Shown here in pieces: positions 1 through 46,581 of a stretch of DNA of 46,581 nucleotides. Positions within the stretch are counted from its first letter, which is position 1. Every line of letters begins with the position of its first letter. Source of the stretch: a virus; the IMG/VR virus record IMGVR_UViG_3300008050_000080, positions 1 to 46,581 of that record; one strand, 5' to 3'. A program made the position numbers and the translations under genes. The notes beneath the pieces were generated by a model. That model did not search any database and was not told the origin of the DNA. It was given only the letters and a program-made list of their open reading frames with translations.

Positions 1-331
1 CCTTCAAACACGGAACCGTATTGAATCCAGCTTCTTCCAGCCTTCCGCGAACCTCGACGTACATTGCCCCAGTCTTTCGGCAAGTTGTATTCAAACCACC
101 TCTGCTGTCCATTCCATCACTCACCGCAACCAGATGAATGTCACAGTCTGACGAATTTTGAATCCATCCATGATTGTAATCAAAACCGCAGATAAACAAA
201 CGTGCTGTTCCGCCCTTAGCTTCCAATACTAGATTATCACTGTCACCATCGCCGCCTGGACCTTGTACTTCAATGACCCAATTTGGATCGCTCAATAGTT
301 TAACAATTTCATCAGTTTTCCATCTTTTCAT
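1..331 (-). CDS. hypothetical protein, 3' end cut by window edge
   Basis: The ATG at 331 is preceded by GAAGGAG at a good distance and overlaps the stop of the gene at 328-567 by 4 nt (ATGA). About 110 residues are visible and the reading frame is still open at base 1, so the C-terminus is missing. The protein begins MKRWKTDEIVKLL and has a Gly/Asp-rich segment near residue 25. I do not recognise a family. Its position as the last visible gene of the MoxR/VWA operon suggests co-expression only. Confidence 0.7.
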   Translation of the reverse strand, partial: MKRWKTDEIVKLLSDPNWVIEVQGPGGDGDSDNLVLEAKGGTARLFICGFDYNHGWIQNSSDCDIHLVAVSDGMDSRGGLNTTCRKTGAMYVEVRGRLEEAGFNTVPCLK

Positions 332-567
332 TCTGATAGCTCCTTCTTTGTTGCGTAATGTTTGAGGTTACTTCGTGGAACATTCTTATTTCCATAAGCC
401 CACTTGCCCTTGTTTTCCGGAATCCACCTAACATCGCAGGCATAAACCCTTTCTTCTCTCCAATACTTGCGTGTTCTTGTCACAATCCCGATCCGATGTC
501 TCAAGTGTCGAAGCCAATGGGCCTTTTGCCCTTGTGCCGAAAGCACAACAACTGCGCCTTCTTTCAT
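328..567 (-). CDS. small SH3/KOW-like basic protein
   Basis: A 79-aa basic protein. It has the pattern seen in a large paralogous set in this window: an N-terminal strand (KEGAVVVLSA), a G-I-V strand near residues 27-29, a V-R-W strand near residues 46-48 and a C-terminal NLKHY segment. That pattern fits a small five-strand SH3-like barrel. Stop-start overlaps with both neighbours suggest translational coupling. The function is unknown. The family assignment is my inference from the shared spacing of hydrophobic residues, and this is one of the more divergent members. Confidence 0.6.
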   Translation of the reverse strand: MKEGAVVVLSAQGQKAHWLRHLRHRIGIVTRTRKYWREERVYACDVRWIPENKGKWAYGNKNVPRSNLKHYATKKELSE

Positions 568-1212
568 TTAATTAATCCTAATCAAAAGGGTTTTCCCATG
601 AGATTTCTTGAACGTCCATCGCCCGCTAACAACACCATTGGAAAAGTTTGCAGTTTTCAGCATGTTGTCGAAATCTTTATGGTGCATTGCCACAACAGAA
701 CCCTTCAAAAACGGCGTGTTGTCGAGATCCCCACTATCAATGTTGAACATGAAGATCCTAACTGTAGAAGAATAAGACCACATTCGGGACTGAATAAATT
801 TGATATTCGCTTCGAATTCAAAGTTGGGGAAATTAGCAACAAACCCCTTCTTCACATACCCAACTGCCGTTTTGCCGCCGGTTCCCCTGCAATTACTCTC
901 AACGACTGGATTTCCAGTTGACACATCAAAAGGAACGCTAATTTGCCGATTTTTTAGGACTCTGCTTTGTGGAGATGTAGACTTTACCTTGCGGCTGCTG
1001 ACTTCTGTACTCGTCGTGCCGTCTGCCCATTTAATGTCATAATTCCAGCCATCTGTGGCTTTGTAATCTATACGTTGTTTTGTCTTTGTTTTCCAGTTCA
1101 TGTGGTAATAGTGTTTCTTAACAATCTTGCGGTCCACGCTACTGATTTCGCCACTCTGCTGGTTCTTCTTTTTGGAACGCCATCTGACTTCATCACCGAT
1201 CTTAAGTTTCAT
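568..1212 (-). CDS. SH3-like domain fused to a domain shared with the next gene
   Basis: A 214-aa protein in two parts. Residues 1-77 begin MKLKIGDEVRW and contain YDIKWADG, matching the SH3/KOW-like small proteins of this window. Residues of roughly 90-214 resemble the adjacent 131-aa protein at 1223-1618: both carry a (D/E)SG-x-LDNTP segment and end in a G-(R/K)WTFK block. The gene therefore looks like a fusion of two locally abundant modules. I cannot name a function. A basic middle region would allow nucleic-acid binding, but this is unproven. Confidence 0.7.
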   Translation of the reverse strand: MKLKIGDEVRWRSKKKNQQSGEISSVDRKIVKKHYYHMNWKTKTKQRIDYKATDGWNYDIKWADGTTSTEVSSRKVKSTSPQSRVLKNRQISVPFDVSTGNPVVESNCRGTGGKTAVGYVKKGFVANFPNFEFEANIKFIQSRMWSYSSTVRIFMFNIDSGDLDNTPFLKGSVVAMHHKDFDNMLKTANFSNGVVSGRWTFKKSHGKTLLIRIN

Positions 1213-1222
1213 TTAGTTTCAC

Positions 1223-1618
1223 CTACTTGCCCTGAAAAAGGGTGACATAGCCGCGTTCTGCGCGCTTGAATGTCCATTTCCCTTCTAGTTTCCCGCTCTT
1301 TTGCATAATCACATCGTAACTGTGCAAGTCAATAAACACCTTTGATTTGGGCAATAGTGGCGTGTTGTCCAATTTTCCACTCTCAAGTTCCAAAAAGAAT
1401 CCCACAACCATTTCGCCACCTTTGTGGAAAGTTTCGCACCTCAAGTATTTGAACTTGGCTGAGAAATTGAACCTGGGATATTCAATCGTGAATTTCTCCT
1501 GTTCTGGTCCTTCTGGGGACATATGATATTTGCCCTGCTTGCGGAAACAAGAATCACCACTTGCAAGGGCAAACCGGAACTTCTGAGGTTTGTTCCCTTT
1601 TGTTACGTTAGTCGGCAT
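1223..1618 (-). CDS. hypothetical protein, paralogue of upstream C-terminal domain
   Basis: A 131-aa protein starting MPTNVTKGNK. It shares LDNTP, a following hydrophobic strand and KWTFKRAERG with the C-terminal half of the 568-1212 product, so the two likely arose by duplication. It looks like a soluble beta-rich domain with no signal peptide or membrane segment. It lies directly after the zinc-finger-like gene (stop at 1619), in the same leftward operon as MoxR/VWA. No family recognised. Confidence 0.7.
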   Translation of the reverse strand: MPTNVTKGNKPQKFRFALASGDSCFRKQGKYHMSPEGPEQEKFTIEYPRFNFSAKFKYLRCETFHKGGEMVVGFFLELESGKLDNTPLLPKSKVFIDLHSYDVIMQKSGKLEGKWTFKRAERGYVTLFQGK

Positions 1619-1888
1619 TTACTCAGACTCCCTTTCCAGCAATTGCAGAAATTCATCGTCAGACAGAAAGATTGTTCCATTCTGATGAAAAATCTCAAAG
1701 ACTTCAGGATCATCAACGAAAGCTTCCATTGTTTCTTTGTGCGCTCGGAGCCTTGCCTCGTAACTGCCCTGTCCAATGAAATCATCCAATCTCATCCCGC
1801 AACCGCCATCATCATTCCGAGTACATGGAACACCTTTTGGCGACTCGCAAACCGGACAATCAATTTCATCGATAACGTCTTGATTCAT
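1619..1888 (-). CDS. small zinc-finger-like protein
   Basis: An 89-aa acidic protein with CPVCESPKGVPC near residues 17-28 followed by a GCGMR element and an ARLRAHKE helix. This resembles the short phage and actinobacterial zinc-binding modules with CPxC, PC and a distal His. The C-terminal 35 residues are acidic and helical. The gene sits between the VWA metallopeptidase gene and a paralogue pair of unknown function. Metal binding is inferred from the Cys/His spacing only. Confidence 0.6.
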   Translation of the reverse strand: MNQDVIDEIDCPVCESPKGVPCTRNDDGGCGMRLDDFIGQGSYEARLRAHKETMEAFVDDPEVFEIFHQNGTIFLSDDEFLQLLERESE

Positions 1889-1944
1889 TCTCGTTCCCTC
1901 GCCAACATGCCATTTTCAAACTGTTTCATCGCATGTTATTCTGC

Positions 1945-3237
1945 CTAGCAACCCTTGATCCAGACTTTGATCTCGTTGTTTGTCCAAGGCTGGCTTTCCT
2001 TGCAAGACTCTGGAATTAGCCACATTCTGCGACAACGAGAAGTCGGAGGCGAACTAGCAAAACCATCTGTCAAGACAATGTGTCCTTCGAAGTTGTTTTC
2101 ATTCACATACTTGGTCGGAGGACCAAAGTGTGTACCACCGCAGGAAACCCGTTCAGTCTGTTTGTGTTGGCCTTTCTTCCAAACATAAACATTCTTCTCA
2201 TATACCTCATGATCAAAGGGAACAACCGTGAACGTGGCAAGCTCAGACAACTTGTTAAGTTCAGCAAAGAACTTGGTCAGCATATTATCACCAACAGAAC
2301 CACTCTGGTCAATACTGATTGCGATGTTCGCAACACGATTGATCTTTCGGCCAGGGTGAATGTACGGAAAGCGGCGATTGATACGACGAATCGAATTCGA
2401 CTTGTCGGAACGCTGCGAACGACCAACGAAAGAGCGCAGGACTTTCTTCCAGTCAACCACAGTCTCAATTCGACTCATGATTTCCTTTCGCATTTCCTGG
2501 GAAACAGAACCCCACGAATTAGACTTGCCACATTCCTGTGCAGCCTTCTTCATGTAGTCTTTCAGTCGCTCCTTTGCCATTGCTTTTGTTGCAGAATCGG
2601 TCTTGTCCCATTCGTCGTGAGAATCAAACTGACCATTGTTGCCACAATTGCATTCACCTTCACAGGGTTCGCCCTGGCCTCCAGGCTTGCAATTTCCTTG
2701 ACATTTCTTGGAATCCTGATACTTCTCGTCTTTCTTCAGCAATTCAAGATATGCTTCAGAGGACAATCCATTCGGATACTTTTCGAACATCGGTCCAACA
2801 CCCGGAATACAACAACCTTCTGGCAATCGTTCTGCTCCGAGCAAGCCATTGATCGCCAAATCAGTAGCAATGTTCCAATCTTTATGAGAAGCTTCTTCTT
2901 CGTCGGGACGACGGAGATCCAAGTGCCCGTAAATGCAGTGAGAATACTCATGAATGATAACCCCCGACCGCTGCTTCGGCTTCAAAGGCCCAAAGAAATC
3001 GGGATTATAGATCATTTCAAGCTGTCCGTTGATCGGATTAATTCGCACACCAGCGGTCGGAATCGCCCGCGAAGCTCGCTTGTCAATCCGGCGACTTAGG
3101 GCAGCCCAGAATGGTTCTTCACACAAAAGAGAGAAGATTTCCAGATTCAAATTGAACGGAAGCTCTCTTTCTTTATCAGGGTTAATGAAATCAGACTCTT
3201 GCAAGCCCTCTTTCGTTTCGTCAACATGCTCAGTCAT
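1945..3237 (-). CDS. VWA-like metallopeptidase (DUF2201 type)
   Basis: A 430-aa protein. The ATG at 3237 follows AAAGGAG at 6 nt; an in-frame TTG at 3270 lacks such a site and is rejected. The N-terminal half has HEYSHCIYGH (residues 96-105), an HExxH zinc-peptidase motif. A Cys-rich insert follows (five Cys around 179-198). The C-terminal half is a VWA-like domain with DQSGS (310-314), the MIDAS DxSxS signature, then GGTHFG and LTDG. This order is that of the DUF2201 family, usually encoded beside a MoxR ATPase, as here (39 nt downstream). The likely role is protein remodelling or proteolysis steered by the ATPase. The substrate is unknown. Confidence 0.88.
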   Translation of the reverse strand: MTEHVDETKEGLQESDFINPDKERELPFNLNLEIFSLLCEEPFWAALSRRIDKRASRAIPTAGVRINPINGQLEMIYNPDFFGPLKPKQRSGVIIHEYSHCIYGHLDLRRPDEEEASHKDWNIATDLAINGLLGAERLPEGCCIPGVGPMFEKYPNGLSSEAYLELLKKDEKYQDSKKCQGNCKPGGQGEPCEGECNCGNNGQFDSHDEWDKTDSATKAMAKERLKDYMKKAAQECGKSNSWGSVSQEMRKEIMSRIETVVDWKKVLRSFVGRSQRSDKSNSIRRINRRFPYIHPGRKINRVANIAISIDQSGSVGDNMLTKFFAELNKLSELATFTVVPFDHEVYEKNVYVWKKGQHKQTERVSCGGTHFGPPTKYVNENNFEGHIVLTDGFASSPPTSRCRRMWLIPESCKESQPWTNNEIKVWIKGC

Positions 3238-3275
3238 TTCGACTCCTTTTGTTATTGATGGTTTGGACAAGTTGA

Positions 3276-4337
3276 CTATTTCTTTTCCTGATCACCCTTC
3301 ATGATCTTGACGATGTGGAGCTTGATCAAGCCCTTGGAAGTATTCAGCTTATGGAACGAAGGAACGTTCACATCATCGGAAGTTACGATCTTCTCAAACA
3401 GAACCATTGCAGGCTCGGCAGGCATACGAACGAAATACTCAGCGAGATTCTTCAGCTTTTTGGGCGGAATCTTGCCAGCGAACAACTCGACGGCATTCAT
3501 CTTTTCAACCATCGCATTGTGCTGCGTAATGTCGAATTTATCAACCTTGTCCCAGACTTTGCCTGCCAGAAGGTCGTCAACACTGACCTGACGGTCATAA
3601 TTCGCAACGAAATCGTTAAGTTGCGAAGCAGCTTCCATGCCAACAAAAGCCATCGCAAGCGTAAACAAAGCAGGCGATGCTTCCTCAACAAGATTGGCCT
3701 TTGCGAGAGTATCGCTCAGACGATGCCACGAACGCCGCGAAGGGTAAACCTTATTCGGCTCGTAATTGTCCTTATGCTCAAGATGATTGTGGTTCTTGTT
3801 GATGAAGTCCCAAATCACGGGGTCAACATTATCCTTTGCCCAATCAAGCCAATCCTTTACGCTAGGCTCAAGATCCCAGGTTGCATAACGATCCAATTCC
3901 GCAGGGTCCATGTCGGAAACCTGATACTGATCACCATGTTCGCCACCGTTGATAGCGGCGTAAATCACCGTGTCTTTGTGCAAAACATGACCATTCAGCT
4001 TGCGGCTGTCGGTCAATTCGAACAAACCCTGGCGAACTTCAAGGGTTGCACGGTCAACCTCGTCGAAGAACAAAACCACAGCGTTTTCACAAGCAAACTT
4101 GAACCAATCGGGCGGGCACCAACGTGTCGATTCTCCATCGACAATCGGCAGACCAACAAGGTCGCCCTCAGTCATTTGGGATGCCCGTCGTTCCACGACC
4201 TTGAGATCCATTTTCTTTGCCATCTGATAAACAATCTGCGATTTGCCGATACCATGGCGACCCCGCAGGATCACAGGGTAACGCGCATCAGAAATCGCAG
4301 GGGCCAACTCACAAAAGGTCTTGAAATCAACACTCAT
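3276..4337 (-). CDS. MoxR-type AAA+ ATPase
   Basis: A 353-aa protein with Walker A GRHGIGKS (residues 26-33), Walker B VVLFFDEVDR (87-96), a sensor region with YAAINGG and an arginine-containing DRYATWDL segment. This matches MoxR-like AAA+ proteins that pair with VWA proteins. The gene is first in its operon: a sigma-70-type promoter lies at 4414-4442 and the VWA metallopeptidase gene follows. It probably acts as the ring ATPase that loads or activates the VWA partner. Cytoplasmic, with no membrane segment. Confidence 0.9.
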   Translation of the reverse strand: MSVDFKTFCELAPAISDARYPVILRGRHGIGKSQIVYQMAKKMDLKVVERRASQMTEGDLVGLPIVDGESTRWCPPDWFKFACENAVVLFFDEVDRATLEVRQGLFELTDSRKLNGHVLHKDTVIYAAINGGEHGDQYQVSDMDPAELDRYATWDLEPSVKDWLDWAKDNVDPVIWDFINKNHNHLEHKDNYEPNKVYPSRRSWHRLSDTLAKANLVEEASPALFTLAMAFVGMEAASQLNDFVANYDRQVSVDDLLAGKVWDKVDKFDITQHNAMVEKMNAVELFAGKIPPKKLKNLAEYFVRMPAEPAMVLFEKIVTSDDVNVPSFHKLNTSKGLIKLHIVKIMKGDQEKK

Positions 4338-4413
4338 TTTCTAACTCTCTCTTTTCGCCGTTTTGCAGACGATCAACAAATGTCACCGGGCGCAATCCTG
4401 CGCTGGTGAGGTC

Positions 4414-4442
4414 ATTATACAGGGTTTTGGGACTAAGCGCAA
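4414..4442 (-). promoter_or_regulatory. sigma-70-type promoter for moxR-vwa operon
   Basis: On the minus strand TTGCGC (4442-4437), 17 nt, TATAAT (4419-4414). An inverted repeat GCGCAA-CCC-TTGCGC at 4437-4451 covers the -35 box and could be an operator. It is the only good promoter in the 138-nt gap before the MoxR gene. Confidence 0.8.
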
Positions 4443-4475
4443 CCCTTGCGCTTTGGTGGTATCGTGATGGCAGAA

Positions 4476-4760
4476 TCATACAGCAACATCAATGCGGATA
4501 TGCCGACTTTTCAATTCATTAAATTTGGATATTACCTTCGGCGTGGCATGTGTATGACTTTCTTCGTAATACATAATATTTGGAGTTTTATATTCGTCAG
4601 TAAGACTTATCCACGCCAGCCAAGCTACACGCAAGACATGCTTGCCTTTCCATTCGAACCGCTCCATAACTATGCCATATCCATGCCGAACCGCATTCAG
4701 ATTTGTGATTCCCTCGCGCTTGCTATCAAGCAATACTAAGTCTCCGACTTCAAAGATCAC
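4476..4760 (-). CDS. small SH3/KOW-like protein
   Basis: A 94-aa protein beginning MIFEVGDLVLL, the signature of the window's SH3-like family, then YGIVMERF and VAWLAW strands. It has a longer His-containing C-terminal tail (SHTHATPKV) than its paralogues. It overlaps the upstream gene by 4 nt and is the last gene before the MoxR promoter. Function unknown. Confidence 0.75.
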   Translation of the reverse strand: MIFEVGDLVLLDSKREGITNLNAVRHGYGIVMERFEWKGKHVLRVAWLAWISLTDEYKTPNIMYYEESHTHATPKVISKFNELKSRHIRIDVAV

Positions 4761-4978
4761 ACAACTCTCCTACAATTCTTTTGAACCCAAAAATGTTTAT
4801 AGTCGGTCTGAGAGCGCCGCCAGAAGCGTTGTGTGGACCGGTGGCTGTGAGGGACTGTTATCCAAGCTGTTTTGTAGTCTGGTAATATGATCATATATTT
4901 GCCATACCAACGATTATCTTTAGGAGTTGCCTCAAAAATCCACAAAGACCCAACTAAGTCATCGTTATTCATTGTCAT
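4757..4978 (-). CDS. small beta-rich protein, divergent SH3-like family member
   Basis: A 73-aa protein starting MTMNNDDLVGSLW (a second ATG at 4972 is possible). It lacks the exact FEVGD start but keeps the order of strands (GKYMIIL, TAWITV) and ends with a Trp-rich basic stretch. It overlaps both neighbours. It is probably a diverged member of the local family, though this is not certain. Confidence 0.6.
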   Translation of the reverse strand: MTMNNDDLVGSLWIFEATPKDNRWYGKYMIILPDYKTAWITVPHSHRSTQRFWRRSQTDYKHFWVQKNCRRVV

Positions 4979-5186
4979 TCCACAAAACTACTCCGCGAAG
5001 GTACACCGGAGAATCTTCCCAAAATCGAAGACAGTTCAGATCATAATGTCCTTGCATAAGCACTGGATCATAATGATATATTCCGCCATCAATGTGAGTA
5101 ATTTTCATAACTCGTCGAGTCCATGGGCCGAGAAGACGCGTTCGATGGCGTACATAGTAAACAATATCGCCAACTTTATACTTCAT
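4965..5186 (-). CDS. small SH3/KOW-like protein
   Basis: A 73-aa protein, MKYKVGDIVYYV at the N-terminus, then RRVMKI and a YDLNCLRFW segment. A clear member of the local FEVGD family. Its start overlaps the stop of the P-loop kinase gene by 4 nt. Confidence 0.75.
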   Translation of the reverse strand: MKYKVGDIVYYVRHRTRLLGPWTRRVMKITHIDGGIYHYDPVLMQGHYDLNCLRFWEDSPVYLRGVVLWNDNE

Positions 5187-5623
5187 GTTACCTCAACAAT
5201 CTCAACGTTCTTGTCGTCTGGGATTGACATTTTCCTGATATGTCGCTCGATTGTGTGCTGTGGCGTTCCCTTTGTGTTCCGACCCACCAGCAATGCAACG
5301 TTATCACACTTGAAAACAACATAATGAATCTCATAATTGCATTTCTTTGCCAATCGAACATAGAATTTCCGCTCTTTGTTCGTCAGGTTTGTGTTGTCCA
5401 CAGCAATAACCTGCCAGCCTTGATGGATATATTTAGAATAACCACTCTGGCACTGTCTGTGAGCGCTCTGAAGCCCTTTGGGATCAAATCGATATACGCC
5501 CTGGTCTTCGTAAAAGAACCTGTCTGCGCTGCACACAACGGTATTGAGGGGCAGGTTATCTTTGATCCAAGTGGACTTGCCGGAGCCCGATGGGCCGACC
5601 ATAATGTATACTTTGTGTTTCAT
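5183..5623 (-). CDS. P-loop kinase, polynucleotide-kinase/N4BP2L-like
   Basis: A 146-aa AAA_33-type protein. Walker A is GPSGSGKST (residues 9-17). SADRFF and YRFDP-x2-L-x2-AH follow, as in the NEDD4-binding protein 2-like and T4 PseT-type 5'-polynucleotide kinases. AVDNTNL gives the next conserved Asp/Asn strand, and an Arg-rich lid (GRNTKG, ERHIRK) lies near the C-terminus. The size is that of a kinase domain alone, without a phosphatase domain. It overlaps small SH3-like genes on both sides by 4 nt and lies two genes from a metallophosphoesterase. Phosphorylation of nucleic-acid 5' ends is the likeliest activity. Confidence 0.82.
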   Translation of the reverse strand: MKHKVYIMVGPSGSGKSTWIKDNLPLNTVVCSADRFFYEDQGVYRFDPKGLQSAHRQCQSGYSKYIHQGWQVIAVDNTNLTNKERKFYVRLAKKCNYEIHYVVFKCDNVALLVGRNTKGTPQHTIERHIRKMSIPDDKNVEIVEVT

Positions 5624-5829
5624 CTGCTTATTACCTCAACCTCGTCCAAGTTGAAGCGTGTGAAATATAGTTCTTGTTTATTTTCAAGCCAATAAACCCA
5701 ATACCTTCGATTGTCCGCGATGGCACCACCAGCATATCGCTCATCGCTTCCCTCAATGTCTACAAGGACTCCGTATTCAACGTGTGAACCTGAAGTAAAT
5801 TTGATAACGTCTCCAATTTCAAATTTCAT
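5620..5829 (-). CDS. small SH3/KOW-like protein
   Basis: A 69-aa protein beginning MKFEIGDVIKF, then EYGVLVDI and YWVYWL strands and a C-terminal FNLDEVEVI. It overlaps the kinase gene by ATGA. Member of the local paralogue family; function unknown. Confidence 0.78.
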   Translation of the reverse strand: MKFEIGDVIKFTSGSHVEYGVLVDIEGSDERYAGGAIADNRRYWVYWLENKQELYFTRFNLDEVEVISR

Positions 5830-5859
5830 GATATTTTACTCACCGAATCTGTCTTGTAG

Positions 5860-5913
5860 CTAAAACCATGCGATTCGTTTGTCTAAAACCAATACGCCCA
5901 CTTCAAATGTCAT
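5860..5913 (-). pseudogene. remnant of an SH3-like family gene
   Basis: An ATG at 5913 opens a 17-codon frame reading MTFEVGVLVLDKRIAWF then TAG. The first ten residues match the FEVGDLVLL start of the intact paralogues, with Asp changed to Val. The start overlaps the stop of the phosphoesterase gene, exactly as the intact copies overlap their neighbours. I read it as a truncated, decaying copy, though a functional micro-peptide cannot be excluded. Confidence 0.55.
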
Positions 5914-6454
5914 TCACAATCTCCTCGTATGTCCGAGGGGTAAAGCCACGAACATCAACGCCTACATTATGAATGTCGCAAGGTGCAACGATTTCGGGAT
6001 CTCTGTATGTGTCGCAGATCTTTCCGGCAATCACATCGCCCTTTCGCTTTGTAGTCCATGCCTTATGAACATGGCCACAAAATGCCAAGTCATATTCGCC
6101 GGTTACGTTCTTTGGCCTGTGCGTTAGTTCAATCAGCTTGCCGCCATCCTCAACTACCAGATTATAGCGAACAACCGTCTTGAAATACTTATCAGTCTTG
6201 CGGTAATCGTGGTTGCCGGCGATCAGAACAATGTTACCATTAAGTCTTGGAAGTATCTCAGTAATTCGCTTTTTGCGATTTCCCATGCAAAAATCACCAA
6301 GATGATATACGATATCTTCTTTGCCAACCACAGCATTCCAATTCTCCACTAGATCTTCTGTCATTTGCTTGAGATCGGTCCACGGTCGTTCACAATAAAC
6401 AATGATGTTTGCGTGTCCGAAATGTGTGTCCGATGTGTATAGTATTCTGCTCAT
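5903..6454 (-). CDS. calcineurin-like metallophosphoesterase
   Basis: A 183-aa protein with the whole metallophosphoesterase motif set: DTHFGH (residues 9-14), HLGDF (51-55), AGNHD (78-82), a THRP element and GHVHKAW, ending with NVGVD. These bind two metal ions. The family hydrolyses phosphomonoesters or diesters. This short form resembles phage and bacterial phosphoesterases of about 180 aa. It lies in one translationally coupled operon with a polynucleotide-kinase-like protein, so an end-processing role is plausible but not shown. Confidence 0.88.
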   Translation of the reverse strand: MSRILYTSDTHFGHANIIVYCERPWTDLKQMTEDLVENWNAVVGKEDIVYHLGDFCMGNRKKRITEILPRLNGNIVLIAGNHDYRKTDKYFKTVVRYNLVVEDGGKLIELTHRPKNVTGEYDLAFCGHVHKAWTTKRKGDVIAGKICDTYRDPEIVAPCDIHNVGVDVRGFTPRTYEEIVNDI

Positions 6455-6663
6455 TTTATCCTCCAGTATTTCAAGCTGTTCAACTCGTGGAGCAATGTAT
6501 GGCGCGGCGCTCTCAAGCCAGGATTGCCAATGGCCGGATACCAGCGAATTTTCGCGTACTTCTCGTTGTTGCGGGTACAGAACTCCTCAATTATTCCATG
6601 CCACTCAACACATTGTCCGGCTATTGACCGATACTCCAACAAGTCGCCCACTTCAAATTTCAT
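6451..6663 (-). CDS. small SH3/KOW-like protein
   Basis: A 70-aa protein, MKFEVGDLLEY, then HGIIEEF, AKIRWYP and NSLKYW. 4-nt overlaps with the phosphoesterase gene downstream and the next small gene upstream. Clear member of the local family. Confidence 0.78.
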   Translation of the reverse strand: MKFEVGDLLEYRSIAGQCVEWHGIIEEFCTRNNEKYAKIRWYPAIGNPGLRAPRHTLLHELNSLKYWRIK

Positions 6664-6833
6664 GAAATTTTCCTCATATATTCTTTGTTGTACGCTTCAT
6701 GATGAGCGCTCTTATAATCAAGCCAGTAGATTTCCAAACAAAATTCCTCGTCTGTAATCACAGCCAAAATTATGCCAACAGCGGGATCGCCAGGGTCAAT
6801 CCATTTAAGAATATCGCCAACTTCGAAATTCAT
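6660..6833 (-). CDS. small SH3/KOW-like protein, 57 aa
   Basis: A short gene starting at the ATG at 6833 and ending TGA at 6660. The protein begins MNFEVGDILKW and has VGIILAVI and EIYWLDY strands and a YNKEYM C-terminus. Both ends overlap neighbours by 4 nt (ATGA), as in the rest of this operon, which supports its reality despite its length. Confidence 0.75.
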   Translation of the reverse strand: MNFEVGDILKWIDPGDPAVGIILAVITDEEFCLEIYWLDYKSAHHEAYNKEYMRKIS

Positions 6834-7027
6834 TCTGATATCTTTATAAAATTTCTGTACAATCGATCTTTATTATAAATTGTCGTTTCATGTTCGGGGA
6901 ATCTAACACTAGGTATCCATATGACATCATATTGTCCTTTGTCCAAGTCAACAGAAAGAACGACGGCGTATTCGCTGGGGTCTTTGTCGTACTTATTCTT
7001 TATTATGTCGCCCACTTCAAACTTCAT
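6830..7027 (-). CDS. small SH3/KOW-like protein, 65 aa
   Basis: Start placed at the ATG at 7027, preceded by AAGGTGAT. A longer in-frame start at 7111 would run deep into the next gene and is rejected. The protein begins MKFEVGDIIKN, then YAVVLSV and YDVIWIP, matching the family. The start overlaps the preceding stop by 4 nt. Confidence 0.78.
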   Translation of the reverse strand: MKFEVGDIIKNKYDKDPSEYAVVLSVDLDKGQYDVIWIPSVRFPEHETTIYNKDRLYRNFIKISE

Positions 7028-7203
7028 GCTATCACCTTGAATGTTTTGTGACAATGGCTGTGACCAAGGTGTTGTGCGACTTGATGATGAAACCAGCCAC
7101 TTTTTGACCACAAAATAATCATGTATCCCATGGGTCGCACCTCGACAATGATTCCCTTTAGATTGAAGGAGTTTTCTATCAGATCACCAACTTTGTATCT
7201 CAC
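7024..7203 (-). CDS. small SH3/KOW-like protein, GTG start
   Basis: The GTG at 7203 follows TTGGAGGAT and overlaps the previous stop as GTGA, so it is preferred over an ATG at 7227. The 59-aa product reads (V)RYKVGDLIEN, then GIIVEV and MIILWSK. A family member with a His-rich C-terminal stretch. Confidence 0.75.
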   Translation of the reverse strand: MRYKVGDLIENSFNLKGIIVEVRPMGYMIILWSKSGWFHHQVAQHLGHSHCHKTFKVIA

Positions 7204-7412
7204 CGAATATCCTCCAACAATGTCCATGGCAAGTCTTTCTTATTATTTTGGTGCCTTGCTGTTTGAAAGCCGGCGGTGTAGCGATCGTTGTGAAAATAAT
7301 TACTGGGAAACCAGCGGACTGTGACAAACTTTGGTCCGACTTTCACAATCATTCCATACCTTCCGACTTCTGAAACAAACATTTGCCATTCATCTTCTTT
7401 TGTGTATTTCAT
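7200..7412 (-). CDS. small SH3-like protein, first gene of operon
   Basis: A 70-aa protein, MKYTKEDEWQMFVSEVGRYG, then GMIVKVG and VTVRWFP. The N-terminus diverges from FEVGD but the GMIV...VRWF core is typical of the family. It is first after the promoter at 7462-7490. Confidence 0.72.
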   Translation of the reverse strand: MKYTKEDEWQMFVSEVGRYGMIVKVGPKFVTVRWFPSNYFHNDRYTAGFQTARHQNNKKDLPWTLLEDIR

Positions 7413-7461
7413 CGTTCAACCTCACAATCCAACCAAGCGCAGATCCGGTCAGCGCACCCCT

Positions 7462-7490
7462 ATTTTACACGGATCAGGGCGTTCTGTCAA
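7462..7490 (-). promoter_or_regulatory. strong sigma-70-type promoter
   Basis: Minus strand TTGACA (7490-7485), 17 nt, TAAAAT (7467-7462). It should drive the coupled operon of SH3-like genes, kinase and phosphoesterase from 7412 down to 4476. It follows directly after a terminator. Confidence 0.85.
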
Positions 7491-7516
7491 TTGGTATATT
7501 TCCAATTATAGACAAA

Positions 7517-7545
7517 CCAACCCCGCTGCGATTGTACGGGGTTGG
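7517..7545 (-). terminator. rho-independent terminator
   Basis: A perfect 9-bp stem CCAACCCCG/CGGGGTTGG (7545-7537 with 7525-7517) and an 11-nt loop, followed on the minus strand by TTTGTCT. It ends the Hsp20/AAA+ operon before the next promoter. The T-tract is short. Confidence 0.7.
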
Positions 7546-7715
7546 CTGGTCAGATTGACAAACATCAAGTGTAATATAAATTGAAAACTTAATTTTCCTT
7601 AATGATTTCAAAGTGATAGGTTGTCACTTGACGTTTATCCACAGTCGAGTTATAATGTACTTGATGGCTGTCTAGTAGTCATTTATGTTTGGCACCCGGC
7701 GAGATCGTTAGCTTT
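7546..7715. other. AT-rich intergenic spacer
   Basis: About 170 bases between the 7716-7961 gene and the terminator, with no convincing open frame on either strand. I see AT-rich runs near 7565-7610 but no promoter with good spacing. Together with the terminator and promoter it forms the longest non-coding gap in the window (7413-7715). Confidence 0.5.
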
Positions 7716-7961
7716 CTAACTATCCTCATAATGCCGCAACTTGTCAGAATAATGAGAGGTTCGCTTTCCTGAATGAACCCAATGAACTAGATGTAATCGA
7801 ATTTCATTAGTTTTTTGCCTTGCAGATAGCTGTCGTCCGTGCAGGCCGATTCGGGCAGCAACAGTCTCGCTGGAAGTTAAAATAATTCCGGTGCCTTGCG
7901 GCATCCAACTGAATCCTTCTATACGCTGGACTAGATCGCCCTCTTCAAACGTTTGAATCAT
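7716..7961 (-). CDS. small SH3/KOW-like protein
   Basis: An 81-aa protein, MIQTFEEGDLVQRI, then GTGIILTS and LHLVHWV and YSDKLRHYED. The EGDLV start, GIIL and HWV strands match the family, with an insert of about 15 basic residues in the middle. It overlaps the upstream gene by 17 nt and is the last gene before the terminator. Confidence 0.72.
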   Translation of the reverse strand: MIQTFEEGDLVQRIEGFSWMPQGTGIILTSSETVAARIGLHGRQLSARQKTNEIRLHLVHWVHSGKRTSHYSDKLRHYEDS

Positions 7962-8160
7962 CTCGCATTACCTTAACCCTGCTAATCTCTGGGTCAACAT
8001 ATCTTCTCTGATACATTTCTTTTTTAGTGTGATACCAAAAGATCCTACATTTGTCAGAAAAATCTATAATTTCGACAACAACTCCATAGGATCTATCTGT
8101 CCCGTCCACGCTGTCAAAGTATACCAAATCCGCAAGCTCTAACTTTATCTTTTTACTCAT
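7945..8160 (-). CDS. small SH3/KOW-like protein
   Basis: A 71-aa protein, MSKKIKLELADLVYF, then YGVVVEI and RIFWYHT. GAGGA lies before the ATG, but the complementary CCTC just upstream could fold over it (CCTC-TTC-GAGG). A run of nine C (minus strand) lies 18 nt upstream. Family member, function unknown. Confidence 0.74.
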   Translation of the reverse strand: MSKKIKLELADLVYFDSVDGTDRSYGVVVEIIDFSDKCRIFWYHTKKEMYQRRYVDPEISRVKVMRDDSNV

Positions 8161-8210
8161 CTTTTCCTCGAAGAGGTGGGGGGGGGTACTGGTAGTAGGG
8201 TACTAGTTCG

Positions 8211-9191
8211 CTACAGGACAAACTCATCATCGCTCTTTTTGTTTCCTCGCAGCTCTTCTTCATATTGGCTAGAATTCTCGGTTTTCGAACGCATCTTGTT
8301 CAACCTCTTAAGAGTCTCCTTATAGTCCAAGTCAAACACTTCGATTGAAAGAATAAGCTCCTTGATGTGCGCGAACGTAAAGTTGTTTGTATCTTTAAGC
8401 ATCTTCTCTTTCATCTTGTCGTCGCTTGTCTTTGCCTTAGAATCAATGTAGTGCTTCCTCTCTCCTTCTGAGGGCATACCAATATATGTCACCCTGTCGA
8501 ACCTAGAGGGTCGATTAATCAATCTATCCGGCAACCTCTCGGGGAAGTTTGTCGTTGATAGAATGATGGTGTTAGAATATTTAATATTTCCATCGAGAAA
8601 CTGAAGAAGTGAATATTCAATTCCATCGTGGCCGCACCATGTGTCAATATCCTCAATGACAATCATGACCTTTCTATTCGGCTCGACCAAACGAAAGTCC
8701 TCATAAGTCTGCATGGTGTGCTCGGGATCATATTCAATCACAATACCATTGTCGCGGTCGATGAAGTCGTTGATAATAATAGAAGAAATCGAGGTCTTTC
8801 CGCCACCGGGTGGTCCCCATAACATAAACCCTCTCTTGTGAACCTCGCCCATCTTGTTGTATAGTTCTTTCTTATCCCAGAAGGACTTGAACTCTCCGAT
8901 AATGACTTCGGCGGGCGAACCTTCAAACCTTAAAAACTCAGAAATATCATTGGATTTTTTTTCTAGATGATGCCCCATACGATCTTCCGAAGTTGTGTAG
9001 TATCCTGCCGGAAGCAGTGGCGACGACTCCTGAATTGGATAAAACTTTCTCCCTCCACTTACCATGTATGATGAACGTTGCTGCATTTTTTCTTCCGGCT
9101 CTTCCATATAAAAATCCTCATAAAGATTGGGTGCTTCAATCGCTCTCGCAATAGAAATCTGCTTATTTACTCGTTTTGTCGCTGTTGTCAT
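8211..9191 (-). CDS. AAA+ ATPase (FtsH/BCS1-like core)
   Basis: A 326-aa protein with an N-terminal region of about 120 residues of unknown fold, then Walker A GPPGGGKTS, Walker B VMIVIEDID, sensor ILSTTNFPE and arginine fingers in RPSRFDRV. This is a classical AAA core of the BCS1/FtsH clade, without an attached protease or membrane segment. The C-terminal 40 residues are charged and probably disordered. Start overlaps the stop of the 9188-10102 gene by 4 nt, so the two are translated together. The partner or substrate is unknown. Confidence 0.87.
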   Translation of the reverse strand: MTTATKRVNKQISIARAIEAPNLYEDFYMEEPEEKMQQRSSYMVSGGRKFYPIQESSPLLPAGYYTTSEDRMGHHLEKKSNDISEFLRFEGSPAEVIIGEFKSFWDKKELYNKMGEVHKRGFMLWGPPGGGKTSISSIIINDFIDRDNGIVIEYDPEHTMQTYEDFRLVEPNRKVMIVIEDIDTWCGHDGIEYSLLQFLDGNIKYSNTIILSTTNFPERLPDRLINRPSRFDRVTYIGMPSEGERKHYIDSKAKTSDDKMKEKMLKDTNNFTFAHIKELILSIEVFDLDYKETLKRLNKMRSKTENSSQYEEELRGNKKSDDEFVL

Positions 9192-10102
9192 GTCTGAAGA
9201 ACCTTTTCAAATCTTTTAAATTCCAAATACTTGCCAAGTTTTAGATATTCTTCCGAACCTTGCCTTGTGGTGTCATAGTCTAAAGAGAATCTAATAAACT
9301 TATTCATATTCTCGGCCCAACGACCACACGTTCCGTACAGACACAACAAATCATCTTTTGTCATAAATTTGCCGGCGGCAAGCAGGCGAAAAAACTCAGT
9401 TTCGTCGAAACCGTCTCTTGCGTGTCTAATCGTTGGGATGATATGGTTCTCAATTGAATCATTAAATTCCAAATACTTGCCAACTCTTCTCAAGAAGGCG
9501 CGCTTAGGGGGGAAATCAACATTACAAGATAGAATCTTCTTTTCGTTCTTTTCAAAAAAGTCCTTGTGGAACCAAACGCTATCTTTGTCGAAGGCAATCA
9601 TGCAATTAATGAAATCGAAATCATTAATAATTCCCTCAATATCATTCTGCTTTGAAATTGATCGCTTGACAAGTTGGACCTTTGTAAATACAAAGTCTTT
9701 CTTCTCTTTTCTTACAAATACAAACGAATTTGCATATCCCGAACTACTATGAAAATCCGAACAATCCTTGAGGGTTTGGATACAATGAGCGTGGTCGGCA
9801 GCTCTGTCAAAAAAGAAGTCAATGTCTACAAACTTATGATGGTTCGCGATCATATATTTTTCCAGAGCTTTTTTCTCCATCGCTTTCCGAAGGCCGAAAA
9901 TGTTAACAATACCAATCTCTTTCCTCGAACGAAAATTCCTTGAAGATTTCTTCAGCGAACCACCATTTTCAAACAAAGCTCTGCGGGGCAAACCGCCCCC
10001 GATCTTGCCCCCTCGATCAAAAATAAACCCGAATTGTTTGTAAGCCCAATCCAAGTCCTTAATTTTGTTTTCGAGGTAACTGACCTCTTTTTTGACAATC
10101 AT
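9188..10102 (-). CDS. nucleotidyltransferase-fold protein (probable)
   Basis: A 304-aa protein. Residues 30-48 (GGKIGGGLPRRALF) and the later VDIDFFFD (about residues 92-99) are arranged like the GG...R and DxD elements of the DNA-polymerase-beta-type nucleotidyltransferase fold. A VQLV strand and INDFDFINCMIAFD follow, a pattern I associate with phage and giant-virus proteins of this fold. The rest is helical. It is coupled to the AAA+ gene. The assignment rests on motif order only; the substrate cannot be deduced. Confidence 0.55.
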   Translation of the reverse strand: MIVKKEVSYLENKIKDLDWAYKQFGFIFDRGGKIGGGLPRRALFENGGSLKKSSRNFRSRKEIGIVNIFGLRKAMEKKALEKYMIANHHKFVDIDFFFDRAADHAHCIQTLKDCSDFHSSSGYANSFVFVRKEKKDFVFTKVQLVKRSISKQNDIEGIINDFDFINCMIAFDKDSVWFHKDFFEKNEKKILSCNVDFPPKRAFLRRVGKYLEFNDSIENHIIPTIRHARDGFDETEFFRLLAAGKFMTKDDLLCLYGTCGRWAENMNKFIRFSLDYDTTRQGSEEYLKLGKYLEFKRFEKVLQT

Positions 10103-10404
10103 TAATTAATCTCCTCTAAGTATCGAAAAGCTGTTCCTCGAAACAAGTAAACTTCCTTACCTTTAAAAGTTCTGAAGGTGTGGAACTTTCTGTCGTATAT
10201 TGTCAGCGATCCCACATATATTATATATGCACCTTTGTACAGCTCATCGGCCCTTAGAAATGTACTTGGCGGGACGCGAAGCCACCCAACGTGCCAATAA
10301 TTGTCAGGCTGATCATGATATTGTGGGTGGAACACTGGATGTGTTGCTGCATCATTTGATATTTGATATAAATCGCCAATCTTGGCGTCTTTTACTAATG
10401 CCAC
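10102..10404 (-). CDS. SH3-like domain protein, GTG start
   Basis: The GTG at 10404 follows AAGGAG at 5 nt and gives a 100-aa protein (V)ALVKDAKIGDLYQI. Longer starts to 10521 are rejected because that segment is the 10418-10594 gene in another frame. The KIGDLYQI start and HVGWLRVP/GAYIIYVG strands resemble the SH3-like family. It ends with ATTAATTAATG-type spacing onto the next gene (4-nt class overlap at 10102). Confidence 0.68.
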   Translation of the reverse strand: MALVKDAKIGDLYQISNDAATHPVFHPQYHDQPDNYWHVGWLRVPPSTFLRADELYKGAYIIYVGSLTIYDRKFHTFRTFKGKEVYLFRGTAFRYLEEIN

Positions 10405-10417
10405 GATACTCCTTAAC

Positions 10418-10594
10418 CTACCAAACAGTATCTCTAGTATGATCTCCGTGAATAATACGACCCGAATTACCCGACCACCTTCGAAGAGTTTTGACCTTGC
10501 GGCCATCACACTCATGTTCAAAGATGAAATCAGAGCCCTTTTCCAACTGCCCCTTCTTCTTACAAACGGGGCACTTATCTTTCAATTTCTTCAT
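10418..10594 (-). CDS. small zinc-ribbon-like protein, 58 aa
   Basis: An ATG at 10594 opens a 58-codon frame ending TAG at 10418. The protein begins MKKLKDKCPVCKKKGQL and has HECDGR about 20 residues on, giving a CPxC...C/H pattern suited to one zinc ion. GAGGC lies upstream. It sits between Hsp20 and the SH3-like gene with normal spacing. Confidence 0.65.
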   Translation of the reverse strand: MKKLKDKCPVCKKKGQLEKGSDFIFEHECDGRKVKTLRRWSGNSGRIIHGDHTRDTVW

Positions 10595-10603
10595 AGCTGC
10601 CTC

Positions 10604-10999
10604 TTAACCAATTTTGATTGCTTGGTCTGTGGGATTCATAGACTCAGGCTTCTTGATATTAATGGTAAATACGCCGTCGACACATGACGCTGAAATATCT
10701 TCTGTCTTGGTGTCCCGTGCAACGGTCCAACTCCACGACTTCTTTGACAGCCAACGAACATCCTCTTTGTTTACAATCAGGCTGAGCTTATTGCCTCTAA
10801 GATTCAGAACAAAATCACTACGCTTCAACCCGGGAACTGGAATCGCAATGTCCCAGCCGTCTTTGTTCTCTGAAGTTTCTTCACCAAGCAGTGTTTCAAC
10901 AGCAGACTTGGCCTCGTTAAACAGCGGCCTCATTCCACCAAAAACCTCGTTAAGTTCTGTTTCCAAATCCCTACCAATACCATAACCAACTTTCCACAT
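10604..10999 (-). CDS. small heat-shock protein, Hsp20 family
   Basis: A 131-aa protein with an alpha-crystallin domain from about residue 48: DGWDIAIPVPGLKRSDF, then NKLSLIV, a Trp-rich loop and DGVFTINIKKPE near the end. The family holds unfolding proteins in an ATP-independent way. The N-terminal helix-rich arm (about 45 residues) is short. The start follows TTAGGAG. It is first in the operon after a strong extended -10 promoter. Confidence 0.88.
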   Translation of the reverse strand: MWKVGYGIGRDLETELNEVFGGMRPLFNEAKSAVETLLGEETSENKDGWDIAIPVPGLKRSDFVLNLRGNKLSLIVNKEDVRWLSKKSWSWTVARDTKTEDISASCVDGVFTINIKKPESMNPTDQAIKIG

Positions 11000-11054
11000 T
11001 TTCTATTCTCCTAATAACATGATTGCCCCAAGCCCGTGTGGCCGGCGCATGTCT

Positions 11055-11082
11055 ATTATAGCACAATGGTGCTGAAGGTCAA
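11055..11082 (-). promoter_or_regulatory. sigma-70-type extended -10 promoter for hsp20 operon
   Basis: Minus strand TTGACC (11082-11077), 16 nt, TATAAT (11060-11055) with TGC just before the -10, an extended -10 element. It lies 55 nt upstream of the Hsp20 start and just after the stop of the 567-aa gene. Confidence 0.85.
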
Positions 11083-11087
11083 GCTGT

Positions 11088-12791
11088 CTATAGAAAATCC
11101 CTTAACAGGGCGCCGACAATGCTATCTACGCTAACTTTAAGAGGTTTCTTTGTTTCTGTCACGTATGGTTTGTCGGTTGGTAGTTTGTCGAAGAAGGGCT
11201 CTCTGGCTGTGAATTGTCTATCCAAACCAACTGCGACTCTGGTTTGTTTGTTGACTTCTGCTGAGTTTTTAACAGCATCCATACCAGCCTTCTGGTTATC
11301 CCCAAGAAAATAAAGATTAATATTTTCAATCAACGAGGTTAAAGCATTGTAGATTTTGCGGACTTCACCCCTCAAAGAATAAACGTATGTCCAGGCTGCC
11401 TTGTCGATGTGTTGTCTAGAGAGAGATAGTTCTCCAAGAATGCTTGCCCTTCTTCTATAGTAATCCGCGCTGATGTGCCACTGGGATTTTTTGAGATATC
11501 CAGCCGATCTTTTAAGTGTTTCAAAAAATTGTGGATCGTTGGGATTTAATTTATCAGGGTCGTCTCCTAAAATGTTATGATATAAATTCTGGTATTCTTT
11601 TGTGTCCGATGACCGCTCCTCTTTCACTCCTTGTCTAATTTGCATTATGTATACTTGATCTTCATCCAACTTGTCACCCTTATTTAGATATTTGCCCTCT
11701 TGATTTTGAATGCCCGCCTTAACCATTGGCCCTGTAACGAGAAAAGTTGACTCTTCTCCGCGTTGCAACAAAACATATTCTAACTCGGGATCTAGAATTG
11801 TCCCAACTGGAATAACATTATCTTCATGTTCTCCAGACAATACTTCTGCTGGAGCGAGCTTGACACCTTTTGTAATTTTGTATGTCCTGGGGCCTTCTGG
11901 GTTGTGTTGTCTCAACATTCTTGATGAAAACAAATCTGATGGTCTACCAGTTTTAATAACCTCAAGCTTCTTCCTAATAAAGTCGGAATTTACTTTAATT
12001 CCGTCTCTGGTCAGCCAATTATCTAATTCTTGGCCGGGCCGATATTCATATGGAGTTGCAACCTCTCTATCCTTCACATTTTTATGACCAATCCACTCTA
12101 AGAAGTTGTCCCTTGTAATATCAAACTCATAGAACCTTAATAAAAGCTCGTCCTTGTTCTTGTCGGCCGTTTCTTTAGAAACAATAAGATATGTAATCTT
12201 ATCCTCGGTCTGTTCACTCTCTTCGCCCGGAGCAAAAAAGTTGACCAAGCTCCTAAAACTTCCCTTACACACTCCATTTTTGCTTAATACTTTGAGGCTG
12301 TAGGAGAGCTGGCGGGCGTCCTCCTCAGTTTCAGGCTTATTGCCCAGAATAACATCTGTGATTGGCAGGGAACCATCAACGGGATCAGCTAATTGTTCTC
12401 CTTCTGAAGTTCCAGCTAGCAGAGCCTCAAACAAAAAACCTGCCACAGACGGGCCAAACTCAACAACAATGCTGCGAAATATTTCCAAGAACATTAACTT
12501 TGATAGAATTTCAGCTGCTGTATATTTTTTGGATACATCGTTTGTTAGAGCAGCGTCAATAAAACTCTGTAAATTACTAACCTTTTCCTTTACAGTTGTT
12601 CCTTTGATGCCCTTTGCAATCAACTCAATAACCCTTCTGTCCGCTGAGGTGCGCCGGCCCCAATCCTCTGTGATTTTAATTGCAGGCCATCTAATTGGAT
12701 TTAATCGGGCGGATTCTTCTTCTGTTATGGTAATTCTCTTCTCCATAATATCAGAAAGAAGTTCGTTGATTAGTTGTTCTTTTTCTATCAT
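11088..12791 (-). CDS. large phage protein of unknown function, probably virion or morphogenesis
   Basis: A 567-aa, mostly hydrophilic protein with no signal peptide or membrane segment. Residues around 120-185 contain FEALLAG, ITDVILG and YSLKVL followed by KGS, an E-D-xLK order that vaguely recalls a PD-(D/E)xK nuclease core with Ser replacing the usual acid; I give this little weight. The C-terminal third is helical and rich in Lys/Tyr. It is last in the operon that starts with the acidic repeat protein and GroEL, so late expression and a structural or assembly role are likely. Confidence 0.6.
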   Translation of the reverse strand: MIEKEQLINELLSDIMEKRITITEEESARLNPIRWPAIKITEDWGRRTSADRRVIELIAKGIKGTTVKEKVSNLQSFIDAALTNDVSKKYTAAEILSKLMFLEIFRSIVVEFGPSVAGFLFEALLAGTSEGEQLADPVDGSLPITDVILGNKPETEEDARQLSYSLKVLSKNGVCKGSFRSLVNFFAPGEESEQTEDKITYLIVSKETADKNKDELLLRFYEFDITRDNFLEWIGHKNVKDREVATPYEYRPGQELDNWLTRDGIKVNSDFIRKKLEVIKTGRPSDLFSSRMLRQHNPEGPRTYKITKGVKLAPAEVLSGEHEDNVIPVGTILDPELEYVLLQRGEESTFLVTGPMVKAGIQNQEGKYLNKGDKLDEDQVYIMQIRQGVKEERSSDTKEYQNLYHNILGDDPDKLNPNDPQFFETLKRSAGYLKKSQWHISADYYRRRASILGELSLSRQHIDKAAWTYVYSLRGEVRKIYNALTSLIENINLYFLGDNQKAGMDAVKNSAEVNKQTRVAVGLDRQFTAREPFFDKLPTDKPYVTETKKPLKVSVDSIVGALLRDFL

Positions 12792-12798
12792 ATTATAA

Positions 12799-13143
12799 TT
12801 AGTCCCAAAACAGCTGTATTGCTATGATCACGCAAGATAATAGAATACTGAGCATTGTCTTTGGGTGAAAGGGGTTTTCCTGCAACATATAATAGGCCAA
12901 AACAGGGAACACGATAAACGATGCGCTGAAACCTATCAGCTTCAGCGACCATGCGGCTTCAAAGTGTGTATATAACACCTTGTTGCCGTACCAAAACAAA
13001 GCGCTCGCAGGTATTCCGAATAAGAGAATTGATAACAAAGGGTTGTTTGACCAAGCCGGGTTGATAAATTGCATATAACCCTGGAACCATCCAAACACAT
13101 GGGCGACAACAAACAACAAAAACCCCAATATTACTGTGGACAT
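12799..13143 (-). CDS. polytopic membrane protein
   Basis: A 114-aa protein with about four hydrophobic helices: residues 3-25, 35-53, 66-88 and 95-113. FGIPASALFWY and a Trp/Phe-rich ending suggest a small inner-membrane protein of the kind common in large marine phages. A role in lysis or membrane remodelling would be speculative. Confidence 0.68.
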   Translation of the reverse strand: MSTVILGFLLFVVAHVFGWFQGYMQFINPAWSNNPLLSILLFGIPASALFWYGNKVLYTHFEAAWSLKLIGFSASFIVFPVLAYYMLQENPFHPKTMLSILLSCVIIAIQLFWD

Positions 13144-13446
13144 TTAATGTAGCTCCAAAGAGATATGTGAAAATTTACTCAACTCTTTCTCAGTATCAGT
13201 ACAAACGTCTATTAAGTTCTTAAGCATATAACTTATCTCAATTTTACCATCTTGACCCACCGCATTTGATGGTAGATCATCTATTTCATTTTCCAATAGA
13301 GTTAAGTCGCTGACATACCTGCACAGCATGAACAGCAGCCTTTCATCTTCAATGCTGGCGTCTCTAACCAACATTAGCGCCCTGTCTCTGTTTCTTGCTG
13401 TAACAACAAAGACAGACAGCAAAAAGGATGCATCAACTCTCGCCAT
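13144..13446 (-). CDS. hypothetical helical protein
   Basis: A 100-aa, largely alpha-helical protein starting MARVDASFLLSVF. It overlaps the 13433-13813 gene by 14 nt and abuts the membrane-protein gene. No family or motif recognised. Confidence 0.6.
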   Translation of the reverse strand: MARVDASFLLSVFVVTARNRDRALMLVRDASIEDERLLFMLCRYVSDLTLLENEIDDLPSNAVGQDGKIEISYMLKNLIDVCTDTEKELSKFSHISLELH

Positions 13447-13813
13447 GTCGCGACTTCATTGAATCTGCAAGGTTTTTAAGGCCCTCGACCATTGCCAGCG
13501 GATCTGGCTTTGGCGGCGGCGATTCTTCTGCCGCTTCATAATCGCCCGTTAACGCTTGTTTATAAGCTTGCATGATTGTTCTAGCTTCTTCTAGGGTTGT
13601 GTAAGCGTCTTGTACAATCGCCTGTACATAAGAAAGTTCATCAATTGCCGAATCAATGCTCTCTTTTTTACACCAACGCACAGCCCCTCTTAGAGTGGAA
13701 AAGATTGCGTCGAGTCCTGGGTCAGCAGTTACTTTCTCAATCCTATCCGCTACGATGCCTGGAATATCTTCTACGTTATCTGTGACCGAATATCTGATCT
13801 TAATATTGCTCAT
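13433..13813 (-). CDS. hypothetical helical protein
   Basis: A 126-aa acidic protein with predicted long helices (residues 30-92) and a Pro-rich linker (SPPPKPDP, about 98-105). It sits one base from the GroEL stop, so it is co-translated with GroEL. It shows no GroES features. Confidence 0.6.
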   Translation of the reverse strand: MSNIKIRYSVTDNVEDIPGIVADRIEKVTADPGLDAIFSTLRGAVRWCKKESIDSAIDELSYVQAIVQDAYTTLEEARTIMQAYKQALTGDYEAAEESPPPKPDPLAMVEGLKNLADSMKSRHGES

Positions 13814-13814
13814 C

Positions 13815-15383
13815 TTAATCCTCTACAATTGCGTGGTTAGTGCTAATAAGCGTCGATACGACCGACACAGCATTCCTTAGAGCAGTGCAAGTTACACTAA
13901 CCGGATCAACAATGCCAGATTCTAGCAAGTCAACCACCTCACCTGTAGAGAAATCATACCCCAAATTGTCATCAATGTCAACAATCTTTTGTTTTACAAG
14001 GTCTGCGGACATATCCGCGTTCTCGGCAATCTTACAAATGGGGGCAGCGGCTGCTTTTTTGACCACATTAAACCCAAACATTTCATTATCAGAAATATCT
14101 TCTGGTGGAGATAGATCGGCTGCTGCTCGATATAACGGGATGCCACCACCGCCATGAATGCCATCCGTTTGGGCGGCGTGTACAGCCTCCAGCGCATCTT
14201 CAATGCGGTGTTTTTTCTCAATCATTTCAATCTGAGAATGGGCTCCCACTTTAATAACTGCGACTCCCGACAAAAGGCTAGAAATTCTTTCTTGAATCCT
14301 TTCACAGATGTTTATGTCGTCTTCTGTTCTTATCTCTTCCCTCAGAAGTTCAATGCGTTCCTCAACAAGGTCATACTTACAATCACCACCGGCAATTGTT
14401 GTTTTGTTCTTGGAAATTTCAATAGTCTTAGCATTACCCAAGTCAGACAACTTAATATCACTGATGAGCGCTCCACCCTCTCTTGTAACAAACTTTGCGC
14501 CGACAGACAGGGCAAGATCAGACAGCAATTGTCGGCGCTCTTGTCCATACTTTGGAGCCTTAATCGCTACAACCTTCATTGTTCCGCGAATCGCATTTAA
14601 GATAAGAGCACTGAGGATCTTCTTTTCAAAGTCCTCTGCAACAATCACAAAAGGCTTGCCGTCTCGGGCAACTATCTCTAGAAGCGGGAGCATTTCTTCA
14701 AGGTCTAGTTTTCTGTCTGTAACAAACAAAAGACAATCCTCAAACTTAATAGCCTTCTTTCTCTCATCTGTGATGAAAGACTCGGACGCATAACCAGCAC
14801 CAAATGAAAATCCCTCAACAATGTCCAAATAAGTTTTGGCAGTTCTTGAGTCTTCAATACTAATGGCACCATCTTTGCCAATCTTATCAATGGCTTCCGC
14901 AATCAGACGCCCGATGGATTTATCTCCGTTGGCCGAAATTGCGGCAACATGCTCAACATCATCTTTGCTGGTAATGGGCCGGCTACCCTCTCGGATAGTC
15001 TCAACAATCTGCTCACATGCAAGGTCCATACCCCTCTTTAGATCAATCGGTCGGATTCCAGCAGTTAGAAACTTCTGAGATTCTTTATACAATGCAGCAG
15101 CCAATACAATTGAGGTGGTTGTTCCGTCTCCTACGGAGTCGTTCGTTAACGAAGCAACTTCTTTGATTAGTTCTGCGCCAACTGAGGTAAAGTGCCCGGG
15201 TACTGACATAAATTTACTAATAGTTACGCCATCTTTTGTGATAACTGGTGGTCTGTCCTTGCTTTTGAGAAGCACGTTTCTGCCTCCAGGTCCAAGCGTT
15301 GCAGACACGTATTCAGACAGGTCTTCAATGCCTTTAGATAATTTAGAATGCAGCTCTGCATCCTTAATATATTTCTTACTCAT
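13815..15383 (-). CDS. groEL: GroEL-like chaperonin (Hsp60)
   Basis: A 522-aa group I chaperonin. Visible family blocks are ATLGPGGRNVLL (about residues 29-40), ITKDGVTISK, VGDGTTTS (nucleotide binding, about 85-92), then the apical domain, and HGGGGIPLYRAA in the returning equatorial domain. It is slightly shorter than E. coli GroEL and lacks the C-terminal Gly-Gly-Met tail. No groES gene is adjacent; a weak candidate lies at 25950-26279. It lies among presumptive late genes, suggesting folding of virion proteins. Confidence 0.95.
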   Translation of the reverse strand: MSKKYIKDAELHSKLSKGIEDLSEYVSATLGPGGRNVLLKSKDRPPVITKDGVTISKFMSVPGHFTSVGAELIKEVASLTNDSVGDGTTTSIVLAAALYKESQKFLTAGIRPIDLKRGMDLACEQIVETIREGSRPITSKDDVEHVAAISANGDKSIGRLIAEAIDKIGKDGAISIEDSRTAKTYLDIVEGFSFGAGYASESFITDERKKAIKFEDCLLFVTDRKLDLEEMLPLLEIVARDGKPFVIVAEDFEKKILSALILNAIRGTMKVVAIKAPKYGQERRQLLSDLALSVGAKFVTREGGALISDIKLSDLGNAKTIEISKNKTTIAGGDCKYDLVEERIELLREEIRTEDDINICERIQERISSLLSGVAVIKVGAHSQIEMIEKKHRIEDALEAVHAAQTDGIHGGGGIPLYRAAADLSPPEDISDNEMFGFNVVKKAAAAPICKIAENADMSADLVKQKIVDIDDNLGYDFSTGEVVDLLESGIVDPVSVTCTALRNAVSVVSTLISTNHAIVED

Positions 15384-15398
15384 ATTTTCCTCTTGTTG

Positions 15399-15707
15399 TT
15401 AGTTAATCTCTGCCTTGGCAGCATCGAAATCAATCTGCTCATCATCGGCAAGCTCGCTCGTAATTTTATAAAATGGATCTGTGTAAATATATTTCTCTAT
15501 GCCAGCCAGGGCTGCCTCGGAATCTCCGTCATACATTTCCACCAGCTCTTCCCTAATTGTATCAACCAGTTCAGACATCTCTTCTAAATCCTTTTCAATG
15601 CCGAGGGCATGGTGGGCTGCGTTGAGCGGGTCAGTAAATCCGACCATCTTCATATTCATCATTATGACCATGTTGTAATAAATTTTAAACAGGTGTGATT
15701 TCTTCAT
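15399..15707 (-). CDS. hypothetical protein upstream of GroEL
   Basis: A 102-aa acidic helical protein. The ATG at 15707 overlaps the previous gene by 23 nt and has only weak AGAAG upstream; later in-frame ATGs (for example at 15671, starting MVIMMNMKM) are alternatives. The middle (DLEEMSELVDTIREELVEM) is an amphipathic helix. It precedes GroEL by 15 nt. No resemblance to GroES. Confidence 0.6.
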   Translation of the reverse strand: MKKSHLFKIYYNMVIMMNMKMVGFTDPLNAAHHALGIEKDLEEMSELVDTIREELVEMYDGDSEAALAGIEKYIYTDPFYKITSELADDEQIDFDAAKAEIN

Positions 15708-15951
15708 GTATATCTTCTCTCTTCAGTTTTGTTATATTTAGTTTACCATTTTTAATGTGAATGTCAACCCTATTATTGATATAATCACTTAAAATAGAAG
15801 TAATCCTTCTTCTCGATAGCTTGCTGCCATTCAAGGTTAGCCAATTAAATATTGAATTGATTTTAAAAGCACGCTCCGCATAAAAAACATTCCCATCTGT
15901 CTCCAGAAGGGAATGTTTTCTTAAAAACTTAAATAGTCTTTTTCTGGACAC
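15685..15951 (-). CDS. hypothetical basic protein
   Basis: An 88-aa Lys/Arg-rich protein, MSRKRLFKFLRKHSLL, with RRRITSILSDY in the middle, suggesting a compact helical domain that could bind nucleic acid. It directly follows the acidic repeat gene without a gap. No family recognised. Confidence 0.6.
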   Translation of the reverse strand: MSRKRLFKFLRKHSLLETDGNVFYAERAFKINSIFNWLTLNGSKLSRRRITSILSDYINNRVDIHIKNGKLNITKLKREDIHEEITPV

Positions 15952-16578
15952 TTAGCCCAGCTTGCGCTCTTTCATCAGGCGCTTTGCTACTCTCTTTGCA
16001 ATCTTATTAACTACGCTTTCCATCATGGGCTCTTCTTCGGGTGGTCCTTCTTCGCCGCCCATATCTAGGTCTTCTTCGCCGCCCATATCTAGGTCTTCTT
16101 CGTCACCTAGATCCATTTCTTCTTCGTCACCTAGATCTTCTTCACCGGCATCGCCACCTTGGGCTGCCACAAGCTGATCGAGGACTTGTACAATAACATC
16201 TAGTTGTTCGGGAGTAATCGTTACTTCAGCCGCGTCAGCGCCAGCATCGGGCTCTGGTAGCTCTTCGTCACCTAGATCCATTTCTTCTTCGTCACCTAGA
16301 TCCATTTCTTCTTCGTCACCTAGCTCAGCACCCTCATCTTCTAGGGGCTCTTCTGGTTCCATACCGCCAGCTTCCTGTAAATTTACGTCGCCGCCAGAAA
16401 CTTCTGGATCACCACAACCCTCTTCTAGGTCGTCGCAATCTTCCTCTAGTCCCTCACTAGAATCATCCTGATACATCTCTGAAAGGAATCTGTCGGATAC
16501 CTCTGACTTAATGTTAGCAAACTTCATAAACTTGCGAACCTGACCTTCATTTAAAATCTGCTTTCTACCTTTGCTCAT
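15952..16578 (-). CDS. acidic tandem-repeat protein, possible scaffold/prohead core
   Basis: A 208-aa protein. The N-terminus (residues 1-35, ILNEGQVRKFMKFAN) and C-terminus (VVNKIAKRVAKRLMKERKLG) are basic helices. Between them is a very acidic region of 8-residue repeats such as EEEMDLGD and GGEEDLDM, plus a short helix TPEQLDVIVQVLDQLVAA. Acidic low-complexity cores with basic ends occur in phage scaffold or internal head proteins, which is my inference here. It is first after a motif I propose as a late promoter. Confidence 0.6.
   Translation of the reverse strand: MSKGRKQILNEGQVRKFMKFANIKSEVSDRFLSEMYQDDSSEGLEEDCDDLEEGCGDPEVSGGDVNLQEAGGMEPEEPLEDEGAELGDEEEMDLGDEEEMDLGDEELPEPDAGADAAEVTITPEQLDVIVQVLDQLVAAQGGDAGEEDLGDEEEMDLGDEEDLDMGGEEDLDMGGEEGPPEEEPMMESVVNKIAKRVAKRLMKERKLG
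16051..16323. repeat. 24-bp tandem repeats within coding sequence
   Basis: Two clusters of 24-bp units encode 8-residue acidic repeats. Identical units start at 16267 and 16291 with a partial third, and another at 16102. A variant unit with the CCCATATCTAGG core occurs twice between about 16057 and 16101. The DNA is near-identical between units, so copy number may vary between isolates. Confidence 0.8.
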
Positions 16579-16608
16579 ATTACATTACTCCTCGTAAGAC
16601 AACGTTCA

Positions 16609-16620
16609 ATAATAAATAGT
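16609..16620 (-). promoter_or_regulatory. candidate late promoter motif
   Basis: Minus strand ACTATTTATTAT, one mismatch from ACTATTTATAAT found before two other genes. It ends 30 nt upstream of the acidic repeat gene. No -35 match is present. See the other copies at 20726-20737 and 29930-29941. Confidence 0.55.
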
Positions 16621-16630
16621 CTCTAAAACA

Positions 16631-16837
16631 CTAAAACTCTATGCGCTTATCAAATATTTCCCCAGTCACCTCTATAAACGAAACAGATAACACTGCACCG
16701 TCGGTGCCTTCCAAATCTCTTTCAAATTGTTCATAGATGTTTAACCATTCAAAAAACTTGTCTCTGGATTCAAATTTGACAAAAATGTTTCTATCTTTTT
16801 TGTTGCCCTTGAAGATATTAACGTTGAAATATATCAT
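16631..16837 (-). CDS. hypothetical small protein
   Basis: A 68-aa protein, MIYFNVNIFKGNKKDRNIF, with alternating strands and one helix (DKFFEWLNIYEQFERDL). It overlaps the sigma-like gene by 4 nt. It looks like a small alpha/beta domain; no family recognised. Confidence 0.62.
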   Translation of the reverse strand: MIYFNVNIFKGNKKDRNIFVKFESRDKFFEWLNIYEQFERDLEGTDGAVLSVSFIEVTGEIFDKRIEF

Positions 16838-17061
16838 TCCGCACCCATTCTTTTTTCTAATTTAATTATGGCCTTGTCTTGAATTTGTTTCACCCTAACG
16901 TGAGAAATCTTCAATCTTTTGCCGACTTCTTCCAGGGTTAGATTGCCGTGTTTAGCAACACACATCAAAGCACAATTCTGGTCTGGTTCGAAATCCATCC
17001 AATGCCTGCACTCTTCTTTTTCGCACCGACCTTCGGCTCGCTCATCATATATACATTTCAT
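16834..17061 (-). CDS. sigma-70 region 4-like HTH protein with Cys cluster
   Basis: A 75-aa protein. The N-terminal half carries five Cys and one His (CIYDERAEGRCEKEECRH, then NCALMC), possibly a zinc site. Residues 39-72 read NLTLEEVGKRLKISHVRVKQ then IQDKAIIKLEKRM, a close match to the region 4.2 helix-turn-helix of sigma-70 factors (TLEEVG, hVRVKQI, KA-x2-KL). It lacks regions 2 and 3, so it cannot be a full sigma factor. A transcription activator or sigma appropriation role is an inference. 4-nt overlaps with both neighbours. Confidence 0.75.
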   Translation of the reverse strand: MKCIYDERAEGRCEKEECRHWMDFEPDQNCALMCVAKHGNLTLEEVGKRLKISHVRVKQIQDKAIIKLEKRMGAE

Positions 17062-17387
17062 AAAATCACATCCAAATCTTCTTCTAGAACATCATAAATC
17101 TCACTAAGTTCTTGGGGAGATATTTCGAACATATCGTTCACCTTTCTGCCCCTGTCTCGTAGCCTAATATTCTTCTTTCGAGCTGCCGCTTTTTGTATTT
17201 TGTATCTTTGTTTCAACTCGTCAATAAGATACAAAATTGCATCGTCTTGTTCAACATATAGTTTTACAATCTCTTCAAAAAAGGCAGTTTGGGGCAACTC
17301 ATCATACAAAATTCGTGCCTTAAATCTCATCAAAAGTTCTTTATGGACTGAGAACCTTGTGACTTTATGATCCTCTGGGACTTTCAT
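17058..17387 (-). CDS. ribbon-helix-helix-like protein
   Basis: A 109-aa protein. Residues 8-48 (VTRFSVHKELLMRFKAR...FFEEIVKLYV) have the strand-helix-helix length and polarity of a ribbon-helix-helix DNA-binding domain. A basic helix (KAAARKKNIRLRDRGRK) and an acidic tail follow. It lies between the IMPDH-like and sigma-like genes with 4-nt overlaps on both sides. DNA binding is inferred. Confidence 0.58.
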   Translation of the reverse strand: MKVPEDHKVTRFSVHKELLMRFKARILYDELPQTAFFEEIVKLYVEQDDAILYLIDELKQRYKIQKAAARKKNIRLRDRGRKVNDMFEISPQELSEIYDVLEEDLDVIL

Positions 17388-18484
17388 TGCCTGTTTTCCA
17401 AATATGTTGAACTCTCCACCATTCCAGCCTGTGTTTGTTCAATGAATTTGGCCTTCTTCCTTAATTGCTTGATATTTTTTGCTCCGCAATATGAGAAGCC
17501 GCTTCGGATGCCACGGTTCAGATCTTTTACAATGTTTTTTGCCGAACCCTTGTGAAGAACCTCGACGGAAATGCCTTCATAAGATGAATAAGATCCTTTG
17601 AAATCAATTTGAGCTTCTTTACTTGCCATGCCGCGATAGGTTTTGTACTTCATGCCATCTCTTACCACAAACTCCCCAGGGCTTTCGTTAGTTCCAGATA
17701 GAAGAGATCCCAAAATAACAAAATCAGCACCAGCAGCAAGAGCCTTAACAATACAACCCGAATTTTTAATACCACCATCAGCGATGATTTTTGCAGTTCT
17801 GTCTGATTTTGCACATTCAAATATTGTTTCAAGCCCTGGAATACCGAACCCCGTTTGTATTCTTGTAGAACAAATACCACTAGTTCCAATGCCACATCTA
17901 ACGCTATCAGCGCCCCAATCAGCCAAATCATTATAACCCTCCAGCGTTGCAACTGCTCCGGCCATGATATGAATGTCGGGACCAACCGCCTTTCTTATAT
18001 CTTTAATTGCTTCCTTCATCAAAACATGATGTCCGTGAGCTACATCAATACAAATTGCCTTGCATCCAGATTCAACAAGTGCTCGCGCCCTTTCAATGTA
18101 ATCCCCAGCAACTCCAACAGCAGCCATGCAATTTCTATACTTTTTTGAATACCTGCGAACAATTTCAGTCTGAGACTCAATCGTACAATATCTGTGGATA
18201 ATAGACCCGCAACCAGACTCATTCATAGACCAAGCCATATCAAGCCCTGTGACAGTATCCATCGAAGCTGCAAAGATCGGAAGATCGAAGTAGATATCCC
18301 TTCCTTCATCTAGAGCATTAGAAGTATTAATCTCCGATCTACTTCTAATGTCAGAGTATCTTGGAACTAACAGAACATCGTCATAGCAAATTGCCTTTTT
18401 CATTTTCACAACGCCCTCTTCTTTGTTTGAACTATTACCAAACTGAGATAGTTGTTTTCGATGCATGTCTAAATCATACGACAT
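17384..18484 (-). CDS. IMP dehydrogenase / GMP reductase family enzyme
   Basis: A 366-aa protein from the ATG at 18484, which follows AAGGAG at 7 nt; an earlier in-frame start at 18571 is rejected and one at 18403 is possible. A TIM barrel with CYDDVLLVPRYS, FAASMDTVTG, a phosphate-binding ADGGIK and GADFVILGS, and the catalytic loop GIGTSGICSTR with the active Cys. YRGMASKEAQ follows. There is no CBS pair, so the architecture is GMP-reductase-like; the loop chemistry does not settle dehydrogenase versus reductase. It would adjust guanine nucleotide pools. Confidence 0.88.
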   Translation of the reverse strand: MSYDLDMHRKQLSQFGNSSNKEEGVVKMKKAICYDDVLLVPRYSDIRSRSEINTSNALDEGRDIYFDLPIFAASMDTVTGLDMAWSMNESGCGSIIHRYCTIESQTEIVRRYSKKYRNCMAAVGVAGDYIERARALVESGCKAICIDVAHGHHVLMKEAIKDIRKAVGPDIHIMAGAVATLEGYNDLADWGADSVRCGIGTSGICSTRIQTGFGIPGLETIFECAKSDRTAKIIADGGIKNSGCIVKALAAGADFVILGSLLSGTNESPGEFVVRDGMKYKTYRGMASKEAQIDFKGSYSSYEGISVEVLHKGSAKNIVKDLNRGIRSGFSYCGAKNIKQLRKKAKFIEQTQAGMVESSTYLENRQ

Positions 18485-18758
18485 CTTCATTCTCCTTGAT
18501 TTTCTGCACCAGAGACTCTGCTCTTCCAAAACATTCTGGACAATAAAGGCGAACCTCGTCTTTCTTAACAAACACGCGCCAACTCATTGCCATTTCTCTG
18601 TTTGTCTTGTCATAATCTTTGTTACAAACAGTACAATTGTCTGGTATGCGGTTAAACATATTCATCTTATTTTTAATATTTTTAGCAATTTCTTTTTTAT
18701 AATTGCCCATAAAAGACTTAGCCCTATTCCTTCTAATTTTTCTTAATTGATTACTCAT
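18474..18758 (-). CDS. small zinc-binding-like basic protein
   Basis: A 94-aa protein, strongly basic for the first 35 residues (MSNQLRKIRRNRAKS), then CTVCNKDYD and YCPECFGR, two CxxC knuckles 30 residues apart. This fits a zinc ribbon. Its stop overlaps the start of the IMPDH-like gene. Function unknown. Confidence 0.65.
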   Translation of the reverse strand: MSNQLRKIRRNRAKSFMGNYKKEIAKNIKNKMNMFNRIPDNCTVCNKDYDKTNREMAMSWRVFVKKDEVRLYCPECFGRAESLVQKIKENEDVV

Positions 18759-19253
18759 TTATTTCTCCAATGTATAGACTCTTGGTCCGTAGATTCTATT
18801 GCTCAGGCCAACTCCCGTTCGGAACACCAAAAGTGCTGAAGGAAATGGTGCACCGTCTCTCTCGTTGCCAGCATCAAGAAACTTAAGTCGGCCCTTGATA
18901 AAGTGAATTTGGTCAGCTTTCATGGCATATCTTGCCCATCGTTTAGTATCTGTTCTGGCGGCGACCAAAGCAACAACAACCGTATTCGGCTGAAGAGATT
19001 CTTGATAACACTTTGCCAGCCACTCATCCGACTTGCTATATGGTGGATTGACAAAAACTGTTTCACCTCTCCACGACTTGTCTAGGCCGTTCTCTTCTTT
19101 TGTGTAATATTTCACACACTTGGCGGTGCTAGCTTCGGCACAGGGATCTAGTGTAAACTTGAAGCAAGCATCTAACTTGTTAAAAAACTCATGCGGAGTT
19201 TCCCAATCGTCTTTGCCGCCTGAATGAATTACTCTCTTATCATGCTTGTCCAT
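18759..19253 (-). CDS. phage DNA N6-adenine methyltransferase (Dam-type)
   Basis: A 164-aa protein of the phage adenine methyltransferase family. DDWETPHEFFNKLD and FTLDPCAE near the N-terminus bind AdoMet, and FVNPPYSKSDEWLAK carries the catalytic NPPY (about residues 68-71). The family transfers methyl groups to adenine N6, and phages use this against host restriction. The length is that of the family, without a separate target-recognition domain. Adjacent to the dUTPase gene (1-nt overlap). Confidence 0.9.
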   Translation of the reverse strand: MDKHDKRVIHSGGKDDWETPHEFFNKLDACFKFTLDPCAEASTAKCVKYYTKEENGLDKSWRGETVFVNPPYSKSDEWLAKCYQESLQPNTVVVALVAARTDTKRWARYAMKADQIHFIKGRLKFLDAGNERDGAPFPSALLVFRTGVGLSNRIYGPRVYTLEK

Positions 19254-19714
19254 TAAAAATCTCCAGTTGAACCTAGCGCGCCGTCGCCGCGAGCGCTGTT
19301 ATTGTTGATGTCATCTTCGAATGATTCTTCAATTCCAGAATCAATCAAAGGAATCAAAACGCACTGTGCCATCTTCTGGCCGGGTTTGATCACCTGGGTT
19401 GTCTCCCCTACGTTGTGAAGGTTTACAAAGACTTCGCCATCATAACCACAATCTACAACACAAGCTCCGACAATCAGTTGTCGTTTTGAAGCAATGCCAG
19501 ACTTATTCTTAATCTCAAGCATTGTATTCGACGGAATTTCAACCTTTATCCCGGTTGGTAAAACCCTTGAAGCTCTTGGTGGAATATGAAAATCTGGTGT
19601 ATCATACAACTTCCTTTGTGAGCCGTCTGGGCAATAAAACAGATCATATCCTGCATCTGTCGCGTGTGCCTTGTGTGGCAATTTAGCATCCTTTCTAATT
19701 CTATAAACCTTCAT
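19253..19714 (-). CDS. dut: dUTPase
   Basis: A 153-aa trimeric-type dUTP diphosphatase with all five motifs: ATDAGYDL (I), NKSGIASK (II), VVDCGYDGEVFVNL (III), KPGQKMAQCVLI (IV) and RGDGALGSTGDF (V) at the C-terminus. It cleaves dUTP to dUMP, keeping uracil out of DNA and feeding ThyX. The start follows AAGGAG and the promoter at 19736-19764. It is first in an operon with Dam and the IMPDH-like enzyme. Confidence 0.95.
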   Translation of the reverse strand: MKVYRIRKDAKLPHKAHATDAGYDLFYCPDGSQRKLYDTPDFHIPPRASRVLPTGIKVEIPSNTMLEIKNKSGIASKRQLIVGACVVDCGYDGEVFVNLHNVGETTQVIKPGQKMAQCVLIPLIDSGIEESFEDDINNNSARGDGALGSTGDF

Positions 19715-19735
19715 TTTTCTCCTTCATACTCCTTT

Positions 19736-19764
19736 ATGATATGACATTGTGCAAGCTCTGTCAA
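19736..19764 (-). promoter_or_regulatory. sigma-70-type promoter for dUTPase operon
   Basis: Minus strand TTGACA (19764-19759), 17 nt, TATCAT (19741-19736), 21 nt before the dUTPase start. It begins right at the T-tract of the preceding terminator. Confidence 0.82.
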
Positions 19765-19789
19765 CAAAAAACCCAACCGAAGCTGGGTT
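19765..19789 (-). terminator. rho-independent terminator, UUCG loop
   Basis: On the minus strand an 8-bp stem AACCCAGC/GTTGGGTT (19789-19770, one G-T pair) closes a TTCG tetraloop and is followed by six T. It ends the 19818-20696 structural transcript. The opposite strand also has a T8 run after the stem, so it may work both ways. Confidence 0.88.
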
Positions 19790-19817
19790 TTTTTTCTTAA
19801 GCTGTTTCTAACTACTC

Positions 19818-20696
19818 TTAAAACTGTCCAGTAATGGCTTTACTCGCCTGCGAAGCTGTCCAAACAACCATCCATCCTGCATATGCTTTGTCTTCACGGA
19901 CAGAGGTTGAGCCTGAATACTCAATACGGATGCCGCTATCTAGCGTTCCATAAGGGAAGTAATATGAGGCAGATGCGAAGCTATCAGAGCCACTGAAGAT
20001 GGCTGAGCCTCTTGTAATCTCGCCTGCTGATTTGGTCAAAGAGCCAAGGTTTGCATCAGTTGCGCTGGTGGCCAAGCTAAGCAAGTCCGAACCAGTGAAG
20101 AATGAAACTCTATCGCCAATATTGCCGTCATCATTGTCATGAAGCTCGCCAGCTACATAGAAAACCATGTGAGTGTTATCGGTTGCAGAGCCTGTGATGT
20201 TTGAGGGCAGCCGAATTGAAGCAGTTCCGTGTGGGTTATCACCATCTCGCTGGTAATAAGGAATGTACTTACCTCTCACACCTTCTTGCCCATAAATAAT
20301 GCCTACCGTAATCTGCTCTTCCTCACCATCACCTGAAGATGTTACAGTGAAGTCCGCAGAGCCTAGCTTGCCCATGTGGTAATGATAAACCAAGCCTTCG
20401 CCGGCGGCACCGTCAAAGTTGGCAAGGTCGGTTGATTCGCCAGTGCCGTAAGCTCCAACGCCTCCTGTTGACCACAGACCATAACTTCCACTATCGCTAT
20501 CACTATCGCTCACTAAAGCCAACTCGGCTGATTTAAACGAAGCTGAGACGGAACCTGACCTGGAAAGACCTTGCCACATTAGAGCCTCTTCTAGCGAAGC
20601 TGTTAGTCTGGTGGCTTTGGTTACTGAAGTCAAACTAGTATCGTCTAAGACTCGTCTGATGTTCTTCTTTACTTTTCGTTTTCTTGGATTAGGCAT
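19818..20696 (-). CDS. putative virion structural protein
   Basis: A 292-aa Ser/Gly/Thr-rich, beta-rich protein. The first 14 residues are very basic (PNPRKRKVKKNIRR), then low-complexity SDSDSDSGS and many short strands (VVWTASQA, FYVAGELHD). This composition is typical of surface or decoration proteins of phage heads and tails; no family is recognised. It is a single gene with its own candidate late promoter (20726-20737) and terminator, set between early-type operons, which implies high, separately controlled expression. Confidence 0.62.
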   Translation of the reverse strand: MPNPRKRKVKKNIRRVLDDTSLTSVTKATRLTASLEEALMWQGLSRSGSVSASFKSAELALVSDSDSDSGSYGLWSTGGVGAYGTGESTDLANFDGAAGEGLVYHYHMGKLGSADFTVTSSGDGEEEQITVGIIYGQEGVRGKYIPYYQRDGDNPHGTASIRLPSNITGSATDNTHMVFYVAGELHDNDDGNIGDRVSFFTGSDLLSLATSATDANLGSLTKSAGEITRGSAIFSGSDSFASASYYFPYGTLDSGIRIEYSGSTSVREDKAYAGWMVVWTASQASKAITGQF

Positions 20697-20725
20697 TCAA
20701 TTTAACTCCCACTATAAACAACGCT

Positions 20726-20737
20726 ATTATAAATAGT
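20726..20737 (-). promoter_or_regulatory. candidate late promoter motif
   Basis: Minus strand ACTATTTATAAT, 29 nt upstream of the structural gene at 20696. Identical to the copy at 29930-29941. No sigma-70 -35 box at the right distance. Confidence 0.58.
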
Positions 20738-20764
20738 GTTCCCGAAATGAAAACTCCAGATGCT

Positions 20765-23700
20765 CTAGGTCAGCAACTTAAAATTGTGTTTTATAGATCT
20801 CGACGAAAAGCCCCATTTATCATTGTGTTCCAATTTGGCAATGTATGGCTTATTAAGTTTTATGCTGTCAGACATTGGTTTGATCCCCCAACATTTGATA
20901 TCATTTTCTTTGTTCGTCGCATCAATAACCTTTAGAATCCAATAGGTTTTGCCATGCTTTGTCTCTTTCACGATGACTTCTTTGGGAATAAACCATGCGA
21001 TTTTAAGCTTGTTGTCCCACTCACCCAGAGCAGGAATATTAAGCTTCTCAAATTTATGAAGAAGCTCGTCTTCAATAACAAGTTCAAGAGGATAAACCCC
21101 CGTCAAGTCAGAAATATAGCAAATCTTTTCTGACAATGAAAAATCTCCCTCTTCCTTATAAAGCTCAATGTTTTCAAGGAACTTCTTTTTTGTCTTAGCT
21201 CTGTCGACAGCTACGGCAGACCAAAACGACTTCAGACCAGTAAACCTGTTGTCAACCAAACAGTTCAAAGCTTGGCTACGGCAGAGAACATCAAGAGCTT
21301 TCTTGTTGAGCTTGCTGTACACAATGTTTTCATTGAACAAAAAGCCTTCGACATCTTCGAAAGGACGATTCAATAGGATTTGATCAATAGCTTTGTCGCC
21401 AAGACCTTTAATGGCAGTAAGGGGTTGGATCAGCGTCTTACCATCTTCAGAGATTTCCCACGTTCTGCCAGAGCTATTGATATCAACTCTTTTGAGGTTG
21501 TACCCAAAATTCTTAGCAAGGTTCACAGCCTTGGCTTTGCGTTTCTCTGGCTCTTTGTCCAAGAAAGCAGCCATCCACTCAGCTTCGAAGTGATAAGCCA
21601 GCCACGCGCACTGGAACGAAATGATAGAGTATCCTGTAGCGTGAGCAAGGTTGAAACCATAACCACTGAAGAACTCCATTGTTTGCCATAACGCATTTGC
21701 ATCAATCTTTGGCATTCCTTTCTCAAGGCATCCGTCGATGAACTTGCTGTAAATCTTCTTCTTTTGTTTTTCCTTCTCTCCGGTGCCTTTCTTCGTCAAA
21801 AGCTTGCGTAGTTTGTTACCTTCATCCAGTGAGATATCCTTACCAAGCTCGTTGGCAAGCATTGCAATCTGCTCTTGGAAAATCAACTGTCCGTAAGTTC
21901 CCTTAGTAACTCTCTTGATTTCCTTATTAAGATATGAGACACTATTCTTGTCGCCTTTCGCTTTAACATACAGCCTGTCAACCTTGGCCGATAGCGGCCC
22001 CGGTCTAAAGATTGATGTCACTGCCGACAAATCAGTGAGATTGTTGGGCTTTGCCAGCTTACAGAAGTTCTGCATACCAGACTCAGTGAACTGAAAGATT
22101 CCTGCGAATTTGCCCTTGTGAAAGATCTTTTTGTAAATTGCACGTTCGTTCACTTCGAGAATGTCTGGATGCAAATGGTCTGCATAAAATTCACGCACAT
22201 CCTCAAAGGATGGATTTGTAACATCGTAATGTCTTTTAAGAATGTGTCGAATACACTCGTCAATCATTTGCAGGGTTGAAAGGCCAAGCAAATCAAATTT
22301 AATAAACCCAAGCGGCTCAAGGTGGCGAACGTTTTGCCCCTCACTCCATGGAGTCTGAACGGTCCCGCCACTGTTAATTAGCGGCATGTTTTCATTAAGA
22401 CTGTCTGCAATCAAAACGCCGCCAGCGTGGCGGCTGACGGAGCGAACCTGTCCCTGCAATACTCTAACGTGTTCCTTAACTTCCGGGTGGGCATTGAGGA
22501 AGTTCTGTAAAGAACTAGAATACTGCATAATCTCTTCAAAAGTCGGCACATACACGCCAGCCTTAATCCCGTGGGCTGCCTTAGCCTTTGGAGTCGCCTC
22601 ATACAGCATAGACTTAGTGACCTTATTCACCTCTGAGTATGAAATATCATAATACTTTGAAATGTCTTTAATCAACGAGCGTAGTTGCAAGGTGTTGTAG
22701 TTGGAAATCGGAACGACATTGTTCTCTCCCCACTTCGCAACAAAGTGTTCTGTCAGGCCAATTCTGTCTGAAACGTCATAATCAATGTCAGGATATCCAC
22801 TGCTTTCGTCCTTAGACAAAAACCGACTGAACAATAGGTTGTTCTTGATCGGATCTACCTGTGTGATCTCCAGCAAATAAGCCACAAGCGATGCGGCGGC
22901 TGAGCCGCGAGCGGGGCCTACCAACATAAGCTTTTGAGCTTCATCTGAAATCTCTTTCATTGTTAGGAAATATTTCGAAAAGCCCCTCTTGAAAATCGTA
23001 TCAAGTTCCAGCTGTAGCCTATCCCGATATTTCTTGCCCGTGATACCGCGAGCCTGCATCGCAACTTCACAATGAGATTTCAGTGTGTTATCAGCAGAAG
23101 ATAGATCATCGCAGATAAAGCTAGGAAGCTTGACTGACGTAGCCAAGTCGTAATCTTCAACCACGTTATGTGCAATATTATGGGTCTCCACGATGGATCT
23201 CTTAACAAAGTCATCGTCGTATACAGCACCACACATTTCTGAATAAGTTTTGTAGGCTTCCCACATTTGGTCGCCATTTTTAGGATATAGTTCATAATCA
23301 AGCTCTGATCGGTCGTTGGGAAGTGGTCTATCTTCCCAATCCTTCTTCTTGCCCATCCACCCAAGCTTCTTATACATTTCCCGGCTCTTAAACAGCTCGG
23401 GTCGTGGATAGTGGGCATCGGCGGTGGAAATTACTTTGATTCCAAACTCATTACAAACTTGGATAACGTACTTATTAATTTCATGTTGCTCTGGAATCTT
23501 ATTCCACTGGATCTCTCCATAGAAGCGATCACCAAAAATCTCAAAAAACTGGCCGGCGATTTTGCGGACACCATTCAGTATTGCAGTTTCGCCATTTTCT
23601 CGATTTTTCCAAAACTCCTTGGCGAATGGACCTCCCATGCAAGCGCTTGTGACGATAACCCCTTCACTGTGCTGTCTTAGCATGTTAAGATCAATGCGCG

Positions 23701-24181
23701 GATATCGATAGAAGTTGGGCGCCTTATAAGACTCAGACACCATCTTGAAGATGTTGTGTAGTCCTTTGAGATTCTTCGCAATCAGAAGCAAATGAGCACG
23801 CCTATTAAGGATATTTTTGGTAGACTTTTTTGTCTCCGCTTCATCCTCAACAGAAAGCTCAACAGACTCTTTCTTTGATTTCTTCTTTTTTTCCTGGGCC
23901 TTGTCGAAATCAACCTGCCAGTCCGCAACAGAATCAATGAAATAAGCCTCAATACCATAAATCGGCTTGAAGGTTTTGCCCTCTTCGTTCATTTTCTTTG
24001 CATGAAGGTATTGATATACCAGCCCATTCATGTTGCCATGATCGGTGATCGCAAGGGCGTTCATGCCATTCTCATGGGCATAATCCATATGATCTTGCGG
24101 ATATCCAATAGCGTCAAACACGCTGAATGTGGTATGATTGTGCAGCCCAACAAATGGGATGCTTGGTTTCGTGGTACTCAT
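20765..24181 (-). CDS. dnaE: DNA polymerase III alpha subunit (family C, DnaE type)
   Basis: A 1138-aa protein, the length of bacterial DnaE. The N-terminal PHP domain has LHNHTTFS (residues 13-20), ALAITDHG and DAHYPRPE. The family C palm has GPARGSAAAS and PDIDYDV (about residue 464) with the catalytic Asp pair. Further blocks are HAGGVLI, KFDLLGL, IFQFTESGMQ, FRPGPLS, QEQIAMLA and FNLAHATGYS. The C-terminal part includes a helix-hairpin-helix-like IKGLGDKAI and an OB-like region. The start follows TAGGAG. It is a replicative polymerase of bacterial type; proofreading would have to come from PHP or another subunit, since no DnaQ domain is seen. Confidence 0.95.
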   Translation of the reverse strand: MSTTKPSIPFVGLHNHTTFSVFDAIGYPQDHMDYAHENGMNALAITDHGNMNGLVYQYLHAKKMNEEGKTFKPIYGIEAYFIDSVADWQVDFDKAQEKKKKSKKESVELSVEDEAETKKSTKNILNRRAHLLLIAKNLKGLHNIFKMVSESYKAPNFYRYPRIDLNMLRQHSEGVIVTSACMGGPFAKEFWKNRENGETAILNGVRKIAGQFFEIFGDRFYGEIQWNKIPEQHEINKYVIQVCNEFGIKVISTADAHYPRPELFKSREMYKKLGWMGKKKDWEDRPLPNDRSELDYELYPKNGDQMWEAYKTYSEMCGAVYDDDFVKRSIVETHNIAHNVVEDYDLATSVKLPSFICDDLSSADNTLKSHCEVAMQARGITGKKYRDRLQLELDTIFKRGFSKYFLTMKEISDEAQKLMLVGPARGSAAASLVAYLLEITQVDPIKNNLLFSRFLSKDESSGYPDIDYDVSDRIGLTEHFVAKWGENNVVPISNYNTLQLRSLIKDISKYYDISYSEVNKVTKSMLYEATPKAKAAHGIKAGVYVPTFEEIMQYSSSLQNFLNAHPEVKEHVRVLQGQVRSVSRHAGGVLIADSLNENMPLINSGGTVQTPWSEGQNVRHLEPLGFIKFDLLGLSTLQMIDECIRHILKRHYDVTNPSFEDVREFYADHLHPDILEVNERAIYKKIFHKGKFAGIFQFTESGMQNFCKLAKPNNLTDLSAVTSIFRPGPLSAKVDRLYVKAKGDKNSVSYLNKEIKRVTKGTYGQLIFQEQIAMLANELGKDISLDEGNKLRKLLTKKGTGEKEKQKKKIYSKFIDGCLEKGMPKIDANALWQTMEFFSGYGFNLAHATGYSIISFQCAWLAYHFEAEWMAAFLDKEPEKRKAKAVNLAKNFGYNLKRVDINSSGRTWEISEDGKTLIQPLTAIKGLGDKAIDQILLNRPFEDVEGFLFNENIVYSKLNKKALDVLCRSQALNCLVDNRFTGLKSFWSAVAVDRAKTKKKFLENIELYKEEGDFSLSEKICYISDLTGVYPLELVIEDELLHKFEKLNIPALGEWDNKLKIAWFIPKEVIVKETKHGKTYWILKVIDATNKENDIKCWGIKPMSDSIKLNKPYIAKLEHNDKWGFSSRSIKHNFKLLT

Positions 24182-24189
24182 ATTTTCTC

Positions 24190-24396
24190 CTAATACTGGG
24201 TGGGCGCTGACAGTTCTTCTACTTCGTTTTCCAGATCCATAACTTGTCGCTGAAGATCTTCTAGTTCGCCATTTTTGAATTCAGTTAGAGCCTCGACGAG
24301 TTCCCTCTGATCTATTGAAAGTTCAATCCAATTCAATGCCCATCCCATTCGAACTAATAGATTAACCGGTAGATTTTTATATGCCTCTTCACTCAT
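24190..24396 (-). CDS. small coiled-coil protein
   Basis: A 68-aa protein; residues 28-62 (ELVEALTEFKNGEL then QVMDLENEVEELS) form an acidic coiled coil. It lies 8 nt before DnaE and overlaps the upstream gene by 8 nt. It could be a polymerase accessory peptide, but only position suggests this. Confidence 0.62.
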   Translation of the reverse strand: MSEEAYKNLPVNLLVRMGWALNWIELSIDQRELVEALTEFKNGELEDLQRQVMDLENEVEELSAPTQY

Positions 24397-25108
24397 CGTT
24401 TAACTCCACAACGTTAGCAACTGGTGCCTTACAAAATATGTCAGGCTTGTCCAGCTTATTATTTGAGGCCATATACTCTGCGTAGTCTGGCCATGACTCG
24501 ATCTCATTGTACCACGGAGCAGGCGTTGGGTCAACACCAGAAAAATCTAGCTTGTTGTATACGTCAGTGAAGGACAAATTGCCCGTCAATCGTCTCTTTC
24601 CCAACTCACAATTTATTTCCCTCATGTCTTCATACGAAAAAGAAAAGCCCATCTTGTGGCCGGTTTTGATACTATTCCCGTCATGCTCAATGTAGAATTT
24701 ATTCTCATTTTTTATATCTTGTCTATGTTGTCTGACTAGCTCAGGTTCGTATAATCCCATGGGAAATGCCGCATAATATGAACTTGGAACGGTGTAACTT
24801 CCAACACCAAAGGCAACTCTAGTTGCATAAATTGCTGAATTAATAATACCCCAGGCATCCCCGTATCTGGCTGTTCTATACCTCGCCAACTCTGGAACAT
24901 AATAAATGTAAATGCGGCGCTTGCTCTCGGAAGGCCAGCGATCCATAACCCTGTTTAAATACAAAGGATCTTCAACGTAGTCGCCTATCCTTTTCTTGAT
25001 AAGCTTCTGCCAATCATCGTTGACTGTTATCCAAATTGTATGACAGCCCGCCATGGCGCACTCATACACGGCGCGCTCTAAAAGTGTGTAACCTTCACCA
25101 ATTGGCAT
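24389..25108 (-). CDS. nucleotidyltransferase-like protein
   Basis: About 240 aa from the ATG at 25108, directly after the upstream stop at 25117. The frame stays open to 25237 but only TTG starts exist there (25153, 25237), with weak ribosome sites. MPIGEGYTLLERAVYECA then GCHTIWITV resembles the first two units of the sugar-nucleotide pyrophosphorylase fold (a GT-A-like Rossmann sheet). DPLYLNRV and many Tyr residues follow. The N-terminal strand of that fold may lie before the ATG, favouring the TTG start at 25153. Function uncertain. Confidence 0.55.
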   Translation of the reverse strand: MPIGEGYTLLERAVYECAMAGCHTIWITVNDDWQKLIKKRIGDYVEDPLYLNRVMDRWPSESKRRIYIYYVPELARYRTARYGDAWGIINSAIYATRVAFGVGSYTVPSSYYAAFPMGLYEPELVRQHRQDIKNENKFYIEHDGNSIKTGHKMGFSFSYEDMREINCELGKRRLTGNLSFTDVYNKLDFSGVDPTPAPWYNEIESWPDYAEYMASNNKLDKPDIFCKAPVANVVELNDE

Positions 25109-25116
25109 CAGGCAAT

Positions 25117-25977
25117 CTACCCAATCAAATCCGAAATTGTGCGGTGAATGTGGCAATGATATGCAGCCTGCGACATATTTGGCGTTTTTGTCGCGTCTGC
25201 CTCTCTGTCCAAAATATATTTGCTTTCTTCTTTGCAAAACTGTTCTATATCCCTGGCGTCATAGATGACGCCCTCTGTCTCCAAACAAATGTCCTTGTCT
25301 TGATTGAATACTGTTCTCTGCTTATGTTCTACTTCTAAACCCCTTATAAAGTAAGGTAGATTTGTCCTTTTTATAAGATCTGCGACTAAATATCTCAAAG
25401 CGACCACTCCGTATTCGAACTCCAACAGATTTTCCTCTTTTATCAGAGATTTAACCAGTATCTTGTTGTGTTTGTTGAAGTAAATCTCTTTTGCGAAGTC
25501 GTCGTCCCCATAAATCAAGAACAAGTTGTGTTTTTTAGTAGTAACTTCACACAGATCGTAGACCAGTCGTGGACTATAATCGACAGAATCAATCTCTAAC
25601 CCAGAAACCATAATAGTGTTAAACACTCTCAGCTCAGAGAAGGGAATGATTTTGCGGCTTCTACCTAGTTTTATAAACCTGTCTTTAATACTAACCCGAG
25701 TGGAGGCTGGCCAAAGCATCCCAGACAGAGACAATATCCCAACAAGATACTCCCTCAATTCACTAATGTTTCTGCCGAACTGGACAACACCCTTTGATGT
25801 TCTTTTGAAGACCGCTTTGTTTTCAAAGGGCAATTGTCCAAAACTCAACTTGGCCGGCAAGCACTCATGTTTGTTCAGCTTCTTATCGTGTGTATATATT
25901 AGCGGCACACAGTGAATGTAGGAATACAATAACGATTGTATGTTATTCCCTACAGCAATGGGTCCGCGATTGCACAT
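25117..25977 (-). CDS. hypothetical protein
   Basis: A 286-aa protein, MCNRGPIAVGNNIQSLLYSY, then CVPLIYTHD. The N-terminus (IAVGNNIQSLLYSY) has the length of a beta-alpha unit, but no clear Rossmann GxGxxG is present. Its C-terminus would overlap the next gene only if that gene uses a TTG start. It overlaps the upstream gene by 28 nt. It may work with the nucleotidyltransferase-like neighbour; no family assigned. Confidence 0.6.
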   Translation of the reverse strand: MCNRGPIAVGNNIQSLLYSYIHCVPLIYTHDKKLNKHECLPAKLSFGQLPFENKAVFKRTSKGVVQFGRNISELREYLVGILSLSGMLWPASTRVSIKDRFIKLGRSRKIIPFSELRVFNTIMVSGLEIDSVDYSPRLVYDLCEVTTKKHNLFLIYGDDDFAKEIYFNKHNKILVKSLIKEENLLEFEYGVVALRYLVADLIKRTNLPYFIRGLEVEHKQRTVFNQDKDICLETEGVIYDARDIEQFCKEESKYILDREADATKTPNMSQAAYHCHIHRTISDLIG

Positions 25978-26279
25978 ACATAATTCTCTAATACGACAAA
26001 CAAGTCCTCATAAAACTCTTCGGAACCGCCCGGAGGAACTGGCACTCTCTCTCGCATGGATCCTTGGACTAGAATATATGAACCTTTAGAGATATGGGAA
26101 TCAGCAGGGCCAATCCGCGAATCGGCGGCGACTTCCATCCACACCTTCCCAGGCGTTACTACTCGTGCTGGTCCCTCGTCGGGTACATAAAATACGTTCA
26201 TCGCAGGTGATACTTCCACCGGACCCTTTACCTCTCTAACCAAAACGTGTCTATTGGTTGCATGTATCTCGTACTTCAT
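25950..26279 (-). CDS. possible GroES-like co-chaperonin
   Basis: A 109-aa beta-rich protein. NRHVLVREVKG near the start, then a variable loop, KGSYILVQGS (about 65-74) and EEFYEDLFVVLENYVCAIA at the end follow the order seen in GroES and T4 gp31: first strand, mobile loop, GD-x-V strand, and a final e-d-I-l-A-i strand. The length matches gp31 (111 aa). Key GroES residues are not convincingly present, so this is a fold guess. GroEL lies 10.5 kb downstream. Confidence 0.4.
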   Translation of the reverse strand: MKYEIHATNRHVLVREVKGPVEVSPAMNVFYVPDEGPARVVTPGKVWMEVAADSRIGPADSHISKGSYILVQGSMRERVPVPPGGSEEFYEDLFVVLENYVCAIADPLL

Positions 26280-26530
26280 TAATCATCCCGTAAAGTTTTT
26301 TCAACCTGATTATAGAAATCTCCAAGCAAATCAAAATTAGTATCGTCTCTTAGTAAACGGTATGCTTTCTTTGCCATCTTGATCTCGTCCTTCGACAACC
26401 AATCATTATCAATATAGTTCTTCCGAAGATCCTTCAAGTCTTCTTTATAGGGCTTAATGCAAGCCTCAACTTCCGCCATAGCTTTAACAAAATCAGTAAT
26501 GTGTTCAGCTTTAGTTTTCTTATTTAACAT
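26279..26530 (-). CDS. small helical protein
   Basis: An 83-aa charged protein, mostly helix: KAEHITDFVKAMAEVEACIK, then KEDLKDLRKNYIDNDWLSKD. The KE-x2-DLRK-x-Y segment is faintly like GapR/DUF2312 nucleoid proteins, but this is a weak resemblance. It abuts its neighbours. Confidence 0.6.
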   Translation of the reverse strand: MLNKKTKAEHITDFVKAMAEVEACIKPYKEDLKDLRKNYIDNDWLSKDEIKMAKKAYRLLRDDTNFDLLGDFYNQVEKTLRDD

Positions 26531-26762
26531 ATTTTCTCCTTTCTAAATGTTGTTTAAGACTTTCATAGTTGCCAATCCAACTTCTATTTCCGTTCGCAAT
26601 CAAGACTACTATTGGCAACTTAGCAGACTGAGTTATTTCAATAACGTTCTCAACGTCATTCTTATCAAAAATTATCTGATGTTCCTGACCAGCTTTAACC
26701 AAAGCTCGCACAATCATTTGGAACTCATCGTTGCTCTTTAGAGCGTATACCTCGTAAAACAT
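26520..26762 (-). CDS. glutaredoxin-fold-like protein lacking the active cysteines
   Basis: An 80-aa protein from the ATG at 26762 (a TTG five codons earlier is rejected). MFYEVYALKSNDEFQMIVRA, a helix, HQIIFDKND, LPIVVLI and SWIGNYESLKQHLE follow the glutaredoxin order, including the cis-Pro before VVLI and the IGxYExL ending. The CxxC position is occupied by SNDE. If the fold is right, it cannot do disulfide chemistry. Confidence 0.5.
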   Translation of the reverse strand: MFYEVYALKSNDEFQMIVRALVKAGQEHQIIFDKNDVENVIEITQSAKLPIVVLIANGNRSWIGNYESLKQHLERRKYVK

Positions 26763-26856
26763 CCCACACTGATCCAAGCACGATCCTAGTGATCATGGCA
26801 ACTGCCAATAGACCAACAGCCAACAACGTTGCAATATCCAATAATCGTTTCTTCAA
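26725..26856 (-). CDS. 43-aa single-pass membrane protein
   Basis: A TTG at 26856 follows TTGGAGG at 5 nt and starts MKKRLLDIATLLAVGLLAVA, then MITRIVLGSVWDVLRGIRSK; stop at 26725. One hydrophobic helix (about residues 9-28) flanked by basic residues, inside-positive at both ends. It is the first frame after the promoter at 26879-26906. An ATG further upstream overlaps the -10 region and cannot be used. Confidence 0.55.
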   Translation of the reverse strand: MKKRLLDIATLLAVGLLAVAMITRIVLGSVWDVLRGIRSKEQR

Positions 26857-26878
26857 AGCTGCCTCCAACAGTGATACC

Positions 26879-26906
26879 ATTATACCACCAATCAGGAGGA
26901 AGTCAA
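26879..26906 (-). promoter_or_regulatory. sigma-70-type promoter
   Basis: Minus strand TTGACT (26906-26901), 16 nt, TATAAT (26884-26879). It should drive 26856 leftward through the small genes to dnaE, since I see no terminator before 20765. Confidence 0.8.
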
Positions 26907-26912
26907 ACCATT

Positions 26913-27122
26913 CTATAAAATAATATACACACCTTCGTAGATGCGACTTTCAAACTTTTCAATAGACTCGCCCCACACAGATTCATGGCTACCCCACCAG
27001 GGGGTAATCCAGCGAGTCTGGACACATCCATCTAAAATGCCGAGAATGATCCCGTAAAAGGGCTTTCTGTGATCTGACGAACTGCCCGGCATTTGTACCA
27101 AATCGCCAACTTCGTATTTCAT
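26913..27122 (-). CDS. small SH3/KOW-like protein
   Basis: A 69-aa protein, MKYEVGDLVQM, then YGIILGIL and VQTRWITP. A clear member of the local family, here placed at the end of the lysis-region operon. Start and stop of neighbours touch at 27122. Confidence 0.76.
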   Translation of the reverse strand: MKYEVGDLVQMPGSSSDHRKPFYGIILGILDGCVQTRWITPWWGSHESVWGESIEKFESRIYEGVYIIL

Positions 27123-28192
27123 TAATAATCGAATAGAACTAAAGTATTGGGGTCTTGAGAAAGAGCCCCTATGTTCATGTAGCGAACATCTTTGACCAGC
27201 CGCTTGGCGTCTGTATAGTTATAGACATCTGTAGATTTAAGTATCTTAATCAGTTCTCGTATAAGGCTCATCGCCTGCTTCATGTTGAGAATTTTAAGAT
27301 TGCCTAAAACCCTTTCTAATGTTTGCTCTTCCATAGAAAGCAGCGATCTTTGCAGCGATCTTTGGAAGGCATCCGTTTCATCGTGCTCAGTAGCGTCAAC
27401 CATTCCTGGTGGATACATTTTCCTGACCAATGCGTCTTTAATATTAAGGATTTCATCATTCGCATCATAAGATTTGCCATAAAACAACTCATCCATTGTT
27501 ATAAGCTTTGGCATTTCAACGTAATACAGGTCTTCAGGTGTGTTAGAAAATGTGATTGTTCCATAATCATAGATCATTAATGTGCTTTTGTGTGCTGACT
27601 TGGTGTTGAACAGATCATCCACCGACTTCTCATGCTTTTTTGCGTCAGCAGTGCCTGAATAATCAACCATCGCCTGTTCGGCGTCCCAAGAACCATAAGA
27701 TATTTTGAGGACATGCCCGTTTGTTAGCTCAAATACGGCCCCAAAATACCCGCCGCCCAAATATTTCTTAATTTTGACTTCATTGAAAATCTTGTTTTCC
27801 CTGACCATTAGCCCGATTTGTTGGGTGAGGGTTCCTATCTTCCTTGATGCAGCAGCGATAGAACTCTTCTCGACCATAATCTCTCTGAGTCTTTCAGTTT
27901 TTGCTAAAATCTTAAAATTATGATTTTGAGTGCTATTCATCCCTCCACGATCAAGGACATGTTGCAGAATATCCGGGTCCGACCGGCCAACTGTGTCTCT
28001 TTTGTGGTTTAGCGGCATCTTGGTGGCGGCCATAGCCAAATCTGCCCAATCTGCGTTAACGGGCTGTTTTTGTTCGTCTTTCCAGTCGGGATCTCCAGGC
28101 TTTGGTTTCAAGTTGGAGCTGTCCTCCGGATCCCAATCCCTGTGGACCTCAGTTAAAAACCTGCGCCAATCTTTAAAACGTTTGTCCATCAT
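27122..28192 (-). CDS. protein-kinase-fold phage protein
   Basis: A 356-aa protein. The N-terminal 100 residues begin FKDWRRFLTEVHRDWD, a style common in phage virion-associated proteins. A kinase-like domain follows: glycine loop LGGGYFGAVFEL (145-156), VLKIS with the ATP-binding Lys (K163), EMPKL as hinge, KDVRYMN with D335 and N340 spaced as in the catalytic loop, and LVLFDY with D355 as the DFG-equivalent. The chain stops right after it, so no activation loop exists. It may act as an atypical kinase or an ATP-binding structural protein. It is coupled to the endolysin gene by a 4-nt overlap. Confidence 0.68.
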   Translation of the reverse strand: MMDKRFKDWRRFLTEVHRDWDPEDSSNLKPKPGDPDWKDEQKQPVNADWADLAMAATKMPLNHKRDTVGRSDPDILQHVLDRGGMNSTQNHNFKILAKTERLREIMVEKSSIAAASRKIGTLTQQIGLMVRENKIFNEVKIKKYLGGGYFGAVFELTNGHVLKISYGSWDAEQAMVDYSGTADAKKHEKSVDDLFNTKSAHKSTLMIYDYGTITFSNTPEDLYYVEMPKLITMDELFYGKSYDANDEILNIKDALVRKMYPPGMVDATEHDETDAFQRSLQRSLLSMEEQTLERVLGNLKILNMKQAMSLIRELIKILKSTDVYNYTDAKRLVKDVRYMNIGALSQDPNTLVLFDY

Positions 28193-29088
28193 TTAAGATT
28201 GTTTAACACCCTTTGTATGTCAAGACCCACGGTGTCGATCTTTCTCTTTGTCAGATGAAAGTGGCTAACGACACCCTTGAACTTACCCTTGGCAGCTTCT
28301 CTGTGGATCGCGTAGAGCGCACTTCCAGCGTCATCCTCTGGACTCTCTAGTGGGATGCCATAGTGCGAACACAACGCATCCACGAGCGCTGAATAGGCTT
28401 GGATCTGGACTCCGTAGAACCCCAGATGTGGCTTGAGCTTGTGCCCATGCACGATGGAGTCTGTCATGATTGGACGCAGGCCAAAGCCTCGCTTCTCATA
28501 TGTTGGATTGTATTTTGTGTAATATGCGTTGCTTAGGTCAATGCCAATGCTTCTGTTGTTAACACTTCTGAAGCCAGCGTGCCAACATGCATGATTCGTA
28601 TCGACAAATTGATAAATTGTTCCATCGTTGTCGATGCAAAAGTGAGACGAAATACCCTTTTTCCTGAGAATGTTGTAACAGCTTGTTGCTGAGAGGGCAA
28701 CATCCCAATGCGTTACTATCATGGAAGGTTTTCGATGTCTGCTGTATGTCTTATAATTCTGCTTCGGAAGCGTCTTTGACTCTTGACTGTCTATCGATAT
28801 AACTTTGTCCCACTCGACCTTAACCTTTTTCAAATCACAGATAATATAATTTGAACTTGATAATTCTAGAGGGTCTATCGCCTCTATGTCGGTAGTATGT
28901 TGTGTAAAGATCCGTCGAAACGTCACAGGCCCAACAAGGCCATCTGTGACCAGCCCATGATCTTTTTGGAATAGCTTGACAGCCTTGATTAACGATCTTC
29001 CGAAACCAGATACGCCAAACCATTCAGGTTGCCAGTCCAGCTTTGCCGAGCTAGCTGTGTTATAAAATACTTTTTGATCAAAATTCAT
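28189..29088 (-). CDS. endolysin: N-acetylmuramoyl-L-alanine amidase with peptidoglycan-binding domain
   Basis: A 299-aa protein. Residues of about 25-62 (GFGRSLIKAVKLFQKDHGLV then DGLVGPVTF) form a PG_binding_1 domain. An Amidase_2 domain follows from about 120: VTHWDVALS with zinc ligand H127, SSHFCIDNDGTIYQ, ACWHAGF, SIGIDLSNA and a final SHFHLTKRKID that supplies the second His and the catalytic Lys. It cuts the bond between muramic acid and L-alanine. There is no signal peptide, so a holin or similar is needed. Confidence 0.92.
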   Translation of the reverse strand: MNFDQKVFYNTASSAKLDWQPEWFGVSGFGRSLIKAVKLFQKDHGLVTDGLVGPVTFRRIFTQHTTDIEAIDPLELSSSNYIICDLKKVKVEWDKVISIDSQESKTLPKQNYKTYSRHRKPSMIVTHWDVALSATSCYNILRKKGISSHFCIDNDGTIYQFVDTNHACWHAGFRSVNNRSIGIDLSNAYYTKYNPTYEKRGFGLRPIMTDSIVHGHKLKPHLGFYGVQIQAYSALVDALCSHYGIPLESPEDDAGSALYAIHREAAKGKFKGVVSHFHLTKRKIDTVGLDIQRVLNNLK

Positions 29089-29528
29089 TATGGCTCATCC
29101 ACAGTCGTATGTGCGTGGACTGGTGTGGTGCTGGTGTTTGTGTTTCTTAGTGTGTTGATTTTATCAGCATTAATCGTCTGGGAAATCAATACCACCAAAA
29201 CGGCAGCAAGCAAAGTGCCAATGAACATGACAGAAGCTGTCGCCGTATTTTGTGCAACCCAGTCAGCAACTTGCCTAACCCGAGACTTATTTGTTTCTCG
29301 GACTTCTTGCAAAATCGCGGCGTATTCTTTTGTGTTGTTTTTTGATTGTCCCGCCAACTCTGTTCGTAATTCTTTGATCTCACTCACCGTAGAGTATTGA
29401 GCTTTGACCGACTGTTCTGTCAAATCAATCAACTTCTCGACCATATACATTTCAAGAGACCCTCCGTTGGTCGGGGATGAATCTGTAACAACTTCGGGGG
29501 GATTCGCGCTTATAGCTAGCTTAGACAT
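29088..29528 (-). CDS. single-pass membrane protein next to endolysin, holin/spanin candidate
   Basis: A 146-aa protein with an acidic, helical N-terminal region (residues 25-90, coiled-coil-like), one membrane helix at about 95-118 (ATASVMFIGTLLAAVLVVLI) and a Thr-rich tail of about 28 residues. Its place directly upstream of the amidase suggests a lysis role, holin or inner-membrane spanin. Topology cannot be settled from sequence. Confidence 0.62.
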   Translation of the reverse strand: MSKLAISANPPEVVTDSSPTNGGSLEMYMVEKLIDLTEQSVKAQYSTVSEIKELRTELAGQSKNNTKEYAAILQEVRETNKSRVRQVADWVAQNTATASVMFIGTLLAAVLVVLISQTINADKINTLRNTNTSTTPVHAHTTVDEP

Positions 29529-29532
29529 TATT

Positions 29533-29712
29533 TTACCCCTTCAATAGTTGTTTCTTATCCAGAATCGCATACATCTCATTCTTTGAACCCTTTACGATGG
29601 TAAGTTCCTTCGTTAAAAGCTCAACTAAGTGAGGATATTTGAGTGCGAACTCTGAAATTGTTAAATTTTCTGCTTTGCAAATCTGATCTACTTTCTTGGC
29701 AATTAATCCCAT
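29533..29712 (-). CDS. 59-aa helical protein of lysis region
   Basis: An ATG at 29712 opens a 59-codon frame ending TAA at 29533: MGLIAKKVDQICKAENLTIS, then EFALKYPHLVELL and a Lys-rich end. The first part could be a small HTH-like bundle. It fits exactly between two membrane-protein genes. Confidence 0.65.
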   Translation of the reverse strand: MGLIAKKVDQICKAENLTISEFALKYPHLVELLTKELTIVKGSKNEMYAILDKKQLLKG

Positions 29713-29715
29713 TTC

Positions 29716-29904
29716 TTAAACTCCGTCCCCTGCGGCGTGCCAGCCATAACAGTTAACAAACTTTGAACTATTTTGTGTATGTATATCAATAAGCTCTGGC
29801 ACATTCTTCTTATTCTGGTTGTTTTTGTTGTCATTGTTCGGCGGAGGGGCCGGGGACAACACAAGCCCCAAAACAATCACCAATCCTACTAAACTATCCA
29901 TCAA
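29716..29904 (-). CDS. small secreted or membrane-anchored protein
   Basis: A 62-aa protein: MMDSLVGLVIVLGLVLSPAP is a hydrophobic N-terminal segment, then an Asn/Lys-rich linker and a short C-terminal part. No lipobox Cys follows the helix. It is first in the lysis region, 25 nt after a candidate late promoter. It may be an outer spanin-like or anti-holin peptide; unproven. Confidence 0.58.
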   Translation of the reverse strand: MMDSLVGLVIVLGLVLSPAPPPNNDNKNNQNKKNVPELIDIHTQNSSKFVNCYGWHAAGDGV

Positions 29905-29929
29905 ACAATTCTCCCTTATATCTTACTGC

Positions 29930-29941
29930 ATTATAAATAGT
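29930..29941 (-). promoter_or_regulatory. candidate late promoter motif
   Basis: Minus strand ACTATTTATAAT, 25 nt before the 29904 gene and 34 nt before the divergent plus-strand protease gene. The opposite strand reads ATTATAAATAGT, resembling the T4 late TATAAATA box, so it could serve either direction. Confidence 0.58.
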
Positions 29942-29975
29942 GACGACATAGAGCAAAAATACAACTAATTATGCT

Positions 29976-30758
29976 ATGAAAACTATTTTTCGCGTTGGCG
30001 TTGTTTTTGTCATGATTTCGTGTATATTATCGTGTGCAACTTATCAGAGAATAAAAATTGGCCGGGTTCTCCCGAGAGAATCTTTCGTAAAGCTTCAAAA
30101 ACTCCTAACCGTGTCATTCTGCGACAAAAGCAAAAAACTATGTTCGTCTCAAAAATTCGCATCGGCGGCCAGTGGCGTTGTTGTCAAAAGAAACTCCAAA
30201 GGCGCATTCATTCTAACTGCTGAACATGTTTGTTCAAATAAGTTTCTTGAGCGCTTTCGAGGAAAACCATATCTGTTGGGCTTCAACGCCCTAGATATAA
30301 GGGGTAATAAACACTCAGTTACGGTAGTCAACACAAACCAGCAACACGACCTGTGCCTTTTGTGGTCTAGAAACTTCTTAGCCCCAGCTGCACCAATATC
30401 CGAATACCCTTCTGAGATTGGAGACAAAGTATATAACCTAGCTGCTCCTGCTGGAATTGCAAACAAAAGCATGATTCCAATTTTTGAAGGATATAACTCT
30501 GGACCATTTGGGGACTCCATTGCCTATTCTATTCCGGCAACTGGTGGTTCTTCTGGCTCACCAATCTTCAATAAGAATGGGCAAATCGTGGGAATGATTC
30601 ATTCAGCGTTTACTCGGTTTCCAATGTTGTCCCTGTCTGCTCGACACGATGTCCTCAAACAGTTTATTGAATCAACCATTTTAGAATACGAAAAAAGACT
30701 ATTCTTCAATGACGTTCTAAATCTTCTGGAAACAATGAACACGCTGTTTAGTTGTTAG
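29976..30758 (+). CDS. trypsin-like serine protease, lipoprotein
   Basis: The only plus-strand gene, 260 aa. The N-terminus is a lipoprotein signal: MKTIFRVGVVFVMISCILSCA, with the lipobox LSC (Cys20). A chymotrypsin-fold protease follows: TAEHVC (His), QHDLCLLW (Asp) and ATGGSSGSPIF (Ser) form the triad in the right order. Two Cys pairs could form disulfides in the periplasm. It is predicted to be exported and lipid-anchored in an infected Gram-negative cell. Its stop TAG overlaps the stop of the convergent 30755-30931 gene. No strong ribosome site is visible before the ATG. Confidence 0.85.
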   Translation: MKTIFRVGVVFVMISCILSCATYQRIKIGRVLPRESFVKLQKLLTVSFCDKSKKLCSSQKFASAASGVVVKRNSKGAFILTAEHVCSNKFLERFRGKPYLLGFNALDIRGNKHSVTVVNTNQQHDLCLLWSRNFLAPAAPISEYPSEIGDKVYNLAAPAGIANKSMIPIFEGYNSGPFGDSIAYSIPATGGSSGSPIFNKNGQIVGMIHSAFTRFPMLSLSARHDVLKQFIESTILEYEKRLFFNDVLNLLETMNTLFSC

Positions 30759-30931
30759 GGCTCTTTTGACCACTTGTCATACACTTTCTTTAATTGTCTT
30801 GCTTGAACCTGCAACCTTGACAACTCCTTAAGAGATATTGTCCTGTTTGCATGTTTCATCTCCGACCACAAAGCCTTTTCTACTTCAGAGCTTAGTGTCA
30901 GAATCATTTGGATCTTTTCCTGCGTTGTCAC
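30755..30931 (-). CDS. 58-aa helical protein, GTG start
   Basis: The GTG at 30931 overlaps the previous stop (GTGA). It reads (V)TTQEKIQMILTLSSEVEK, then helices to KWSKEP and TAA at 30755. Stop codons of this gene and the plus-strand protease overlap in the bases TTAG. No family recognised. Confidence 0.58.
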   Translation of the reverse strand: MTTQEKIQMILTLSSEVEKALWSEMKHANRTISLKELSRLQVQARQLKKVYDKWSKEP

Positions 30932-31059
30932 CTAACAACCCCGCCTTTTCTAATACAATTAGTCCGCCAACACATGGCAGTTTTATTCATTGGCTCGTTG
31001 CGATCTTTGAAAATCTTAGGATATTTCTCGCACAGTTTTCTATCCAATTCTTCTCTCAT
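30928..31059 (-). CDS. truncated YPKIFKDR-type small phage protein
   Basis: An ATG at 31059 after AAGGAAT opens 43 codons: LCEKYPKIFKDRNEPMNKTA then MCW. This start is widespread among phage proteins that continue MCWGFxCGDGW; here the sequence turns into RTNCIRKGG and stops. It looks like a shortened or frameshifted member of that family. Confidence 0.55.
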   Translation of the reverse strand: MREELDRKLCEKYPKIFKDRNEPMNKTAMCWRTNCIRKGGVVR

Positions 31060-31060
31060 T

Positions 31061-32158
31061 TTAAATTCCTTCTTCTCTTATGTTGATTCCGACTGGAAAG
31101 CGTGGAATCTTGTCTTCGCTCTTTCCAAAATATCTTACAGTTAGTTGAGAACCTACAAAAGATTGTCCATTTGTAAACCAGTCCTGGCGCTGCTCGTATG
31201 TGCCCCGGGGGACAACACTAAACTCTGCACCATTTGTTTCACAAACCCAAACCACGCTGCCCTTTGCCTTGCCAACTCCCTCTTGGAAATCAACAATCTG
31301 AAACTCCTCATCGTCAAAGTTCTTGAACTTCAGCAGCTCTCTGCTCCTGTGCCCGAGCCTATATTTTCCCCCGTTCAGTCGGACGATAAGTCCTTCAAAA
31401 CCTTCTTTGATGTAGTAAGCTTGCATGTCAAAAACTTTCTCTTCAGAGAAAACAGTTCCCGCCTGCACAGCGTGTGTGTGTTCACACTCATATAGATCTT
31501 CTTCAAAGACTTCATCAAGTATATCTTTGCGTACCGACCAAGGTTGGTCTAGTTCATTAAGGTCTACTACATCATAAACATGGAACTTCAACGCAACGCT
31601 TTCTGGCCTGTTCTTCTTGACAAGTCTCATGAAAAGCTGGAATGGAATTCCATGAACATAAAGTTCTCCGTCCAACACAATGTTTTTTGGGAAGTCCTTT
31701 TGTTCCAATTCGTTTGAAATGTGGGGCACATTGTAAAGCTTTCCGCCACGGCTTTTCAAGACAACTCTGCCATTCTCCCAATGGGCAAGGCAGCGGACTC
31801 CATCAAGTTTTGGCTGAACATCAACTGGATATTGTAGTTTTTTCTTTTTTGGATCCCATTTGTGAGCCAGCATGGGACTTATTCTAAGTTCCTTTGGGTT
31901 ACTTACCTCTTTCAAATCTTCGCCATAGCCCTTGTCCTTCTTCTTCTTGGACATAGATATGGCCTCAAGCTCTGCTTGCTCACTAGCTGATGTTTCATTT
32001 GATTTCCCAACATTCTTTCCAAGAGCGTTCTTGGAGGCAATCTGAGTTTTACCATTCAAAACACCGTGTTCTGTATAAATGGTGTTATCTTCTGTCCAAA
32101 TTGTCCAAACTCGGATAACACTTTTTGAATCTTTTTTGTAAAGTTTAATCGGTTTCAT
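31061..32158 (-). CDS. ATP-dependent DNA ligase
   Basis: A 365-aa protein. Residues 1-75 resemble a WGR-like domain (IRVWTIWTEDNTIYTEHG). The ligase core has motif I QPKLDGVRCL with the adenylated Lys, motif III VLDGELYVHG, motif IV EGLIVRL and motif V LLKFKNF, then an OB domain ending near VGSQLTVRYFGK. It joins nicks in duplex DNA. It is one of the last genes in the operon that also holds ThyX. Confidence 0.93.
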   Translation of the reverse strand: MKPIKLYKKDSKSVIRVWTIWTEDNTIYTEHGVLNGKTQIASKNALGKNVGKSNETSASEQAELEAISMSKKKKDKGYGEDLKEVSNPKELRISPMLAHKWDPKKKKLQYPVDVQPKLDGVRCLAHWENGRVVLKSRGGKLYNVPHISNELEQKDFPKNIVLDGELYVHGIPFQLFMRLVKKNRPESVALKFHVYDVVDLNELDQPWSVRKDILDEVFEEDLYECEHTHAVQAGTVFSEEKVFDMQAYYIKEGFEGLIVRLNGGKYRLGHRSRELLKFKNFDDEEFQIVDFQEGVGKAKGSVVWVCETNGAEFSVVPRGTYEQRQDWFTNGQSFVGSQLTVRYFGKSEDKIPRFPVGINIREEGI

Positions 32159-32291
32159 TTTGGCTCCTTCTTTCTGCCAACAAATATGATACTAACAACA
32201 CTGGCGCGCCAATGACGCACATCGAACCATAAGCAATCATGCCCAGCCCGCTAACGAGTAGCTCTAGCGGTTCCCTATATTTATAGTTCAT
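32145..32291 (-). CDS. 48-aa single-pass membrane protein
   Basis: An ATG at 32291 after TAGGATAT opens 48 codons: MNYKYREPLELLVSGLGMIA, then YGSMCVIGAPVLLVSYLL and a basic tail. One long or two short hydrophobic helices. It overlaps the ligase start by 14 nt. Confidence 0.58.
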   Translation of the reverse strand: MNYKYREPLELLVSGLGMIAYGSMCVIGAPVLLVSYLLAERRSQNETD

Positions 32292-32292
32292 T

Positions 32293-32589
32293 TTATATCC
32301 TATACTTAATCAACAACCCAACCCACGATGGCTGGTTGTCATAAACTTCCTCATTGGTTGTTAAAATAATATTCTCATTGCTTCCGTCAGAAAGAACAAC
32401 CGTTCCCTCTGAACTTGAAGGATATTCACTCCAATAACCATCTTTTGATATGACCTCTTCCTTTAGAAGATCAATCATGCCGGCGGCCTCTTTGCCAAAG
32501 AGAATACAAACGTCGCCGTCGCCGCCATCTGCCCACAAATGTTGGTAGATAAGCTCTGCTAGCGGCTTTACCATTGTTTTTTCAATCAT
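32293..32589 (-). CDS. hypothetical protein
   Basis: A 98-aa protein from the ATG at 32589; longer in-frame starts to 32658 run through the zinc-finger gene and are rejected. MIEKTMVKPLAELIYQHLWA, a GGDGDVCILFGKEA turn, then VVLSDGSNENIIL strands. No family recognised. Confidence 0.6.
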   Translation of the reverse strand: MIEKTMVKPLAELIYQHLWADGGDGDVCILFGKEAAGMIDLLKEEVISKDGYWSEYPSSSEGTVVLSDGSNENIILTTNEEVYDNQPSWVGLLIKYRI

Positions 32590-32749
32590 CTTCCAATACC
32601 TCTCCGCACTTAGCGCAGACTGCATAGTCATCTGGGTTATTGTTGAACACCTTTCCACAATAGAAACACTTTGTGTGAGTTTCGTTCAAGTGTTTAAGGT
32701 AGTCTTTTTCGTCTTTATATCCAAAATCACAATAATTGCACTTACTCAT
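32582..32749 (-). CDS. small zinc-finger protein, 55 aa
   Basis: An ATG at 32749 opens 55 codons ending TGA at 32582. It reads MSKCNYCDFGYKDEKDYLKH, a C2H2-like finger ending in H-x4-H, then CFYCG and CAKCG knuckles, so two zinc sites are likely. It overlaps the ThyX stop and the next start by 8 nt each. Confidence 0.7.
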   Translation of the reverse strand: MSKCNYCDFGYKDEKDYLKHLNETHTKCFYCGKVFNNNPDDYAVCAKCGEVLEDD

Positions 32750-33455
32750 CTCTCAGTCCCTTCCAGATTTTAATCGTCTCTGGGAAATGTTGCTCTGCAA
32801 TTTCAAGGCACGCCTCGGCAGCTTTCCTGATTTCCCATTGTGCCCCTTCGTGCGTCCGAAGGTCAATAAATTTCAGAAGGTTGTGAAGCGAAACCGTGCC
32901 ATAATATTCAGTATATAAACTCTGAGGAAGGGCCATGCGTGCCTGTTCTCTGCATACACCTTTTGCCAGCATACCGTGAAACAACTTCAGACAATGAATG
33001 TTGTGCTCTTTCATAAGCCTTGAAGCCTTCATTTCAGATGGCAAATAAAGATTGCCAGTCCCAACTGCTGGATTGATTAGCTCATCATCCTTGCTGGCTT
33101 GTCTGTTTGATTCGTGCTGTTGTCTGAACTCCTTTGGCTCATAGAACTGTATGTTTTTGCTCGTATATCTCCGGCTCACCTCATTAAAAGCCCAAACGCG
33201 ATGGCGGTGATGCTGCGAACGAACGAATAACGGAACAACAAACTTGAACGTTATGTTAACATGTTCAAATGGTGATGTGTGTTTGTGCTTCAATAGATAT
33301 TTGATAAGCTTCTTATCTTTGTTCGCCAGTGGCTTATTGTTGTGTTGACCAAAACTTACTCTAGCAGCGTTCACTGCCATCTTATCGTTGCCCATGTGTT
33401 GGACATATTGCACTCGGCCAATGTTGTCGTCGTATAGATAAATTGTATCGCTCAT
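32742..33455 (-). CDS. thyX: FAD-dependent thymidylate synthase ThyX
   Basis: A 237-aa protein with the ThyX signature QHHRHRVWAFNEVSRRY (RHRx7S, about residues 82-92 in the RHR...S part) and the C-terminal FIDLRTHEGAQWEIR substrate and FAD loop. It makes dTMP from dUMP with methylene-tetrahydrofolate and NADPH. It works with the dUTPase, deaminase and RNR in this window. 4-nt overlap with the membrane-protein gene. Confidence 0.95.
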   Translation of the reverse strand: MSDTIYLYDDNIGRVQYVQHMGNDKMAVNAARVSFGQHNNKPLANKDKKLIKYLLKHKHTSPFEHVNITFKFVVPLFVRSQHHRHRVWAFNEVSRRYTSKNIQFYEPKEFRQQHESNRQASKDDELINPAVGTGNLYLPSEMKASRLMKEHNIHCLKLFHGMLAKGVCREQARMALPQSLYTEYYGTVSLHNLLKFIDLRTHEGAQWEIRKAAEACLEIAEQHFPETIKIWKGLRDE

Positions 33456-33778
33456 TCAACCCTCGTCTTTAAGGCACCTGTAAGCCCGTGCCTTACCTGC
33501 GGCTCTGCCTCATTAAGATCACCCCCTTCTGAGACAGTCAACTGATCCAGATTCCATCGTTTCATTTGCCAGTCATATAAGCATACTAACACAGTTCCCC
33601 ACACAAGGGAAGCATAAACGCCAATCATTGCTGCTCCCCAATATCTGCTCATCCACATGACAAACACGGCGAACGGCAAGGTGAATTTGGCAGTCATGAA
33701 CATTGCTGCTGCAATCTTCTGTCGCCTGTTCGCCGAATGGAATAGGCTTGTAAAGTATTCAAACTTAAACTTGTTCAT
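33452..33778 (-). CDS. small polytopic membrane protein
   Basis: 108 aa from the ATG at 33778, which overlaps the stop of the 33775-33909 gene (ATGA); longer starts to 33841 are rejected. Two or three hydrophobic helices lie between residues 20 and 72, followed by an acidic tail. Function unknown. Confidence 0.62.
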   Translation of the reverse strand: MNKFKFEYFTSLFHSANRRQKIAAAMFMTAKFTLPFAVFVMWMSRYWGAAMIGVYASLVWGTVLVCLYDWQMKRWNLDQLTVSEGGDLNEAEPQVRHGLTGALKTRVE

Positions 33779-33909
33779 TTCTTGTCTCTCCATCTGGTAA
33801 ACACGCTCGCCGCAACAAGGACCATAACCATAACCAAACAAAACTCTATCACTACTAACTCCTGAACCATGCCACCGATATGCTCCAGCAACATTCCAAC
33901 TTCTTCCAT
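33775..33909 (-). CDS. 44-aa single-pass membrane protein
   Basis: An ATG at 33909 overlaps the previous stop (TAATG) and opens 44 codons: MEEVGMLLEHIGGMVQELVV, then a helix CLVMVMVLVAASVF and a basic end RWRDKK. N-out, C-in topology is suggested by charge. Coupled on both sides. Confidence 0.62.
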   Translation of the reverse strand: MEEVGMLLEHIGGMVQELVVIEFCLVMVMVLVAASVFTRWRDKK

Positions 33910-34640
33910 TATCTCAGGATCCTTTTATACATCTTGTCAACGATATTATATTTTGCCTTCATGATTGGATATCCTGTGACTCTCCTTTTCATGAATGCTC
34001 GCTCTGTCATGTAATGCATGACGGTGACGTTAAAGTCATTTTCCAAATCTGTTTGAGCATATGCGATATACAAGCCCATCTTCAGGAGGCGTTTAGATCG
34101 AAAGTAAGGTTGGACGGTGCCATTCAAATACGCATCAATCTTCTCGTCTTTAACCCCGCGACGGAGCTTTCTCCAAGTTACCCACGGGAAACGAAAGTCA
34201 CCATTAAACATCAAAATGCTGGAGAATTCATGGTGAAGGTGAGAATACGGACTGTTTCTGCCTACATAGATGCTGTTCCCGATATATGTCCCCGCATACC
34301 TCATCCCATGGAACTTTAATACATCGCAAATGAAAATTCCATCAAGGTTTTCAGATATAACATGCTTCTTGTACATCTTTAGGAACTTCTTGATGTCATT
34401 CATGATTTTCAACACAGCAAATCGCGAAGCTTTCTTACATTTGGCGTTGTATGGTGGATTTTGCTTATATTTGGAAAAATAAACATCCCTATCCGCGCTA
34501 TAATGCACCGACACGCCATACTTTGCTTTAATAAACTCTGCCGACTCTTTAGCCGTCGATGCTCTTGCACATTGGGCAAGAAACAAGACCACCAAAGCAA
34601 CCGCGACACACGCGCTCCAAACTGCTCTATTCCTGTTCAT
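33909..34640 (-). CDS. secreted protein with HHEF motif, possible metallopeptidase
   Basis: 243 aa from the ATG at 34640. The first 27 residues (MNRNRAVWSACVAVALVVLF then LAQCARAS) are a Sec signal peptide with ARA-S cleavage. The mature protein is basic, with GTYIGNSIYVGR and SHLHHEFSSIL. The HHEF element with helix context recalls secreted zinc peptidases, but no second His of HExxH is present, so activity is uncertain. The promoter at 34647-34675 places the transcription start at or next to the ATG, with no ribosome site. Confidence 0.65.
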   Translation of the reverse strand: MNRNRAVWSACVAVALVVLFLAQCARASTAKESAEFIKAKYGVSVHYSADRDVYFSKYKQNPPYNAKCKKASRFAVLKIMNDIKKFLKMYKKHVISENLDGIFICDVLKFHGMRYAGTYIGNSIYVGRNSPYSHLHHEFSSILMFNGDFRFPWVTWRKLRRGVKDEKIDAYLNGTVQPYFRSKRLLKMGLYIAYAQTDLENDFNVTVMHYMTERAFMKRRVTGYPIMKAKYNIVDKMYKRILR

Positions 34641-34646
34641 GGTGCC

Positions 34647-34675
34647 ATTATAGCACAGCGCAGCCCCCAGGTCCA
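34647..34675 (-). promoter_or_regulatory. extended -10 promoter giving a leaderless mRNA
   Basis: Minus strand TGGACC (34675-34670), 17 nt, TATAAT (34652-34647) with TGC before it. Six bases (GGCACC) separate the -10 box from the ATG at 34640, so transcription should begin at about the A of ATG. It lies inside the 3' end of the RNR gene. Confidence 0.72.
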
Positions 34676-36507
34676 GCACAAGCTAGCTCGCCCTGCAAGT
34701 CCGTATTATCTTGTTCCTCGACGACCTTGGTTAAGTCGACTTGTTTGAGGCTCTCCACAAGATGTTCATATGTCTCTTTGGAACATGACTCAAATGGGGC
34801 TTGTTTATAAACGTGGTCCGAATATGGCAGAACAGTTAACCCATTGTAACTATTGCGGTTCTCCCACATCCACTCGCCGACATCGAACCACTCGCTATCT
34901 TTAATATCTACAGTAGCCGATACATTATGAGTATTCTGTCCTTTTCTATGTCCAAACTTAACCCACTCTGAGGAAATCTTCTTGATCCTTTTGAGAAAGT
35001 GCAGCGCGGATTCACTTCTGAGAATGGCGTCTTCTGGCGCTTTCTGAGGAATTCCAATAACTGCTGTGTCGTGGGGTCTGAAATATTCATCTTCGACTAA
35101 TTCTGGAAGACTTTCCAAGAGATATTTGTAAATGGATTCATTTTTTCCAACTCTGAGTCTCCTAATATAATACTGATCATGCCATGCGTGGATTCCGCTT
35201 GAGGTTCCAAGGACAAGACTTGTTGTTCCGCTTGGCTTGACTGTTGTGCAGCGGGCTGCCTTATTAATTTCAATAATTCCAGCAACAGTCTCGTTCGTGT
35301 CAACGACAATCTTGGCAGATTCTTCAAAATCTAACTTCAAAACAGATTCAGACGCGATTCCGGTCATGCTGACGCCGATCAGAGCATCGCGCTCTGTGGT
35401 TCTGCGCCAAACATCTCTAAGATAGTGAAAGTCTGTATAACCAGCCTGCAATGTTCCAATGAACGATGCAATTCTGGAACAATCATTAAGTTCTTCCTGA
35501 TTTTGGATTGTAGATGCGTTGATTTCAACGAGATTACAAAAGCTGAACGGCTTTAGTGCAATCTCTGCACAGGGATTGCATCCCCAATTCATATCATTTG
35601 ACAAATAAAATCCAGGCTCTCCACAGCCGCTCGCTCTGACCCTCTCCCATATCTCTCTAAAGTATTCTTTTGTGATCATATGCCTCATGAGATTCACAGA
35701 GTTATTTGCTCTCCCGCGTTGTGGATTTTGTTCTTGCCAATTACCAGCCTTTGCTGCAAGCATTTCGGGGTCATCTGCGTCAAACAGACTTAGGAGCGCC
35801 GCTCGACGGATTCCGCCAGCCAATACAGCGTCCGCGATATGACAGATAATGTCATGTACTTCAATTGTTGATAGCGAGTCGCCTTCTTCTTTTTCATCTA
35901 ATATTCCCTCAATTTTAACGAGACATTCCTTTAGTGGTTGTGGGCCGGGGGCTTTGCCCCCGGAAGTCACCAACAACGAACCCTTTGCTCGGATATCTCC
36001 GTAATCAAAGCGCAGCGTTGAGCCTCCAAAGAAATAACTCTTTGTAAGTGCTTTGATCGCATCTGCCCAGCCTTCAATGCTGTCGGCAATTAAAAACCGC
36101 CTTGTTCTTTTTGAGTTAGGGCGTTTAATTTCTGGCAATCGTTCAACATCGTGCCTCTGGACACTAAAGCCAACTCCGCAACCCGAAAGCAACAAAAACA
36201 TAACTTCACTAAATACGCGCCAATCGTTGATTGGGGCAAAAGCACAATTATATTGCCTACTTGGATTAATCTCAATTGGCTTACCACCAAATTGCATTGC
36301 GCGCATGCTTGGCAAAACCTTTCGATCATAAACGTATTCATAGGCGGACTTAATTTCACCCCTCAATTCAGGATATTTCCTGATGTGCATATCTCTATTG
36401 CGAGTGACGATTTCATGCCACGTTTCCCTGCGCTTTTTATGTGGAATATATTTTGCGTACTTCATGTGTACTGTAATATCCGATAAGATCCTGCTAGCTA
36501 GTTCCAT
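34648..36507 (-). CDS. ribonucleoside-triphosphate reductase, adenosylcobalamin-dependent (class II)
   Basis: A 619-aa protein. QYNCAFAPIND holds the first redox Cys, LSGCGVGFSVQ follows, and WGCNPCAEIAL holds the thiyl-radical Cys in the NPCAEI motif typical of class II enzymes. GTLQAGYTDFHYL and KPSGTTSL are further conserved blocks. The C-terminus CAGPGGC supplies the reducing Cys pair. It resembles the monomeric lactobacillus-type enzyme but is about 120 residues shorter. It makes deoxynucleotides without oxygen but needs host B12. Confidence 0.92.
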   Translation of the reverse strand: MELASRILSDITVHMKYAKYIPHKKRRETWHEIVTRNRDMHIRKYPELRGEIKSAYEYVYDRKVLPSMRAMQFGGKPIEINPSRQYNCAFAPINDWRVFSEVMFLLLSGCGVGFSVQRHDVERLPEIKRPNSKRTRRFLIADSIEGWADAIKALTKSYFFGGSTLRFDYGDIRAKGSLLVTSGGKAPGPQPLKECLVKIEGILDEKEEGDSLSTIEVHDIICHIADAVLAGGIRRAALLSLFDADDPEMLAAKAGNWQEQNPQRGRANNSVNLMRHMITKEYFREIWERVRASGCGEPGFYLSNDMNWGCNPCAEIALKPFSFCNLVEINASTIQNQEELNDCSRIASFIGTLQAGYTDFHYLRDVWRRTTERDALIGVSMTGIASESVLKLDFEESAKIVVDTNETVAGIIEINKAARCTTVKPSGTTSLVLGTSSGIHAWHDQYYIRRLRVGKNESIYKYLLESLPELVEDEYFRPHDTAVIGIPQKAPEDAILRSESALHFLKRIKKISSEWVKFGHRKGQNTHNVSATVDIKDSEWFDVGEWMWENRNSYNGLTVLPYSDHVYKQAPFESCSKETYEHLVESLKQVDLTKVVEEQDNTDLQGELACAGPGGCAVL

Positions 36508-36551
36508 GTTTATTATCCTTTAAAATCTCAAAAAATCACCAAAGAAAATTT

Positions 36552-37970
36552 TCAAGCCGATCCAGTATTTTCAATCTCTTCAGTTTTGGCCTTTTCGGGA
36601 TCAGCCTTTTCAGCTGCCTTAAGCTCTTTGTACTTCTTCTTGAGATTGTCTAGTTGTGACTTGGCTGGATCTTTGTTGATTGTTTCTTCCGTAGAGTCTG
36701 CTGTGATGCGAATTTCTGATTTTGCCGTATCCATATAAATAGAGAATACAGACCCGTCAACGCCAGACCTATTCTTAGCAATGAACAGCCTTCCCGTTTT
36801 ATTCTTTTTATCTTCAATAGTTCGAGACAGTGTAAAAATCAAATGAGCTGGCCAGCATTTGCTATAAGCTTCTGCAATCGATTCCATTGTAATCAACTCG
36901 GCGTTCAAGCCAGAGCGATTTGTTTGGCTTGCAGTCATAATTGGACACTCATATTCTTCAGCAATTGCAATAAGTTCCTCGTTGATAAGCTCAAGGTCGT
37001 GCCGCTTCTCTGCCCCGTACTTAATAGGCTTCACCAAGTCAGCATAATCAACCAAGATAAGGTCGATCTCCTGGCCCTTGTTCCTCAACTTCTCAAGATG
37101 ATTGCGAATTGTGTTAGTGGTAGCCTTGCGTGGCGGGTACTTTTTGACAGTTAACAGCCCTTTAATGTTCTGGATGTTTTCTTTAACCAAATCTTTAAAC
37201 TCATGAAGGTCGTCAAACTTGGTCTTTGTGTTGAGACTATCATACCGTAAGGCGACATCTTCTGCGGACATTTCTAGTGTATAATGTACTACATTTAGAC
37301 CCTTCTGAATAGCTGTCGCGCCAAGGTGAACGAGAACGTGGCTTTTACCACCACCAGTGGCCGCAATAACGACTCCAAGCTCGCCCTTTCCCATGCCGCC
37401 TCTAGTAATGTTGTCAATGTCTTCCCAGCCAGTGGTTACGGCGTTGCGTGTTTTATGAGTGTACCTCTTTTCAAAATCCTTAATGTAATCATGACCAAAA
37501 TTGTTCTCTTGACCAAGAGTCAAAGCTTTATTAATTAAGCCTGAGATTTCATCGAATGATGACTTGTTTAGCAACTCAACAGACTTAATGATAGCTTCTT
37601 TGAGCTTTTGTTTTCTACAAAAGTCCAAAGCCGTATCTTTGATGTATTCTCTGCCATCAATGTCTTGATTGGCATATATTCTAACAAGGAAGTCGCGGAC
37701 TTGCTTCTGGACTATATCTCCTTCACCACCTATGCCACTCTTGACAATAATGGCAAGCGTCTGCAAGCTCGGATGGATCTTATACTCTTCTTTGTGGCCA
37801 TAAACAACTCTTGTCAAAACTTGTAATGATTTGCTCTCAAAAAAGCTCATGTCAAGCACTTCGCCGATCTGATCTGCGAACTGCCTATCAAGAACGATGA
37901 GTTTCACAAGATTCTCTTGAAACTTGATACCAAACTTACTAAAATCTACTTTATCTGCTGCGTTTAACAT
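36552..37970 (-). CDS. dnaB: replicative DNA helicase, DnaB-like
   Basis: 472 aa from the ATG at 37970 after CAGGAAAAT. A helical N-terminal domain (residues 1-150) is followed by the RecA-like motor: Walker A AATGGGKSHV, YTLEMSAEDVALRYDSL, Walker B LILVDYADL and ASQTNRSGL, then IAKNRSG with the arginine finger region. A charged tail of about 60 residues ends the protein. It unwinds the fork with DnaE. The start overlaps the SH3-like gene stop. Confidence 0.93.
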   Translation of the reverse strand: MLNAADKVDFSKFGIKFQENLVKLIVLDRQFADQIGEVLDMSFFESKSLQVLTRVVYGHKEEYKIHPSLQTLAIIVKSGIGGEGDIVQKQVRDFLVRIYANQDIDGREYIKDTALDFCRKQKLKEAIIKSVELLNKSSFDEISGLINKALTLGQENNFGHDYIKDFEKRYTHKTRNAVTTGWEDIDNITRGGMGKGELGVVIAATGGGKSHVLVHLGATAIQKGLNVVHYTLEMSAEDVALRYDSLNTKTKFDDLHEFKDLVKENIQNIKGLLTVKKYPPRKATTNTIRNHLEKLRNKGQEIDLILVDYADLVKPIKYGAEKRHDLELINEELIAIAEEYECPIMTASQTNRSGLNAELITMESIAEAYSKCWPAHLIFTLSRTIEDKKNKTGRLFIAKNRSGVDGSVFSIYMDTAKSEIRITADSTEETINKDPAKSQLDNLKKKYKELKAAEKADPEKAKTEEIENTGSA

Positions 37971-38161
37971 ATTTTCCTGTAATGTTGATCGACGAACCGA
38001 ACGTTGTGTAATCCATATTGCTTGCAAACCATGCGCGGGCCAATCTCCCGAAACTCATATTCATATCGTTCAGCCGAAGCAACAACAACCACAAGATAAT
38101 ATGGATCAGCTAGCTCATCATGTTCTTTGTGTATAAACATATCTCCGACTTCAAACTTCAT
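37964..38161 (-). CDS. small SH3/KOW-like protein
   Basis: 65 aa from the ATG at 38161: MKFEVGDMFIH, then YYLVVVVAS and a GLHNVRFVD end. A clear family member set between exonuclease and helicase genes, overlapping both. Confidence 0.76.
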   Translation of the reverse strand: MKFEVGDMFIHKEHDELADPYYLVVVVASAERYEYEFREIGPRMVCKQYGLHNVRFVDQHYRKIC

Positions 38162-39101
38162 CTGCAATCCGATTCATGCAAGCAAACAAATCTGTCATTC
38201 TAATCTCTGGGAACCCATCTTTGATCATCATCTTCTTAATCTCGGTCTTCGACAGTTGTTTCGGATAGTTCTCAATCATTGATTTGATCTTCGTTCGTAA
38301 CTGTATGGAAACTAGCGGCGAATAAAGCTGCATCATCTTGTAGTTCTGCTTAAGTTTGTCTTCCTCTTCTATCAAGCTTGTGTAACATGATAGATCAGAG
38401 TCAACTTCTTTGCAATACTTAATTAGATCTGAGACTGTAACATCTTTATCTTCTTTGAGGATCGGAACTCTCTTTGAGATAGTTTTCAAACCAATTCCTT
38501 TAACACCCTCAATGTTGTCACTCTTGTCGCCAACAGCTGCCCTTGCCAGTGCAAAATTCTTTGGATGAATATCAAACTCTTCTACAATCCGGCGCTTATT
38601 ATAAAATTTCTTCTGAATTGGTCTGTAAAGTATTGTTTCATCGTCCAAAAGCTGATAAAAATCCTTGTCTGAAGATATGATTATCTTTTGTGCTCTAGTA
38701 AACTCCTGACAGGCAACTGCAATTAGATCGTCAGCCTCGACACCCTCTGCGATCAATTGAATCACAGGCATCTCATCAATATAGTCAAACAACTTGAGTT
38801 GTTGCTCGATCATGTTCTGGTGTTCCTCGTCTGGTGTAAGCATCGAGTGATTTCTGTTCAATCTCAGGGGTGCCCGGCCCGCTTTATACCCTTTGTCCAT
38901 AGCTTTGCGCTTCTTCGAACCGCCCGCACCATCCCAACAAATAACAATGCGGTCTGGCTTCATATCTCGACATAACTTTTGGAAAATCTTAAGGAACCCC
39001 TTTAGTCCTCCAATTGGTTTGCCATTTGCTGATAAACTTGGGTCCACAATGTGTGCTCTGTAGAACGCATTGGTTCCATCAATAACTAATACTCTCTTCA
39101 T
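38151..39101 (-). CDS. 5'-3' exonuclease / flap nuclease (PolI N-terminal type)
   Basis: A 316-aa protein with VLVIDGTNAFYRAH, then FQKLCRDMKPDRIVICWDGA, EGVEADDLIA and ISSDKDFYQLL, and the helix-hairpin-helix GDKSDNIEGVKGIG. These are the metal-binding acids and DNA-binding parts of the PolI 5'-nuclease/T4 RNase H group. It likely removes RNA primers and flaps. It stands free, while the matching polymerase domain is a separate gene at 42750-43946. Confidence 0.92.
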   Translation of the reverse strand: MKRVLVIDGTNAFYRAHIVDPSLSANGKPIGGLKGFLKIFQKLCRDMKPDRIVICWDGAGGSKKRKAMDKGYKAGRAPLRLNRNHSMLTPDEEHQNMIEQQLKLFDYIDEMPVIQLIAEGVEADDLIAVACQEFTRAQKIIISSDKDFYQLLDDETILYRPIQKKFYNKRRIVEEFDIHPKNFALARAAVGDKSDNIEGVKGIGLKTISKRVPILKEDKDVTVSDLIKYCKEVDSDLSCYTSLIEEEDKLKQNYKMMQLYSPLVSIQLRTKIKSMIENYPKQLSKTEIKKMMIKDGFPEIRMTDLFACMNRIADEV

Positions 39102-39322
39102 TTACTATCCTTTTCGTATTTGACAATTAAGTCAGCATTTTCAATACGCTTGTATGTTGGGGTGCTCAAGGGGCCAATATACCAATAAACCTTATAATGG
39201 AAGCGGTTACTTATTTTTGGAGTATCACACACAACTCCCATCCCCTTTGGTTCGTTCCTTGCTTTGCCGCCAAACCAGCCACAAAACACAAGCCTGCTTA
39301 CCAAGTCGCCTTCTTTAATCAC
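39098..39322 (-). CDS. small SH3/KOW-like protein
   Basis: A 74-aa protein, MIKEGDLVSRLVF, then GMGVVCDT, HYKVYWYIG and ENADLIVKY. A clear family member. 4-nt overlaps with the deaminase and exonuclease genes. Confidence 0.74.
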   Translation of the reverse strand: MIKEGDLVSRLVFCGWFGGKARNEPKGMGVVCDTPKISNRFHYKVYWYIGPLSTPTYKRIENADLIVKYEKDSK

Positions 39323-39723
39323 AATTTCACAATCCCAACGTGTTCGTCATCAACTGAATACACAATCTGTCTAATCCCTGCGAACTTAGCAGCAGCACAG
39401 CACATTGAACACGGCTTACTCAATCGCCAGTCACCTGACTTGCCTATTCTAGCAACATAAATCGTTGCGTTCTTTGTCTTGTTCTTGTCAACACCAAGGA
39501 TTGCACCAAGCTCCGCATGAACTGTTGGCAAGCCAGTGTTATATTCTCTGAAGCGGTTGCCAAAGTCACAGTATTGGTTTTTGTTTTCGCTCCAGTTCAA
39601 AACAGAACCGCCACGAATCAACAAAGCTCCGTGACGATAATCATGATAGTTAGAGTCTTGTGCTACCTTAGCAGCAAGCTCCATAAACCGTAGGACTCTC
39701 TTAGAAGGACGAAACGCTCTCAT
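39319..39723 (-). CDS. cytidine/deoxycytidylate deaminase family protein
   Basis: 134 aa from the ATG at 39723. The zinc site is HAELGAI and PCSMC; the Glu is the proton shuttle. It has no long C-terminal allosteric part, so it is small for a dCMP deaminase. It is likely to make dUMP (or dU) for ThyX. ATGs further upstream (39732, 39759) lie in the promoter. The gene seems to be transcribed from a promoter whose start is at the ATG. Confidence 0.85.
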   Translation of the reverse strand: MRAFRPSKRVLRFMELAAKVAQDSNYHDYRHGALLIRGGSVLNWSENKNQYCDFGNRFREYNTGLPTVHAELGAILGVDKNKTKNATIYVARIGKSGDWRLSKPCSMCCAAAKFAGIRQIVYSVDDEHVGIVKL

Positions 39724-39747
39724 GGCACCCATTGTACCATGAGAGCG
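39715..39747. promoter_or_regulatory. perfect 11-bp inverted repeat over -10 box and start codon
   Basis: CGCTCTCATGG (39715-39725) and CCATGAGAGCG (39737-39747) are exact reverse complements, with an 11-bp centre that contains the -10 hexamer. A dimeric repressor bound here would block both the -10 region and initiation. Confidence 0.75.
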
Positions 39748-39759
39748 GCTGCCCGTCAA
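39731..39759 (-). promoter_or_regulatory. sigma-70-type promoter for deaminase-exonuclease-helicase-RNR operon
   Basis: Minus strand TTGACG (39759-39754), 17 nt, TACAAT (39736-39731). Seven bases separate the -10 box from the ATG at 39723, so the mRNA is leaderless or has one or two leader bases. Confidence 0.78.
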
Positions 39760-39765
39760 GATCTA

Positions 39766-39900
39766 CTATTTCCCTTGCCCTTTGTACTTCTTCTTATACA
39801 GCTTGCTCGCCTTGCTGTGTGGGAATTTAGTAAATCGCCCATTGCCTTGAGACGTTTTCTTGCGCTTACCATCAGACTTCTTATTTTTTGAACTTGCCAT
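39766..39900 (-). CDS. 44-aa highly basic protein
   Basis: An ATG at 39900 inside the last codons of recA opens 44 codons: MASSKNKKSDGKRKKTSQGN, then RFTKFPHSKASKLYKKKY and TAG at 39766. AAGAAG precedes it. About two-fifths of residues are Lys or Arg. It might be a nucleic-acid-binding peptide. It overlaps recA by 20 nt. Confidence 0.6.
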   Translation of the reverse strand: MASSKNKKSDGKRKKTSQGNGRFTKFPHSKASKLYKKKYKGQGK

Positions 39901-41017
39901 CTTCTTCTCCGTCTACATCGTAGAAACTACTGGCGTCTCCCAGACGCTTATCAAACTTAAGGACCACTTCCTCTTCCATCAACTCAATGACTCTATTGTA
40001 GAACTTCTTATCCTTAAGCTTTTCAACCCAGTCTGCTTGTCTGAAGTTCGGTGATTGCGTTCCATCTGCGTAGTGCAACACATTCCAAGCTCCAACCGTC
40101 ACATGTTCTGAAGATTTAACTGCTTCTAGCCAGCTTTCCTGGTCACAAATTTTAACATTGTCTGAGTCACCCCAAATAATCTTAAAAGTGCTCTGCCTTC
40201 CTTGCGTTCCAAAGCGACTCTTCTTCAGTTGAGCCCGCAACTCTGTGCCGACCCTGAACCCTTTGTCGTCCAAGAGAAAGCTAGCCTTTCCTTTGCGATC
40301 TGTTAGCCAAATCCTCAATGAATATGAGTATGTCAAAGCCATTCCACCGGGTGTCTTGTAAGGGGTTGTCAAAGCCTCTGACGGAGTTCTTGCAATGTTT
40401 GTTTTAAGCTGATTCAAGACAAGCAGCGTTGCGTTCCTATTGGCGATGGGCTGAATAAGTTTCGACAATCCCTTTGCAAGCACGCGAGACTTCACAGCAA
40501 CTGAGCTGTTTGGATTGAAGTCGCCCTCAACATCTGAAACTGCTGGCGTCAAAGCCAAGCTATCCCAAATGAATAACATCTGGTTCTCGCTAACAAGCAA
40601 TGTTTCAATAGTTTCCAACACAAACTCGACAGATTGTGCCTGAATATAAAGCAACTTGCTCAAATCGCAGCCAGCGTTCTGCAAGAATGACGGATCAATA
40701 GCAGACTCGGAGTCAAAATACACTACGTCAATGTCCATCTTCTGTGCATTGGCTGCAACCTGCGCCGCCATATAGCTTTTGCCAGATGACTCTGTTCCAG
40801 CAAGTTCTGAAATTTTGCCGACTGGAACTCCAGCCCATTTGCCCCTTGCGATGATACCGTCCAGCCACTTGGAACCTGTTGGGATCCATTGCTTAACCTC
40901 TGTCGGATTTTCATCCTCCAAATTGAACGCAATATCAAAGCCCGCGTTCTTATTGATGATCTTCCGCATGTCGTCCATGCTCATCCGACCTTCAGTTTGT
41001 TTCTTCTTCTTAGCCAT
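39881..41017 (-). CDS. recA: RecA recombinase
   Basis: A 378-aa protein. Walker A is GTESSGKS (about 74-81 region), then VVYFDSESAID, the Walker B LFIWDSLA, and LLVLNQLKTNI followed by YKTPGGMALTYS, corresponding to RecA loop L2 and flanks. The N-terminus is Lys-rich. It catalyses strand exchange and repair. Co-transcribed with ssDNA-binding protein, separated from it by a 13-bp hairpin. Confidence 0.92.
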   Translation of the reverse strand: MAKKKKQTEGRMSMDDMRKIINKNAGFDIAFNLEDENPTEVKQWIPTGSKWLDGIIARGKWAGVPVGKISELAGTESSGKSYMAAQVAANAQKMDIDVVYFDSESAIDPSFLQNAGCDLSKLLYIQAQSVEFVLETIETLLVSENQMLFIWDSLALTPAVSDVEGDFNPNSSVAVKSRVLAKGLSKLIQPIANRNATLLVLNQLKTNIARTPSEALTTPYKTPGGMALTYSYSLRIWLTDRKGKASFLLDDKGFRVGTELRAQLKKSRFGTQGRQSTFKIIWGDSDNVKICDQESWLEAVKSSEHVTVGAWNVLHYADGTQSPNFRQADWVEKLKDKKFYNRVIELMEEEVVLKFDKRLGDASSFYDVDGEEDGKFKK

Positions 41018-41040
41018 TGTTATTCCTTAACATCATAAAG

Positions 41041-41076
41041 AAATGGCATGCAGCCCCTTCGAACTGCATGCCATTT
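41041..41076. terminator. 13-bp perfect hairpin between ssb and recA
   Basis: AAATGGCATGCAG (41041-41053) pairs fully with CTGCATGCCATTT (41064-41076), loop of 10. On the minus strand it is followed by CTTTATG, a weak T-tract, so partial termination or mRNA 3'-end protection fits better than full termination. Confidence 0.68.
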
Positions 41077-41085
41077 CCACAATAA

Positions 41086-41823
41086 TTAACCAGCTTGTCG
41101 GGTTAGCTCTTCAAAGGCGGCATCAACATCGCTTGCGGGTGCTGCACCGTCTGAGACACTAAGTTCCGTCTCGTCATCCGAGAGGTATTCGTCCAGCATG
41201 TTGGTTACTTCTTCCGAAGTCTTCCGCGTAAACAGACTTGCGTAATCAACCTCAGTCTCAACGATTTCTGTAGTCAAATCCTTGCTCTCCGACAGGGGTG
41301 ACGACTTGCGCCGGGGACTAAGATCGGTGGACGGGAAGGACTCGCCGTTCTTCTTACCATAAGTAAGCTTAATATCGATACCGGTTTCGGGATCGGTAAT
41401 ATCGCCATAATCAGGATCAAGCACCAGATTCAGAAGCTTCTCGTATACGGTTCGGCTATAACCCCAAACTCGCACGCCCTTCTCTTCCTCACCCCTCACG
41501 ATAACAGGAGAAAAGAAACGCTGTTTGGCATTCAGATCTTTAGCTTCCTTCTTGCTCTCTTCGGAACCATCGTTGTAAAGCTTGCGAACCAAATCGTCGA
41601 CCTTGCAATCTTCACCGAAGTTGCGCTTCGGACATAGGAATCCGTAGTTCTCGCCCAGATTATAATGGAACCAGAACTCTCGGAAGGGATCACCATCTGC
41701 ATCGGGAACAATGCGAATCACCTGATCACCATCAGAAGGCTTCCAAAACCAATTCTTACCATTGCCGCCCCTAGATTCCAGTGCAGTCTTCTTAGCCTTC
41801 ATTTTATCAAAATTAATACCCAT
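41086..41823 (-). CDS. single-stranded DNA-binding protein, T4 gp32-like
   Basis: A 245-aa protein. FWFHYNLGEN, FLCPKRNFGEDC and further aromatic strands (GVRVWGYSR) resemble the zinc-containing OB-fold core of gp32, with His/Cys ligands. The C-terminal 60 residues are acidic (LSDDETELSVSD), as in SSBs that recruit partners. The N-terminal KMKAKKTALESRGG may serve cooperativity. It heads the ssb-recA operon after AAGGAG. Confidence 0.82.
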   Translation of the reverse strand: MGINFDKMKAKKTALESRGGNGKNWFWKPSDGDQVIRIVPDADGDPFREFWFHYNLGENYGFLCPKRNFGEDCKVDDLVRKLYNDGSEESKKEAKDLNAKQRFFSPVIVRGEEEKGVRVWGYSRTVYEKLLNLVLDPDYGDITDPETGIDIKLTYGKKNGESFPSTDLSPRRKSSPLSESKDLTTEIVETEVDYASLFTRKTSEEVTNMLDEYLSDDETELSVSDGAAPASDVDAAFEELTRQAG

Positions 41824-41883
41824 TTAATATATCTCCTTATTATTAAATTATGAGGGAAGTCATTTCCAACCCTCGCTCGATCC

Positions 41884-41911
41884 ATTATACCAGATTACGC
41901 TGGCCCGTCAA
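41884..41911 (-). promoter_or_regulatory. sigma-70-type promoter for ssb-recA
   Basis: Minus strand TTGACG (41911-41906), 16 nt, TATAAT (41889-41884), 61 nt before the SSB start. It sits just past the stop of the FtsZ-like gene. Confidence 0.85.
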
Positions 41912-41919
41912 TATCTTTT

Positions 41920-42756
41920 TTACTCTTGTACGAAATTAGTATGAACTTCTAGGAAAATGTAATCGTCTTCGTAGGTTGACGGTGTTACGCTGTAAGACAC
42001 CGACATGGCATCTGACTCTATAGCTTGCTCAGATAATTCAACAATCTTATCTAAGAAATTGTTCTTTTCTTTAAGTGTTTGTTCTTTGATCAGGTAGAAA
42101 AAGTTCTTTTCTCTTATGTTTTCCAAGTCAAAGAAATATTTCTCTTCTTGGTTGACCAAATCAAATGCACCCACGGTTGAAATTCTATTAATCTCGTGTG
42201 GTTCCGAGATGTTATTAATGAGAGAGGTGTTCATACCCTTGATGTGTTGAACCATATTGATGTGATCCCTAATAAATTCATTAATCCTACTAAAGTATTC
42301 ATACAGTGACATGGGACCAATCATCTTGGCCACATTCTCGTTTGAAACCAAGCACAACTTCTTCAACAGCCCCGCTCTGGCATATTGTTGCAACACATGA
42401 AAGACTGCTCCCTCTCTAAGCTTAGCTTCATTTGCCATAAACTTACTGCTCGGTCGTACATAAACCACAGTAACGTTGAAAGACTTTAATCTCTCCAGCG
42501 TTTGAAGAATGCCTCCGCTTGTGACTCCAGAGCCAGCGCAAACAAAAATAATCTCCCTTCCAATAATCTCTTTTTTTAAACGCACATACTTCGGTGTCTT
42601 TCGTTCTGCCTGTTCCATGCTTGTGCATTTCGGGAAGTTGTGACAGCGATCCCCAGATCGCCCAACGTCAACATAATGAACTTTATACTGAGGGTATATC
42701 TCAAATTGTTCTGCTATCTTACAGCCTGCTGTTCCAAAACCAATAACGTTTAACAT
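41920..42756 (-). CDS. FtsZ/tubulin-like GTPase
   Basis: A 278-aa protein. GFGTAG (6-11) is the first nucleotide loop. FVCAGSGVTSGG (71-82) corresponds to the tubulin signature GGGTGxG. VVYVRPSSKF and LCLVSNENVAKMIG then YFSRINEFIRDHI match the next FtsZ strand, the Asn of helix H7 and the core helix. SEPHEI (184-189) sits where FtsZ has DFADV, with Glu at both catalytic acid positions. It is shorter than FtsZ and has no C-terminal host-binding peptide that I can see. It may polymerise with GTP and position DNA or heads. It overlaps the polymerase gene by 7 nt. Confidence 0.7.
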   Translation of the reverse strand: MLNVIGFGTAGCKIAEQFEIYPQYKVHYVDVGRSGDRCHNFPKCTSMEQAERKTPKYVRLKKEIIGREIIFVCAGSGVTSGGILQTLERLKSFNVTVVYVRPSSKFMANEAKLREGAVFHVLQQYARAGLLKKLCLVSNENVAKMIGPMSLYEYFSRINEFIRDHINMVQHIKGMNTSLINNISEPHEINRISTVGAFDLVNQEEKYFFDLENIREKNFFYLIKEQTLKEKNNFLDKIVELSEQAIESDAMSVSYSVTPSTYEDDYIFLEVHTNFVQE

Positions 42757-43946
42757 ATCTTCTTAAGTTCCTTGTAGTTCTTGCCGCAACTGACGTTCAC
42801 TTTGAACTTTCCGAATCGGGTGTCTTGAAAGATAGACATAATCTCTTTAATATGCTTGCTGTCTTTCTGAGCCAAATCAATTATAACTGCGTCATGATTC
42901 ATGAATGATATGTATGATTTTTTGTCTCTCAAAAACTTGTTCAATTCTACAGTCTTAGTTGTACACAAATCAGCGGCGGTTGATTGTACAATGTGATTCA
43001 AGCATCGATCTTCGTCGGACGCTATCTCTCTATTATACACGGTTCTGACAATTTTGCCATCCCAATGATCGCTTCGGACTTTATCTGTGTGAAACAATTT
43101 GCTGAAGTCTGCGTCGTGCCTTACTTTGTATTTTTCTTTGTCGGATCTATACAGCCAACCAAACGTAGCTTCTTTTGTTTCTGCTCTTGTAATCTTGTTG
43201 TTGAACAGCTTCTTTCTGGTGTGTTCGTGAATGTCCTGTTCTGGCTGGTCCTGTCCAGCCAACGACATGAGGACTCTAAGCTCACAACTGTTATAATCTA
43301 TTTCCATCAACCAATCGTTGTTGGGTTTCAGAACATCTCTGAATCTTTTGTCAAATGTCAACACGGGAAAGCTCAATTTGGTCGTTGTAAGGCGGCCCGT
43401 CTTTGTCCCAAAGATATCATACTTGACAAGAGCGTCAGCCTTTAGAACTGTCTTAAAAAATGTCTTATTTTTCCCGAGCGCTCTATGTTCATTCAACTTC
43501 TTGTAATCTATGTTCAGTTTGTGGCTCTTGATCTCCTCCGCAAGCATGTGAAGTTCCAGAAGAAAATCATAATTCTCAGGTTTATCATAAGTCTTCAAAA
43601 CGTATGCAATAATGTCCGACTGTACCTTCATGTACTGCATCAAAAAGCTCTCAGGAATCAGGTCATAAAAGCAATGTTCTCGTAGGGATACCTTCGCGGT
43701 GTAGAAGCTCTTGTAGAGCGCTCTGAGCCGTGTATACGCCTCGTCCCATTCCGGCTTCATGTGGGATGGGCACAAGCCCTCCAGCGGCGTGCCAGAGCCA
43801 TACAAGTAGGCGCACGGACCTTGCAATGGGCGGCCATGGACGTACCTCCACGTACCGCTGGCGTCGGCAGGCACTTCATCAGTTAGCTTGCCGTCACAAT
43901 ATACACTTTTACAGAATTCTTTATTGTCAATTACTTGATAATTCAC
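42750..43946 (-). CDS. DNA polymerase family A (polymerase domain only)
   Basis: A 398-aa protein. GTKTGRLTTT (180-189), motif A MEIDYNSCELRVLM (214-227, catalytic D217), motif B RAETKEATFGWLY (254-266, R254, K258), VQSTAADL and motif C NHDAVI (350-355, D352). Motif C is HDA instead of the usual HDE. There is no 3'-5' exonuclease domain; the first 180 residues are a reduced thumb. The 5'-nuclease is a separate gene. It may fill gaps or replace primers beside the family C polymerase. Confidence 0.88.
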   Translation of the reverse strand: MNYQVIDNKEFCKSVYCDGKLTDEVPADASGTWRYVHGRPLQGPCAYLYGSGTPLEGLCPSHMKPEWDEAYTRLRALYKSFYTAKVSLREHCFYDLIPESFLMQYMKVQSDIIAYVLKTYDKPENYDFLLELHMLAEEIKSHKLNIDYKKLNEHRALGKNKTFFKTVLKADALVKYDIFGTKTGRLTTTKLSFPVLTFDKRFRDVLKPNNDWLMEIDYNSCELRVLMSLAGQDQPEQDIHEHTRKKLFNNKITRAETKEATFGWLYRSDKEKYKVRHDADFSKLFHTDKVRSDHWDGKIVRTVYNREIASDEDRCLNHIVQSTAADLCTTKTVELNKFLRDKKSYISFMNHDAVIIDLAQKDSKHIKEIMSIFQDTRFGKFKVNVSCGKNYKELKKIC

Positions 43947-43953
43947 TCAGCAC

Positions 43954-45312
43954 CTACTCAATTGCCCTGCCCAAGAATATAACACTCTTTGAGCCTCCCG
44001 TCAACTGAGAAGATTTGCGGTGCACTGGTGTGCCGATTGTGTACTCGACAAGGTGGGTTATTCTGTCTCTGAGTTCTGTTTTAACTGGTTCGTCTCGTTT
44101 ATTGGAAAGTCTGTATAATTGTTTTCCATTTAAGACCAAATCTTTAAGGACTGATGATTGTAGAGTTACCTTGGACTCTGCTACTCTGAACAAAATATAC
44201 CATTCAACGTAATCTTCTATTAGATTTTGGTTTTCGTTGTGTGGTGTGCGCGGAACCTTGTTCAAGATCGGCTTGCCACCCTCAATTGTATCGATTAAAT
44301 AGTGGGGGTTTTCTTCAAGAAACTTTATGTGCATTAAATCTAATTCTTTCTTAAATTTCTCAAAAGATCTGCTGTAGTCGCCCACCTTATTGAAGTTAGC
44401 TGTGTATGCTATCTGCGGTGATGCGAATTTCTCCTCATAGAACTTCCTCATAAACGAAGAGCGCATATCTGCAATCAAACGCCATGGAATGTTTGGATCA
44501 ATCTTGAAGCCATTAGTCTTGGCAACATATTCATAGACAGCATAGTTGATATCATCAAAAAATTCTATCTTTTGTTTGTCATCATCAGGAGATATGTCCA
44601 AAATGTCGATAATCAATCCCGAATCATACTCGCTGATTTCAGAACTTTCTACATAGGATGGGAATGTAAATACCTTTTCCGTGGTCCTAACATAAGACAT
44701 GAGTTCTCTAACAAAATCTCCAAGACTTATGATCCGGCCGCTCTCCTTTAAATCTCTAAGGGCTGAAGATAAGAACTCGTCGTAGAATCGTTCCATGTAT
44801 GTTTTGTAGTTTTCTTCTACGCCGCCAGCACTTGCTTGTCCCACTACTGGGTTGACTTCTCTCAAGTGCTTGGTTTTGTTTTTGTTTATTTTCTTTTTGG
44901 AGTAGTCCGCCAACAAACTCTTAAAAGCGCTGGCTGCAAACTTAAGTAAATACATTGGTTTATCATCGGTGCCAACATTTACCATGTTATTTTTAGGCAC
45001 AATCAAATTGCCAATGATATCAACCTTTCCATAGTACGAATCCTCATACCACGTATCAATTAGATTTTCTTTGTGGGTGTTGAACAGTTTTCTATAATTT
45101 GATCTACCAATATAATTCTCTTTAGAATCAGAGGTGTTGGATGCTGCCGAAATAACTCCATGCTCTTTCTCTATGTTGTCCCTCTCTTGCTTGAATGCTT
45201 TCTCTATGTTGTCCCTCTCTTGCTTGAATGGGTCTACCGGGAGTACCTCTTCTGCTTTGGGAGAGAGAGATCTCTCTAAGTCGTCAATGTTGATTGATAG
45301 TTTGCCATTCAT
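43954..45312 (-). CDS. large phage protein, probably virion-associated
   Basis: A 452-aa protein with no export signal. The N-terminus has an exact duplication FKQERDNIEKA/FKQERDNIEKE, encoded by a 33-bp tandem repeat, then a helical region. NIPWRLIADMRSSFMRKFYE (about residues 275-294) is a type of block I associate with large phage structural proteins, without a precise name. It is next to another large unknown protein and before the polymerase gene. Confidence 0.58.
   Translation of the reverse strand: MNGKLSINIDDLERSLSPKAEEVLPVDPFKQERDNIEKAFKQERDNIEKEHGVISAASNTSDSKENYIGRSNYRKLFNTHKENLIDTWYEDSYYGKVDIIGNLIVPKNNMVNVGTDDKPMYLLKFAASAFKSLLADYSKKKINKNKTKHLREVNPVVGQASAGGVEENYKTYMERFYDEFLSSALRDLKESGRIISLGDFVRELMSYVRTTEKVFTFPSYVESSEISEYDSGLIIDILDISPDDDKQKIEFFDDINYAVYEYVAKTNGFKIDPNIPWRLIADMRSSFMRKFYEEKFASPQIAYTANFNKVGDYSRSFEKFKKELDLMHIKFLEENPHYLIDTIEGGKPILNKVPRTPHNENQNLIEDYVEWYILFRVAESKVTLQSSVLKDLVLNGKQLYRLSNKRDEPVKTELRDRITHLVEYTIGTPVHRKSSQLTGGSKSVIFLGRAIE
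45165..45230. repeat. 33-bp perfect tandem duplication
   Basis: Two identical 33-bp units (45165-45197, 45198-45230) encode the 11-residue duplication near the N-terminus of the 43954-45312 product. In-frame and recent, since the copies are identical. Confidence 0.85.
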
Positions 45313-46581
45313 TATTTTGTTATTGTTAAGCCGTATGCTTTTTCTACTTTGTCATTCATAAGGAAATCAATAAGGTAGTCTTCAATGCTGTGTTCTATAA
45401 CGATTGGGAACTCTTCAACTTTCTTATCTTTTTTAGCTTTCTTTTTTTGCTCGTCAGAAGAGTCAGGACACGACTCGATCACTTTGGCCGCATTTCTGCG
45501 GTTAATGATCTGCTGATTATTCAACAAGTTCTGCCCCTTGACGATGGTGGTATAATCTCCAGGGCCGATAGAATCAATTAGCTCATCAATTCTATAATAT
45601 CCAGCAAGGCCGGGGTCGTCAGCCTCGTCTATACCAAGAGGGTTTAGAGGCAACACGAACCAGCCTGCGTTTGTGAATATATTGTTGCCAACCAAAGTTG
45701 CGTCCGACCTATATGCGTATTTCAAAAATGAAATTGAATCATCTTTGTTCATTTCAAGCATTAACGCAGTTCTGAGCGCTGCATTGTCTTGCTGAGAGAA
45801 ACCTATTGTCTTCAGAAGTCCAGCGGAGTCGCCGATGTTCAAATGAAATTGGCCACGAGCTTCATCGTCGGCTCTGTCAAACTCGCCGTTGGCGGGAATC
45901 AACATAGGTGAGACTATCTCATTATATTTTTGATTAGATGAGCCAAACTGGTGATAGTACACCAGAGTGTTCTCTTGCTCTCCAGACAACACCTTTCTTT
46001 TTATGTCTCTAGCAAAAACATCCTCTAGCAAAGTTTCAGTTTTGGCATTTCCATCTCTCAGAGCTGGCAGAAAGCCTTGTCCTCCAACAATCAGCGGCAG
46101 AGACCAGTGAGATGTTTTTCCTTTGGACCAGCTCTGTGGCAATACATATTCTTGTTTTTTAATGGGACCAAAATTTGTGTTTCCATATTCACCAGTTGAA
46201 TGATCGTGAAGGACTTCTGGCACCAGCGTCTGCATGACCTCCTGCATGAAGTCTCCAACTCTCCACTCTGAAATTCCTTTTCTGAATGAAGAATTGAAAA
46301 ACCATCTTTGAAATGTGCCAAGCTCGACCAATATGTCTCCAATGTTTGTCCACACCGTTCTTCCAAGAGAACGATAAGCTACATTGCCAAGACAAACAAA
46401 CGGTAACTCTTTCGCAAAGTTAGGGTGTACACTTTTATACACGGCATTAATGGCTGCTCGGAGCGGGAAAAACATAATGTTTCCAAATGACTTCTTGGGA
46501 TATTTTGTTCCAAACTCGCTGTTGGTTAGAGCCGACAAGGTTTGATCAAGCTGAACAAAGAAAGATTTCTCTTTTTTTACA
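45312..46581 (-). CDS. large phage protein, 5' end cut by window edge
   Basis: The frame is open to the right edge: codons before the in-frame TTG at 46538 read VKKEKSFFVQLDQT without a stop, so the true start probably lies outside. At least 422 residues are visible. Features are FGNIMFFPLRAAINA, SLPLIVGGQGFLPALRDG, and a Lys-rich stretch (DEQKKKAKKDKKVEE) before an acidic end. No family is recognised; size and neighbours suggest a structural protein. Confidence 0.58.
   Translation of the reverse strand, partial: VKKEKSFFVQLDQTLSALTNSEFGTKYPKKSFGNIMFFPLRAAINAVYKSVHPNFAKELPFVCLGNVAYRSLGRTVWTNIGDILVELGTFQRWFFNSSFRKGISEWRVGDFMQEVMQTLVPEVLHDHSTGEYGNTNFGPIKKQEYVLPQSWSKGKTSHWSLPLIVGGQGFLPALRDGNAKTETLLEDVFARDIKRKVLSGEQENTLVYYHQFGSSNQKYNEIVSPMLIPANGEFDRADDEARGQFHLNIGDSAGLLKTIGFSQQDNAALRTALMLEMNKDDSISFLKYAYRSDATLVGNNIFTNAGWFVLPLNPLGIDEADDPGLAGYYRIDELIDSIGPGDYTTIVKGQNLLNNQQIINRRNAAKVIESCPDSSDEQKKKAKKDKKVEEFPIVIEHSIEDYLIDFLMNDKVEKAYGLTITK

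Follow-up and report, generated by a model that had tools for sequence, protein, structure and literature searches.

The 46.6 kb IMG/VR virus record analyzed here (the window) encodes a compact tubulin/FtsZ-fold protein of 278 aa (P0001; 41920-42756, minus strand), which belongs to a new family within the tubulin/FtsZ superfamily and is neither a PhuZ nor an FtsZ. Its fold, family and operon position were established by computation, the fold as a predicted model. With regard to function, we tentatively favor a GTP-binding scaffold or filament serving phage replication, a reading that we regard as plausible but somewhat short of probable. The P0001 ORF is intact, with 278 codons and an ATG start. 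An end repeat was looked for in the window, and the genome is probably incomplete because none was found.

Homologs and predicted fold

Direct searches with P0001 named nothing in Pfam, PHROGs, NCBIfam, the PDB (by sequence), annotated phages (tblastn) or viral contigs (single-sequence scan), and scanning viral contigs with the neighboring polymerase alone also found nothing. The family was recovered through its other neighbor. An alignment (A1) of the gp32-like protein P0003 with gp32 of Microcystis phage Mel-JY01, Flavobacterium phage immuto and an uncultured phage retrieved 80 IMG/VR loci, most of which carry P0001 homologs upstream of gp32 (tblastn, E down to 1e-57). By profile search, compact tubulin homologs were found in 66 of the 80 loci, and in 64 of the 68 that extend 900 bases or more upstream of gp32. 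Family members are 270-300 aa long, share 25-37% identity with P0001 and occupy the same genomic place; because homologs this divergent share their position in 66 phage loci, the P0001 ORF and its landmarks lie far beyond chance. Fifty-six members were aligned (A3), and residue counts below are out of these 56. Pfam PF00091 did not match P0001 and matched six of its 56 relatives weakly (best E 0.054).

Among genome contigs a single compact-tubulin match was obtained (L184:2514-7873, from the WOR-3 MAG CP070664.1). This segment has the order polA, compact tubulin, gp32, RecA, and the ORFs flanking it contain N runs. It was rejected as a bacterial homolog, being a phage replication segment flanked by N runs, and appears to be a piece of phage DNA that was scaffolded into a bacterial genome. 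When E. coli FtsZ was searched against phages, it returned FtsZ at 37-99% identity to the bacterial protein, which we attribute to contaminating host DNA or to mis-filed contigs. The open-access literature searched, of which coverage was partial, yielded no account of a tubulin family in T4-like phages.

Modeling of P0001 from its single sequence gave a poor AF2 prediction (pLDDT 44); with alignment A3 as input, pLDDT reached 95.4 and pTM 0.93. The best Foldseek match of this model in the PDB was Bacillus cereus TubZ (4ei7, E 1.8e-13, TMq 0.73); every one of the 50 PDB matches listed was a TubZ or an FtsZ (E 1e-13 to 1e-11, TMq about 0.7). In the search of predicted viral structures, the first seven ranks were taken by FtsZ, PhuZ, tubulin or unnamed proteins, and the first non-tubulin fold appeared at E 4.7e-4. 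Model and matches together have the two-domain architecture of GTPase domain, core helix H7 and activation domain. The original prediction, made from the letters alone, had read the ORF as a compact FtsZ/tubulin-like protein and named structure prediction as a check, and it is this fold that the model returned. Profile comparisons pointed the same way. When A3 was run against 177,635 PDB sequences, FtsZ took ranks 2, 3 and 5 with scores not significant alone, in alignments that were collinear at T1 and across S5-H7, and hhalign of A3 with E. coli FtsZ or a canonical phage tubulin was likewise collinear and not significant alone. With the AF2 and Foldseek results and these collinear matches taken together, the predicted tubulin/FtsZ fold is well supported.

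It is highly improbable that P0001 is instead a generic Rossmann-type NAD/FAD protein misread as a tubulin. Both kinds of protein share an N-terminal GxGxxG, and TrkA_N and other Rossmann families give weak matches to some of the family members (best 8.8e-6, TrkA_N), but the TubZ/FtsZ structural match runs full-length with the C-terminal domain included, all 50 listed PDB matches are FtsZ or TubZ, and the FtsZ-type base-contact Asn residues are invariant. A Rossmann-enzyme identity was rejected on the fold search.

Probable nucleotide pocket, T4 and T7 loops, and C-terminus

The FtsZ/tubulin landmarks previously read from the sequence were all found, and in order: GFGTAG (T1), CAGSGVTSGG, SNEN (residues 138-141) and the H7-like SLYEYFSRINEFI (residues 150-162). 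The T1 loop IGFGTAG (residues 5-11; 42724-42744, minus strand) is collinear with FtsZ T1, with G6 and G8 present in 56/56 members and A10 in 48/56. The guanine pocket (42271-42342, minus strand) comprises N139, an aromatic residue at 155 and N159, the last in the H7-like helix. We take these to be the positions that contact guanine in FtsZ and tubulin structures, an equivalence drawn from the collinear sequence alignment with FtsZ residues 158-195. Because both Asn residues are invariant (56/56 each) and 55/56 members retain the base-stacking aromatic, the sequences indicate that guanine nucleotide binding is likely.

The elements associated with hydrolysis are less well preserved. The T4/tubulin-signature-like loop CAGSGVTSGG (residues 73-82; 42511-42540, minus strand) is eroded in most relatives: the signature GGGTG[ST]G is absent from T4 of P0001, which has AGSGVTSGG, and many relatives carry a VGSSYSSNYS-like loop, with one glycine left in 24/56. 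The T7-equivalent loop (42181-42204, minus strand) was placed by alignment and by the AF2 model. A Glu pair had been predicted in this catalytic loop, and E185 and E188 are indeed present in P0001; as a feature of the family the pair did not hold up, since both positions are acidic in only 8/56 relatives and the pair is largely peculiar to the P0001 sequence. Position 188 is acidic in 43/56 (35 with 188 alone) and position 185 in 16/56 (eight with 185 alone), and five members have neither acid. Residue 191 is basic and nearly invariant (R in 48, K in 7). In FtsZ, helix H8 follows T7 and precedes strand S7, whereas residues 182-191 of the P0001 model are coil, with no helix between the T7-equivalent loop and S7. 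Because the Glu pair is unconserved and H8 is absent from the model, ordinary tubulin-type GTP hydrolysis by the compact tubulin is doubtful.

P0001 stops one residue past Q277 and five residues past its last beta strand, in agreement with the earlier remark that it has no obvious C-terminal tail; its relatives continue for 1-12 residues after Q277. The FtsZ C-terminal linker and conserved peptide are absent from P0001, as are the C-terminal helix H11 and acidic tail of PhuZ. In PhuZ-type tubulins this helix and tail are ordered in the protofilament (PMC3678025), and the tail-based assembly mode of PhuZ would thus be unavailable to the compact tubulin. With T4 eroded, the T7 pair unconserved, H8 missing and no tail, the standard hydrolyzing longitudinal contact may be lost. 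Loss of catalysis does not exclude assembly, since filaments of the PhuZ catalytic mutant D190 are still GTP-dependent but non-dynamic (PMC4244570).

Operon context and possible function

Directly upstream of the compact tubulin gene lies a short family A DNA polymerase (398 aa; 42750-43946, minus strand; PF00476, 3e-16; phrog_17, 1e-19). The end of this polA-type ORF overlaps the P0001 start by 7 nt, confirming the overlap with a DNA polymerase gene noted in the original prediction. Downstream on the same strand follow a gp32-like single-stranded DNA-binding protein (P0003; 41086-41823; PF08804, 1.5e-15; phrog_1192, 3e-28) and, next in the operon, a RecA/UvsX-like recombinase (39881-41017; tblastn to phage RecA). 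The replication block further includes a 5'-3' exonuclease (38151-39101, minus strand; phrog_107, 8e-35) and a DnaB-like replicative helicase (36552-38027, minus strand; phrog_19, 2e-68). The gene order polA, compact tubulin, gp32 SSB, RecA is conserved among relatives. Between the tubulin gene and gp32, directly before the latter, the best hit of a promoter scan is a near-consensus sigma-70 sequence with an extended -10 (TTGACG-16-TATAAT; 41884-41911, minus strand; 11/12 matches); this consensus match suggests separate strong expression of the gp32 SSB.

Several other ORFs of the window were noted in passing. The same phage carries a DnaE-type polymerase III alpha subunit (20765-24181, 1138 aa) in addition to the short family A polymerase and the separate 5'-3' exonuclease. 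By eye, three ORFs read as a full-length GroEL-like chaperonin (13815-15383), a small heat-shock protein (10604-10999) and an IMP dehydrogenase/GMP reductase-like enzyme (17384-18571), the last of which would give a phage with a putative GTP-binding tubulin a guanine-nucleotide enzyme as well. A protein kinase-like ORF (27122-28192) matches phrog_15752 (protein kinase, inhibitor of host transcription; E 3e-5), and of two overlapping ORFs (24389-25237 and 25117-25977) the first reads as nucleotidyltransferase-like, with no PHROG match.

According to the scaffold reading, the compact tubulin would be expressed together with the phage DNA polymerase, gp32 SSB and RecA from one operon, would bind GTP through its conserved guanine pocket, and might assemble head-to-tail into a scaffold or filament that could organize the phage DNA during replication or the proteins that replicate it. 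Its GTP turnover would then be slow or atypical, given that the T4 glycines, T7 acids and helix H8, which drive hydrolysis in FtsZ and tubulin, are eroded. This reading is favored by the presence of the gene in 64 of the 68 sufficiently long loci, by the overlap of most compact-tubulin starts with the polA stop (49 of 55), and by the recurrence of the same polA-gp32 position across members just 25-37% identical to P0001. Genomic neighborhood alone does not prove a replication role, and the eroded T4 and T7 and missing H8 are fitted about as well by two alternatives.

The first, which we consider rather unlikely, is that the protein is a replisome accessory factor, i.e., a non-polymerizing tubulin fold that works with the short family A polymerase or with gp32 in response to GTP. 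Such a role would agree with the constant order polA-tubulin-gp32-RecA and with translational overlap with polA, as in 49 of the 55 relatives where it could be measured the compact-tubulin start overlaps the stop codon of polA, usually by 4 nt; yet overlapping genes do not show protein contact, and four loci (L033, L041, L052 and L079) carry 0.9-2.1 kb inserted between the compact tubulin and gp32. It would also be in line with T4 and T7 erosion, the missing H8, the absent tail, and E48, Q123 and R127, which are invariant in the family and were not matched to any known FtsZ function. On the other hand, a replication block of similar make-up lacks a compact tubulin in the cultured relatives Mel-JY01 and immuto.

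The second alternative involves another tubulin polymer. Near-complete contigs carrying the compact family are 186-196 kb long and encode a T4 gp23-type capsid gene. Chimallin, searched for by sequence (E up to 1), had no match in the 13 records searched, which come from the group or its relatives, and the positive control 201phi2-1 was found. As judged from these sequences, the phages are an uncultured T4-like group with no sign of the known 'phage nucleus'. The genome-positioning role once suggested for P0001 after PhuZ was not supported and stands as an analogy, with chimallin undetected in the relatives and the PhuZ-type tail absent from P0001. One clade encodes a second, canonical FtsZ-like tubulin of 378 aa with an acidic N-terminal extension (P0006; L091:1036-2172, minus strand; L138:6001-7137, plus strand). 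It is very highly conserved (88-100% identity among 80 loci kept of 167 IMG/VR matches), scores above the PF00091 cut-off and matches FtsZ structures at E 8e-9, and GGGGGTGSS and FDSKD (D267-x-x-D270) are invariant in its family (10/10 aligned). Its operon is separate from the replication block and includes an SbcCD-like fusion gene. All seven contigs >120 kb with P0006 also encode the compact tubulin. No canonical tubulin was detected in G001 (193 kb), G003 (147 kb) or G004 (186 kb), all of which carry the compact gene, and P0006 was not found in the window, itself a 46.6 kb fragment.

The compact protein could accordingly be imagined as a capping or poisoning tubulin with one usable longitudinal face, which blocks or regulates host FtsZ (stopping division) or the canonical tubulin of that clade. 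We judge this unlikely. A conserved nucleotide face combined with a degenerate T7/H8 face and the co-occurrence in 7/7 large contigs would fit, and small phage inhibitors of FtsZ have been described (lambda Kil, PMC3961180; T7 Gp0.4, PMC4944311; P1 Icd, PMC11897509). However, G001, G003 and G004 indicate that the canonical partner is not required, co-assembly with host FtsZ is unlikely at an identity of 9-14% to the FtsZ structures listed, and the gene sits in a replication operon rather than a host-takeover cluster.

Taken furthest, the scaffold reading would be that T4-like phages lacking a phage nucleus form a tubulin scaffold for replication, using a minimal tubulin that is defective in hydrolysis and linked to their DNA polymerase, and that in one clade it and the canonical phage tubulin act together as a two-tubulin cytoskeleton; as a whole, this picture is speculative and improbable. 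To our knowledge, characterized phage tubulins come from nucleus-forming jumbo phages (PhuZ) and TubZ partition systems. The compact family is separate from these, unnamed by Pfam, PHROGs and NCBIfam, and encoded within the central replication operon of a group of uncultured T4-like phages. This location suggests that a protein of the tubulin type may help organize virus replication in phages with no sign of the known phage nucleus. If true, the phage cytoskeleton extends beyond nucleus-forming phages. The family also illustrates the extent to which the tubulin fold can shrink with its guanine pocket kept, and offers a direct route to asking whether a tubulin can work without the usual GTPase machinery. 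In two-tubulin genomes, division of labor between the paralogs is testable.

Comparison with known tubulins

TubZ, the type III partition GTPase of Bacillus plasmids and phage c-st, is an element-encoded tubulin and the best PDB fold match of P0001 (4ei7). In contrast to TubZ, to which it is 16% identical, P0001 is only 278 aa long, lacks the C-terminal helix and tail, has eroded T4 and T7 loops, and is encoded among replication genes, with polA and gp32 as immediate neighbors and no par partner seen there. PhuZ and the phiKZ TubZ of Chimalliviridae share with P0001 a phage-encoded tubulin fold, as reflected in a BFVD match to PhuZ of phage Noxifer (E 1.4e-8). P0001 differs from them in lacking H11 and the acidic tail, which are part of the PhuZ filament (PMC3678025), and in its T7 acids, which are not conserved as a pair, and its phages differ from Chimalliviridae in having a gp23 capsid and no chimallin match. 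With FtsZ it has in common the fold (E about 1e-12), the T1 loop, the base-contact Asn pair with its aromatic, and the collinear order of these elements, but not GGGTGTG, a conserved DxxD, H8, or the C-terminal linker and peptide, and identity to the FtsZ structures listed is as low as given above. P0006, from the same phage group, contrasts with P0001 in its length of 378 aa, its intact signature and DxxD, and its own operon with an SbcCD-like gene. The compact tubulin is placed in the superfamily on its fold and guanine pocket, with the T4 signature absent and no Pfam match above cut-off, and it is set apart from PhuZ and FtsZ because on the features tested it belongs to neither.
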